Below, piece by piece: positions 1 to 50,223 of a DNA stretch of 50,223 nt. The DNA comes from Pseudobdellovibrionaceae bacterium (GTDB lineage Bacteria; Bdellovibrionota; Bdellovibrionia; Bdellovibrionales; UBA1609). Under the pieces are notes generated by a model. That model had not been told where the DNA came from. It searched no databases and saw only the letters and a list, made by a program, of their open reading frames with translations. The position numbers and the translations under genes were made by a program. Each line of letters opens with the position of its first letter. The first letter of the stretch is position 1. Location of the stretch: contig JABJQG010000039.1 of the NCBI GenBank assembly GCA_018663505.1, positions 1 to 50,223 on the forward strand, read 5' to 3'.

Positions 1-50
1 GGAATATTAGATGAAAGAAAGCAACGATTTATAGGTAAAATGATGTTATA

Positions 51-103
51 GTGTAACCCATGTTGTGACCAGAAAGTGTAACCTATGTCGTGACCAGTTA
101 CAC
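51..103. mobile_element. Possible insertion-sequence end (tandem 22-nt repeats)
   Basis: Two 22-nt units (51-72 and 76-97), both of the form GTGTAACCYATGTYGTGACC followed by AG, repeat with a 25-nt period and differ at two bases. The second is followed by GTTACAC (97-103), the inverse of its own GTGTAAC (76-82). Repeated TGTAACC/GTGACC blocks resemble the multi-repeat termini of IS481-type elements as I remember them; no transposase is in the window to confirm this. A short frame ending with TAG at 49-51 runs in from the left edge and could be the tail of a gene, but it is too short to identify. Confidence 0.35.
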
Positions 104-150
104 CTTTAGGCCCGATCTCTCACGGACGGAAAGGCGCCAATGAGAATCCC
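103..150 (+). repeat. Structured interspersed repeat, 5'-truncated copy
   Basis: Positions 103-150 match the 3' half of the repeat at 9830-9919 and the inverted copy at 50124-50212. Shared blocks are CCTTTAGGCCCGATCTC, GGACGGAAAGG and CAATGAGA. The 5' hairpin found in the other two copies is missing; the candidate IS end stands in its place. The pair TCTCA/TGAGA keeps the P3 stem with different bases from the other copies. Confidence 0.6.
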
Positions 151-200
151 AAAGCGCCAAAACTACCCACTCATAGACCCATAAGTTGTTTCATTAAAAT

Positions 201-229
201 AAAAAAAGGGCCAATGTGGCCCTTTTTTT
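201..229. terminator. Bidirectional intrinsic terminator
   Basis: A-run, then stem GGGCC, loop AATGT, stem GGCCC, then a T-run. The symmetric A and T tracts let it end transcripts in both directions. It lies 25 bp beyond the stop codon of the minus-strand gene at 254-946 and probably serves it. Confidence 0.85.
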
Positions 230-253
230 ATTTTCTAAATGTTAAAGTGAAAC

Positions 254-946
254 TTAGTTAGCTTGTTGTGCAATAAATTTACAAGCTTGCGCAATCCTAG
301 GGTTTTCTCCTCTGTAAATCTCCATTCTCATTCCATTGGCTACAACTCTTTTGATACTGAACCTTGGGCGTTCAGATTTTTTATTTCTAAGAGTTTGCAT
401 GCAATCTCTTAGTAGCTCCTCTTTGTTGTCGGCTTCTAAACTAAAGCTGTCTCTATTTACAGTGGCATCAACGCTCACACCAAATGACTGCTCTGAACTA
501 ACAACAGCTTGAATGCTATGGATTATGATATTTCCATTAGTTTCAATTTGCATTGTTCGAACACCACCGCGTCGCTGATTTCGACCACCTAAAATTTGAT
601 CCACATTAATAACAACGGGTTCAAGGCTTTGTCCCACTTCTTGTCGCGAGATACTTTGACCATTTAAAATGCCAAGAACTTTTCCTCGCCCTTGTTTAGA
701 TTTAGCTAAAACAATTACAGATTTTAATACTTGTCCTCGGTGGTTTCTTTTTAATTTTAATTCTCGCAGAACGCCAATAGTTTGTCCTCGTCCTTTTTGA
801 TGAGCGAGAAGAGTTTTGGAGACAACCGTTTCATTATTTTTCCAGTTGTTCCGTGTAGAGTTTCCTGATCCTTGCCCCCATCCTGCAGCTACTGCGGATT
901 GTGAAAGTGCTAGGATTGCAAATATTGTTGTAATTGTAGTTTTCAT
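254..946 (-). CDS. Secreted protein of unknown function
   Basis: A 230-residue protein with a clear Sec signal peptide (hydrophobic residues 5-19, cleavage probably after AVA near residue 20). The mature part opens with a Gly/Asn/Trp-rich stretch, then a basic region rich in RGQ/RGK motifs (residues about 50-130), and ends with a mixed alpha/beta-looking segment holding two cysteines (in RDCMQ and QACKF) that could form a disulfide. I do not recognise the family. A terminator follows at 201-229, and a perfect palindrome (TTGGTCA-ctt-TGACCAA) lies just upstream of the start, so it appears to be a separately controlled single gene. It is presumably periplasmic or secreted. Confidence 0.8.
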   Translation of the reverse strand: MKTTITTIFAILALSQSAVAAGWGQGSGNSTRNNWKNNETVVSKTLLAHQKGRGQTIGVLRELKLKRNHRGQVLKSVIVLAKSKQGRGKVLGILNGQSISRQEVGQSLEPVVINVDQILGGRNQRRGGVRTMQIETNGNIIIHSIQAVVSSEQSFGVSVDATVNRDSFSLEADNKEELLRDCMQTLRNKKSERPRFSIKRVVANGMRMEIYRGENPRIAQACKFIAQQAN

Positions 947-963
947 TTTAGCTCCCGTTTGTG

Positions 964-980
964 TTGGTCACTTTGACCAA
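964..980. promoter_or_regulatory. Operator-like palindrome
   Basis: Perfect 7-bp inverted repeat TTGGTCA/TGACCAA around CTT, 18 bp upstream of the minus-strand start at 946 in the region between divergent genes. The size and symmetry suit a dimeric repressor site. The regulator is unknown. Confidence 0.4.
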
Positions 981-1187
981 TTTTTCTTTTCATGAACCTG
1001 TATAGCAAAGGACGGACCAAGTTTTTTTGACACCAGTTATTCAGTTTGATTTTTGAAAATTAACTGTACGATGTGGGCAGAGCTAGTGACGCATGATGTC
1101 TTAAGTCAGAGGTGCTATTGAATATTTACATTATGGAAAAACCATAAGATTATAATGGTAAATAAAATTCATAGCTATGGAGTGGGG

Positions 1188-1904
1188 ATGAATATATTAA
1201 GTAAATTAGGTTTGTTGGCGGTCTTGGTAATTAGTTTAAATATTCAGGCAAAGGGAAAAACAACTTCCAAAAGTGGTTTTTTCCAAGGTTGGGAAGTTCA
1301 ACTTGGAATGGATGCCCCTTTATACACCGGGGTTCGAGGAAAAGCCTATTTTCCTAAAAACTTCTATGCTTCAGCAGCTTTAGGTTTAGCACCATCTTTT
1401 TTGGTTGAGTTGCAGTCTTCCTTAGGAAAAGCGGTGGGAACGATAAATGATCTGGATGCTGTGATGTTTGATAACATGCTATCGGGCTCCATGTACTTCG
1501 ATCTACGAGGTGGATGGAACATGGATGGTAAGAATAGTTTTTTTGTTGAAGTGGGTTACTCACAAATGAGTGGCGGAGGTAGTGATACATCTCAGGCGGC
1601 TATAGAAGACGTTTTGGACCGTACATTGAGCTCATCATTATTTACAGGTCAGAGCGTAAAAGCAGAGGCGAGCCTGGGGCTTCTAAGCATTCATGCTGGT
1701 TACAATTGGCCAATGACTGACCAGTGGGTTCTTTCTGCTTCTGGAGGTTTGTTAAAACCCATTTCCTCTTCACAGAGCATACAGTTTTCCACAAGAACAT
1801 CTCAACGTGATGATATTGAGAACGAAGTAAATAACATTATGGATAGTTCTTTTGGCAGTATGTTTTTGCTTACTGCCAGTGTTTGGGCTGGCTACAGGTT
1901 TTAA
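1188..1904 (+). CDS. Outer-membrane beta-barrel-like protein
   Basis: A 238-residue protein. I use the ATG at 1188 rather than an in-frame ATG at 1155 because GGAG precedes it and the signal peptide (hydrophobic core LGLLAVLVIS, cleavage near QAKG) starts there. The mature sequence alternates Gly/aromatic-rich segments (GWEVQLGMD, GYSQMSGGG, IHAGYNW) and ends in an aromatic residue (GYRF-stop), the usual C-terminal signature of barrel proteins recognised by the Bam machinery. The substrate and precise family are not identifiable. It is followed by 409 bp of non-coding DNA with a large inverted repeat, so it is probably monocistronic. Confidence 0.8.
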   Translation: MNILSKLGLLAVLVISLNIQAKGKTTSKSGFFQGWEVQLGMDAPLYTGVRGKAYFPKNFYASAALGLAPSFLVELQSSLGKAVGTINDLDAVMFDNMLSGSMYFDLRGGWNMDGKNSFFVEVGYSQMSGGGSDTSQAAIEDVLDRTLSSSLFTGQSVKAEASLGLLSIHAGYNWPMTDQWVLSASGGLLKPISSSQSIQFSTRTSQRDDIENEVNNIMDSSFGSMFLLTASVWAGYRF

Positions 1905-1986
1905 TTTAGGTCCAATTTTATAGGAAGCGTTCTAATCAACTTTGTTTAATGATGAATTCTGCTTTTAATATTTTAACCAAGATCCA

Positions 1987-2207
1987 GGTCTTTGATTCGG
2001 CTGAATAAAAAACTGGAGCTTGATCAAAGCCTATTTCAGCCTCTTCTTCTCAAAAATTACGTTGCAATTTTTCGAGATCAATAAAAAAGTGTCATATTAA
2101 TGAGTAATATTTATTAGTCTCGACAAATTACACAGTAATTTGTGAGAAGAAGAGGCTGGTACTAGTTATGATTTAGAATAAGTGCCTCTTCAGCCGAATC
2201 AAAGACC
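1987..2207. repeat. Nested long inverted repeat with two 41-nt hairpin units
   Basis: Outer arms 1987-2005 and 2189-2207 are a perfect 19-bp inverted repeat. Inside, 2037-2077 and 2118-2158 are 41-nt inverted copies differing at 5 positions. Each copy carries its own small hairpin (AAAAATT/AATTTTT at 2052-2072, and ACAAATTAC/GTAATTTGT around 2123-2143). Some differences are compensatory within the small hairpin. This fills most of the gap 1905-2313; no gene is seen there. Confidence 0.85.
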
Positions 2208-2313
2208 CGAGTTTTCATTTCAAGTATTCGAGGACTTTTGACGTTTTGGATTTATTTTACAAACTTGTGAATATGCAGGGGCATAACTGGAGAATGTACC
2301 CCTAAGCAAATTA

Positions 2314-3651
2314 TTAATCTATAACTATGTCTTTGAGGTTTTGCTGTAGATCAATATTTTCAGTTTTAGCTAAAAATAATGCTGCTGTAGCATCACCAGT
2401 CACATTTACTAATGTACGCCCCATGTCTAACAATCTATCTACACCAAGAACTATGGCAATACCTTCAACGGGAATACCTAGCGTAGCCATCGCTGACATT
2501 AACACGGGAATGGATCCTCCAGGAACACCAGCCACACCAATTGAGGTGAGTATAATTAAAAAGACTAAGGAGAATTGACCCATTAAGCTGATTTCTACGC
2601 CAAAAATTTGAGCAATAAATAATGCGGCCACAGCTTCAAATAAAGCTGTTCCATCCATATTTACAGTGGCCCCCAGAGGGATACTAAAAGACACAAGGCT
2701 TTCTGGCACACCAAAATTCTTTTCTAGTGTTCTCATAGTTGTAGGCATTGTGGCACTTGAAGAAGATGTAGAAAAAGCAGTGACTAGAACAGGGCGAATG
2801 CGTTTATAAAATTCTAAAACAGGAATCTTAATGACATATTTTAATATCAGTGTGTAAGTACCAAAAAAGTGGAGTAAGTATCCAGCAATGACCACAAATA
2901 TATAGATGCCTACCTTTTGCATAATATCAAAACCAAAGGAGGAGACAGCATTAATCATGAGAGCTGCAACGGCATAAGGAGCTGTTTTCATAATCCAGCC
3001 AACAATTTTAATACTCGCATCTGTAACGGCCTGAAAAAAGTGTATGGCCATAATAGAGTCTTTATTATTTAAGCTGAGTAAGGCCACACCAAATAATATG
3101 GAAGTAAAAATAATGGCTAACATATTTGATTTAGACATTTCTTTTACGATATTGCGAGGAATGATCGTTGTGACTATCCCTGGCCAGAGAGAGGATTTTA
3201 CATTTTTACTCTTATCAGTAAGGGTGCTAACTTTTTCTGAAAAATTCCCTTGAGCCTGCATCACGAGATCTTTTGAAATGCCTTCGCCAGGTTTGATGGT
3301 TTGAATTAAAAATTGACCTATGAGAACGGCAGCCATGGTTGTTGCTAAGTAATAGGCTCCCAGTCTCCAGCCAAGTCGGCCTAAATGTTCTACTGAGCCA
3401 AGATTGGCGACTCCAGTAATCAGAGATGCGAAGACTAGGGGGACAATAACGAGGCGTAGAGCTTGAAGAAAGGCATCTCCCATGGGCTTAGTAATGTTAC
3501 CCATAATAGCGTCTCGCACAGGGTTTGGACCCCATACATTAAAAGCATATCCAATGATTGCTCCCACCACTAATCCTATTAAAATTTTGGTACTTACGTG
3601 AACTACGATTTTTCGTTTTTTAGGTTTTGCATTTGTCATAAAACAGAACAT
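2314..3651 (-). CDS. Dicarboxylate/amino acid:cation symporter (DAACS family)
   Basis: A secondary transporter of the GltP/DctA type that takes up glutamate, aspartate or C4-dicarboxylates with Na+ or H+. About 450 residues, eight transmembrane segments expected. Hallmarks are visible: the serine-rich re-entrant loop (TAFSTSSSSATMPTT), the NMDGT motif after SIPLGATV, the second hairpin (GVPGGSIPVL) and the cation/substrate helix (GVDRLLDMGRTLVNVTGD). These residues make the assignment firm; the substrate cannot be told from sequence. The start is uncertain: ATG at 3651 or 3639, or TTG at 3675, none with a good Shine-Dalgarno. The gene is divergent from crcB with a very short intergenic space, so the two promoters probably overlap. 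Confidence 0.93.
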   Translation of the reverse strand: MFCFMTNAKPKKRKIVVHVSTKILIGLVVGAIIGYAFNVWGPNPVRDAIMGNITKPMGDAFLQALRLVIVPLVFASLITGVANLGSVEHLGRLGWRLGAYYLATTMAAVLIGQFLIQTIKPGEGISKDLVMQAQGNFSEKVSTLTDKSKNVKSSLWPGIVTTIIPRNIVKEMSKSNMLAIIFTSILFGVALLSLNNKDSIMAIHFFQAVTDASIKIVGWIMKTAPYAVAALMINAVSSFGFDIMQKVGIYIFVVIAGYLLHFFGTYTLILKYVIKIPVLEFYKRIRPVLVTAFSTSSSSATMPTTMRTLEKNFGVPESLVSFSIPLGATVNMDGTALFEAVAALFIAQIFGVEISLMGQFSLVFLIILTSIGVAGVPGGSIPVLMSAMATLGIPVEGIAIVLGVDRLLDMGRTLVNVTGDATAALFLAKTENIDLQQNLKDIVID

Positions 3652-3695
3652 AGGGGTATTATTGAACCCACACAATATGTAAAATTTACATCACT

Positions 3696-4091
3696 ATGCT
3701 ACCTGGAGTGCACTTGATCTTAAACATAGTACTGATTTCCTTATTTGGCGCCATAGGAGTGCTTCTTAGGTTTGGCGCCAACAGCTTGTTTTATTCTCAA
3801 GTCTATATATTCCTACCAACCCTGTTAGTGAACGCGCTTGGAAGTTTGCTCATTGGCATCTTGTACGCGGCGCATAACGAAGGTTTTTTATTCATTCCTC
3901 AAAGCTTCTATTTACCTTTAATGGTGGGGCTCTTAGGTGGTCTCACTACATTTTCTGGTTTTTCTTTGGAGACCCTAAAGCTAATAAACTCGGGGGCTGT
4001 GGGTCTTGCAGCTCTAAATATTACTCTACAAATTGTGGTTTCTCTGGGCCTTTGTTCTTTAGGTATGAAGGCCGTTACATTTTTTCACTAA
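3696..4091 (+). CDS. crcB: Fluoride ion channel CrcB/FluC
   Basis: A 131-residue inner-membrane protein with four predicted helices. It matches the CrcB/FluC family, which forms antiparallel dimers that export fluoride. Family motifs are GAIGVLLRFGAN at the N-terminus, LVNALGSLLIG (the pore asparagine) in helix 2 and GLLGGLTTFSGFSLE (helix break with the central sodium site and phenylalanine) in helix 3. The length is typical. No fluoride riboswitch is recognisable in the short space upstream, which it shares with the divergent symporter gene. Confidence 0.92.
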   Translation: MLPGVHLILNIVLISLFGAIGVLLRFGANSLFYSQVYIFLPTLLVNALGSLLIGILYAAHNEGFLFIPQSFYLPLMVGLLGGLTTFSGFSLETLKLINSGAVGLAALNITLQIVVSLGLCSLGMKAVTFFH

Positions 4092-4275
4092 ATATTACAA
4101 AAACGTTATAAATCTTATTAGCTCACTTGCTAGTGTTGAAAAAATCGCAATGTTGTTGTATAAGAGTGCTTAGTAACAAATCTGATATTTATATAGAGGT
4201 TACTTTTTGAAAAAAAGTAATAGTTAGAAAGTCTCTGAAATTAAATATTTCTAAAACCACTCATAGGAGGTTTAG

Positions 4276-4773
4276 GTGTATAGCCCTGAAGTTGAAAACA
4301 TAGATAGCGTGGATAAATTTGATAATATGGACAATGTTGATTCTATGGAAGAAGGGTTAAATGCTGAAGCAGCAGTTTATGAAGATGAACTTGGTGCTAT
4401 GGATGAGGATCTACAAAAAATTGATGAAATTGAAAACTTGTTAGATCTTGAAGAGAGTGAGTACCCTGTATTTACTCTCGCTAAGAATAAAGCCCGCTTT
4501 TTAAGAATGGTCACTTGGTATCGTAATAAAGAAGAGTGGTTAGATGTAGCTCCACTAAGTGGTGTGACAAAGTTGTTTAAACAACAAGCTAAGGAGCTTG
4601 AAGGCATTCGAGCCAATAAAATGGATTATGAAATGGAGCTTGAAACAGGAACACTAACTCCTTCTCAGCGTTCTTACCGCAAAGACGAATTAAAAATGTG
4701 TAAGGTCCAAGAAAAAATGGCTGTGCACTTGATTTCTAAGATGCAGGTAAAGATCAAATCCGGTCGCCGCTAG
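4276..4773 (+). CDS. Acidic N-terminal hypothetical protein
   Basis: A 165-residue cytoplasmic protein of unknown family. The GTG start at 4276 is well supported by AGGAGG 6 nt upstream. Residues 1-65 are strongly acidic and repetitive (many D/E, with NMDNVDSMEE-type pieces) and probably disordered. Residues 65-165 are mixed and then basic, predicted mainly helical, ending KSGRR. The acidic-tail/basic-body split suggests a nucleic-acid or protein-binding regulator, but no known domain is recognised. An imperfect inverted repeat follows the stop codon. Confidence 0.75.
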   Translation: MYSPEVENIDSVDKFDNMDNVDSMEEGLNAEAAVYEDELGAMDEDLQKIDEIENLLDLEESEYPVFTLAKNKARFLRMVTWYRNKEEWLDVAPLSGVTKLFKQQAKELEGIRANKMDYEMELETGTLTPSQRSYRKDELKMCKVQEKMAVHLISKMQVKIKSGRR

Positions 4774-4784
4774 TTCTCGGCCAT

Positions 4785-4887
4785 AAAGTGGCCATCTTTA
4801 AAAACTAATCACTCATTCTCTCGCTTTGACGTACTGACGTACGCCTTCGGTCGTTCATGAGCGCTTATTTTTAAATATGACCACTTT
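4785..4887. repeat. Imperfect inverted repeat with tandem 8-mer in loop
   Basis: Left arm 4785-4816 and right arm 4857-4887 are inverted copies, with AAAGTGGYCAT and TTTAAAAAY conserved. The loop contains TGACGTAC twice in tandem. It lies 12 bp after the stop codon at 4773. The rest of 4774-5342 holds no convincing gene: a TC-rich tract at 5106-5147 and AT-rich DNA leading to the next gene. Confidence 0.6.
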
Positions 4888-5105
4888 CTGACCCCTCACG
4901 GTTTCCAGGTTATTTCGTTTAATATTTTGTTATACAGTCTCGCTGAAGAAAATTTTGATTCTATTCAGAATATGCGCCAGTGGTGCTTTCTCTAAGATGA
5001 GCTTTTATTTGGTCGAACAGCTTGGATTATTGGTCACTACTTTGTATTGTACGACAAAATTAAAACTTCATTTCAAAAATGTAAGATCAAGTTTGAACCA
5101 TTATA

Positions 5106-5147
5106 TTCTCTCTCTCTCTCTCTCTTATTCTTACTCTTTCTCTTACT
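5106..5147 (+). repeat. TC dinucleotide tract
   Basis: About nine consecutive TC units (5107-5125) continue into a pyrimidine-rich stretch with TTACTCT twice. It is a simple-sequence tract roughly 195 bp upstream of the Fis-type gene, and the kind of repeat prone to slippage. Confidence 0.8.
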
Positions 5148-5342
5148 CTATATGTTGAGGGATCAATATTTATGCCTGAATTTAGTGAGTTTTTTTGAGG
5201 TAGTGATTTCCATACCTTAGGTGGGAATTTTCATTTTTTTTTAAAATGAGGCAAAATTTACCTAATCTTCTCACATTGAATCGCCGATAGGGTTAATATG
5301 AGGCAATTATGTCTCGGTTTGACCTATGAGAAAGGGGATTTT

Positions 5343-5741
5343 ATGGGACGTAATAAAGTATTTATCGTAAGTGATGATGCGGCTTTCGTCGAGCGCGCAA
5401 AAACATTTTGCAATAGCCAAGGGGTAGAGTATTCAGTGAACACTCCAGAAGAATGGCAGCAAAATCCAAGTACAGCCTTAACGTTTGGCCAGAACCCAGT
5501 GAATGAAGGTGCTACAGTAATACCTTTTCCTGGTGCACAAATGCCACAAGTACAGCAAAAGCAAAGAGTTCACACTATTAATGAACTTGAAAGCCATGCT
5601 ATTGAAAAAGCAATTTTTGAATTTAATGGAAACCTAACAGAAGCTGCAAAAGCTTTAGGAATAGGTCGAGCTACATTGTATAGAAAAGTTAAACAATACA
5701 ATTTAGATCCTTCTCTAGCGAGAAAGAAAAAAGCAGCATAA
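5343..5741 (+). CDS. Standalone Fis-type (HTH_8) DNA-binding protein
   Basis: A 132-residue protein. The ATG at 5343 has GAGAAAGGGG upstream. Residues 1-35 (KVFIVSDDAAFVERAK) look like the first strand and helix of a response-regulator receiver, cut short. A flexible Pro/Gln linker follows. The C-terminus (AIEKAIFEFNGNLTEAAKAL, then GIGRATLYRKVKQY) is the Fis/NtrC-type helix-turn-helix. The AAA+ ATPase module of true sigma-54 activators is absent, so it cannot itself open a sigma-54 promoter. It may act as a nucleoid or co-regulatory binder at such promoters. A candidate sigma-54 promoter lies 240 bp downstream, before the next operon. Confidence 0.85.
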   Translation: MGRNKVFIVSDDAAFVERAKTFCNSQGVEYSVNTPEEWQQNPSTALTFGQNPVNEGATVIPFPGAQMPQVQQKQRVHTINELESHAIEKAIFEFNGNLTEAAKALGIGRATLYRKVKQYNLDPSLARKKKAA

Positions 5742-5981
5742 CAAAACAACGTCTCATAAAGGTGGTGCTCTTGGAAACAAGGGTACTGCTTCAAATAAAT
5801 ATGAGCAGTTTCATTTATAATGAATAAGTGAATTACTTTGTTAGCTAGTGATGTTTAAAAACAGCAAATTAGACGTTGATTTAATTTGTATTAAAATGAG
5901 ACATAAAATTTAGCTGTTTAACTTTTTCTAACATATGTAAAGATACTATACAGCTTAACCCAATTAGAATGATAGTACGCA

Positions 5982-5997
5982 TGGCACGTTCTTCGCA
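5982..5997 (+). promoter_or_regulatory. Candidate sigma-54 promoter
   Basis: TGGCAC, 5 nt, then TCGCA. The invariant GG (5983-5984) and GC (5995-5996) are exactly 10 bp apart, as required for sigma-54 -24/-12 elements. Transcription would start near 6008, just ahead of the Shine-Dalgarno AGAAGGGG and the ATG at 6026. Confidence 0.55.
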
Positions 5998-6025
5998 CAG
6001 TAATTAGGAAACAGAAGGGGTGGAT

Positions 6026-6703
6026 ATGAGTAACTTAATAAAATTTCCAATGCAGAAAACAAGAAAAACAAAATCTTCTAGAATTAACTTGGCTACTAAG
6101 ATAAGAAAAGTTCAATTTGAAAAGAATAGATTTTTTATATCAGCATCCATTGTATCGATATTAGTTCTTGCAACTCTCGCAAATACAAATATTTTTGCTC
6201 CAAGTACACCTTCAGTAATGGCTTCTCGCCACAGTGTTCGCCCAGTGGGTCGATTCATAGCAAGTATTAATGACCTTAAAATGCAACGGTCAGAATACGA
6301 TCAGAACTTACTTAATGAGTTGAGTGTAGATAGGAATACAGCCAGTTTTGGTTTGAAACCCTCACTTGAAGATAAGCTTCGCTATGAAACACTAGAAGGT
6401 AAATACCTTATGCAGTTTTCGAAAGGTAATAAGATTAAGAGTATTGAGTTTACCCGTTTAGAAGACCGAAGTGGGGAACCAAAATATCTTAATAATAGAG
6501 CTGAATTTATTTCTAAACATAAAAAATTAATGCCTGTAGTTTTTGACTCTACTACCAGAACTCATGTAAAAAAATCAAGACTAAAGACTGTGGAGAATTT
6601 TGATCTCATTGATGGGGATAATAAAGTGGCTAATGTTGAGTTTCAATTGGACGCTTATGGTCGTTTTATCTCTATGAAAGTCAATAAATTAAGACCTTTC
6701 TAA
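6026..6703 (+). CDS. Single-span membrane protein, first gene of the RDD-rhomboid operon
   Basis: A 225-residue protein. The ATG at 6026 is favoured over a GTG at 6020 because AGAAGGGG lies 5 nt before it. The N-terminus is Lys/Arg-rich (residues 1-34), then one hydrophobic segment (about residues 36-52, ISASIVSILVLATLA). The positive-inside rule puts the remaining 165 residues outside the cytoplasmic membrane. No known domain is recognised. It is followed 25 bp later by the RDD gene and appears co-transcribed with it and the rhomboid gene, so it could be a partner or substrate of the rhomboid protease. That role is inferred from position only. Confidence 0.78.
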   Translation: MSNLIKFPMQKTRKTKSSRINLATKIRKVQFEKNRFFISASIVSILVLATLANTNIFAPSTPSVMASRHSVRPVGRFIASINDLKMQRSEYDQNLLNELSVDRNTASFGLKPSLEDKLRYETLEGKYLMQFSKGNKIKSIEFTRLEDRSGEPKYLNNRAEFISKHKKLMPVVFDSTTRTHVKKSRLKTVENFDLIDGDNKVANVEFQLDAYGRFISMKVNKLRPF

Positions 6704-6728
6704 TATTATAGCCATAATTATCCGATGG

Positions 6729-8666
6729 GTGATTATGGTTATCGAAAATACATTTTTAGATAAAAAACAATCACAAAACTCTTTTGTTGATAAACAATTA
6801 AAATATATTCAAATGGCAAAGCCGGTGGACCGATTTGCTGCGGCTGTTATTGATATTATTAGCGTTGTGTCGCCACTTATCCTGCTTTTGACTTCTCCCA
6901 TGAAAAAACAAATATTAGAAACAACACTGCTTGGTCAGGAATCAGAAATGGTGTTCTGGTTTGTAATGAGCTTTATAGCGACTTTTTTAGTGTCATTGGT
7001 ATATCAAACATTTTTTACATATGTGTACGGGGCAACTTTAGGAAAAATGATTTTTAAGCTTAAGGTTGTTAATGTGTGGACGCATAAGAATCTTTCTTTT
7101 AGTGAAAGTCTATTTAGAGGATTTACTTGGAATGTGGAAGCTTTATTGCTCTTTATCCCAACAATGGGGATAATGTCACATCAACAGAGACGAGCTTTTC
7201 ATGATATCATAGGCGAATCTCAAGTGGTGTGTTTACGAGAAGGGGGATTTTCTCTTTCCCCCACAGAGTTTGAAAAGTCATTTGTAAAAGGAGTATTTTC
7301 CTCCATAGTTGTTTTCTTTGTTGTGTTTCTTTCTTCACAGGTTATGACAGCTTTTTACTTAATTAAAGACTATGATTACCAAGCAGGACTATTAGAGGAG
7401 CAGGGTGATTTGTGTTCCTCTGTGGGCAAAGCAGCTAACACTTGGCCGAATGAGAATAAAAGTGAAGCTAAACGACTTAGTGTTGCTATTTCGCTTTACT
7501 CATCAGGAGAAATTTCAAAAGATTGTTTAGAGCAAGAGGCTGATTTTGCCTTTAGTTATAATGAAGATCTAGATTTAGCGAACCTTGCAAAAGCATTTGT
7601 TTACTCCCAACAAGTCGAAGTTTCAGATGCATATCTTGAGAGAATATGTAATATAGATTCTAATTCCATATCCTGTAAGTTAAGTAAAAATATTGAAAAC
7701 TGGGATGAAGAGGGTCGTCACAATTTTATTAAAGATATTAAAAAAGAGACTCCTGTATTTTATAAGCTTTGGGTTGTGAGAGATATGGTAGAGCAGGGAG
7801 AGTATAGAGCCTCCCTTAAATTACTAAATAGTCTAGGTGTTCTCTCTCCTGTATCTTCTTTTGTTACCTCGTTAAAATCAAAATCCTATTTTGGCTTAAA
7901 CAAAATTGTTGAAGCAGACTTGCTTTCTCATTCAATTTACGAGAATTCGAAGAAAATAGCACAAATGCGAATATCTAAATGGAAATGTTATAATAAACTA
8001 GCGGATAGTTGTACAGCAAGAACAACAGAGGATTGCGCTGTTTTTACAAGTTTGAAATCCAATGATGAAGTCGTTCAAACGGGCACTTTTCTTACCTCTT
8101 TAAAGTTGAATATGTGCTCAACTAATGACCTAAATGAACAAAAAATGATATTGAAAAAAATTGCTCGAAGAACTTCTAGCTCAAAGAACCTACAGTATTT
8201 AAATCTATTCAATAATAAGTCCAAAATAAAGTTATTAAATTCGCTTGGTAAAACCACTGATGAAGACCTGAATAAATATACATTGTTAGAGTTGGTTAAG
8301 GAAAATTTAAATAACCAGGAAATGGCTAAGGTCGTTGAGTCTTGGCGTGGATTAACTCAAGATAGCCTGTGGCACAAAATTGGTAATCAAATATATAATA
8401 AGAGTATTTATCTAAATAAAAGTTTAGCCTATAATATTGGTATTGATATCCTTGAGTTTGATCAAAAAAACCTAATTTTAAATAAGCCTTTTTATAAACA
8501 GTTGGTTGTTCTTGGATATTCCTTAAAAAAATATAAATCTGCATGGGACATTCTAAAAAAGATACCGCAACATAAGTTGTTCATCCCTTCTAGGAACATA
8601 GCATCTACAACAAAAAATTATGACAAAGTTAAACGTTCCTTAAGTAAAAGATTTGGTCAACAATGA
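6729..8666 (+). CDS. RDD-family membrane protein with large extracytoplasmic domain
   Basis: Residues about 30-165 form an RDD domain: an Arg-Asp pair in an early helix (DRFAAAVIDI), a second helix around MVFWFVMSFIATFLV, the GATLGKMIFKLKVV loop typical of the family, and a helix near LLFIPTMGIM followed by RRAFHD. A fourth hydrophobic segment (about 190-212) leads into roughly 430 residues that are mostly helical with regularly spaced Leu/Ala/Tyr, resembling TPR-like repeats, and several cysteines. RDD proteins are poorly characterised; some are linked to transport. The start is GTG 6729 or ATG 6735. The stop overlaps the rhomboid start by 4 nt (ATGA), implying translational coupling. Confidence 0.85.
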   Translation: MIMVIENTFLDKKQSQNSFVDKQLKYIQMAKPVDRFAAAVIDIISVVSPLILLLTSPMKKQILETTLLGQESEMVFWFVMSFIATFLVSLVYQTFFTYVYGATLGKMIFKLKVVNVWTHKNLSFSESLFRGFTWNVEALLLFIPTMGIMSHQQRRAFHDIIGESQVVCLREGGFSLSPTEFEKSFVKGVFSSIVVFFVVFLSSQVMTAFYLIKDYDYQAGLLEEQGDLCSSVGKAANTWPNENKSEAKRLSVAISLYSSGEISKDCLEQEADFAFSYNEDLDLANLAKAFVYSQQVEVSDAYLERICNIDSNSISCKLSKNIENWDEEGRHNFIKDIKKETPVFYKLWVVRDMVEQGEYRASLKLLNSLGVLSPVSSFVTSLKSKSYFGLNKIVEADLLSHSIYENSKKIAQMRISKWKCYNKLADSCTARTTEDCAVFTSLKSNDEVVQTGTFLTSLKLNMCSTNDLNEQKMILKKIARRTSSSKNLQYLNLFNNKSKIKLLNSLGKTTDEDLNKYTLLELVKENLNNQEMAKVVESWRGLTQDSLWHKIGNQIYNKSIYLNKSLAYNIGIDILEFDQKNLILNKPFYKQLVVLGYSLKKYKSAWDILKKIPQHKLFIPSRNIASTTKNYDKVKRSLSKRFGQQ

Positions 8667-9646
8667 TTTTCCCTTTACTTAATGGTATTTTAGGATTCTC
8701 AAAAGCGCCTGCTACTTGGGGATTGTTTTTTATAAATTTGCTTTTCTTAATTATGTCTATGGAACAACCTAAAAGTTTTGAATTAAATATGAAGAAGCTA
8801 TTTGATGATAAATATTTTGTAGCCACACAAACAAATTTATATTTGGATTACATGGGTAAAAATCAATACCTTTATGGTGATTTACATAAAAATTTATATA
8901 AAAAGGCAAAAAGTGGAAGCAAGGATCAAATTGAAATATTAGGACAACTTGCATTTAAAGATAAAAAATTTATTGATTGGGCTTTAGCAACAAAACCATA
9001 TGCTGATGTGGTAGCCTTTGAATATTGGCAAAAAAATATTAAAGAAATTCTTTACCTACAAAAAACAAACATGAGCTACAAAATGGGCGTGAGCCTTAAT
9101 GATTTTAGCTTTGCTAGATGGTTCTCTTATCAGTTTATCCATAGCGGGTTTATGCATTTTTTTGGTAATATGATTTTTCTGCTCATCTTTGGTTGTGCAC
9201 TTGAGCCAGTTATAGGTGTCTTTGGCTTTTTGTTAGCTTATCTAGGTTCAGGAATTTTAGGAGCAGGAGTGTTTTTGTTGTTTTCTGGTCCAAGCGTAGC
9301 TCCGCTGGTAGGAGCTAGTGGTGCTGTGAGTGGTATTATGGCCTTATTCGCTTTGCTTTATGCCCACCGCAAAGTTAAATTCATTTGGTTTGTGGGGTTT
9401 TCAGAAAGTCTAAGCGGGGTGGTTTATCTACCAGCATGGATTTCATTTTTTATGTGGTTAGTGTCTGATTTAGCAGGATTTATTAGTTCCTCTGAGGAGC
9501 TTGGGGGTATTGCCTACAGTGCTCATCTTGGAGGAGAAATGACAGGTGCTATTATTGGTATTATTTTATTTTTTACTAGATATGGAAATTGGGATGATCT
9601 GTTTGCTCATCAGGATGAGAGTTCTGCGACTAAAACTATAGGGTAG
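8663..9646 (+). CDS. Rhomboid family intramembrane serine protease
   Basis: A 327-residue polytopic protease that cleaves transmembrane substrates within the bilayer. The catalytic pair is visible: Ser in GASGAVSGI (about residue 221) and His in AHLGGEMTGA (about 287). The oxyanion/L1 region HSGFMHFFGNM supplies the conserved His and Asn. An unusual feature is about 110 soluble, Lys-rich residues between the first helix (TWGLFFINLLFLIM) and the core, making a long L1-side domain. It overlaps the RDD gene by 4 nt. The gene context suggests it works on the membrane proteins of its own operon, but the substrate is unknown. Confidence 0.93.
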   Translation: MIFPLLNGILGFSKAPATWGLFFINLLFLIMSMEQPKSFELNMKKLFDDKYFVATQTNLYLDYMGKNQYLYGDLHKNLYKKAKSGSKDQIEILGQLAFKDKKFIDWALATKPYADVVAFEYWQKNIKEILYLQKTNMSYKMGVSLNDFSFARWFSYQFIHSGFMHFFGNMIFLLIFGCALEPVIGVFGFLLAYLGSGILGAGVFLLFSGPSVAPLVGASGAVSGIMALFALLYAHRKVKFIWFVGFSESLSGVVYLPAWISFFMWLVSDLAGFISSSEELGGIAYSAHLGGEMTGAIIGIILFFTRYGNWDDLFAHQDESSATKTIG

Positions 9647-9706
9647 AGTGCACCCAAAACTATAAGGTGGCGATTGGGGGGGGCACCTCTAATACTTAGT
9701 GTTCCA

Positions 9707-9782
9707 ATGCTCTTCTGAGCATCCTGACAATCGAGGCTGGCCGCCTCGAGCTCCGCTATCTAATGGCATCGTGCCATTAGAT
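9707..9782. repeat. Cluster of perfect hairpins downstream of the rhomboid gene
   Basis: Three perfect stem-loops lie in 76 bp: ATGCTC/GAGCAT (9707-9722), TCGAGGC/GCCTCGA (9731-9749) and ATCTAATGGCA/TGCCATTAGAT (9758-9782). None is followed by a T-run, so they are not classical terminators. They fill part of the 366-bp gap between convergent genes; the structured repeat fills more. No gene is seen in 9647-10012. Confidence 0.75.
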
Positions 9783-9829
9783 CTAAAAAATTAATATTCG
9801 AGATGAACTGAATCTGTTACTATCAATAG

Positions 9830-9919
9830 ATTCTCCCACACGACGTGGGAGAATTGGCAGGTTCGGGCTGCCTTTAGGCCCGATCTCCCATGGATGGAAA
9901 GGTCTCAATGGAAAATCTG
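9830..9919 (+). repeat. Structured interspersed repeat, complete copy
   Basis: A 10-bp perfect hairpin (9830-9854, loop ACGAC) is followed by a possible three-way junction. P1 is CAGGTT 9858-9863 with AATCTG 9914-9919. P2 is TCGGGC 9863-9868 with GCCCGA 9878-9883. P3 is a weak CCAT/ATGG stem closing over GGATGGAAAGG. The inverted copy at 50124-50212 keeps these stems with different base pairs. It lies between the convergent rhomboid and putA genes. Confidence 0.75.
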
Positions 9920-10012
9920 ACTTTCAAAATATTTACCTAAAACTGTAAGAAAAAAACCTCAATATCAAATAACATAGCAGATACACTTTAGAACAGCTAA
10001 CCAACAAAAAAC

Positions 10013-13000
10013 TCAACCCTCAAAATCAGGTGCAAACCCTCTACGTAATGTATTTTCAGTAATACATCTTGGATCCATAAACTGCTTTATATAATCAGGA
10101 CTTCCCGTTTTACTGCCTAAACCTGACATTTTAAATCCACCAAAGGGGTGGCGCTCAACCATAGCACCAGTATTGCCTCGATTGATGTAAAGATTGCCCA
10201 CCTCGAAGAGTTCCTTCACTTTGTCTATATTCCCTGGGCTTCTGGAAAAAAGTCCTCCAGTGAGGCCGTAGGGTGTATCATTGGCAATTTTTATGGCCTG
10301 ATCTATGTCTTCACACTTAATAACTGCCAATACAGGAGCAAATAGTTCGTTTTGTGCTAAGTCAGATTTTGGATCCACATCTTTAAATATTGTGGGGGGG
10401 ATGTAGTAGCCTTTATCAGGGACATCACCTTGGAAGGCCAAGGAGTTTTGTGCTTTAGCGATGGCTAAAAAATTTGTGATTTTATCATAAGCTTCCTGGT
10501 CTACTAAGGGGCCAAAAAATGTTTTTGGATCTTCTACATTGAGGATCTGTAAACTCTTTGTGGCTTCAATAAGACGATGTAAAAATGTGTCATAAACTTC
10601 ACTAAGTACGATGACACGACTGCAGGCTGAACATTTTTGCCCTTGAAAGCCAAAGGCAGAATAAATGACCCCTTGGATGGCTTCGTCTAAATCAGCATCG
10701 TTATCGATAATGATGGCATTTTTCCCACCCATTTCAATAATGCATCTTTTTACATTTTTCTGCCCACTATGAGTATGAGCTGCTTTTTTAACAATATGTA
10801 AGCCCACTGGTTTTGAACCGGTAAATGCAATAGTATCTATATCTTTGTGATCAGTTAAGAATTCACCCACTTCTTCGCCAAGACCGGGAAGGAAGCTTAA
10901 AGCTCCTTGGGGGATGCCAGCCTGCATAGCCATTTCCATTAATTTGCTGGCAATTACTGAACTCTGTTCTGCTGGCTTCATAATTACAGTATTACCAGTA
11001 ACAAGAGCTGCAGAAACCATTCCTGTTAAAATAGCTAAAGGAAAGTTCCACGGAGCAATAACTAAGGTAATTCCTCTGGCAGCATGTAAGTATTGAGTGA
11101 CTTCGCCTGGGGCATTGCCGGTACGTTGAAACACAGCCATTTTTCTCATTTCCTGAGCGTAATAGCGGCAAAAATCAACAGACTCAATAATGTCACCATC
11201 GGCTTCCGCCCAAGGTTTACCTGTTTCAAAAACTTCTAATGCCATAAGGTTATAACGGTTTTGAAGAATAATATTAGCTAATCTATCAATGGCTTCGGCT
11301 CGTTCTACAATAGGGGTCGCTTTCCAAGCAGGAAAGGCTTGTTTTGCAGTATGTACAGCCAGTTCGGCCTCTACAGCCGTTGCTAGGTGAATTTTACCAA
11401 TAAGTTCTTCTGGGTCAGATGGGTTATGTCTATCTAAAGTTTGATGAGAACTCATTTTTTTACCGTCAATTTGAATCAAATGTTCTTTGCCTAGTTCGTT
11501 TTTTCTTACGTTTTCTAGGGCAGCGTACATATGCTTTCGTGGTTCGGCTTCAGTAAAATCTATGGGAGATTCATTTTTAAAAACTTCATCTTTCACATAT
11601 GAAAGTTCATGAGTGATCAGTAGATCTTTTTTTGGGTCTTTTAATAATACCTTAGTGTCTATGTTATCTGCGAATTTAGATTTTAAGAAGGATTCGTTAG
11701 AAGTGTTCTCTAAAAGTCTTCGCACTAAATAAGCCATGCCAGGGATGAGCTCTCCAACAGTGGCATATTCTCTTAAACGATAACCTGATTTAATTAGGCT
11801 ATATTTAATATGGTCGGCCATGCCAAATAACATTTGAATTTCATAACCATTTTTGGGCACGTTGTGTTTTTCCGCTAAGCAAATGCCCGCACTAATGGAT
11901 CTTACGTTGTGTGATCCCATAGCTAATTGAATATGAGGGTAGTTTTTCAATAGTAGTTCTGCACAAACCTCATAATTAGCATCGGATTCTTGTTTGTTGG
12001 TGTAAACAGGGATAGGCCAGTGGTTTTGTTGGGCATGGATGGACTCAAAGTCCCAATAGGCACCTTTAACTAAGCGCACAGTCACGGGTGTGCCACGCTC
12101 TTTAACAAAGCTTACCAGTTCCTCAAGGTCATGTATGGCGTCCCTCAGGTAGGCCTGAATAACAATACCAAAATGTCGGTACTCTCTAAACTCGGGTTCA
12201 GTGGTTAGCTCTTTAAAAACTTGTAAGGTCATATCTTTATGGTGATAGGATTCCATGTCGATATTTAAGAAACAAAATTGCTCGATGGCTTGTTGAAAAA
12301 GAGGTCTTAGTTTGTTTTTCAAAATATGAACAGTGTCTTCCCAGGATTTTTCATTAGTTTGTGAATACAAAGAGGTGAGTTTCACCGAAATATTTATTTT
12401 GGGAATTTTCCCTAGGGCGTCGGTATCAATTTGTGGCCGGTCAGCCCAGCTTACAGAGTCCTTTGAGAGCCAGTTCATTAAGTCAGTATATCTATCAAAG
12501 TACTCTAGGGCTTCTTTTTCAGAAAGAGTGGCTTCTCCAAGCAAGTCGGCAGTAAATGTGAGATTATTCTTTCTAGCTTTTTTTAACAGAGGTAGGGCGT
12601 CTTTTGGTGTTTCCCCGGTTATGAACATTTTTGCCATTTGTTGGATATTTTTTTTAATGGCACCGGCCATTAATCCTGGAGCTAGTGCCCCAACACCCAT
12701 TCCGAAATTGAATACCGAAGGTAATTCGGACTGGCCAGTTTCTGGGTTGGTAAAATACTCCTTAAGATGCTTCATGATTTCTTTATTGGATTTTAAATTG
12801 GGGAGAACATCCACAAAGCGAAACATTTGAATCTTAAAGCTTTCTTTTTTCATACTCCAGTCCATAATGCGACCGTACCACCAGTCTTTATTAAAAACTG
12901 ATTTAGAGCTATCGTCTAAAGTATTCAATATGTTGGTGCCCATACCCTGAATTTTTAGCTCAAGATCTACGTCTTCTGAGCTTGCAAGACTTCCTTGTAG

Positions 13001-13105
13001 CTTTGCATATTCCGCAGCCCGAGAATGCAGGTCATTTGATTTAACACTTTGATGATTGTTGCTATTTGAATCATTAGATTTTTCTTGTCCCATAACTGTT
13101 TCCAT
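10013..13105 (-). CDS. putA: Bifunctional proline dehydrogenase / P5C dehydrogenase PutA
   Basis: A 1030-residue enzyme that oxidises proline to P5C (FAD-dependent) and then glutamate semialdehyde to glutamate (NAD+-dependent). Residues about 75-490 are the PRODH barrel, with RLVKGAYWDFE near residue 340 and the substrate-binding RRLLENTSNESF. Residues about 545-1015 are the aldehyde dehydrogenase, with VIAPWNFPLAI (NAD site), IEMGGKNA (catalytic Glu) and GFQGQKCSACSR (nucleophilic Cys near 823). There is no N-terminal ribbon-helix-helix DNA-binding domain, so it is a non-repressor PutA, shorter than the E. coli trifunctional form. The ATG at 13105 is preceded by GGGAGCGAGG. It would supply carbon, nitrogen and energy from peptides. 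Confidence 0.96.
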   Translation of the reverse strand: METVMGQEKSNDSNSNNHQSVKSNDLHSRAAEYAKLQGSLASSEDVDLELKIQGMGTNILNTLDDSSKSVFNKDWWYGRIMDWSMKKESFKIQMFRFVDVLPNLKSNKEIMKHLKEYFTNPETGQSELPSVFNFGMGVGALAPGLMAGAIKKNIQQMAKMFITGETPKDALPLLKKARKNNLTFTADLLGEATLSEKEALEYFDRYTDLMNWLSKDSVSWADRPQIDTDALGKIPKINISVKLTSLYSQTNEKSWEDTVHILKNKLRPLFQQAIEQFCFLNIDMESYHHKDMTLQVFKELTTEPEFREYRHFGIVIQAYLRDAIHDLEELVSFVKERGTPVTVRLVKGAYWDFESIHAQQNHWPIPVYTNKQESDANYEVCAELLLKNYPHIQLAMGSHNVRSISAGICLAEKHNVPKNGYEIQMLFGMADHIKYSLIKSGYRLREYATVGELIPGMAYLVRRLLENTSNESFLKSKFADNIDTKVLLKDPKKDLLITHELSYVKDEVFKNESPIDFTEAEPRKHMYAALENVRKNELGKEHLIQIDGKKMSSHQTLDRHNPSDPEELIGKIHLATAVEAELAVHTAKQAFPAWKATPIVERAEAIDRLANIILQNRYNLMALEVFETGKPWAEADGDIIESVDFCRYYAQEMRKMAVFQRTGNAPGEVTQYLHAARGITLVIAPWNFPLAILTGMVSAALVTGNTVIMKPAEQSSVIASKLMEMAMQAGIPQGALSFLPGLGEEVGEFLTDHKDIDTIAFTGSKPVGLHIVKKAAHTHSGQKNVKRCIIEMGGKNAIIIDNDADLDEAIQGVIYSAFGFQGQKCSACSRVIVLSEVYDTFLHRLIEATKSLQILNVEDPKTFFGPLVDQEAYDKITNFLAIAKAQNSLAFQGDVPDKGYYIPPTIFKDVDPKSDLAQNELFAPVLAVIKCEDIDQAIKIANDTPYGLTGGLFSRSPGNIDKVKELFEVGNLYINRGNTGAMVERHPFGGFKMSGLGSKTGSPDYIKQFMDPRCITENTLRRGFAPDFEG

Positions 13106-13436
13106 CCTCGCTCCCTTGACCTAAACTTTTTAAACCAAAGGGGGGCTGGGGACAAGTGCATAATGCATAAGAAAAATTTATGGCAAATAAAATCAGATCA
13201 ATTATAAGGCATAATGGAGGTGCGGTTTGACACTGATCCAAAGCATTACTTATAGCATCATTTCTGTAACCTCGATATTTTGGACATGAGCGACATTGTG
13301 ACCCCAAAAACTTGGCCTTAGGCTTGCTATATACAGAAGTAACTGACCGGCTTGAACCACCATCGTGGAGTCCAAAAAAGCCAAAACCACCTACCACCAT
13401 ATCCATTCTGCCGCAAGGGGGGGCACCAGCCCCCAC
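13074..13436 (-). other. Doubtful reading frame upstream of putA, possible decayed gene
   Basis: A 120-codon frame whose end overlaps the putA start by 32 bp. The middle is Cys-rich (GSQCRSCPKYRGYRNDA, then DQCQTAPPLC) and the beginning is Gly-rich next to a run of seven Cs on this strand. Another frame joins it upstream across that homopolymer. This could be a small secreted protein broken by a frameshift, or chance. The surrounding gap 13106-13776 otherwise holds a short GGGGG/CCCCC hairpin near 13417-13433 and no convincing gene. Confidence 0.2.
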
Positions 13437-13749
13437 CTCCCGCCTTTTTGTTTATAGCTATCCATCGGTTGAGGGTTATTTTTTGATAGGTTTGATTTCC
13501 TGCTGATAACAGTTTTAGGTTCACATTCGGATATAGGTTTGGCTTATTTTAAACTAGACAAAAAATGACATTATGGAGTGTCTCATTCCTGTACACATGA
13601 AAATACAAAGCAATATCAGTATTTTAGAATAAAGTTGGTACTATTAACCTGTTCTCGGAGCAAAAACCTAAACATACGGAAATTCTAATAGTTGATGAGA
13701 TAAATACTAAAAGCTCATTAAAATTAGATATTTAGAAAAAGTATCTCGT

Positions 13750-13765
13750 TGGACCTGATCTTGCC
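13750..13765 (+). promoter_or_regulatory. Possible sigma-54 promoter before the matrixin-like gene
   Basis: TGGACC, 5 nt, TTGCC, with GG and GC 10 bp apart. The predicted start point would fall at about 13776, directly at the ATG, so it would make a nearly leaderless mRNA. This lowers confidence. Confidence 0.25.
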
Positions 13766-13776
13766 TATAGATAGGT

Positions 13777-14421
13777 ATGAGACGATTAAAACACTACAAT
13801 CGAAAGCTATTATTTGCAGGACTGCTTTCTTTTATTCTATTTATACAAGCTTGCGAGCGAAAAGTTGAAAAAGAGGAAGATTGCAATTTTGTTCAGAACT
13901 CTCTAGTGCAGAGAGTTTCTTGGGAGGGGAACCTTCCAGTGAAGTTCTTTGTTCATGAGTCAGTTCCCGTTGAGTATTTAGTGAAAGTTCACTCGGCCGT
14001 TGACCGCTGGAATGCTTTAAGGGCAGAAGGTGAAGCGCCATTTTTTGAAATTGTAGCTGAGGGTGTAAACGGAGAAGTGGACTTACGAGACAGAGTGAAC
14101 ACTATTTATTTTCAAGAAGTATGGGAAGACAGCAATGAAAAAGAGCAAGGTCGGGCATCCATTCACTGGGTTGGAAGTCGCATTTTAGAAGCAGATATAT
14201 TGATAAACGACTACAATTTTGATTTTTCAATTACAGATTATGTAGAAATTGGACGCGTGGATTTTGAAAGTTTGATGGTTCATGAGCTGGGTCACACCTT
14301 AGGTTTGGAGCATAATGATGGTGATGAAATCAGTGTGATGAGGACCTATTTGGCTAAAGGTGATGACAGGCGGGAGATTCAAGAGGCTGATTTAGGCTCG
14401 CTGAGCTGTGAATATTTGTAA
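13777..14421 (+). CDS. Matrixin-like zinc metalloprotease, lipoprotein
   Basis: A 214-residue protein. The N-terminus is basic, then hydrophobic (LLFAGLLSFILF), ending in a lipobox IQAC, so it is probably lipid-anchored to a membrane. The C-terminal half contains HELGHTLGLEHN (first His near residue 169), the HExxHxxGxxH zinc motif of metzincins, followed by a Met-turn (SVMRTYL). The preceding segment resembles the matrixin fold, with a beta-strand before the active-site helix (EADILINDYNFDF). It would hydrolyse proteins in the periplasm or outside; in a predatory lifestyle it could act on prey protein, but that is inference. A weak A/T-flanked hairpin follows at about 14421-14451. Confidence 0.88.
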   Translation: MRRLKHYNRKLLFAGLLSFILFIQACERKVEKEEDCNFVQNSLVQRVSWEGNLPVKFFVHESVPVEYLVKVHSAVDRWNALRAEGEAPFFEIVAEGVNGEVDLRDRVNTIYFQEVWEDSNEKEQGRASIHWVGSRILEADILINDYNFDFSITDYVEIGRVDFESLMVHELGHTLGLEHNDGDEISVMRTYLAKGDDRREIQEADLGSLSCEYL

Positions 14422-14548
14422 AAAAGGCTATTTTTAAGCTTATTTTTTTGAAAAAAGGAAAAAAACGCAAATTTAAGTAAATTTCAGTTTTTTATTGAGC
14501 AGAAAGTAGCTAGAGTTTTAAACGGGCTAAAGTCCATAGGGAGTAAAC

Positions 14549-14794
14549 ATGGGATTAAAATTAACGGGCAATGAAATGAGTGAAGCAACCACAGAGACTT
14601 TGTTTCAAGTAGGCAGAGAATCTATTGCTCATTCTGAAAATCATTTCGATGTATACACCTCTGACCTCCAAACTCACAAGAATCCATTAGTAGCACTTAT
14701 GCAGCTACAAGCTAATGTGGATACCCTCTCAAATCTTCATAAAAAATTAAAATTCATGAATTCAGAGGTTCAAACACTCATTGATGTGAAGTAA
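14549..14794 (+). CDS. Small helical hypothetical protein
   Basis: An 81-residue protein without signal peptide or membrane segment. GGGAG precedes the ATG. The C-terminal half is rich in Leu, Gln, Asn and Lys in a heptad-like pattern (LVALMQLQANVDTLSNLHKK), suggesting a helix that packs against itself or a partner. No family is recognised. It lies alone between larger gaps; the 240 bp after it are AT-rich with nothing obvious. Confidence 0.65.
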   Translation: MGLKLTGNEMSEATTETLFQVGRESIAHSENHFDVYTSDLQTHKNPLVALMQLQANVDTLSNLHKKLKFMNSEVQTLIDVK

Positions 14795-15034
14795 TTTTGG
14801 GTACTTGTAATTAGGTTCTTTTTTGACCAGATTATTATTGAATACCTATATTTGAAGTTGTTATTTAGTTTTAAAAAGTTCAACACTCTTTTTAGTGACA
14901 ATTATGCAAACCAGTGAAATTTTACATTTTACACTTGTTTTTTACAAAAAATATCTTTTTATAGTAAAATACAAAAAACGGATTGATGAGCAATGGTTGA
15001 ACAAAAATTGTTGTTTTAAAACTCAGGAGATAGA

Positions 15035-15640
15035 ATGAACAAAGTATTACTATTATTTTTAGTATTAATATCTTTACCACTTTCTGCAGTTTCAACTGTT
15101 GAAAACGGAAAATACAGACTTTCTACGAAAGCTTATAAAACCATTCACTGTAAAACTTATTATTTTGATTACATTCTAAAATCTAATGAAACTGAGACAG
15201 AAGTTGAGTTGAGAAATATTCGCTTAATGTTAAAGGAAGATATTGATGGTTTTGAATCTACGCTGATGCCTTATAAGGAAGAAAGAGGGCGGGATATGAC
15301 TATTTATAGCATAAAAGTAAAAACAGAAGCTAATAGCTGTGATTTTCATACAAGTGAACCTTATGTGGCATCCTGCTATAATATAAGCCAGGTTAATGTC
15401 AGTATTCAAGAAACAAAAGATTCCAAACCTAGAACCATACAGGTTAGTTCTTTTCAGTTTAATTTTACTAAAGTACAAGCTGTATATTTTAATACAATTG
15501 GAGATAGTATAAATGTTGATTTTTCATTAGACCTAGGCGATGGCCAGTCAAATTCCCCGAAGAAGCTTATTTATGTGAATAGGGTTAAGTTAGGAGAAAA
15601 TGGTCGTGTACTTGGGCAAAGCTGCAACGGCACTCTATAA
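15035..15640 (+). CDS. Secreted protein of unknown function
   Basis: A 201-residue protein with a strong signal peptide (hydrophobic residues 4-17, cleavage near SAVS). It has a good Shine-Dalgarno, AGGAG 6 nt before the ATG. The mature chain alternates hydrophobic and polar residues in strand-like fashion and has cysteines in IHCKT, NSCDF, ASCYN and QSCNG, consistent with two disulfides in a periplasmic beta-rich fold. The family is unrecognised. A second small Cys-containing frame follows 139 bp downstream on the same strand. Confidence 0.8.
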   Translation: MNKVLLLFLVLISLPLSAVSTVENGKYRLSTKAYKTIHCKTYYFDYILKSNETETEVELRNIRLMLKEDIDGFESTLMPYKEERGRDMTIYSIKVKTEANSCDFHTSEPYVASCYNISQVNVSIQETKDSKPRTIQVSSFQFNFTKVQAVYFNTIGDSINVDFSLDLGDGQSNSPKKLIYVNRVKLGENGRVLGQSCNGTL

Positions 15641-15779
15641 GCATAAATTATATTTTATTTATATAAAACATAGAATATCAAAAAATATCAGTAGTAGAAA
15701 ATTCTAAACTTCATGAATATTAACTGGAATCAGGTGATTAAGAACTCAATGTTTCTTTTCACGGTAGGAAAAACTCTAC

Positions 15780-16196
15780 ATGGATTGTATGTTTCCCAAT
15801 GTTGGTTGCCAATGCAGAATAGACTTTGCTATTCCAGATGTGAGCTCAGTTTCTATTTTACTTAAAGAAGGTAAATCTATAGCTCAGAATGAAACCCTAT
15901 CCGTTGGGAATCAAAATAAATATTGTAGCGCTTACGGTATTATAAGTCAGAATAAGCTTATGTGTGGGACATTTGGAGAGTGGATTATAGATATTGAGCT
16001 GTTGAAAAATAGTAATGTGGTTGGCTATATAAGAGCAGTGACTGGTGGAGCACTTTCTATGCCTGGAACTCTTAGCGAAACTAATTTAGTTGATCTGTTT
16101 AATTTTTCAAAATTAGATCATTTTCCAGTAAGCAGAACCTCTAGTGACACCTTTAGCTATCCTGATAATTCAAGATGCATTAATCCAGAGCTGTAA
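15780..16196 (+). CDS. Small Cys-containing hypothetical protein, possibly truncated
   Basis: A 138-residue frame. It starts MDCMFPNVGCQC without signal peptide, although the cysteine spacing and beta-rich composition (SVSILLKEGKS, GEWIIDIELL) look like an exported protein such as its upstream neighbour. The Shine-Dalgarno is poor (AGG about 15 nt before). It may have lost its N-terminus. It ends 53 bp from the convergent Hsp20-fusion gene. Confidence 0.5.
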   Translation: MDCMFPNVGCQCRIDFAIPDVSSVSILLKEGKSIAQNETLSVGNQNKYCSAYGIISQNKLMCGTFGEWIIDIELLKNSNVVGYIRAVTGGALSMPGTLSETNLVDLFNFSKLDHFPVSRTSSDTFSYPDNSRCINPEL

Positions 16197-16248
16197 TATC
16201 TATGGAAAGGTGTGGCAATTTATCTATCAAAGGAAACTATTTTAATGT

Positions 16249-17799
16249 CTAAAAAAGCCCCTTTTTAGGTAGGGTCACCTTTAGAGTGTTATGATCCCAG
16301 TCTTTAAGAATGCTTTTCTTTGCAACGGGTTGTTTGAGCATTATTTCTTCGCGAAATGTTTGGAAGTTGTTTGAACTCACTTTTCGTTCACCTTCATTGT
16401 ATTTAACTTTGTGTTCTCTGGCACCAGAAACAATGACTCGGTCATCTTTAACAATGACCTTTACATTGTCTTTTTCATGTTCAGGAATGTTCACTTCTAA
16501 TTTGTAAAAATTGGGTTCATCGATTAATTTGGCACTAACGCCATGCACTTGGTAAAAAGGGTCATCCTTTCTTTGGAAATCAACATTTTCCTGGTCAAGT
16601 TGTTTGGATTTCTCTTTTTGAGCAGCAAGTATAAAACGATCTCTTTGAGAAATTAAAGATTGATTTTGAACTTTCTGATTTGCACTGAAACTTTTTAGGT
16701 ATTCTTTGTTTTGATTAGCCAAGTTAGATCTATATATTTTATCACGCTTTACTGACTCTTTTTGATAATCATCAAAGTGTTTTTGTTTTCCACCCTCGTT
16801 GGCTTTTCTAAGTTCATCAATTTCTTTTTTGTGTGCTGTTTCTGTATCACGTATTTCTTTGGTATTTTTTTTCTGTAAAACATCTAATTGCCGGTCTCCC
16901 TCCTGCTTCGTGTGTTTAATTTGCGAGGAGTATTCTTTTTGAATGAGTTCAGTATTTTTAATCCCTTTTTCTCTTTCTCTTAATTGCACATCTTGATTTT
17001 GCTCTTTGAGTTGTTGCATTTGGAAATTTGATTCAGAATGAATTTTTGCTTTTTCATTATGTACTTTATTTTTTAAGTCACTTATGGCGGCACTACTGTT
17101 TTTTTGTTCAGTTTCGTACATTTGATGGCTAGTTGATTTTTGTTGTTGTAACCGTGCCATGGACTCTTTTTGTTGTTTATTATAAGTCTTAGAAAATGCT
17201 GTTTTTTGTTCATTTATAGTCTTTTTATTTGTTGAGTTATGATCTTTGACCTCTTGTTGTGAATGAACCTTTATCTCTCGAAGTTGGTTATTTTCTTTAT
17301 GTTGAATGTCTTGTAATAACTGAGCACTATTTTTTTGTATATTTTTTCTTTGCTCAATTTCCTGTTTCATAATTTTTCTTGTGGTATTTTTGGCTTTTTC
17401 ACGTTCAGATGTCTCTTGAATCTGAACCTGCTGAATTTTATCAGAGAGACGAGATTCTTTAGACTTATAATTTCGCTCTAGATTATTAATCCTTTGTTCC
17501 CCATCATTTGAAATATGAGAGAAGGTACGTTGGTTTGAGAGCTTTTTATTGTAAATTTTTTGTTCATTCTGTTTACTTAGTGCTGCGATACGCTCTTCAT
17601 AGTTTTTTTGAATATGATTTACTGCAGACTGGCCTTCATTTCGAGATTTAATGCGTTTATCATCATATTTTTTTCTTATATTTTGCACGTCGTTATCGCC
17701 AGATTTAATAATCGCATCACGTTTATTTTTATATTTGGTTTTTAAATCCAGTAGCTTCTGAGAGTTTTCTCGAGCCTGGTTGTTAATAGCGTCACTCAT
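16249..17799 (-). CDS. Long coiled-coil protein with C-terminal Hsp20/alpha-crystallin domain
   Basis: A 516-residue protein. Residues 1-405 are almost continuous heptad-type helix, extremely rich in Lys, Glu, Gln, Asn and Ser and nearly free of Pro and Gly: a long coiled coil. Residues about 412-516 form an alpha-crystallin domain: FYKLEVNIPEHEKDNVKVIV, then DDRVIVSGARE, a loop, FREEIMLKQPV and LKVTLPKKG, matching the beta-strand order of small heat-shock proteins. The C-terminal I-x-I tail of canonical sHsps is missing, so assembly is probably driven by the coiled coil. It could be a cytoplasmic scaffold or filament with chaperone-type clients. A hairpin overlaps its stop codon. Confidence 0.8.
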   Translation of the reverse strand: MSDAINNQARENSQKLLDLKTKYKNKRDAIIKSGDNDVQNIRKKYDDKRIKSRNEGQSAVNHIQKNYEERIAALSKQNEQKIYNKKLSNQRTFSHISNDGEQRINNLERNYKSKESRLSDKIQQVQIQETSEREKAKNTTRKIMKQEIEQRKNIQKNSAQLLQDIQHKENNQLREIKVHSQQEVKDHNSTNKKTINEQKTAFSKTYNKQQKESMARLQQQKSTSHQMYETEQKNSSAAISDLKNKVHNEKAKIHSESNFQMQQLKEQNQDVQLREREKGIKNTELIQKEYSSQIKHTKQEGDRQLDVLQKKNTKEIRDTETAHKKEIDELRKANEGGKQKHFDDYQKESVKRDKIYRSNLANQNKEYLKSFSANQKVQNQSLISQRDRFILAAQKEKSKQLDQENVDFQRKDDPFYQVHGVSAKLIDEPNFYKLEVNIPEHEKDNVKVIVKDDRVIVSGAREHKVKYNEGERKVSSNNFQTFREEIMLKQPVAKKSILKDWDHNTLKVTLPKKGLF

Positions 17800-17847
17800 A
17801 CACCTATAATATCATAAATTTTGTTTTAATTAAGTGGTCAACTGGGG

Positions 17848-18147
17848 TTATAGTCCTTGGGAGGGCGTTGCGGGAGCTCTAGCTGGACCGAAAACAGGTC
17901 CTTCAGAGGGGTTTTTGCATAACTGTCTAAAGTGTGAGTTATTCCCCAAGCATTTCCAACTAGTGATGTAACTAATTTGTTCAGCAAGCTTTACATGATG
18001 GTAGGTTGGGTACTGGTATTGATCTAAGGTGGAATGTACCATGCGTGATTTCCCAGTATTAGTATCAGTAATGGCAAGTTGAAACACTCGATAGTCTGCC
18101 CATAAGACAGAAGAGTAAAATATAACAATCATCACCATAAGACGCAT
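17848..18147 (-). CDS. Small secreted protein
   Basis: A 99-residue protein with a short signal peptide (MVMIVIFYSSVLWA, cleavage before DYRV). The mature part is about 80 residues with two cysteines (KCLGN and QLCKN) that could pair, and a Pro/Ala-rich tail (PARAPATPSQ). The family is unknown. It lies downstream of the large palindrome at 18199-18365, which would form a very stable hairpin in any transcript reading through from the gene at 18376-18699. Confidence 0.7.
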   Translation of the reverse strand: MRLMVMIVIFYSSVLWADYRVFQLAITDTNTGKSRMVHSTLDQYQYPTYHHVKLAEQISYITSWKCLGNNSHFRQLCKNPSEGPVFGPARAPATPSQGL

Positions 18148-18198
18148 AAATTAATTTCGGCTTTATGAGTTATATTCTTTAGTGAAACACAAAAAATA

Positions 18199-18365
18199 CT
18201 TCTTACAGCTGATGCACTCAGAACTCCTTTTTCATATTCGAAACTTTTAGCGCCAAAAGCGAGTTCGGATCGCAGCCCGAAGGGCGAGAACCGCATGTCT
18301 GAGCCTTTTGGTGCTAAAAGTTTCGAATATGAAAAAGGAGTTCTGAGTGCATCAGCTGTAAGAAG
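18199..18365. repeat. Long inverted repeat, 61-bp arms
   Basis: Arms 18199-18259 and 18305-18365 are inverted copies identical at 60 of 61 positions, with a 45-nt spacer containing a GCCC/GGGC mini-hairpin. It starts 51 bp upstream of the minus-strand start at 18147 and ends 10 bp from the stop codon at 18376, occupying the whole space between two same-strand genes. Confidence 0.95.
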
Positions 18366-18375
18366 CAGCTAGGCC

Positions 18376-18699
18376 CTAATGCTTAACAAAGTGAGATTTC
18401 AAAATTGTATTTTCGATAACTTGAAAATAGGTACGCACTAAGATTTCAAATTGCCTAGAATCTAAACCACCAAGGAAATCATTCTTCTCTTCAATGGTGG
18501 TTTTACCCAACAAGTCACACAGCAACACATGTGCCTCACGACTGGTTTCCGCAGAGTGAAAATCGATGTTTTTTGAAGGTTTTGATTTTAAGATATTGGC
18601 AAGATCAATTTTTTCAAAAAGAAAGTGATGACCATTCAGAGATTGTTTGATTAAATATTCTAGATGCTGCATTTGTTGTGGTTCAATCTCTGTTAACAT
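18376..18699 (-). CDS. Small cytoplasmic hypothetical protein
   Basis: I place the start at the ATG at 18699 (107 residues). A longer in-frame extension to 18885 exists, but its extra Phe/Leu-rich residues are the antisense of a Lys-rich coding segment of the divergent gene. The protein is helical and soluble (LTEIEPQQMQHLEYLI, FLGGLDSRQFEILVRTYF), and the family is unrecognised. It is divergent from the tandem-domain gene at 18788. The Shine-Dalgarno is weak. Confidence 0.6.
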   Translation of the reverse strand: MLTEIEPQQMQHLEYLIKQSLNGHHFLFEKIDLANILKSKPSKNIDFHSAETSREAHVLLCDLLGKTTIEEKNDFLGGLDSRQFEILVRTYFQVIENTILKSHFVKH

Positions 18700-18787
18700 A
18701 CTTATATTTTGAAGGTAAAACAGGGTTTGAATCAAGAAGTGTTTGTGCAGTTTTGACAACACACGTCGAACTAGAAAGTGGAAAAAA

Positions 18788-19684
18788 ATGGAGAAAACTT
18801 TGGTTAAAAAAAGTAAGACAAAAAACAATAAAAAGTCCACACCAAGATCCGCACCAAAGTCCAGTGGATCCATAGTTATAGACAAGGCTAAAGGCTTGGT
18901 TTTTGATTCTGAAGAGGCACTTTATAAGCACTTTAAAAAAGACATCTCAATTGTTGAAGACTTTATCAATAAATACAAATTGGATAATGATATAAAAGAA
19001 AGTGAGTTCGAAAAATTTGACGATCATCTTGATGAAACTTTGAACCATCCAGATGAAATTTGGCTAAACAATAGTCTTTTGAAAGGCAGCCCAGTTTCTA
19101 TTTATATTCGCTACTATGAAAATGAAGGTATTTTGCCAGAAGAGATTGATGTTTATTTTTATATGGCAGTTGCATTGAATAATGAAAATATGCCAGCTTT
19201 CGTTTTTTACCACAGTCCCTCAATGAACTTAGAGCAAGTGGAAAACTATAGGCAAGGGGAGTTGTTATACAGTAGAGCATTAACAGAGGTTCCTTTGGGG
19301 TCCATTGAAGGTGATGCTTTATTTGAATCAGATGACTTAGCTGTGGGTTTGTACTCGGCGATGATGCTTTTAAGAGCCGATTCTGACATTCAAGAAGAAG
19401 ATTTTTCTAAATATGCAGATTTTAGAGAACGTACCATCGAAGAGTCTGATGAAATATGGCGACACACAGATTCACAAGGCAATGTGTTGGTCAACTTTGT
19501 GGCCGAATACAGTGACCCTGATTTTGGCACTTTTCATTATGTAGCAGTGACAGTTGAAGACAGTGGTACGGATAGCCATGCTTTGTTATTTTCATTCCCA
19601 TCAAATGATGAATCTTTAGTTGGAAGATACCGGTACGGAGAAAACCTTCAGGCCGATGAGGTTGTTCAGGAATCTTCTCATTGA
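18788..19684 (+). CDS. Tandem-domain hypothetical protein (possible PBECR-like fold)
   Basis: A 298-residue soluble protein, ATG at 18788 after AGTGGAAAAAA. A Lys/Ser-rich N-terminus (residues 1-25) precedes two similar halves. Each has a DEIW motif (HPDEIWLNN and ESDEIWRHT), a Tyr/Val-rich strand pair (FYMAVAL and FHYVAVTV) and a SxP-xxx-RYR/NYRQGE-type end, so the gene arose by internal duplication. The pattern recalls PBECR nuclease-fold proteins, which I mention only as a candidate: no catalytic set is identifiable with confidence. The last 69 bp overlap the end of the convergent lipoprotein gene. Confidence 0.72.
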   Translation: MEKTLVKKSKTKNNKKSTPRSAPKSSGSIVIDKAKGLVFDSEEALYKHFKKDISIVEDFINKYKLDNDIKESEFEKFDDHLDETLNHPDEIWLNNSLLKGSPVSIYIRYYENEGILPEEIDVYFYMAVALNNENMPAFVFYHSPSMNLEQVENYRQGELLYSRALTEVPLGSIEGDALFESDDLAVGLYSAMMLLRADSDIQEEDFSKYADFRERTIEESDEIWRHTDSQGNVLVNFVAEYSDPDFGTFHYVAVTVEDSGTDSHALLFSFPSNDESLVGRYRYGENLQADEVVQESSH

Positions 19685-20566
19685 GTACATCCACTTGCTG
19701 AGCATAAGGGTAAAACTAACATTGGGTTTAGCTTGATTATTTACTGAAGCAATAAATCGTCCCTTATTTACATTGACTTGAGCATACAGGAGGGAGTTTT
19801 CTCTTAGGATATCCTTACAAAACTCTTCTGTATTTTGTTGATAAATTTCTTCGGTAAACCCATTAAATATATCAGGGTAATTGGGATGAATTTCCTGTAG
19901 GGTTAGTGAATCATGAGAGTTTGCATAAATGTTTGGATCAGAATAAAATGGTGGGAGCAAAAAATTAACATAATCAATGGCTGTGCCACCTGTGCTGGGG
20001 TATAGAGCTAAAACTACGGCATCATACTCTACAAGAACATCTACAAGTAGTAATTGGTGCTTTTGAAAAAAATTATTGATGGTATAGTTTTCGTCATCAT
20101 AATCTGTGACCACATCGTTGATCAGACTTAACCCCATGCTGGTATAAACTCTTGGAAGACTGGTATCTTCGTTAAGAATAAATTGTCCAGTGTATCTATT
20201 TTGAATATGAAACTCCACAGGAGTTTGTCGTGTTCTTGCGGTAGCACCATTGTTCTGCCCCCATAAATACATTTCTAGTTTGTAATTCACCGAGGTTAAA
20301 ATTTTACTGGGTACATGGACTAACCTTAGAGGAATTCTTGAATAATCAAAAGCCCCTGTGCTTGGAATCACATAGGTCGTCAGTAAACCCGACATGGATT
20401 TTGAGGGATAGTGAAATCCATTACATTGAGCTACAGAGCCTGAGAGCCGGGTATCCTCATTAGTGACCTCTTCGCGGGAGCTTAAGTCTTCTGAGTTATT
20501 GGCTATTTTACTGCCACCACAGGCTATGATAATCAGAGAAAATAATAAAATCACAAGTGCTTTCAT
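19616..20566 (-). CDS. Lipoprotein of unknown function
   Basis: A 316-residue protein with signal sequence ALVILLFSLIIIAC, a lipobox giving lipidation at Cys16, followed by GGS and a disordered Ser/Glu-rich linker (residues 20-45). The mature domain is Tyr/Asn-rich and beta-looking (LRLVHVPSKILTSVNYKLEM), with no recognised family. The C-terminus is basic and hydrophobic (LSKWMYSMRRFLNNLI); that part lies in the overlap with the convergent gene, so the true stop could be constrained by it. It is probably anchored in the outer or inner membrane facing the periplasm. Confidence 0.78.
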   Translation of the reverse strand: MKALVILLFSLIIIACGGSKIANNSEDLSSREEVTNEDTRLSGSVAQCNGFHYPSKSMSGLLTTYVIPSTGAFDYSRIPLRLVHVPSKILTSVNYKLEMYLWGQNNGATARTRQTPVEFHIQNRYTGQFILNEDTSLPRVYTSMGLSLINDVVTDYDDENYTINNFFQKHQLLLVDVLVEYDAVVLALYPSTGGTAIDYVNFLLPPFYSDPNIYANSHDSLTLQEIHPNYPDIFNGFTEEIYQQNTEEFCKDILRENSLLYAQVNVNKGRFIASVNNQAKPNVSFTLMLSKWMYSMRRFLNNLIGLKVFSVPVSSN

Positions 20567-20661
20567 AGTTTAATTATCGGGTTTTAAGAAGAATTCATTA
20601 ATAAAGCTCTAACAGTAGGCCTTAACTTGCCATTAAACTAGACATATGGTACCCATAGTGC

Positions 20662-21618
20662 ATGAAATCTTTGGTCTTAAAGGCAAATAACGGGGTGAGC
20701 TTGGGCATAGAGATTCCTGCCATAGATACGGTAGGGGTCAATGAGAGAGCTCAATTTTTTACAAAAAGAAGTATTAAAAATCAATCTAAATTAGATGTTC
20801 TATATGAAATCATAAAGATGATTGATCTTACCACATTAGAAGGTAGTGATACTCCTCAGAAGGTAAATCAACTTTGTCAAAAAGCAAAACAGCCCTTACC
20901 TAGCTATATTTTTGAAGAAATGGGGTTAAATGATTTACCTTCAATTCCATCCACAGCAGCAGTGTGTGTTTATCCTTCATTAGTGCCTGTGGCAAAAAAA
21001 GCTTTAGAAGGTACGGATATAAATATTGCATCAGTGGCCACTAGCTTTCCATCTGGACAAGTGCCTATGGATATTAAAACTCAAGATGTTTCACGCGCAG
21101 TAGAATTCGGTGCTACAGAAATTGACATGGTAATTAATCGTGGTGCTTTTTTGTCTGGAGATTATCAAATGGTTTATGATGAAATTACTGCGGTGAAAAA
21201 AACCTGTGGACGAGCCCACTTAAAAGTAATTTTAGAAACTGGTGAAATTGGCGAATTTGATAAGGTACGCCTAGCATCTGATATTGCCATGTATGCAGGA
21301 GCTGACTTTATTAAAACTTCCACTGGCAAAATTCCGTCGGCAGCAAATTTGCCTGTTACTTTAGTTATGTTGAATGCCATTAAAGATTATTATGTGGCCA
21401 CTGGCATTAAAATTGGGATGAAGCCAGCAGGTGGTATTAAAACAGCCAAGCAGGCCATTCATTATTTATGTATGGTCAACGAAACCTTAGGGCCGGAATG
21501 GCTAACTCCAGATCTCTTTCGATTTGGTGCGAGCAGTTTGTTGAACGATGTGTTAAAGCAAATTTTAAAACAATACTCGGGCCATTATTATTACGACAAA
21601 GTTTTTTCTTTAGATTAA
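20662..21618 (+). CDS. deoC: Deoxyribose-phosphate aldolase
   Basis: Cleaves 2-deoxyribose-5-phosphate to acetaldehyde and glyceraldehyde-3-phosphate, the last step of deoxynucleoside catabolism. It is a class I aldolase: the Schiff-base lysine is in DFIKTSTGK (near residue 218) and the second active-site lysine in GMKPAGGIKT. The Asp in EIDMVINRG is also conserved. At 318 residues it is longer than the E. coli type (about 260), with an N-terminal extension of 60-70 residues. It starts a three-gene set with two aldehyde dehydrogenase-like genes; the next ATG is 11 bp after its stop. Confidence 0.94.
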   Translation: MKSLVLKANNGVSLGIEIPAIDTVGVNERAQFFTKRSIKNQSKLDVLYEIIKMIDLTTLEGSDTPQKVNQLCQKAKQPLPSYIFEEMGLNDLPSIPSTAAVCVYPSLVPVAKKALEGTDINIASVATSFPSGQVPMDIKTQDVSRAVEFGATEIDMVINRGAFLSGDYQMVYDEITAVKKTCGRAHLKVILETGEIGEFDKVRLASDIAMYAGADFIKTSTGKIPSAANLPVTLVMLNAIKDYYVATGIKIGMKPAGGIKTAKQAIHYLCMVNETLGPEWLTPDLFRFGASSLLNDVLKQILKQYSGHYYYDKVFSLD

Positions 21619-21629
21619 CGGGGACTTAT

Positions 21630-23183
21630 ATGCAGAACCAACAGCTTAATAATAAAAAAATTAATGAGAAAAAAAGTGGGAAGAACAATCAGGTAAAAAA
21701 TACGGGCAGTGAAAACGTTGACCATAATCAGTCTTCAATTTTTAACTTTGATTACGCTCCATCTTTAGAGTCCACAAAAGTGGTAAATATCCAAAAGAAG
21801 TATGATTTATTTATTAATGGTCAGTTTCAAAAACCAAAATCCAATAAATATTTTAAAACTATTAACCCAGCTACTGGAGAAGTGCTTTCCGAATTAGCTG
21901 AAGCCTCGAAAGAAGATGTGGACCTAGCTGTTCAAGCCGCCAATACAGCTTATGAGCAAACATGGTCGAAGCTATCTGGAAAAGAAAAAGGAAAATACTT
22001 GTTTCGTATTGCTCGATTGATACAAGAGAGAGCCAAAGAGTTTGCTGTTTTAGAAACATTGGATAATGGAAAACCAATAAAAGAAACTAGAGATGTGGAT
22101 ATCCCTTTAGTTTCAGCTTACTTTTTTTATTATGCCGGATGGGCAGATAAGTTGGACTATTTATATCCAGGTAAAAAAGTGAAACCCATAGGTGTGGCAG
22201 CTCAAATTATTCCATGGAACTTTCCGTTACTTATGGCAGCATGGAAAATTGCACCAGCCCTTGCTGCGGGTAACTGTGTGGTTTTAAAACCGGCGGAAAC
22301 AACCTCTTTAACAGCTTTATTGTTAGCTGAGGTAATTCAAGATGCTGGTTTACCAGATGGTGTTGTTAACATTATTACAGGGGCCGGAAATACAGGTGCG
22401 GAACTAGTAAAGCACCCTGATATTCAGAAAGTTGCTTTCACTGGCTCCACAGAAATAGGAAAATTAATTGCAGAGAATATATCAGACACGAATAAGAAAT
22501 TGACCTTAGAGTTGGGTGGAAAATCCGCGCAGATTGTTTTTGAAGACGCTGCCATTGATCAAGCTGTTGAAGGTGTTGTTAATGGCATTTACTTTAACCA
22601 AGGGCATGTGTGTTGTGCTGGTTCTCGTTTATTAGTTCAAGAGTCCATTGCTGAAGTTTTTGTTTCGAAGTTAAAAGACCGCATGGCACAAATTAGAGTG
22701 GGAAATCCTTTAGATAAAAACACTGATCTTGGTGCTATAAATTCTGCAGAAGAGCTTGAGAAGATTCAAAAATTAATCGAATTAGGGAAACAAGAAAGTT
22801 CGAAGTATTTCGAAATAGACACAGCCTTGCCAAAAGAAGGGTATTACCAGCGCCCGTGTTTTTTTAATGAGGTGTCTTCGAATTTTAGTTTAAATCGTAA
22901 AGAAGTATTTGGGCCAGTTCTTAGTATTTCAACATTTAGAACTACGGAAGAAGCTATTTTAAAAGCTAATGATACACAGTATGGATTAGCGGCAGGGATT
23001 TGGTCAGATAAAGGTTATAAAATTCAACAAGTGGCTGCTAAATTAAAAGCTGGGGTGATTTGGGCAAATACTTATAACAAATTTGATCCCACATCTCCGT
23101 TTGGTGGATATTTTGAAAGTGGCTATGGACGAGAAGGTGGTAAGCACGGACTACTACCTTATTTAGAAATTGGTGGAGAATAA
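21630..23183 (+). CDS. Aldehyde dehydrogenase family protein
   Basis: A 517-residue NAD(P)+-dependent aldehyde dehydrogenase. I take the ATG at 21630 (GGGGA upstream) because a longer frame runs back into deoC. Residues 1-55 are a polar Asn/Lys-rich extension. The core shows IIPWNFPLLMAAWK (cofactor binding), LELGGKSAQI (general-base Glu) and NQGHVCCAGSR (nucleophile Cys near residue 327), and ends FGGYFESGYGREGG. Placed between deoC and a half-length paralog, it probably oxidises the acetaldehyde released by DeoC. The next gene starts 1 bp after its stop. Confidence 0.92.
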   Translation: MQNQQLNNKKINEKKSGKNNQVKNTGSENVDHNQSSIFNFDYAPSLESTKVVNIQKKYDLFINGQFQKPKSNKYFKTINPATGEVLSELAEASKEDVDLAVQAANTAYEQTWSKLSGKEKGKYLFRIARLIQERAKEFAVLETLDNGKPIKETRDVDIPLVSAYFFYYAGWADKLDYLYPGKKVKPIGVAAQIIPWNFPLLMAAWKIAPALAAGNCVVLKPAETTSLTALLLAEVIQDAGLPDGVVNIITGAGNTGAELVKHPDIQKVAFTGSTEIGKLIAENISDTNKKLTLELGGKSAQIVFEDAAIDQAVEGVVNGIYFNQGHVCCAGSRLLVQESIAEVFVSKLKDRMAQIRVGNPLDKNTDLGAINSAEELEKIQKLIELGKQESSKYFEIDTALPKEGYYQRPCFFNEVSSNFSLNRKEVFGPVLSISTFRTTEEAILKANDTQYGLAAGIWSDKGYKIQQVAAKLKAGVIWANTYNKFDPTSPFGGYFESGYGREGGKHGLLPYLEIGGE

Positions 23184-23184
23184 A

Positions 23185-24024
23185 ATGAAAACTTTAAAAG
23201 TACTAAAAACCATTAAGCTATTTATTAACGGTGATTTTGTAAGAACTGAGTCTGGGCGCAGTTTTAAAATGAACAATAATGATGGTGAAACCTATGCTAA
23301 CATGAGCTTGGCCTCTAGAAAAGATTTTAGAAATGCAGTGGTTGCGGCAAAATCAGCACAAACTGTGTGGGCTAAAAAAACGGCTTATAATCGAAGTCAG
23401 ATATTGTACCGAATGGCAGAAATGGCTGAAGGAAAAATTACTGAGCTTGAAAATGCGATTACAGAAACAACAGAGACTCCCAAGATACAGGCACAGCTTA
23501 TTGCACAATCCATTGTAGACACCTTTGTGTTTTACGCAGGCTTTTGTGATAAGTATCAACAGCTAATGAGCTGTATAAACCCCGTGGCAGGACCTCACCA
23601 CAACTTTACTACCGTAGATGCCGTTGGCGTGGTGGGTTTATTTGCTGATAAAGAAGTTTCTATGCAACTATTTATGGACCAACTCTGTTCCGCACTCACA
23701 TCTTCAAACTCTGTGGTGGCACTGCTTCCAAAAAAATATGCTGCCATTCTAGCGCCTTTATCTGAAGTGTTGGCAACTTCAGATTTACCAAAAGGGGTAG
23801 TTAACCTACTTACTGGGGATCAAGAAGAGTTGGGTGAACACTTTGCTTCTCACTTTGAACTGAATTCACTTTGTTATTTGGGAGATAATTCTGAAACAAA
23901 AAAGCATTTCAAAAAACAAGCGGCCAAAAATATGAAGCGCATTGTGCTGCCAAAAAGTAAAACTCTAGAGTTAGAAAACATTCTTAATTTTGTTGAGTAC
24001 AAAACCGTTTGGCATCCAGCTTAG
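23185..24024 (+). CDS. Half-length aldehyde dehydrogenase-like protein (no catalytic domain)
   Basis: A 279-residue protein starting at the ATG 23185 with GGTGGAG upstream. It aligns by pattern with the N-terminal cofactor domain of aldehyde dehydrogenases: KLFINGDFVRTESGRSF, then VAAAKSAQTVWAKKTAYNR and LPKGVVNLLTGD. It stops before the catalytic Cys region, and the NAD-binding PWNFP motif is replaced (VGLFADKEVSM). It therefore cannot be an active dehydrogenase. Its intact frame and tight linkage suggest a structural or regulatory subunit of the full-length enzyme. Comparable deoC-ALDH-short ALDH arrangements occur in other bacteria as I recall, so it is unlikely to be a fresh truncation. 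Confidence 0.85.
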   Translation: MKTLKVLKTIKLFINGDFVRTESGRSFKMNNNDGETYANMSLASRKDFRNAVVAAKSAQTVWAKKTAYNRSQILYRMAEMAEGKITELENAITETTETPKIQAQLIAQSIVDTFVFYAGFCDKYQQLMSCINPVAGPHHNFTTVDAVGVVGLFADKEVSMQLFMDQLCSALTSSNSVVALLPKKYAAILAPLSEVLATSDLPKGVVNLLTGDQEELGEHFASHFELNSLCYLGDNSETKKHFKKQAAKNMKRIVLPKSKTLELENILNFVEYKTVWHPA

Positions 24025-25307
24025 TTATTTAAACTCAGTGGAACTTTAGATTTTATGGAAGCGAGCATTGCCTCTTCAAATTCATCATTTGTTTCGTAAC
24101 AATACCCTAAGGATTCGTACCAGTAATTACGTTCTTCCATGCAGAGGTAGAAGAAGACTTGATCGTGCCAACTTGAAAAGTAATCATAAGTAGTTTTGAA
24201 TATTTTATTTTTGATCTCTTCTGGGTAGGTCATTTTCCCTTCTGGGTTTGTGACCATGGGCATTTGCAATATTTGGCTTTGTACATCGAACTCTCTAATT
24301 TTTTTGATGATTGGTTTTGGAAAAGTAAGAGTGCCAAAGGAAATAATTAAAATTTGTTCTGGAGTAAAGTTTTTTTTGATTTCCTCGATAATATTTTTAT
24401 AATCCTGTTCCCAACCTTTGTAATAGACAATAGGGTGGAAGTGAAAGCTCACTTTTATACCCTTGTTTGCAACCTGTTTTGCTGCGGATAAGCGTTGCTC
24501 TAGAGAGGCCGATTTATGCTCTTCATTATCAATAATGACTTGTGGGTTGAGAGACCAAGAGCAAAAAATATTTTTAGGAATATCATTTTCTAAAAAGAAT
24601 TTAATATTGTTAGATTTAGACTTAAATTCTAAGATGATGTTTTTATTTTCTTCAGCAAAATGCATGAGATCATCAAGTAACCCATTCTTATTGCCCCATA
24701 TTAATGAATCAGAAGATTGGCCCGTTCCTATGTGGTAGAATTTTTTAGGGTCTAATTCCATATTTTTTAATTTTTCAGATAAATTATCATGGAATAAAAC
24801 CTTCCCTCCAGAAAACATAGTTTCAATGGCGCAGTAACTGCAGCCAAAACCACAATTTTTCACAGCATCTATTGTTCGTAGGTTACAGCAAACAGTTTTT
24901 TCTGAAGCCACCGGGCAGAAGCCAAGAAGTTTTTCTTCGGAAGGTGAAGTCTTGAAGTCAATTTTTTTTGCCGGAAAATTTTTCTTTACTAATACTGAGT
25001 TATAATTAGTAAGTTCAACTTTATATTGGTTAACCGTTTTATTAAGTTTATTGAAGTTGTGTTTTTTTAGTTCACGACCTTTTAAACTAGATTGCTGGCT
25101 CCAATGGTTCCATTGGGTTTGGAGTGAGGGTTTGTTCCACATTTTAAAATCTTTGTGTACCTCTACATACTGCTTAAACTCTTGGAAAGTGAACAGGTGA
25201 TCGTAACAAATATCTTTAATATCAGTTTGCTCAGTCAGGGGGAGCTTCTTAAACAAACTGAGTTTTTCCAACTCAGCCCATTTTGATTTGTAGTTATCTT
25301 GTTTCAT
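24021..25307 (-). CDS. Spore photoproduct lyase-like radical SAM protein
   Basis: A 428-residue protein with the radical-SAM [4Fe-4S] motif CGFGCSYC (CxxxCxxC, near residue 150) and extra cysteines upstream (GFCPVA, VCCNLR). The layout fits the SPL-type family, which repairs UV thymine dimers in spore DNA: N-terminal helical domain, radical-SAM barrel with IGTGQSSDSL and FHFHPIVYYKGWE, and a tyrosine-rich C-terminus (ERNYWYESLGYCYE). Nothing in the window indicates sporulation, so it is either a photolesion repair enzyme for vegetative or dormant cells or has another substrate. It starts 2 bp after upp and is its operon partner; its stop overlaps the convergent gene. Confidence 0.82.
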   Translation of the reverse strand: MKQDNYKSKWAELEKLSLFKKLPLTEQTDIKDICYDHLFTFQEFKQYVEVHKDFKMWNKPSLQTQWNHWSQQSSLKGRELKKHNFNKLNKTVNQYKVELTNYNSVLVKKNFPAKKIDFKTSPSEEKLLGFCPVASEKTVCCNLRTIDAVKNCGFGCSYCAIETMFSGGKVLFHDNLSEKLKNMELDPKKFYHIGTGQSSDSLIWGNKNGLLDDLMHFAEENKNIILEFKSKSNNIKFFLENDIPKNIFCSWSLNPQVIIDNEEHKSASLEQRLSAAKQVANKGIKVSFHFHPIVYYKGWEQDYKNIIEEIKKNFTPEQILIISFGTLTFPKPIIKKIREFDVQSQILQMPMVTNPEGKMTYPEEIKNKIFKTTYDYFSSWHDQVFFYLCMEERNYWYESLGYCYETNDEFEEAMLASIKSKVPLSLNN

Positions 25308-25309
25308 AA

Positions 25310-26116
25310 TTAAACTTCTGCATTGTTCATCAGCTCGCCGATGCCACCAGCGCCAGGAACGATATAATGACGCTGGTTAAGGCCCTTTTCTTTTTCAATA
25401 TCAGTACCTAAAGGAGTTTTTAATACATCTGCACTAGACAGGCCTCTGTCTAATCGAAGGGCTACAATGAGTAGCTTGGGGTGCTGTTGTCTTAATTTTA
25501 ATATAGCCTCAGGGGTAATGATTAAATGCAGGGCAATAAATTGCTTTGCATCTCCTTGATTTAGAGATTCATAAAAATTTATTGTGTGATCAATTGTGCT
25601 TCCCGTAGCACCCATTGGGTCAGGAATCAAAATGATTCGATCTTTCGTTGGACCACCAATTTTTGATCCAGAGTAATCTACGCCAATGACTTCATTGTTT
25701 TCATTGACCTTACGGTTTACAAAAAAATGATCTTGACGAATATTATCGGGGTTAAAAAGTAAATTCATTTGGTCGTAACAAAGTTGAGAGGGAACAGAGC
25801 CCGCTCTAGCTATATTCACAGTGACTAGTTTGGTATCATTATTAAAAATGGAGTGATCTAGTGTGGAGTTATTTGGATGAAGCTCAGACATTCGAGTTTC
25901 TGTTTGTGAGCTCACCTTTGGGATTGATAGGTTCAGAGCCTCACTCAATAAAATGCGGTAGAGTTCACGCATATATGCAGTTAAATTCTGCTTCTCACAA
26001 TGCTTTGAACTCAGTTGGTCTAAAAGGGTTAATGCATAGGTGTTGTTTAGGAGAACGACTTGAGGTCCATAGTTATGCTCAATTTCTAATACAGATTTTG
26101 CAATTACATTTTTCAT
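25310..26116 (-). CDS. upp: Uracil phosphoribosyltransferase
   Basis: Converts uracil and PRPP to UMP in pyrimidine salvage. The PRPP-binding loop is RIILIPDPMGATGSTIDHTI, and the C-terminal uracil-binding segment appears as RHYIVPGAGGIGE. VNIARAGSVPSQL matches the family's ARAG block. At 268 residues it is longer than the usual bacterial enzyme (about 208), with extra N-terminal residues and an insertion (NRKVNENNEVIGVDYSGSK), so it belongs to an unusual subgroup. It is the first gene of the upp-SPL pair, facing deoC and the aldehyde dehydrogenases. The start is ATG 26116 with a weak Shine-Dalgarno. Confidence 0.86.
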   Translation of the reverse strand: MKNVIAKSVLEIEHNYGPQVVLLNNTYALTLLDQLSSKHCEKQNLTAYMRELYRILLSEALNLSIPKVSSQTETRMSELHPNNSTLDHSIFNNDTKLVTVNIARAGSVPSQLCYDQMNLLFNPDNIRQDHFFVNRKVNENNEVIGVDYSGSKIGGPTKDRIILIPDPMGATGSTIDHTINFYESLNQGDAKQFIALHLIITPEAILKLRQQHPKLLIVALRLDRGLSSADVLKTPLGTDIEKEKGLNQRHYIVPGAGGIGELMNNAEV

Positions 26117-26256
26117 AGTGAAGAAAAAACAATTTTATGAAAATATGTCAATGTGTAAGAGGAATTATATAAAGAATCTAGGGGTGTTTGTGCCCATATA
26201 CTTTTTATTGTTGATCTGTACTTCAATTTATACGTAAAATGAGCACAGGAGAGACT

Positions 26257-26604
26257 ATGGCCACATCAAATATAGATAAAGAGCAGTTTTTAAACCTTAT
26301 AGAAGGAGATAAAGAGCTTTTTATTACACTTTTGGATTTGTTTAAAAAAGATTGGCCGAGCTTAATAGAACAGCTAGAAAAAGCTATGGACTCTGGGCAA
26401 TTGAATAGCGTAGAGCAAGTCAGTCATAGACTTAAAGGAAATCTACGAAACTTTTATGCCCATCAAGCTGCAGAGAAAGCCATGTCCTTTGAAGTTGCTG
26501 GTCGCGAAAACGATCTGGGTAGTGTGAAAGGTAAAGTGGGGGAGTTGACTCTTTCCATTCAGGCCGTGGAAAAAGATTTAGAACAACTACTACAAACGTT
26601 TTAA
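26257..26604 (+). CDS. Standalone histidine phosphotransfer (Hpt) protein
   Basis: A 115-residue all-helical protein. The ATG at 26257 follows AGGAGAG at ideal spacing; an ATG at 26239 is less likely. The motif SHRLKGNLRNFYA carries the phosphorylatable His (about residue 57) in the Hpt four-helix-bundle context, although the usual KGSA/S is KGNL here. It has no kinase or receiver domain, so it must relay phosphate between separate proteins of a phosphorelay. No partner kinase is encoded nearby. Confidence 0.88.
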   Translation: MATSNIDKEQFLNLIEGDKELFITLLDLFKKDWPSLIEQLEKAMDSGQLNSVEQVSHRLKGNLRNFYAHQAAEKAMSFEVAGRENDLGSVKGKVGELTLSIQAVEKDLEQLLQTF

Positions 26605-26783
26605 GCCCGTGAAATAAAATTTGGCACATAACACTCATTTCTTTTTTTAGTTTTAATCTCTACCATAGAGTAACTAGAAGTCATGATTGTACCATTGATG
26701 GCAAAACAATCTTTAAGACATAAGTTATGGTTTGTTATGACCAGTGTCTTAATGAACCTGAATAATTTTTTATCTCTAGTATT

Positions 26784-27065
26784 TCATGGGGCCTGTGTGG
26801 CAATCACATTAAGCTCCAAAGGGGGCTTTGATTTGTAGCCAAGAGAGTTTTCTAAAGCTTCATTAATTTTATAATCTATTGAGATGCCTAATGTACTCAA
26901 TAGGTTCATAAAATCAGTGGCTTTTAGCTCTGTTTGCCCCTTAAAAAAACGATGCACTGATATGCGTGAAATTTGGCAGTGATCAGCAATCTTCTGTTGT
27001 GAAATCCCTTTGGCTTTGGCCACATGAGATAACTTAACCCCCACACGTACTTCTTTATTTTCCAT
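26784..27065 (-). CDS. XRE-family HTH regulator
   Basis: A 93-residue DNA-binding protein. The ATG at 27065 is chosen for GGGGA upstream; a longer frame to 27113 runs through the operator-like palindrome. The helix-turn-helix is ISQQKIADHCQISRISVHRF followed by the stabilising helix (residues about 15-55). The C-terminal 25 residues are polar. There is no adjacent partner gene, so it is a single-gene regulator rather than an obvious antitoxin. A perfect palindrome directly upstream suggests autoregulation. Confidence 0.83.
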   Translation of the reverse strand: MENKEVRVGVKLSHVAKAKGISQQKIADHCQISRISVHRFFKGQTELKATDFMNLLSTLGISIDYKINEALENSLGYKSKPPLELNVIATQAP

Positions 27066-27080
27066 AGTTTCCCCTTCATT

Positions 27081-27103
27081 GGTGGTGTCACCACAACACC
27101 ACC
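27081..27103. promoter_or_regulatory. Operator-like palindrome of the XRE gene
   Basis: GGTGGTGT (27081-27088) and ACACCACC (27096-27103) are perfect inverted arms, 16 bp upstream of the ATG at 27065. A second, overlapping palindrome GTGGTG-t-CACCAC lies within. It is a good candidate for autorepression. The remaining stretch up to 27420 is AT-rich with nothing further recognised. Confidence 0.5.
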
Positions 27104-27420
27104 TGGTATTCAATTAGCAAACTATGTACCACAATTGAAAAAATTATAATTTCTTCGGATTTTATAATGTTGAGTAATGAATTTTTTGTAAAAAGTAGAG
27201 TTTGGGTATATTTTTTTCTAAAATGAGCATTAAAACAAACGACGCCTCTTTAGCCACGTATACTTCTGTTTTTTATGGGTAATTCAGCATAAGAACTCTT
27301 GTGTTGAAATTCGTATTTGTTTTTTAATGAAACTCAGTTGATGTTATTCATGGGTTCGGCTTTGAAAATGTTGTTAATAACTTTTCAATTCATTGTTAAA
27401 GAGCTAAATGCATAAACCCA

Positions 27421-27449
27421 TTGGCATTTTTTTAAAAAAGTGCTAAGAT
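27421..27449 (+). promoter_or_regulatory. Sigma-70-type promoter
   Basis: TTGGCA at 27421-27426 and TAAGAT at 27444-27449 with exactly 17 bp between. Transcription would begin near 27456, giving a leader of about 125 nt before the HPF-like gene. Confidence 0.65.
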
Positions 27450-27456
27450 GGGGTAT

Positions 27457-27581
27457 CAGGATGGCTCGATAGCCGTCTGACTGCAGGGAGCACTAAAGAG
27501 TGAGGTCTATTCTCAGACTCAAACGAAAAAAAAGAGTTCTCCATAAGATTTAAAACGTAACCACTAACTAAAGGAGCTCTT
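27457..27581 (+). promoter_or_regulatory. Structured leader with SD-sequestering helix
   Basis: Hairpin 1: CAG-g-ATGGCT (27457-27466) with AGCCGTCTG (27471-27479), loop CGAT. Hairpin 2: TGAG-g-TCT (27501-27508) with AGACTCA (27515-27521); a competing CACT/AGTG hairpin (27491-27502) shares bases with it. Helix 3: AAGAG-tt-CTCC (27532-27542) pairs with GGAGCTCTT (27573-27581), covering the Shine-Dalgarno directly before the ATG at 27582. It looks like a translational control element. It does not match a riboswitch class I know. Confidence 0.5.
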
Positions 27582-27875
27582 ATGACTATGTCGAATTGTG
27601 TTATTCAGTATACCGGTGAAGAAACAGCAAACGAATATCAACAGGCCATTAAAGTCATTATGCAAAATATTCAATCGGGGTCTCCATCAGGAAGTGTTTT
27701 GAATTTAAACTTAGATAATAAGGACAGTAGCGCTGAAGGGAAACTGACTATTGTTTCTCGTGAAGGCAGCTTTGAAGCTAAAACTTCTGCTAAAGATGCT
27801 CTTGCTGTTGTAAAGTTGTTAAAAAAAGATGTGGACCATCAAATTAGAGGTTGGTTGAAAACTAGAGACATCTAG
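27582..27875 (+). CDS. Small HPF/RaiA-like protein (putative ribosome-associated)
   Basis: A 97-residue soluble protein with AGGAG 5 nt before the ATG. The order of elements (helix YQQAIKVIMQNI, strand GSVLNLNLDN, strand EGKLTIVSREGSFEAKT, helix DALAVVKLLKKDVDHQIRGWL) fits the beta-alpha-beta-beta-beta-alpha fold of hibernation-promoting factors. The last helix resembles the family's D-x-x-D-K-L-x-x-Q-L/I-R-K pattern. If correct, it would bind the 30S decoding region and silence ribosomes during starvation or the non-growing phase. Sequence similarity is modest, so function is inferred. The structured leader suggests tight control. It precedes queA by 40 bp. Confidence 0.6.
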   Translation: MTMSNCVIQYTGEETANEYQQAIKVIMQNIQSGSPSGSVLNLNLDNKDSSAEGKLTIVSREGSFEAKTSAKDALAVVKLLKKDVDHQIRGWLKTRDI

Positions 27876-27895
27876 GTCTATTGACAATCCTGAGT

Positions 27896-27915
27896 CCCCC
27901 CATTACTTAGGGGGG

Positions 27916-27916
<1 letters not shown>
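27896..27916 (+). promoter_or_regulatory. C/G hairpin covering the queA start
   Basis: CCCCCC (27896-27901), 8-nt loop, then seven Gs (27910-27916) whose last G begins the GTG start codon of queA. The G-run is the only Shine-Dalgarno-like sequence, so the stem would block initiation unless opened, for example by a ribosome finishing the upstream gene. Confidence 0.5.
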
Positions 27917-30065
<2,149 letters not shown>

Positions 30066-30086
30066 ATATTCCCTAAACCACCTCTC

Positions 30087-30270
30087 CAAATGAAGCACAA
30101 GGTCGCAAAAAGGTACGCCGATACTTTTTGCGACTTGTCGCGCTATAATTTTGCATTTGTCCTTGGGTATTGTTTGTGGATTTACTTTGGTAAGTTAAGG
30201 GTGCTGTCCTTTGGCGCATGCGGTCGCAAAAAGTATCGGCGTACCTTTTTGCGACCTTGTGCTTCATTTG
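30087..30270. repeat. Long inverted repeat, 48-bp perfect arms each holding a hairpin
   Basis: Arms 30087-30134 and 30223-30270 are perfectly complementary (48/48), separated by 88 nt. Each arm itself contains an 11-bp perfect hairpin, GTCGCAAAAAG with CTTTTTGCGAC around an 11-nt loop. It lies between tgt and yajC. Short open frames here mirror each other because of the repeat and are not credible genes; nothing else is seen in 30066-30394. Confidence 0.95.
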
Positions 30271-30394
30271 AGGGGATGGTGCGTTTGTTGGGGAATTACA
30301 AAACGCGACGCATAAATAGGTACAAGTTGCACTTAGCTAGGGTATTTATAATCGGTTAATAATCTTAAATTAATTTTAAAAAGGAGTCTCGTTT

Positions 30395-30718
30395 ATGTTT
30401 TCGTCTGTTGCTTACGCGCAAGCGGCTGGTGCAGCTGCTGCCACGCCATCTATGTTGGAGCAGTTCTTACCCATCATTGCTATTTTTGTAATTTTTTATT
30501 TTTTAATGATTCGTCCACAAAGTAAAAAAATGAAGCAACAGGCAACATTTTTAACTCAGCTAAAACGTGGTGATCAGGTTTTGACAACTGGAGGAATTTT
30601 AGGAAGCATAGAGGGACTCACTGATGAATATGTTACGCTTGAGGTTGCTCAGGGCGTTCGTATTCGGATATTGAAAAATCAAATTGCATCATCACAGAAT
30701 TCTGAGGAGAAAAAATGA
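30395..30718 (+). CDS. yajC: Preprotein translocase accessory subunit YajC
   Basis: A 107-residue single-span membrane protein that joins SecDF-YidC at the Sec translocon. The hydrophobic segment at about residues 27-46 (LPIIAIFVIFYFLMI) is followed at once by RPQSKKMKQQ, the family hallmark. The cytoplasmic part has LKRGDQVLTTGGILGSI. AGGAG precedes the ATG. An Ala-rich stretch before the membrane segment is longer than in E. coli. It overlaps secD by 4 nt (ATGA), indicating a coupled operon. Confidence 0.96.
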   Translation: MFSSVAYAQAAGAAAATPSMLEQFLPIIAIFVIFYFLMIRPQSKKMKQQATFLTQLKRGDQVLTTGGILGSIEGLTDEYVTLEVAQGVRIRILKNQIASSQNSEEKK

Positions 30719-32415
30719 TAGAAAGTATGAGAGCGAGAATTATTATTACTCTTGCCACTGTAGTTATTGGACTTGCGTGGATTTTACCGAACTTTGTAGA
30801 TTTTGATAAAAAAAGCTGGTGGCCTTCTAAAGATAAGATTGTTTATGGTTTAGACATTCAGGGCGGGTTGCATTTAGTTCTTGGTGTGGATGTGGAAGAG
30901 GTGATGACTGAAAAAACATTACGTCTAGCTAAAAATATTGATGCTGATATGAAAAAAGAAAAAGTAGCTTTTAATAATGTTGAAGTTAATAGTGAAAGCA
31001 ACGTTGAAGTTTTTATAAATGTGAATGGCCCGTCGGACATTCCTGGTATTCAAAGTTATTTAAAAAAATTCTATGTAAATACACTTCAGGTTACTAGTAC
31101 AGAAGGCGGAAAGATGACTTTGCGTTATCTTGACCCAGTAATTACAAATTATAAATCTCAGGTTATTGAGCAAGCTATTGAAGTTATCCGAAATCGTGTT
31201 GATGAATATGGTGTTAGTGAGCCTAGTATTTCTGCTCAAGGCGATAGTCGTATATTAGTTCAGTTACCTGGAGTTAAGGATTCAGCAAGAGCCAAAGAAC
31301 TTATTCACAGAACTGCTCGATTAGATTTTCGTATTGTTAACGAAGAAGCTGATTTAGAGGTTATCTTTAAATCAATAAAAGAAGCTGAGGAAAAAGGTGG
31401 ATATTCACTGGGCAAAGATGGACTTGGGTATGCTGCTTATGTGAAGCGTATAAATAAGGATATTCAAGATAAGTTACCAAAAGATCATTTGGTACTGTTT
31501 CAAAAATCACCTAATGCAGCAAAATTAGAAGTGGGCAAAATTCCATACCTCGTACAACGTCAATCCAGCCTTGGTGGTGATTTATTAAATGACGCCTATG
31601 TGAGCCGTGGACAATATAATGAACCAGAGGTTGCTTTTAACTTTAATGTAGAAGGTCGCCGTTTATTTGCTGAATTAACAGGAAATAATGTGGGCAAAAA
31701 GATGGCTATTGTTTTAGACCAAGTGATTCAGTCGGCACCTAATATACAAGGTAAAATTGATTCCGCTTCAGCTAGAATTACTTTAGGAAGTTCTAACTAT
31801 CAAGAGACTATGAATGAAGCTCGCTTTATTGCCACAGCACTTAGGGCCGGTGCTTTGCCTGCTAAACTGGAACAATTGGAAGAACGAACTGTTGGACCAA
31901 CACTTGGTGCCGATTCCATATCAAAAGGTAAAACAGCGGGTATGATTGCTGGAGTCATGGTGATCTTTTTTATGCTCATTTGGTATAAATCATTAGGAGT
32001 TTTTGCTAATATTGCACTTTCCATAAACCTTTTATTAATGCTAGCAGTACTAACATCCCTAGGAGCTACATTGACCCTTCCGGGAGTTGCTGGGATTGTT
32101 TTAACTTTGGGGATGGCGGTGGATGCTAACGTTATTATCTTCGAGCGTATAAAAGAGGAACTGAGAAAAGGAGCTAAATTTCAAGTAGCCATGAAAGATG
32201 GTTATGGTCATGCTTTTTCAGCCATCTTTGATGCTAACATCACCACAGCAGCTGTTTGTGTTGTGCTAATGTATTTTGGTACCGGGGCTGTTAGAGGTTT
32301 TGCTGTTACTTTGATTTGTGGAATTGCAACATCTATGTTCACGGCTATTTTTGTTTCCAGAACTCTTATGGAAATTTGGGTAAAGAAATTTAATTATAGT
32401 TTTTCAGCCAAGTAA
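30715..32415 (+). CDS. secD: Protein translocase subunit SecD
   Basis: A 566-residue inner-membrane protein that with SecF uses the proton-motive force to pull exported proteins through SecYEG. The first helix (residues about 8-25) is followed by a large periplasmic domain with YGLDIQGGLHLVLGVD, EVIRNRVDEYGVSEP and the P1 head. The C-terminal block of five helices contains LTLGMAVDANVIIFERIKEE, the conserved D-x-N motif for proton movement, and ALRAGALPAKLE. SecF is a separate gene 54 bp downstream. Confidence 0.97.
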   Translation: MIESMRARIIITLATVVIGLAWILPNFVDFDKKSWWPSKDKIVYGLDIQGGLHLVLGVDVEEVMTEKTLRLAKNIDADMKKEKVAFNNVEVNSESNVEVFINVNGPSDIPGIQSYLKKFYVNTLQVTSTEGGKMTLRYLDPVITNYKSQVIEQAIEVIRNRVDEYGVSEPSISAQGDSRILVQLPGVKDSARAKELIHRTARLDFRIVNEEADLEVIFKSIKEAEEKGGYSLGKDGLGYAAYVKRINKDIQDKLPKDHLVLFQKSPNAAKLEVGKIPYLVQRQSSLGGDLLNDAYVSRGQYNEPEVAFNFNVEGRRLFAELTGNNVGKKMAIVLDQVIQSAPNIQGKIDSASARITLGSSNYQETMNEARFIATALRAGALPAKLEQLEERTVGPTLGADSISKGKTAGMIAGVMVIFFMLIWYKSLGVFANIALSINLLLMLAVLTSLGATLTLPGVAGIVLTLGMAVDANVIIFERIKEELRKGAKFQVAMKDGYGHAFSAIFDANITTAAVCVVLMYFGTGAVRGFAVTLICGIATSMFTAIFVSRTLMEIWVKKFNYSFSAK

Positions 32416-32469
32416 GTTCAAAAGATTGAGGGAATAATTTTTTAGTTAATTTAGGATAAGGTATTTATT

Positions 32470-33393
32470 ATGACAAAAAACAGTAAACATGAGTTTGGAA
32501 AATACGATTTTTTAAGTAAAGCCGGTATGTATATGGCCATTTCATCGGTGATAGTGCTTGTCTCTTTAGGGGTGATGTTCTCTAAGGGGTTTAGTTACGG
32601 TATTGATTTTTCTGGTGGAACAGAAATTCAAGTGAAGTTTGAACAAGAAATGCAGACTTCTATCATTAGGGACTATATCAATAAACTAGGTTACAATTCG
32701 GCAAGTGTACAAAACTTTGGTGAAGGTAATGAGTTCTTAATTAGAATGGGCTCCTTAAAAGGGAAGACAGAAAAAGAAACTAACTACCTGTTGAACACAA
32801 TGATTAAAAAAGTGAGTAATGGTATTACAGATAGCTATAAAACTGAAGGGGCTCTGATTCGCCGGGTGGATTCAGTGGGACCTCAAATTGGTTCTGAATT
32901 AAAACGTAATGGATTATTGGCAGCTTTTTACTCCTTCTTAATGATTTTAATTTATGTGGGACTTCGATTTGATTACAAATATGCGCCAGGTGCTGTTATT
33001 TGTTTGGTTCATGATGCTTTAATCACATTAGGTATTTTCTCTTTATTCCAGAGAGAAGTGAACGTACAAACAATGGCAGCGATTTTAACTATTATTGGTT
33101 ACTCACTGAACGATACCATTGTCACTTTTGATAGAATTCGTGAAAACGTAACTCTATATAAAGGAAAGACTTTTAAATTTATCATTAATAAGTCCTTAAA
33201 TGATGTGCTTTCAAGAACTATGTTAACTTCAGTGACTACTTTATTAGCTGTTTTGGTGATGTACTTTATGGCCGGTGGCGTGATTAGTGATTTTGCATTT
33301 ACATTAGCTATTGGTGTGGTTGTGGGAACTTACTCTTCCATATTTGTTGCATCTCCATTAGTTCTTATGTTTGATCGTATTCAAAATAAATAG
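32470..33393 (+). CDS. secF: Protein translocase subunit SecF
   Basis: The 307-residue partner of SecD. GIDFSGGTEIQVKF after the first helix and VGPQIGSELKRNGL before helix 2 are typical. The conserved membrane motif TIIGYSLNDTIVTFDRIREN completes the SecDF proton path. A short AT-rich spacer separates it from secD; recJ begins 26 bp after its stop, so it probably belongs to the same transcript. Confidence 0.97.
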   Translation: MTKNSKHEFGKYDFLSKAGMYMAISSVIVLVSLGVMFSKGFSYGIDFSGGTEIQVKFEQEMQTSIIRDYINKLGYNSASVQNFGEGNEFLIRMGSLKGKTEKETNYLLNTMIKKVSNGITDSYKTEGALIRRVDSVGPQIGSELKRNGLLAAFYSFLMILIYVGLRFDYKYAPGAVICLVHDALITLGIFSLFQREVNVQTMAAILTIIGYSLNDTIVTFDRIRENVTLYKGKTFKFIINKSLNDVLSRTMLTSVTTLLAVLVMYFMAGGVISDFAFTLAIGVVVGTYSSIFVASPLVLMFDRIQNK

Positions 33394-33419
33394 GTTAAGA
33401 TTTAAAATATAGGTAAATT

Positions 33420-35162
33420 ATGATTAATGGAGATTGGGTTCCAAAACTAAAGGAGCCTTTACCAGAACCTCCCAGCTTACTGCCAGATATGATCTGGCAG
33501 TATTTGTTTTTGAAGGGTGTGCGAACTCAAGTTGAGATCGACAGAATTTTTTCGCCTTCCCTTAAAAAGCTCACTTATCCCTTTAAAATTTTAAATATGC
33601 AAAAGCTTGTGGACCGACTTGTGGTGGCTCTTGATAAGGGTGAACGTATTTGCATCTATGGGGATTTTGACTTAGATGGGACCTCAGGGGTTGTGCTTTT
33701 ATTAAAGGGGTTGGAAGGTCTTGGGTATAAAAATTTAACCTATCATCAGCCTAAACGTATTTCAGAAGGTTATGGCGTAAATTTGCCATCAATTCAAAAG
33801 CTAGCTGATGACGGTGTGAATGTTATTGTTACTGTTGATGTGGGTATTACAGATGTTCTAGCTGCTAAAAAAGCTAAAGAGCTGGGCATGGACTTTATTA
33901 TTACAGATCACCACTTAGCCAAGGATGTGCTGCCTGAAGCCTATACCATAGTAAACCCTAATCAGCCTGAATGCCAATCTGGCTTGGGATTTTTATGTGG
34001 GGCTGGTGTTGGATTTTATGTGATTATGGCACTGAAAATTCAACTTGAAAAAATAAGTGGGCAAACAATAGCTTACAACTCGAAGGATTTATTGGGCTAC
34101 TTTACTATAGCAACTTTAACGGACATGGTCCCCTTGGTGAAAGAAAATCGAGTATTAATAAAACATGGGTTAATGCTTTTAGAAAACTCGGCGAATCCGG
34201 GAATTAAAGCTCTCATGGATTATTTGGGAATGTCTGGTAATAAATTAACCAGCTCGGACATTGCCATTAAGTTTGCACCAAAATTGAATGCCTTAAGTCG
34301 GCTGGAATTAGATTTACTACCTATTGATATTTACTTAGCTGAGGATGCAAAATCAGCAAAAAAATTAATTAAGAGAATGATTCAGATTAATGAAAAAAGA
34401 ATTAATATTCAAAGAAATGCAGAGGCAGAAGCTGAAAAACAGCTAGCAAGTATGGGTGTTGGATCTTTTGTTTTAGTGAGTTCAAAGAGCTTCCATAAGG
34501 GGGTTATTGGTCTTGTGGCCACGAAACTGTCCAAAAAGCATAATGTGCCGGCATTTATAGGCGCTGTTGGTGCTGACGGTAAGGTCACCGGGTCCTCACG
34601 CTTACCCAATGGTAACCGATCGAGCTTGTTGGAGGCCTTAAGCTACGCTAAGGATTCTCTAATAAGGTTTGGTGGACATGCTCCTGCTGCCGGATTTTTA
34701 TTTGATGCATCTAATGAGGAACAATTTCGAGATTTACTCACTCAATATTTTGAAAAAGAAAAAAAAGTAAAACTAGAAAAGTCACAGCAAACTATTTCTT
34801 ATGATGTTCATGGTAAATTAGCAGATTTGAATGAAGGGTTTATGAAATGGTATGAACAACTAGGGCCATTTGGGAACGCTTTTGAAATTCCTGTGTTTAA
34901 ATTTGAAAATTTACAGTTGGATAAAATTAAAGAACTTAAAGGAGGGCATCTTAAGCTCACCTTTAAAGATGATGATCTAAGAACAAAAATAGATGCCCTG
35001 TGGTTTTCACCTCCTGAGGGGCACAATTTGTGTGCAGGTTATGAATCCAAAATTAATAAAGTGAGCTTGTTATGTGAGCCTCAATGGAATTATTTTAATG
35101 GACGGAAAACACTACAGGTATTGGTTCAAGAAATTCAATGGGATGAATTAAAGCATGTCTAA
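33420..35162 (+). CDS. recJ: Single-stranded-DNA-specific exonuclease RecJ
   Basis: A 5'-3' ssDNA exonuclease for recombination and mismatch/base-excision repair. 580 residues. DHH-superfamily motifs: IYGDFDLDGTSG (motif I), VTVDVGITD, ITDHHLAKD (motif III with the DHH triad), and the DHHA1 motif GGHAPAAGF near residue 420, followed by an OB-fold C-terminus. Acidic residues for two metals are intact. It overlaps queC by 8 nt, so the two are translated together. Confidence 0.95.
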   Translation: MINGDWVPKLKEPLPEPPSLLPDMIWQYLFLKGVRTQVEIDRIFSPSLKKLTYPFKILNMQKLVDRLVVALDKGERICIYGDFDLDGTSGVVLLLKGLEGLGYKNLTYHQPKRISEGYGVNLPSIQKLADDGVNVIVTVDVGITDVLAAKKAKELGMDFIITDHHLAKDVLPEAYTIVNPNQPECQSGLGFLCGAGVGFYVIMALKIQLEKISGQTIAYNSKDLLGYFTIATLTDMVPLVKENRVLIKHGLMLLENSANPGIKALMDYLGMSGNKLTSSDIAIKFAPKLNALSRLELDLLPIDIYLAEDAKSAKKLIKRMIQINEKRINIQRNAEAEAEKQLASMGVGSFVLVSSKSFHKGVIGLVATKLSKKHNVPAFIGAVGADGKVTGSSRLPNGNRSSLLEALSYAKDSLIRFGGHAPAAGFLFDASNEEQFRDLLTQYFEKEKKVKLEKSQQTISYDVHGKLADLNEGFMKWYEQLGPFGNAFEIPVFKFENLQLDKIKELKGGHLKLTFKDDDLRTKIDALWFSPPEGHNLCAGYESKINKVSLLCEPQWNYFNGRKTLQVLVQEIQWDELKHV

Positions 35163-35823
35163 TAAGAAAAAAGTGGTAGCATTGCTCTCAAGTGGGCTTG
35201 ATTCTACTATTAATTTATTTGAAGCTGTTAATCACTTTGAGATAGCATTAGCCCTTACCTTTGATTATGGTCAGAAAGCTGCTGCAAAAGAAATTGAAAA
35301 TTCTAAGAGAATTTGTAGTTTTATGGGTGTTGAACATAAGATTATTGATTTACGTTGGTTTAAAGATTTTACTGAGACCAGTTTGATTAATCAAGAGATG
35401 GACATCCCTAGTGGCGATGAAGTTAAAATTCATGATCTTCAAAGGTCTGGCGTTACAGCAGAGTCTGTTTGGGTTCCCAATAGAAACGGAATTTTTTTAA
35501 ATGTGGCAGCTGGTTTTGCGGAAGGATTAAAAGCTGATCATGTGATTGTCGGATTTAATAAAGAAGAGGCGAAAACGTTTCCAGATAATACTGAGGCCTT
35601 CACCAAAACACTAGATGCGGCATTTTCCTACTCCACCGCCAACTCCGTTACTGTTAAATGTTTCACCCTTAATCATGATAAAACTGAAATATATAAGATG
35701 GGAATGGGCTTAAATGTGCCTTTTGAGTTAATATGGCCCTGTTATGACTCGCAAGATAATATATGTAAAGAATGTGAGTCCTGCCAAAGGTACTTAAATG
35801 CACAAAAGGAAGCTCAATTATGA
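35155..35823 (+). CDS. queC: 7-cyano-7-deazaguanine synthase QueC
   Basis: Makes preQ0 from 7-carboxy-7-deazaguanine, ammonia and ATP, feeding queuosine synthesis used by the tgt and queA products. 222 residues. The PP-loop is SSGLDST where most homologs have SGGxDS. Other motifs: TFDYGQK, ESVWVPNRNGIFLNVAAGFAE and the zinc cysteines in the C-terminal CKECESCQR with an upstream CYDSQ. It overlaps recJ by 8 nt and the DUF366 gene by 4 nt. Confidence 0.9.
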   Translation: MSNKKKVVALLSSGLDSTINLFEAVNHFEIALALTFDYGQKAAAKEIENSKRICSFMGVEHKIIDLRWFKDFTETSLINQEMDIPSGDEVKIHDLQRSGVTAESVWVPNRNGIFLNVAAGFAEGLKADHVIVGFNKEEAKTFPDNTEAFTKTLDAAFSYSTANSVTVKCFTLNHDKTEIYKMGMGLNVPFELIWPCYDSQDNICKECESCQRYLNAQKEAQL

Positions 35824-36389
35824 AAAGCCTATGGGTTGAAGAAATTAGAAAATATGATGGTGCGGATTTGAAATCACTCTTTGCCTATTTAAATTTTGAA
35901 GTGCTTGGGGATTCTATTGTGGGTTTTCAAGGACCTTGTGATGTGGGTTTTGGGGAAATGGTTGATGGGGAGGACCTTCTTGCAAAATCTGCTATTAAAA
36001 GCGATAGTATGGTGCATTTTATTGTGGAGAAGTTTGATGTTCAGTTGTTTTCAGCAGTGGCTCTTCAGAGAATTATGTCGGATATATGCATATGTGTGAT
36101 TCGTGATTTGTCAGATAACAAAGCAAAAGCAGTAGAATTAAGGCGGCAAGGTGATGATATTTATAGTGGTGCTGCAAAACTAAATATCTCTATTGCTACA
36201 GTGAGCCCTGCCTCTAGCTTAATTCATTACGGGGTAAACATATTAAATGAAGGAACTCCTGTGCAAACCACATGTCTACAAGATTTCTCTGTGGATCCGG
36301 AAAAATTTTCAAAAACTTTTATGGACATGTTTGTAAAAGAGGTAGATTCTATTATAAGAGCCACTCAAAAAGTGAAGTGGGTTAAGTAA
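35820..36389 (+). CDS. DUF366 family protein, coupled to queC
   Basis: A 189-residue cytoplasmic protein with the conserved DUF366 blocks: GFQGPCDV, MVDGEDL, SMVHFIVEKFD, RRQGDDIYSGAAKLNISIA, SLIHYGVNI, TPVQTTCLQD and a C-terminal KVKWVK. I recognise the family from these invariant stretches; its activity is undefined. The ATGA overlap with queC places its translation directly behind preQ0 synthesis, so a role in deazaguanine metabolism is the simplest hypothesis. The conserved Asp/His/Lys residues could form an enzyme active site. It is the last gene of the recJ-queC run. Confidence 0.82.
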   Translation: MKSLWVEEIRKYDGADLKSLFAYLNFEVLGDSIVGFQGPCDVGFGEMVDGEDLLAKSAIKSDSMVHFIVEKFDVQLFSAVALQRIMSDICICVIRDLSDNKAKAVELRRQGDDIYSGAAKLNISIATVSPASSLIHYGVNILNEGTPVQTTCLQDFSVDPEKFSKTFMDMFVKEVDSIIRATQKVKWVK

Positions 36390-36406
36390 ATAGGTTTAGG
36401 TGACCT

Positions 36407-36431
36407 GGTTTTAATAGACAATATTTAAACC
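36407..36431. other. Stem-loop between DUF366 gene and potassium channel gene
   Basis: GGTTTTAATA and TATTTAAACC pair at 9 of 10 positions around GACAA. There is no T-run, so it may be a processing site or a weak pause rather than a terminator. Confidence 0.35.
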
Positions 36432-36474
36432 AACTCATGGGCCTTAGAGTGATAGCAGGGTTTGGGTTGTTGAA

Positions 36475-37473
36475 GTGCAATTAAAAATATTTAGATTTAT
36501 CAAACTTTTGTTGTTCGTTGCCTTTGTCATTGGCATAGGGATTTTTGGTTACTCTAGCATTGAGGGTTGGGGGTACTTAGACTCAGCGTATATGACCATT
36601 ATAACACTTACAACTACTGGCTATCAAGAGGTTCATGATTTATCGGATAATGGACGTATTTTTACCATGTTTTTCTTGGTTATAGGTCTGGCCACTTACG
36701 CATTAATACTATCCATAATTATTAGAGAAATTGTTGAGTTTGAATTTAACCAATTTTTTTGGAGTAAAAAAATGAAGCGAGATATTGAAAAAATGTCGGA
36801 TCATTCCATTATTTGTGGATTTGGCAAGATGGGAAAATCAATTAGTGAGCAACTTGCTGATCATCATGAAAAATTTGTTGTTATCGAGCAAGATAAGCAT
36901 GCAGAAGGGGAGCTTAAACGCCTGGGTTATAATTATTTTATTGATGATGCTACGGATGATGAGGTTTTAGAAAAAGCAGGCGTTCGGAAAGCAAAAAATT
37001 TAATCTCTGTGGTTAACTCTGACTCAGGTAATGTCTTTATTGCTTTATCTGTAAGATCTTTAAATAAGGACCTTTTTGTAATCTCAAGAGCTTATAATGA
37101 TGCCTCTATTGAAAAGTTAAAAAAGGCAGGGGCTAATAAAGTGATTTCACCATACAGTCTTATGAGCACTAAAATAACTCAAACTATTTTAAATCCAGCT
37201 GTAAATGACTTTTTAGAAATTATATCTGAAGATGCTACTGTGGATTTTCAATTAGCAGAAATTGGTGTGGATGCCACTTTTAAATGCACCAATAAACGCC
37301 TTATAGAGACTGATTTTAAAGATAAAGGTATTATTATTGTAGGTATTAAAAAAGCTAGTGGAAAAATTATCTTTGCTCCCACCTCTCAAGAAATAATTAA
37401 TGATGGTGATAAACTTATTGCCTTAGGCAGCGGCCAGGAGTTTAGTGATATTTTAAAGGCTGAGATTAGTTAA
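36475..37473 (+). CDS. Potassium channel protein with TrkA-N (RCK) domain
   Basis: A 332-residue protein. Two membrane helices (about residues 8-25 and 62-83) flank a pore loop with TLTTTGYQEV; the canonical filter would be TVGYG. The cytoplasmic part is an RCK/TrkA-N Rossmann domain starting HSIICGFGKMGKSISEQL, followed by a TrkA-C domain (ATFKCTNKRLIETDF). This architecture is that of ligand-gated K+ channels related to MthK/Kch; NAD(H) or another nucleotide may bind the GFGKMG loop. The start is GTG at 36475 without a good Shine-Dalgarno. Confidence 0.88.
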   Translation: MQLKIFRFIKLLLFVAFVIGIGIFGYSSIEGWGYLDSAYMTIITLTTTGYQEVHDLSDNGRIFTMFFLVIGLATYALILSIIIREIVEFEFNQFFWSKKMKRDIEKMSDHSIICGFGKMGKSISEQLADHHEKFVVIEQDKHAEGELKRLGYNYFIDDATDDEVLEKAGVRKAKNLISVVNSDSGNVFIALSVRSLNKDLFVISRAYNDASIEKLKKAGANKVISPYSLMSTKITQTILNPAVNDFLEIISEDATVDFQLAEIGVDATFKCTNKRLIETDFKDKGIIIVGIKKASGKIIFAPTSQEIINDGDKLIALGSGQEFSDILKAEIS

Positions 37474-37573
37474 ATTAAGTTTAGATACTCTGATTAATAA
37501 AACCTTAGCTGAATCATATAAATTAAGTGTAATAAAGTTTAGGTAACTACCATAAAATATAATTAGTAATCTA

Positions 37574-37598
37574 AGTTTATCCATACTGTTGATAAACT
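37574..37598. other. Perfect hairpin in gap 37474-37851
   Basis: AGTTTATC and GATAAACT, loop of 9 nt. A second pair CCGGTA/TACCGG (37617-37622, 37661-37666) follows. The 378-bp gap between the potassium channel gene and the convergent secreted-protein gene otherwise shows only AT-rich sequence and one 23-codon frame near 37700. Confidence 0.4.
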
Positions 37599-37851
37599 CT
37601 GGGGTGCAATAGGTTGCCGGTAATACTGTTTTTTAATGTAGGAGTAGCTGGAAAAGTATGTACCGGTAAAAAAAATATCACTTCTTAAATCATCTTCTAT
37701 GGAAAACCTTTGGTGGAGGCAAGAAATTTTTTATTTACCACAATATGATCGAGTGGCCATTACTTAATAAACTCGGAAGATTGAATTTTTGTGGTTATTT
37801 CCTTAAACAGGACCGCCTGGAAGTCTGTTTAGAATTTTAGAAACCATGGCC

Positions 37852-38571
37852 TTAAAACTCTAACGAAAGACCATGTTTAAAAGTTATCACTGGCTTTGAT
37901 TTTTTATTAATTGAAATGCTACAACCCTCATTACATTTAACAAATGGACCATGCATGCCACCTGACATTACTTCATAATCAATGGTCACCTCATTTGATA
38001 TAGAGTTTAAGATCTCATCTTCAACCTGAAATGGAATATGTGGTGCGTTCATGGTACGTACGCTAATCCTATCATCAACGCCAGCAGTTAAGCCTACATC
38101 TATTAAGTTAAAGACACAAAAAATCTCTTCTCTTGATTTATTTTTTTCAATTCTGACAAATGTACTTAAGGGCACTTTCACATCTTTTGCTTCTTCACTT
38201 ATCTTTACTGGTTGACCATAGCTTTTTAACTTCCCATCTCTGGTAATATACTGTGATTTATTTCGAGATTTTTTTAATATTTTAATATCACTACACTGTT
38301 CAGGTTGATAATTATATGGATGATTCTGTCCTTCGTAGCCATCCAATTGATAATAAGCTCTATAGGTCACAAACACTTTGTGACTGCCACCTGATTTATC
38401 TAATAACTTGTTTCCTAATTTTACTGAGGCAGATAAAATTCCTGCGTTAGAGGTAAGCTTCAAAAATTCTACCTCTGTTGCAGATACTCTTCGAGGTGAA
38501 ATATCATTATTGACACCAAAGCAGACCATAGAAAACATAAAAGAAACTGCAGAAATGCATATTTTACCCAT
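37852..38571 (-). CDS. Secreted protein of unknown function
   Basis: A 239-residue protein with signal peptide (ICISAVSFMFSMVCFG, cleavage near residue 20) and AGGGAG upstream of the ATG. The mature chain is beta-rich, Lys/Ser/Asn-rich and has cysteines in EQCSD, IFCVF and KCNEGC. No domain is recognised. A candidate sigma-54 promoter lies about 290 bp upstream (38860-38874), which would give a long leader. Confidence 0.78.
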   Translation of the reverse strand: MGKICISAVSFMFSMVCFGVNNDISPRRVSATEVEFLKLTSNAGILSASVKLGNKLLDKSGGSHKVFVTYRAYYQLDGYEGQNHPYNYQPEQCSDIKILKKSRNKSQYITRDGKLKSYGQPVKISEEAKDVKVPLSTFVRIEKNKSREEIFCVFNLIDVGLTAGVDDRISVRTMNAPHIPFQVEDEILNSISNEVTIDYEVMSGGMHGPFVKCNEGCSISINKKSKPVITFKHGLSLEF

Positions 38572-38859
38572 AAAAGACTCCCTGAATGATTATTCGATGG
38601 TTCAGTGAATTATAACATTCCATACTCTAGTATTGTGTTAAAGCTACTGGGTTGTAAAGAAGACAATGCCTGTCAATTAGTTCTACATTAATATGTTTTC
38701 TCACGTTTTATATAAATATAATTGTTAAGATAGGACTGATCATCTGAAAATAAATATTCCATTTAATGCTGCTTTAAACTTTGATTTAGAGCAAGCCATG
38801 TTTAAATATTCTATCTAGGATATTCTAGAAGTACAGCAAAACTGCGTAGCCTTAAAGAG

Positions 38860-38874
38860 GCAGAAGAAGTGCCA
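38860..38874 (-). promoter_or_regulatory. Candidate sigma-54 promoter
   Basis: Read on the minus strand: TGGCAC, 5 nt, CTGCC, with GG and GC separated by exactly 10 bp. It points to the secreted-protein gene at 37852-38571. The rest of 38572-38924 shows AT-rich DNA and no gene. Confidence 0.45.
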
Positions 38875-38924
38875 ATATCAATTCTTAGCTCAACCGAATT
38901 AAAATTGGGTAGTCATTTTAAAAC

Positions 38925-39239
38925 CTATGAAGCTAAACTTTTCAAAGTGGGTTCAATATCAGGGTAGACTGCTTGAACATAAGCAAACAGCTTTTCTACA
39001 CTGAATTTATCAAACCTGTAGTGGACAATCTCACTTAACCTTGCCGGATCAATATTAAATTTTTCGGCAAACTCGGCTTGGGTCATTCTATAATCATGTA
39101 AATAAATTACAATCAATTTACAGAGTTCGTATTTAAAGCGATCAATAGGGCCAGCGTTCTTGGGTAAAGGTCTTGTTCCTTTAACTCCTTTGAGTTTTTC
39201 CTCCATCTCTTTAAGTTTCTTCTTGCTGGGGTATCTCAT
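38925..39239 (-). CDS. XRE-type antitoxin
   Basis: A 104-residue protein with a perfect AGGAGG before its ATG. The N-terminus is basic and disordered (residues 1-25). The helix-turn-helix is YRMTQAEFAEKFNIDPARLS (residues about 50-70), followed by the stabilising helix FSVEKLFAYVQAVYPDIEP. It starts 3 bp after the stop of the small gene upstream. The toxin-then-antitoxin order with an XRE antitoxin is that of HigBA-like systems. It would bind the toxin and repress the shared promoter. Confidence 0.8.
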   Translation of the reverse strand: MRYPSKKKLKEMEEKLKGVKGTRPLPKNAGPIDRFKYELCKLIVIYLHDYRMTQAEFAEKFNIDPARLSEIVHYRFDKFSVEKLFAYVQAVYPDIEPTLKSLAS

Positions 39240-39242
39240 TTT

Positions 39243-39536
39243 TTACCTCCTAAAAGCATTCACAATGCCAATATAAACTTCTTTTTCATGTAGAAGCCAA
39301 ATGAGTCGATAAGATTTATTGTTTAACTCAAGAGGCTCAGTAACGTAATACTCAAAACCTTCCTCGTCTATATTGACTGGTTGGTTGATGCTTCCGTCCA
39401 GCTGTTTGACTAAGGCTAAAATAATATCGTCATCGATGGACTCAGAGTGCTTCTCTTCGTAGTGAGGATCTATGATAAGTTTCTCAATCTTACGTTTGTT
39501 TACAATGATGCTGATATTATACTCTCGTCGACCCAC
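39243..39536 (-). CDS. Putative RelE/ParE-superfamily-like toxin
   Basis: A 97-residue protein starting at GTG 39536. Features consistent with a small RNase-type toxin: N-terminal strand [15 protein letters not shown], central helix [12 protein letters not shown], then strand pairs [17 protein letters not shown] and [10 protein letters not shown] with Arg residues near the end. The fold assignment rests on size, strand order and the adjacent XRE gene; a specific family is not certain. It forms an operon with the antitoxin (3-bp gap). Three TTGCA/TGCAA half-sites lie upstream. Confidence 0.65.
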
Positions 39537-39555
39537 TTAGTTAATATAGTCTATG

Positions 39556-39582
39556 TTGCAAAATAATGCAATAAAAATTGCA
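39556..39582. promoter_or_regulatory. Operator candidate of the toxin-antitoxin operon
   Basis: Half-sites TTGCA (39556-39560), TGCAA (39567-39571) and TTGCA (39578-39582) alternate in orientation with 11-bp spacing, one helical turn. They lie 20-46 bp upstream of the toxin start, a typical place for cooperative autorepression by the antitoxin. Confidence 0.45.
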
Positions 39583-39661
39583 AAATAGTGAAATATATAG
39601 AGCTTTAGCGCACGCTAGATTCGACTAGTGATAATCCCGTCGAGTCCAGCTTGCCGATAAA

Positions 39662-39676
39662 GCGATAAAAGTGCCA
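39662..39676 (-). promoter_or_regulatory. Candidate sigma-54 promoter
   Basis: On the minus strand: TGGCAC, 5 nt, TCGCT, GG and GC 10 bp apart. It points to the toxin-antitoxin genes, with a predicted leader of about 114 nt that includes the operator half-sites. The upstream flank resembles that of the 38860 site (both have AAGAATT close before TGGCAC). Confidence 0.4.
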
Positions 39677-39824
39677 GCATCATAATTCTTTGCTTGGCTA
39701 AACTTAAAATTCAAAATAATCAAGATTGGGTGGTAATTACTCCATACAGACCATGCACCTAGACTAGACGGAGTTATTTCATAAAAACTATCGACTGGTA
39801 TAGCTATCTAGAACATGTTAATAA

Positions 39825-40364
39825 TTAATGTTCGTGTAAAAAAATGGTACGATGCCATGCTTTAATTTCAATAATATAATTATTTAATTCTATATTATCT
39901 AAGCCCTCTTGGAGTTGCTTGTTAAATTCTGAAAGATGCATTGAAAGACCTTTGCTAGAATAATTAGTTGGTGCCCAATTATTAGTAATTTGCAAATTCA
40001 CTGTGAAGTATCTAAAAGTATCACTCGGAGATTCTGAAACTGATTTTTTGACCTGTGCCATAACTAATTTTACTTGAGAACTAACAAACTTATTTAGGTC
40101 TGTATACTTCTTAATATCTACGCTCCCTGAATCTACTCTAATTGAAGGAAGTTGAAAAACAAAAAAATCTTGCTTTAATTTTACTACAAATTCGCTTAGG
40201 CCATCTGCATCCATAGTTTTTGAAATTTTGAAAGGTTTTATATGGAAATCGCTTACATTTTCATGAAAACCGTTTCTGTCGACGCCACCATCATGAGCAA
40301 AAATAGAAATACTGCCAAGGGCAATAACTAATAAAATATGAATATTTAATATTAGTAACTTCAC
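39825..40364 (-). CDS. Secreted protein of unknown function
   Basis: A 179-residue protein. The signal peptide (LLILNIHILLVIALGSISIFA) ends before HDGGVDRNGFHENV, an exposed His/Asp/Asn-rich N-terminus that could bind metal. The rest alternates strands and helices without cysteines (FFVFQLPSIRVDSG, FRYFTVNLQITNNW). The C-terminus ends FLHEH. The family is unrecognised. Upstream, 40365-40679 contains a GCAATA/TATTGC hairpin near 40380 and no gene. Confidence 0.72.
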   Translation of the reverse strand: MKLLILNIHILLVIALGSISIFAHDGGVDRNGFHENVSDFHIKPFKISKTMDADGLSEFVVKLKQDFFVFQLPSIRVDSGSVDIKKYTDLNKFVSSQVKLVMAQVKKSVSESPSDTFRYFTVNLQITNNWAPTNYSSKGLSMHLSEFNKQLQEGLDNIELNNYIIEIKAWHRTIFLHEH

Positions 40365-40679
40365 TTAATACTCCTGTCGCAATATTCAGTATTGCTTGGT
40401 AATCCTCAGGGACAACTCTCCGGTTAAGTACCGAACTTATTTTTTAATGCAGCAAGAATATCATTAAAATTTAATTATTTGTGGAATATATTATAAATTG
40501 AAAAGAAGTAAATAAAACCTGCAAATCGTTTAAAAATTAAACAGGAAAAAAATACAAACTTTAGCGGTTGTTGAGAACATTAATAATTCAGTATAGTGCA
40601 TGCCAGACCAGACTTCATGAAAGTGCCATTGTCACAACACACAAAATTCAAGACACACATCTTTAATATATAAAAACTA

Positions 40680-41147
40680 TTAAATCTTATCTAAAATTTT
40701 CTCTACTTGCAGTTCTCTTTTAATTCTGTAGAGCACCATCTGTTCTTCTATACCATCTGTTGGTAATGCTTTTTTTCCTGCGAAAAAATTGGTGTTATGG
40801 TGTTTTTGTTTTTTTACAATGACTTTTACAACGGACTTTCCGTTTGCTTTCCCTTTAATCAGATTTACTTTTAGAAAGTATTTGGTAGCCACATTTGCAT
40901 TATATTTTTTATGAGCCTTTTGGAATACATTGTCTTTAGAAATGCTGGCTGTTTCGATTTCTCCAGCATCTAGGTTGTTCACTTTTAAGGGGTAGGGTCC
41001 GAGAGCGATCTGGGTAGCTCTCCAGACTCTGTCGTAATCGGAATAAAAGAAGTCGGACTGGGGTTTATATGTGGGTGTGAGGTACTGAGATTCGTTGGCG
41101 CAGCCCAGAGACACAAGAAGAAGTAAAGAAAGTAATGCTTTTTTCAT
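40680..41147 (-). CDS. Small lipoprotein
   Basis: A 155-residue protein with signal sequence ALLSLLLLVSLGC (lipidated Cys16). The mature domain begins with a Tyr/Pro-rich linker, then YDRVWRATQIALGPYPLKV and a strand with EIETA, the arrangement seen in BamC-like or DUF3568-like lipoproteins that pack a helix on a small sheet. The C-terminal part is basic. It starts 3 bp after the preceding lipoprotein gene, so both are one operon and may form an envelope complex. Confidence 0.8.
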   Translation of the reverse strand: MKKALLSLLLLVSLGCANESQYLTPTYKPQSDFFYSDYDRVWRATQIALGPYPLKVNNLDAGEIETASISKDNVFQKAHKKYNANVATKYFLKVNLIKGKANGKSVVKVIVKKQKHHNTNFFAGKKALPTDGIEEQMVLYRIKRELQVEKILDKI

Positions 41148-41150
41148 GTT

Positions 41151-42617
41151 TTATAAGTCCACAGAGTTGGCGGAAGTGTGAGTGACACTTTCTAGTTGGT
41201 TTATTTTATAATTATAATAATCCAAGTTTATGTTTAAGGTCTCTGGAGCAGCCATAAATATAACTTCCCAACGGTATGTTCTGTTAGCTTTTTTTTCGTA
41301 ACTAACTTGCGATATATCAAAGCTGTTTGCCCAGCCTGGGTTAATTACTTTATGAATAACTGTTCTTTTTTCAGATTCTACATCGTCATAAGTGATTTTC
41401 TCAATTTCAGATAAATAAATAGTGACCGAATGGGAGTTTAAACCTTTGGGAGTTATTGGCTCACCAACGGTAATGTTTTTATTTTCTATTTGAGGTTTAT
41501 TAACGAGTCCCAAGAATATGGGTAAGGTATTTATGTTTTCATGTGCTTGAATGGACATAGAGACTTGTTTAAATTGAGGACTGGTAGCCTTTAAGTCATC
41601 TTCTTTAAGAATTGAAAGTATATAGCTATTATTAATGTTTTCAGAATTTATTTTTAACTGATGTTCATCTTCAGATTTAAAACTTTTTAAATCTGTGGGG
41701 AGTAGTTGGCCTTCTTTATTCATAAAACTTGCGCCAATAATTACTTGGTCAGATTGTATCTGTGGAACCCTGAATGTAAGCGAGCTATTATATTGAATCT
41801 GGTTAACCACAAGGTCTTGCCCACTAATATCGTCTGGGATAAAGCTTTTTCTAAGTCCGCCTTGTTTGAAGCTGAATTTGTTTAACATGGAATACATGGA
41901 TTGGCCTTTTTTGACGGCATCCATAATGTCCTTCATGGGAAAGCTGCCATGTGAGGCAAAGAGAGTGTAGTTATCAGCTTTAGGTACAAATAACTTATAT
42001 TGAGGCTTATTAAACTTGATAGTGAAAAATATATATTTTTCGGACTGTTTAGGTAGGGTAATATTTGTGGGCATAGATACGGTTTTTGTAGGAACTTTAA
42101 TTTGATCCGACTCTGCGCTTAAGACATTGGAAACATCGAAATTTACTAAGCTAGATCGGGTAAAAGCAGGAAGTACTATGGAAAAATCAAAACGTTTGTC
42201 ACGTTTGAGCTTACCAAAACCGGATGTGTTTCCCTGAACTTCTAATAAACGGCTTTGTTCTTGTGATGGAGCAAGCTCAAATATTTTTGATAATTCTGTT
42301 ACTCCATTAAAAGTTGTGGTTATGAATCCTTTGGCTGAAAGTGTTATGCTGGTTGCCTCTGTATCTAAACTCAAAACACCCAAGTGATTAGTAGATGTGG
42401 AGTTACCTGACCATTCGGCCTTTACCTTTTTAATGATGTCTCCATTTTTGTCTATGGCAATAAAGTTATGGAGGGAATTTTGTTTGTCTATCATATTAAG
42501 ATCATCAATATGATTTTCAATTTTTTGCAATTTTGTTTGTTGAACTTTCTCTTTGTCCACACATGATACTGAAAATGCTAAGTGAATAGTAATAAGACAT
42601 CCAATGACCAACTTCAT
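41151..42617 (-). CDS. Large lipoprotein of unknown function
   Basis: A 488-residue protein with signal sequence ending FSVSC (lipidated Cys19) and AGGAGAG before the ATG. Residues about 45-115 resemble a carboxypeptidase-regulatory or Ig-like domain (IAIDKNGDIIKKVKAEWSG, then LDTEATSITLSAKGF). The remainder is beta-rich with few charged clusters and no cysteine besides the lipidated one. It is probably surface or periplasmic and is the first gene of a two-lipoprotein operon. The family is not recognised. Confidence 0.78.
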   Translation of the reverse strand: MKLVIGCLITIHLAFSVSCVDKEKVQQTKLQKIENHIDDLNMIDKQNSLHNFIAIDKNGDIIKKVKAEWSGNSTSTNHLGVLSLDTEATSITLSAKGFITTTFNGVTELSKIFELAPSQEQSRLLEVQGNTSGFGKLKRDKRFDFSIVLPAFTRSSLVNFDVSNVLSAESDQIKVPTKTVSMPTNITLPKQSEKYIFFTIKFNKPQYKLFVPKADNYTLFASHGSFPMKDIMDAVKKGQSMYSMLNKFSFKQGGLRKSFIPDDISGQDLVVNQIQYNSSLTFRVPQIQSDQVIIGASFMNKEGQLLPTDLKSFKSEDEHQLKINSENINNSYILSILKEDDLKATSPQFKQVSMSIQAHENINTLPIFLGLVNKPQIENKNITVGEPITPKGLNSHSVTIYLSEIEKITYDDVESEKRTVIHKVINPGWANSFDISQVSYEKKANRTYRWEVIFMAAPETLNINLDYYNYKINQLESVTHTSANSVDL

Positions 42618-42773
42618 AAACTCTCCTTAGTTTAGAATGATTCAAATACTTACCTTATTCTATTCAGAAGTATGAAGTAGTACCAGGTTCCTATGGTTGA
42701 TGACGCAGTGTCGAATGGATGTAGCTAAGCTTTGCTTCTATATTTGGTAAAATACGATTGAATATAGATTCAG

Positions 42774-43652
42774 TTAAAGCTCAAACTTAATCAAATTGGT
42801 TTTTAGGTCTGTGGCCACCCACCGTCCTTTCTCATTTTTTGAGAGCTTAGCACTGGCATAGTTAGCATCATGGGTGAAGAATAAAAGGGTGTTCTTTTGA
42901 TCCATGGATTCGTAGAGTTTCTTTTTTTCATCAATGATGAGTTCTGGAAAGCGATCGTATCCCATAGAAATTGGCAGGTTGACCCACGGTGCTCCTGGGA
43001 CGAGATCTCCAAGAAAAATAATATTTTGTTTATTGTTTTTAATGCGCGTGAGTAGTTGACCAGGCGTGTGTCCATGAGAAAGAAAGAATTCTACATGTTC
43101 TCCAAATAATTCTGGAAGAGTGGGGGTATCTACTATAATGAGTCGCTGAGAGTCCTTAAGCCTTTGAATCATGTCTGGAATAAATGAGGCCCGGTCTCTT
43201 GAATGAGGATTTTGAGCTCTTTCCCAGGCCAGCTTGCCCACAATATACTTAGCATTAGGGAAATGTAATCCAGGATTGGAGGTTAGATTGTTGTAAGATG
43301 GCATAAGGCCGCCCGCATGATCAAAATGTAGGTGCGACAGAATAACGTAATCAATATCCTCCTCTTGAAGGTCCAGCTCATTAAGATTCTGAAGGAGTAA
43401 GTGAGTCTCTGGTTGTTGAATACCAAAGCGTTGAGCTAGTTTTGGTTCGAAAAATGCGCCAACACCAGCTTCTAGAAGGATTTTTGTTTGATCTATTTCT
43501 ACGAGTAAAGAGCGGCAGGCCAGTGGGATACGACCTTCTTTGTCTGGTGGGACCCATTTTTCCCACATTACTCTTGGTGCATTTCCAAACATGGCACCAC
43601 CGTCAAGCATTTGAGAGTTTCCTTCTATGGAAGTGAGTTTAATTTCACTCAT
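42774..43652 (-). CDS. MBL-fold metallo-hydrolase
   Basis: A 292-residue cytoplasmic enzyme of the metallo-beta-lactamase superfamily. The metal motif HLHFDHAGG is near residue 107, a further His in LSHGHTPGQL, the bridging Asp in IIFLGDLVPG and a last His in FFTHDANYA. The N-terminal part (CRSLLVEIDQTKILLEAG) matches the family's quorum-quenching/lactonase-like subgroup, but the substrate cannot be deduced. GAGGTAAT precedes the ATG. It is divergent from the periplasmic protein gene at 43805. Confidence 0.9.
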   Translation of the reverse strand: MSEIKLTSIEGNSQMLDGGAMFGNAPRVMWEKWVPPDKEGRIPLACRSLLVEIDQTKILLEAGVGAFFEPKLAQRFGIQQPETHLLLQNLNELDLQEEDIDYVILSHLHFDHAGGLMPSYNNLTSNPGLHFPNAKYIVGKLAWERAQNPHSRDRASFIPDMIQRLKDSQRLIIVDTPTLPELFGEHVEFFLSHGHTPGQLLTRIKNNKQNIIFLGDLVPGAPWVNLPISMGYDRFPELIIDEKKKLYESMDQKNTLLFFTHDANYASAKLSKNEKGRWVATDLKTNLIKFEL

Positions 43653-43804
43653 AATTACCTCTTCAAGGTTGTAGAATCTATATCAATTTTTGAAAAAAAT
43701 TGCAGCTATGATGGGGGGACCACAATAACTACATTTTTTCTTCTCAGAAGAGTTTATTTAGTTTAACCTTAAAGATCAATATTCAGCTGTGTTAAGGAGC
43801 AAAT

Positions 43805-44524
43805 ATGAATCATTTAATTAAATCTATATTGGGTGCATCACTTATATTAACCGCCATGAGTTTAAGTGCTAAACAAACCATTAAAGCTGACTTTTTTGAT
43901 ATGGAGTCTAAACTGTCTAAAAAACTTTTTACTTGGGAAAAATATGTTGAGCAAAAACCTGATGGAACCCTTGTTGATACTTCAAAATTTATTAGCTTAG
44001 AGGGCAAACCACTTGTAAATAGGATAACAACTTTTAAAAATTCTAAAGTTGTTAGATTTGAGGCCATTCAGTATCAAAATAACACTAGGGGGACCATCGA
44101 CTTTAAAGGAGATAAAATTTTCTTTAAATATTTTGAAAATGGTAAACAAACAAAATCTGATGATGAAACTGTGGATAAAAATTTAGTGTTGCCAAGTACT
44201 CTGGTTTCTCATGCACAAAAGAATTGGAAAACCATTACTAAGGGTGACACGGTAAAAGTGAGAATAGCTGTATGGCATAGATTGGATACAGTGGGATTTA
44301 AAATGTTTAAAGTGCGAGAGTTTACTGAAAAAGGACAGTATATTGTAGAGGTTAAGATGAAGCCCTCTAGCTTTCTTATAGCTGCTTTGGTGGACCCTTT
44401 ATTGTTTCGATTTACTAAGGATGGGTCAAAATTACTTTCTATGAAAGGGCGAGTGGCGCCTAAAAGAAAGGTCAAAAATAAATTTAAGGATCTTGACGCT
44501 GAGGGAGTTTACACTCACCTCTAA
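43805..44524 (+). CDS. Periplasmic protein of unknown function
   Basis: A 239-residue protein with a signal peptide (SILGASLILTAMSLSA, cleavage near residue 22) and AAGGAG upstream. The mature part is a Lys-rich chain of alternating strands (KVVRFEAIQYQNNTRGTIDF, KVRIAVWHRLDTVGF), reminiscent of lipocalin-like or LolA/DUF3108-like barrels, with a basic C-terminus (RVAPKRKVKNKFKD). No cysteines. It could bind a hydrophobic ligand, but this is inference from the strand pattern. Confidence 0.76.
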   Translation: MNHLIKSILGASLILTAMSLSAKQTIKADFFDMESKLSKKLFTWEKYVEQKPDGTLVDTSKFISLEGKPLVNRITTFKNSKVVRFEAIQYQNNTRGTIDFKGDKIFFKYFENGKQTKSDDETVDKNLVLPSTLVSHAQKNWKTITKGDTVKVRIAVWHRLDTVGFKMFKVREFTEKGQYIVEVKMKPSSFLIAALVDPLLFRFTKDGSKLLSMKGRVAPKRKVKNKFKDLDAEGVYTHL

Positions 44525-44610
44525 TTTGCTGAAATTTTAGTAAATAATTTGCATAAACCTTAATAAATACAGATAAAAGGGGCGAATTTCCTCTTATTTT
44601 AAGGAAAATC

Positions 44611-44639
44611 TTGACCATAAGATTTTGGGGATATAGATT
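44611..44639 (+). promoter_or_regulatory. Probable tRNA promoter
   Basis: TTGACC (44611-44616) and TAGATT (44634-44639), 17 bp apart; TATAGA overlaps the second box at 15-bp spacing. Transcription would start about 20 nt before the tRNA. Confidence 0.5.
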
Positions 44640-44663
44640 CTCCCTTCAGTTCTATGACATTGT

Positions 44664-44740
44664 GGCGGGGTAGCTCAGCTGGTTAGAGCACCGGAATCAT
44701 AATCCGGGTGTCGGTGGTTCAAGTCCACTTCTCGCTACCA
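44664..44740 (+). tRNA. tRNA-Met (anticodon CAU)
   Basis: A complete 77-nt cloverleaf with encoded CCA. Acceptor GGCGGGG pairs with TCTCGCT, including three G-U pairs, one at position 1-72. D arm with GGTTAGA, anticodon stem CCGGA/TCCGG with loop ATCATAA, T loop TTCAAGT, discriminator A. The 1-72 pair rules out initiator type, so it is probably the elongator; a lysidine-modified tRNA-Ile(CAU) cannot be excluded. A T-rich run directly after CCA may end transcription. The following 355 bp to 45095 show no gene or clear structure. Confidence 0.93.
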
Positions 44741-45095
44741 TTTTTTTCTTAATAACTGGATCTCCTCAACTAACTGCATATCACACCGCACACATTAAAA
44801 AATACAAGCACTTAGAACCCTAAGTCACCACTTGATAAAGGTTTCTCTGATTTTTTTCGATATTCTCGGTGAGTAAAGGCACGTGTTTGTGACCCACTAG
44901 AATCTAAGTCTCAGCTACTCAGAGCATAAATAGACATACATAAGTTTTGGGCATTGGGTTTTATTTAGCATTGTATTTTATAATAATTACAGGCTTGATT
45001 ACAAATTTAAAGCTTTTGGCTTGTCAGACCGCTTAGAGTTCTCACACAAGCGGCATATATCCTGCATCAAAACCTCATATGAGTGGTGATAGTTT

Positions 45096-45869
45096 ATGAA
45101 TTTATTTAAAATTAGTCTTGTATGTTTGCTATTTATTTCAAAGGCTAATGCTCTGGTATTAAAAAAAAATGTGGTTCACAATATTTGGGAAAAATCATTG
45201 CTCAACATTTGCTTTGGCCACTCTAGTATGGATCAAGATATAATCAGACCATTTAGCCAATTTATTAATGACAAAAAAATTATACTTGCTGATTTTAACG
45301 AAGAATATAAAGAAATAATTAAAGAGACTTTAGAAGCTGAGTTTAGCGAAGAAACAACTAAAGTCCATTTTAAAATTCTAGGTTCATGCGGGCGTAATAT
45401 TAAACATGATATTATTATTCAGCCAACATCCGAAAAAAAAGATAATGGTCGCTACAATAGCCAAGCTGCCCGAAATGCTGATGCGAAAAAGGCAATAGTT
45501 TTTATCAATATAAAATATGATCTTAATTACTCCATTGACAAAGAAGCTGTAGATAAGACTCATAATTTAAAATCCATTTTTGTTCATGAACTTGTGCATA
45601 CATTTGGTGTTTCTCATGAGTTTTTTCATTATGATTTTTTGAATGATAAACTTTGTAAAGAAGTCAATTATGTTAAAAAATATTCTGGATCAAATACTAA
45701 TCTAAAACACAAAATCAAACGATTTGAAGATAAATATTTTTCACCTTATGGCTATGACTCTAAATCCATCATGAGTTATTGTTATATACATCATAATGGA
45801 TTCTGGAGATCTGAAAATGAAATACTTAGTCCTATGGACAAGGATGCTATTTATTTTATTTTTATGTGA
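45096..45869 (+). CDS. Secreted zinc metalloprotease (metzincin type)
   Basis: A 257-residue protein with a signal peptide (LFKISLVCLLFISKANA). The zinc motif HELVHTFGVSHEFFH (first His near residue 164) has the extended HExxHxxxxxH form of metzincins, and SIMSYCYIHH is a Met-turn. Residues between form an alpha/beta domain with KKAIVFINIKYDLNY as the edge strand. Cysteines in CFGHS, GSCGR and KLCKE may form disulfides. It is the second protease of this type in the window (see 13777), but it is not lipidated. Probably exported to periplasm or prey. Confidence 0.86.
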   Translation: MNLFKISLVCLLFISKANALVLKKNVVHNIWEKSLLNICFGHSSMDQDIIRPFSQFINDKKIILADFNEEYKEIIKETLEAEFSEETTKVHFKILGSCGRNIKHDIIIQPTSEKKDNGRYNSQAARNADAKKAIVFINIKYDLNYSIDKEAVDKTHNLKSIFVHELVHTFGVSHEFFHYDFLNDKLCKEVNYVKKYSGSNTNLKHKIKRFEDKYFSPYGYDSKSIMSYCYIHHNGFWRSENEILSPMDKDAIYFIFM

Positions 45870-46185
45870 GCTGGAAATTTGTTCAATTTTGGGAAAACTT
45901 TAGCTTTCTAAATACAAAAAATATATCAGCCAAATATTTTTTCCTTGTGTATAATTCGCTTAAACCATCTATAGTTCTTAGTTTAACTAACTAACTAATT
46001 AAGCAAGTAAGTATTCACATAACACACTTGAATTCAGCCCATAACTGCTTTACCCTTTTAATTAGCAGTGACAATTTTTTTAGATCTCCCCACAGTACTT
46101 TATTTCACCAAGGCAAATGGATAGGATTTATTATATAATGTTATTATAAATGTTAATTGGTAATGAATATAGTTATGATAGTTTT

Positions 46186-47094
46186 ATGAGATGTGTAGCA
46201 ATATTACTAATTTTTTTATCATCGCCAAGTTTAATGGCCGCCCAAGACTTCGCAATTAGTGCTATGGCCCACATTAACGGAGCCTTGATGGCGAGCCCTC
46301 TTTTACCACGCTTGTTTGCTAAAAAAAAACAAAGTGAAATCCAAATTCGTCCTATTATGTTTGAGGCATCTAACGAGGAGAGTAGGGGCTTTGATCCTAA
46401 AATTGTGGATTATAGTGGTTCTGGTGGCGCAGTATTCTATTATAAAAGATTAGGGAGCTCCTTTGGCTACTTTGCTCAACTTTCAGGTAATTCTATTTCT
46501 GGCAACTTTACTGGTCCAGGATCTGACCCTTCAGATGCTCAATATACTATTTATGTGAATGATGTGAAGTCATCCATGCTTCAAGCTAGTTTAGGAATGT
46601 CAGTGAATTTGTTGAAGTTTTCAAACTTCGAACTTCAGTTCCTTGCTGCACCATCCTTTTCTCAAACTCAACTAGAGCAAACAGTGGTTCAAAATGACTT
46701 CACTAGTCCTGATGATTACGATTTAAGTATGAATGTAGGGGCTATGAGCTACTATGCTGGTGTACAGATGGGTATTAAGATGGCTGGATTTGTATTAAAC
46801 CCTTATTATATAATAACTGACCTTGTGGATGAAAAGGATCGTTGTCAGTCATTTAGTACTGTTGTGAGAACCTCAGGAAATCTCTTTGATATTGGGTCTG
46901 TAAGTTGTAGGGACCAGGGTGGTAATTTATTAAAACAAATTGAGTTTAATACAGCTTTGCAGGCCGTGGGCTTTAATTTAATTTTCCCATTTTTTGGTAT
47001 GGGATTTAATATATTTTCTGAAGTTGGTGAAATTCCATTTTTTGAAGCGGTAGAAGTGAATATGTACAGCCTTAGTTTTAGTTTTAATATCTAA
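46186..47094 (+). CDS. Outer-membrane-associated beta-rich protein
   Basis: A 302-residue protein. I prefer the ATG at 46186, where the signal peptide begins (RCVAILLIFLSSPSLMAA), over the one at 46150; neither has a strong Shine-Dalgarno. The mature chain has repeated Gly/aromatic strands (FYYKRLGSSFGYFAQLSG, YYAGVQMGIKMAGFVLN), ending YSLSFSFNI with aromatic/aliphatic alternation, consistent with a barrel embedded in the outer membrane. Two cysteines (RCQS, SCRD) may form a loop disulfide. The family is not identified. The 316 bp before it contain only a short TAAC-type tandem (about 45985-45998). Confidence 0.72.
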   Translation: MRCVAILLIFLSSPSLMAAQDFAISAMAHINGALMASPLLPRLFAKKKQSEIQIRPIMFEASNEESRGFDPKIVDYSGSGGAVFYYKRLGSSFGYFAQLSGNSISGNFTGPGSDPSDAQYTIYVNDVKSSMLQASLGMSVNLLKFSNFELQFLAAPSFSQTQLEQTVVQNDFTSPDDYDLSMNVGAMSYYAGVQMGIKMAGFVLNPYYIITDLVDEKDRCQSFSTVVRTSGNLFDIGSVSCRDQGGNLLKQIEFNTALQAVGFNLIFPFFGMGFNIFSEVGEIPFFEAVEVNMYSLSFSFNI

Positions 47095-47300
47095 GCTCTC
47101 TAAATGTTATAAATAACAATTATATAATGTTAAAGCTGTAGCTATGTACCTCATTGAAACACATTTGTGTAGTTTTGAAGCGACTTCAATAAATACGCTA
47201 TTTCAAGCTGTTTGACTTGTGAAGTTTTCCTCACATTTGTTGATTTCACTAAACTTTTTCCAATACTACACCGAAAAATTAATTAAGCGGGGAGCGTTTA

Positions 47301-50081
47301 ATGAAAAATATTTTTAAAATTGTACTTGGTTTAATATTAATGAGTTTAATGAGCGCATGCGGTGATACCAGTGACTCTATTCAGGGGCAAAAACCATCTG
47401 GTGATACATCGGATACCGTTTCTGAAAAATTGACATTAAGTAGTAGTAACGCCAGTAACTTTGATATTCCTGAAAATTCCAGTGCTTTATTTATTTTTAT
47501 GCTTTCTGGGACAACTACAGTGGACACAAAAATTGATTGGGCTATTTATCCAGATGGAGGTGGTAGTGCCATGTTAGATTTTCTTTCTGTTGCTGGAACA
47601 ATTACTATTCCTGCCGGGGAACAATCTGTGACTTTTTCACTACCCATTGATGATGACTCTGATTATGAGGGTAATGAAAGCTTTAAGTGGATTTATGTTG
47701 GGGTGAGTGATCATGTGGAGGTGTCTTCAAATGAATTTACATTTACCTTGATTGATAATGAAGTTGCACCTGGCCCACCAGTAAGCTTTGATATTGCTCC
47801 AGCAAATTTTGATGAAGATGCTGAATCAATAATTTCTCTAAATTATTCCGATGCTGATAGTGATATTGCCACAGCCTGTACTATTTCTGGTTTGAGTAAT
47901 ATTAGTATATCAACTCCTTGTAGTTGCGATGGTACGAGTAATTCAAATGCATGTTCAGTGGGAGTAACAGGAGTTGCAAATCATAATGGAGCTGCAGGTT
48001 TTAGTTATACCGTCACTGCAAATGCAGAAGAATCAGCATCTGCCAATGCCGTTTTAGCCATAGACAATGTGGATGATATTCCTGTGGCAAACGCATTAAC
48101 ACCCGATGCTTTTGATGAAGATACCGAGTCTATTATAACTTTAGGTTATACAGATATTGATACAGATTTAGCAACGGCTTGTGCAATTCCGAGCTTTCCA
48201 AATTTGAGTGTTTCAACACCTTGTAGCTGTAACGGTAGTGGAGAATGTACAGTTGGAGTAAAAGGTATCTCAAATTTTAGTGGGGCCGCAAGTTTTAGTT
48301 ATACAGTAACAGCAAATGGTGCCCCCTCTGCTGCGGCTACTGCAAGTTTTACTATTAATGCCGTTGATGATAAACCTATTGCAATAGCTGTTACAGCACC
48401 AGCGTTTGATGAAGGTGTGGAATCTATAATTTCTTTGGATTATACAGATGCTGAAAATCATACTGCCACAGCATGTGCCATAAGTGACAATACAGATGTA
48501 ACTGTATCCACAGCTTGTGACTGTACTGCTCCAGGAGTCTGTACAGTTGGTGTAACTGGTAATGGGGATTTTAATGGTGTCACAAGTTTTAATTTTACAG
48601 TGACGGCGAACACTTTAATTTCAGATGCAGCTGTGGCTAGTTTAACAGTAACAGCTATTGACGATAAACCTGTAGCAAGTCCAATTACTCCAGCATCTTT
48701 TAATGAGGACAGTGAATCAATTCTAACATTGAGTTATTCTGATATTGAAAATGATTTAGCAACAGCATGTACAATAGTTTTAAATGACCCATCGAACATT
48801 TCTGTATCCACAGCATGTAGTTGTGACGTTAGTGGTGACTGTACAGTTGGGGTTACTGGGGTTAGTAATTATAGTGGAGCAGAGAGTTTTAACTACACTG
48901 TTACTGCTAATGGACAAACCTCGGCAGCAGTATTAGCCTCATTAACAATTGATGCGGTAAACGATGCTCCAAGTTTAGCCACAAATTTAGGTTTATCCTC
49001 CAGCGTGGGTGAAATTGTAGTTTTAACAACCACAGAGCTTAATGCCACGGATTCGGATGATGCCAATAGTAATATTACCTTTGAATTAAAGACGGCTCCA
49101 GTAAAAGGAGATTTAAAATTAAGTGGTGCAGTTTTAAGTTCAGGAGGATTGTTTACCCAGAGTGATTTAGATAATAGTCTTGTTACTTATGTACATACTG
49201 CTGGTACTGATGTGGATGACAGTTTCCAAATTTCTGTTCGAGATGATGATTCCGTGTACGCTGTTGGCGCAACGGATGCTTCACCAGCTACAGTGGATGT
49301 TGTAGTATCTAACTGTGTCTCTGGATCAGTGACATATACTGCTGATGGATCTTTTGATGTGGATGCCACAGCACCAGGTTGTGCAAATATTGTGATAAAA
49401 GCCTGGGGTGGTGGAGCTGGTGGTGGTTATAAAGGAGGAAGTGCTGCAGGCCTAGGTGGTGGAGGCGGTTACGCTGAAAAAGCTATGAGCATTTCTGCCG
49501 GACAAGTTTACACAATAGCAGTAGGAATGGGTGGACAAGGTGGAGCCTGTGGTGCAGCTGCTGGAGCCGGAGGATTCTCTGGTGGAGCTGGAGGTTTAAA
49601 AGAGGCTAATGGTTCAGCTGGTGCTGATGATGCGGGTGGACCCAATGGTGGCGCTGGAGGTAGTGGTGTTAATGGCACAAATGGTGGGCAAGGTGGTTAT
49701 GGTGGCGGCGGTGGCGGCGGTGCTGCAGAGGATGGAATGTTAGGTGGTGCTGGTGGCGGCGCAAGTACGTTTTTTAACGGTATTACAAAATTAGTTGTTG
49801 CCGGCGGTGGTGGTGGCGGTGGAGCTGGTGAAGCTGGAGGCGGCGGGGCTGGAGGCGCGGCTTGTGCTATAAATGGTTCGGATGCACTATCTAACGGAGA
49901 TTCTCTAGGAGGAGCTGGCGGAGGTGGCGGTGGTTGTTTTGGTGACACAGTAACATCCGGAAGTGGATCTGTAGAAGGGAATAGTGCAAATAGTGGAGGA
50001 GCAGGAGCTGGTGGAAATAATTCTGGATCTTGCCCTGCTAGTAATGGGACTGATGGGAAACTAATTGTAGAGTATAATTAA
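47301..50081 (+). CDS. Multidomain surface lipoprotein with glycine-rich adhesin-like tip
   Basis: A 926-residue lipoprotein, lipidated at Cys20 (LMSAC), with GGGGAG before the ATG. Residues about 45-150 look like a Calx-beta domain (ENSSALFIFMLSG, TITIPAGEQSVTFSLPIDDD). Residues about 155-550 hold four repeats of roughly 100 residues, each with a FDED/FDEG/FNED opening, ATAC, STxCxC and a CxVGV strand (four cysteines per repeat, probably disulfide-bonded), then FSYTVTAN or FNFTVTAN. A cadherin-like/CSPG-type domain follows (about 555-670). Residues about 672-926 are a glycine-rich domain (VIKAWGGGAGGG, QVYTIAVGMGG, many GGAGG runs) like those at phage tail-fibre tips. Its probable role is an adhesive rod, possibly in prey contact. 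Confidence 0.82.
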   Translation: MKNIFKIVLGLILMSLMSACGDTSDSIQGQKPSGDTSDTVSEKLTLSSSNASNFDIPENSSALFIFMLSGTTTVDTKIDWAIYPDGGGSAMLDFLSVAGTITIPAGEQSVTFSLPIDDDSDYEGNESFKWIYVGVSDHVEVSSNEFTFTLIDNEVAPGPPVSFDIAPANFDEDAESIISLNYSDADSDIATACTISGLSNISISTPCSCDGTSNSNACSVGVTGVANHNGAAGFSYTVTANAEESASANAVLAIDNVDDIPVANALTPDAFDEDTESIITLGYTDIDTDLATACAIPSFPNLSVSTPCSCNGSGECTVGVKGISNFSGAASFSYTVTANGAPSAAATASFTINAVDDKPIAIAVTAPAFDEGVESIISLDYTDAENHTATACAISDNTDVTVSTACDCTAPGVCTVGVTGNGDFNGVTSFNFTVTANTLISDAAVASLTVTAIDDKPVASPITPASFNEDSESILTLSYSDIENDLATACTIVLNDPSNISVSTACSCDVSGDCTVGVTGVSNYSGAESFNYTVTANGQTSAAVLASLTIDAVNDAPSLATNLGLSSSVGEIVVLTTTELNATDSDDANSNITFELKTAPVKGDLKLSGAVLSSGGLFTQSDLDNSLVTYVHTAGTDVDDSFQISVRDDDSVYAVGATDASPATVDVVVSNCVSGSVTYTADGSFDVDATAPGCANIVIKAWGGGAGGGYKGGSAAGLGGGGGYAEKAMSISAGQVYTIAVGMGGQGGACGAAAGAGGFSGGAGGLKEANGSAGADDAGGPNGGAGGSGVNGTNGGQGGYGGGGGGGAAEDGMLGGAGGGASTFFNGITKLVVAGGGGGGGAGEAGGGGAGGAACAINGSDALSNGDSLGGAGGGGGGCFGDTVTSGSGSVEGNSANSGGAGAGGNNSGSCPASNGTDGKLIVEYN

Positions 50082-50123
50082 TTCTAATTTGGTCATAAGT
50101 TTATGAATAGATCACTTTGAGCT

Positions 50124-50212
50124 GTGGGCTCCCATTGGCACCTTTCCATCCATGGGAGATCGGGCCTATGGCGGCCCGAGCCCACCAATTCCCCCACGTC
50201 GTGTGGGGGAAT
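50124..50212 (-). repeat. Structured interspersed repeat, inverted complete copy
   Basis: Minus-strand copy of the 9830 repeat. The hairpin ATTCCCCCAC/GTGGGGGAAT (50188-50212) has a C-G pair where the other copy has T-A. P1 GTGGGCT/AGCCCAC (50124-50130, 50179-50185), P2 TCGGGCC/GGCCCGA (50160-50179) and P3 CTCCCAT/ATGGGAG (50129-50158) all form. It lies 43 bp downstream of the adhesin-like gene. Confidence 0.75.
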
Positions 50213-50223
50213 CTATAAAATAA

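Follow-up and report, generated by a model that had tools for sequence, protein, structure and literature searches.

A lipid-anchored cadherin-like rod with a phage-fibre-type glycine-rich tip, a candidate adhesin of a Bdellovibrionota bacterium

Introduction

In T-even-like phages, such as S16, T2 and PP01, gene 38 follows gene 37, and its product gp38 is a glycine-rich receptor-binding tip. A glycine-rich (TG) domain is also found in the animal receptor kinases ALK and LTK, and that of ALK binds secreted peptide ligands. Among bacteria, GhpA of Aureispira (PDB 9FLY, 9FLP, 9FLW) is a surface rod of Ig-like domains which serves in predation. For gp38 of PP01 the receptor-binding domain was described as a polyglycine sandwich with recognition loops, and its contact with OmpC was reported from cross-linking of the loops and from mutation (PMC12892980). 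The tail fibre gp24 of cyanophage Pam3 (PDB 7YPX, 7YFW) carries at its far end a TNF-like plus glycine-rich module, in which 49 of 125 residues are glycine and which was assigned to host-receptor recognition (PMC9608196). By what means Bdellovibrio-like bacteria recognise their many kinds of prey is largely an open question. MAT fibres, proposed in 2024 as one answer to it, are predator-lineage fibres of Bdellovibrio bacteriovorus with interchangeable adhesive tips, some of them TNF-like; strain HD100 has 13 S74 members, and the S74-ending fibre class was reported on the surface of this species (PMC10769870).

Here we describe a gene of a Pseudobdellovibrionaceae bacterium (assembly GCA_018663505.1; 3.78 Mb, 72 contigs). 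The window, that is the whole stretch of DNA analysed, comprises positions 1 to 50,223 of contig JABJQG010000039.1.

Results

An earlier note, made from the sequence alone, had proposed a lipid-anchored rod at 47301-50081, and we recovered a lipobox with cysteine 20, a stalk of repeats and a tip in this open reading frame, whose end lies 142 bases before the end of the contig. Its features are:

47289..47294, forward strand: Shine-Dalgarno-like GGGGAG, 6 bases 5' of the ATG, from sequence
47301..50081, forward strand: whole gene, an open reading frame with ATG start encoding a lipoprotein of 926 amino acids
47301..47360, forward strand: lipoprotein signal peptide, residues 1-20, lipobox L-M-S-A-C20, from sequence; the paralogue has FISAC at the equivalent position
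47430..47768, forward strand: Calx-beta-like domain, about residues 44-156, by a Pfam match and by relatives; pLDDT below 50
47790..48092, forward strand: four-cysteine cadherin/Ig-like repeat 1; Pfam Big_9 and Cadherin_5 match across the repeat region
48093..48386, forward strand: four-cysteine repeat 2; best stretch of Cadherin_5 at residues 258-353
48387..48680, forward strand: four-cysteine repeat 3, by sequence comparison of the repeats
48681..48980, forward strand: four-cysteine repeat 4; best stretch of Big_9 at residues 454-544
48969..49247, forward strand: Cadherin_3 domain, residues 557-649 (Pfam E 1.4e-16, 60.8 bits against a cut-off of 25.5)
49311..50078, forward strand: glycine-rich tip (TNF-like plus glycine-rich module), residues 671-926, by two models, VIA and relatives in 34 of 369 genomes

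The signal peptide reads ...LILMSLMSAC-GD, with LMSAC as residues 16-20, and that of the paralogue ...FISAC-GG; both have the lipobox and the +1 cysteine of bacterial lipoproteins, as read directly rather than by SignalP. A scan for promoters and terminators gave nothing above shuffled sequences. A perfect hairpin, ATTCCCCCACGTCGTGTGGGGGAAT, lies at window positions 50188-50212, about 107 bases past the stop codon and 11 bases from the contig end. The gene is under constraint: measured against the paralogue, dN/dS comes to 0.15 for the tip and 0.15-0.30 for the other parts, synonymous changes being close to saturation. A prophage origin was rejected, since the remainder of the window consists of chromosomal housekeeping genes (SecDF-, queuosine- and PutA-like open reading frames, identified by eye). 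The upstream open reading frame 46150-47094 was also considered as a dedicated partner and discarded, as it has no Pfam match and no counterpart beside the paralogue; no dedicated exporter or partner is thus linked to the gene. Elsewhere in the window, positions 16249-17799 encode a charged, coiled-coil-like protein of 516 amino acids, whose last 100 residues look by eye like Hsp20/alpha-crystallin.

The domains named in the earlier note for the stalk were largely corroborated. The Calx-beta match of the window protein is itself weak (E 0.0089, 16.5 bits against a Pfam cut-off of 27), but relatives of this N-terminal stretch pass Calx-beta with E-values of 7.8e-16, 8e-8 and 1e-6, so that Calx-beta-like is a fair description; most of residues 12-158, this region included, was modelled with low confidence in the full-length model. 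The four repeats start with F-[DN]-E at residues 170, 271, 369 and 467, and carry their cysteines at 193/207/209/218, 294/308/310/316, 392/406/408/414 and 490/506/508/514. All four cysteines are kept in 16 of 16 repeats (four of four in the window protein and twelve of twelve in the paralogue), which upholds the conserved set, although such repeats are not rare in the phylum: the repeat profile matches 105 of the 369 genomes of the phylum, and most of the retrieved relatives of the repeat have the four-cysteine spacing. The model places C1 and C2 on adjacent strands of a single hairpin, with C3 and C4 on either side of the turn that follows (around the cysteines of repeat 1 the strands are 190-199, 201-209 and 217-224), and from this strand register disulfides C1-C2 and C3-C4 are the likely pairing. 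The cadherin-like domain expected after the repeats is the Cadherin_3 domain listed above. Big_9, Cadherin_5 and Cadherin_3 all score above their Pfam cut-offs, and the model for tandem-95 repeat proteins (NF012211) gives 84.8 bits, under its cut-off of 90. Furthermore, residues 161-671 of the model are similar to cadherin ectodomains in tandem, with VIA Z-scores reaching 10.1. The rmsd is large, which points to a chain of similar domains and not to one rigid match; GhpA of Aureispira is among the stalk fold matches listed by Foldseek.

The tip contains 95 glycines in 256 residues (37%). A first model of the tip, built with 8 sequences, had a pLDDT of 66 and a pTM of 0.72, and in the full-length model, whose alignment included 12 tips, the tip reached a pLDDT of about 88. 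The fold-search scores come from the first model, which matched the Pam3 tail fibre (VIA Z 14.3, 2.2 Å over 157 residues), the tail-tip protein of mycobacteriophage Bxb1 (Z 13.8) and ALK/LTK (Z 9.9-11.2); the next unrelated chain scored 3.6. With Z-scores from 14.3 to 9.9 over 151-169 residues, the predicted tip has the TG fold across most of the domain. This agrees with the structured glycine-rich tip of phage-fibre type that had been proposed, the prediction being neither of the two outcomes, disordered or globular, named beforehand as speaking against it. Because the tip matches Pam3, ALK and LTK, we infer that it would hold packed polyglycine helices. Among viral models, 174 matched the tip at E below 0.001, tail fibres among them, including the putative short tail fibre of S-RSM4 and tail fibre proteins of Goslar and Mano. 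All 12 tips have cysteines 672, 694, 855 and 879, and nothing in the tip is better conserved than the glycine runs. Compared with the paralogue, the tips differ at 5% of positions in the glycine runs, 43% in the strands and 37% in the turns; strands and turns vary alike, and the idea that variation is limited to the tip loops was not borne out.

At the level of sequence, searches of Pfam, PHROG, NCBIfam and PDB sequences (the last by phmmer and by profile search) gave no direct match to the window tip, and PF21722 (Gly_rich_2) has none in the window protein. Two relatives of the tip fall just under the PF21722 cut-off of 24.3 bits (G088 with 21.5, G008 with 20.2), and profile comparison of the tip with PF21722-positive domains gave a probability of 97.3 and a score of 78 over 73 columns, far above the controls (no more than 16.6 over 30 column shuffles; 20 with the profile reversed), which argues for homology. 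Moreover, phrog_863, 'tail fiber assembly', is matched by three of eight tips of the subfamily (best E 3.3e-9). The links of the tip to phage families run through relatives and structure. Searching phage records with the tip by tblastn returned no match, for which low-complexity filtering is a likely reason, and matching the tip alignment to the genome collection gave 589 pattern matches, of which tblastn confirmed 0, probably because the same filtering strips glycine-rich sequence. Glycine-rich domains in general occur in many phyla, archaea included.

Relatives of the tip were found on several kinds of carrier, its subfamily profile matching 34 of the 369 genomes of the phylum. The paralogue, on contig C60 of the same genome, has 1701 amino acids and twelve repeats, and its ends are 61% and 72% identical to the window protein. 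The design also occurs in genomes of another class, with five repeats or with one: G167, from another part of the phylum, encodes a lipoprotein signal, five repeats, Cadherin_3 and the tip, and G218 a lipoprotein of 467 residues that has a single repeat and the tip. In G008, a genome of the same family as that of the window (L031:1334-4213), a T2SS-G-like pseudopilin N-terminus is followed by Calx-beta, a beta-helix and a glycine-rich tip, a fusion that is possibly a pilus-tip adhesin. In three genomes a secreted tip protein of 340-362 amino acids is encoded 2-96 bases downstream of an S74-ending fibre:

L030:3364-7999, fibre and tip pair of G088
L032:2-5143, fibre and tip pair of G092
L128:4873-6749, fibre and tip pair of G116

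The fibre of the G116 pair holds the sole S74 match of that genome. S74 was found neither in the window protein nor anywhere in its genome; three genomes tested of genus g38 (family f8) have 14-16 S74 matches each, against the 13 members reported for HD100, and it is partly on this count that we place the genome of the window in the order Bdellovibrionales.

We also noted pairs of a fibre and a glycine-rich protein that are devoid of S74 (L184:1919-4472 in G155, and L047:1071-4375), whose fibres end in a similar C-terminal domain (...GYSYRFYPTN... and ...GYSTKFLPAN...). The genome of the window contains two broken tip copies (C17:138-566, L127, and C18:2139-2453, L126), of which one has lost its 5' part and the other follows the beginning of a different lipoprotein in the wrong reading frame. 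In G098 (L134:2964-5969), a MAT-like fibre of 1001 amino acids has a PF21722 glycine-rich C-terminus (phrog_863, E 5e-32), a tip type which lies outside the subfamily of the window tip; the MAT paper mentions neither glycine nor such a tip (PMC10769870). Swapping of tips among carriers was considered and set aside as neither datable nor provable, since most forks of the tip tree are unresolved.

Discussion

From fold, architecture and genomic company, the window gene probably functions as an adhesin. We favour, with reasonable though not high confidence, an outer-membrane lipoprotein adhesin with a lipid anchor, a disulfide-capable cadherin/Ig-like stalk and a TNF-like plus glycine-rich tip. 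The lipid would fix the N-terminus to the outer membrane, and the stalk, in which two disulfides (C1-C2 and C3-C4) would stiffen each repeat, would keep the tip away from the cell. In the tip, the glycine runs could pack side by side into a rigid core, leaving the turns between them to contact a receptor, and reach might be set by the number of repeats, four here, twelve in the paralogue and five and one in the relatives. Most simply, the receptor would be a surface molecule of another bacterium, which in this lineage could be prey, and it is plausible that the window protein grabs prey. Since ALK has the same fold, the fold by itself does not name the ligand.

A rival reading is an adhesin that binds surfaces, matrix or sister cells instead of prey, in biofilm or aggregation, as many cadherin/Ig-repeat proteins do. 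Calx-beta, Big_9 and cadherin-like repeats are general building blocks of adhesins, just as the wide spread of glycine-rich domains fits a use other than predation, and the genome is no clear guide to lifestyle: the mevalonate pathway was reported as a trait of predators and the riboflavin-synthase pathway for non-predators (PMC4451040), and as this genome encodes both HMG-CoA reductase and riboflavin synthase, its predator markers, read from sequence, are mixed. On the other hand, the best structural matches come from receptor-binding tips of phages, which act on bacterial cells, and the tip stands beside S74-ending fibres, a class reported on the surface of B. bacteriovorus, in three genomes of the order; we regard a non-prey adhesin as a serious but rather unlikely alternative.

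An outer-membrane lipoprotein can also face the periplasm, and the lipoprotein signal alone is compatible with a structural role there, with the tip docking to an envelope partner; an outer-membrane-protein-like open reading frame lies 206 bases upstream. That neighbour is not common to the paralogue, however, and tips elsewhere sit on fibres and on a pseudopilin-like protein. With a cadherin-like domain being about 4 nm long, the twelve-repeat paralogue would measure about 55-60 nm, which exceeds the width of the periplasm, and we consider this placement improbable. As for the glycine-rich end being low-complexity sequence with no defined fold, its glycine content, the lack of a direct family match and the modest confidence of the first model would all suit it, but the second model, the cysteines and glycine runs conserved across the tips, the low dN/dS and a profile match that greatly outscores its shuffled and reversed controls make it very hard to credit.

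Returning to the outer-membrane adhesin, the spread of its tip is compatible with a wider proposal, which we offer tentatively and regard as a possibility rather than a probability: the phage-type glycine-rich module could be a common tip moved among unrelated Bdellovibrionota carriers (lipid-anchored disulfide rods with 1-12 repeats, a T2SS-G-like pseudopilin, and two-gene fibre and tip pairs resembling phage gp37-gp38), recognising prey surfaces. If true, predator and phage would share one recognition device. A tip of a second type, found on several carriers and with a phage receptor-binding fold, provides a testable set of candidate adhesins. Related tips occur on rods with 1, 4, 5 and 12 repeats, a natural series with which the importance of reach for contact could be tested directly. 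Glycine-rich tips are known, as are cadherin-like rods and MAT fibres; the arrangement seen here is undescribed, and in the literature on Bdellovibrio glycine-rich adhesins, covered by title and abstract with few subscription papers, we found no account of this tip type in predatory bacteria.

Among known systems, Pam3 gp24 ends in the same kind of module with a similar share of glycine, but it forms a trimer, in a phage fibre that has a chaperone of its own; the window module instead sits at the end of a lipid-anchored cadherin-like rod, and it contains cysteines that are invariant. Like gp38, the window protein has a glycine-rich tip; gp38 is a separate protein, whereas the window tip is fused to its stalk, and the gp38-like arrangement, a separate tip gene following an S74-ending fibre gene, is instead seen in G088, G092 and G116. 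S16 gp38 (6F45, a three-layer polyglycine sandwich) is not among the matches listed in the tip fold search, which does not exclude a likeness. The TG domain of ALK/LTK belongs to the same fold class, with 19-26% identity over aligned residues, in receptors for secreted peptides, and Gly_rich_2 is related by profile comparison and not by direct score. GhpA is comparable to the window stalk but far larger. Compared with MAT fibres, the window protein lacks S74 and has a lipid anchor and cadherin-like repeats instead; after the signal peptide, where MAT fibres have a beta-rich domain of about 130 residues, what could be read is a linker and the Calx-beta-like region.
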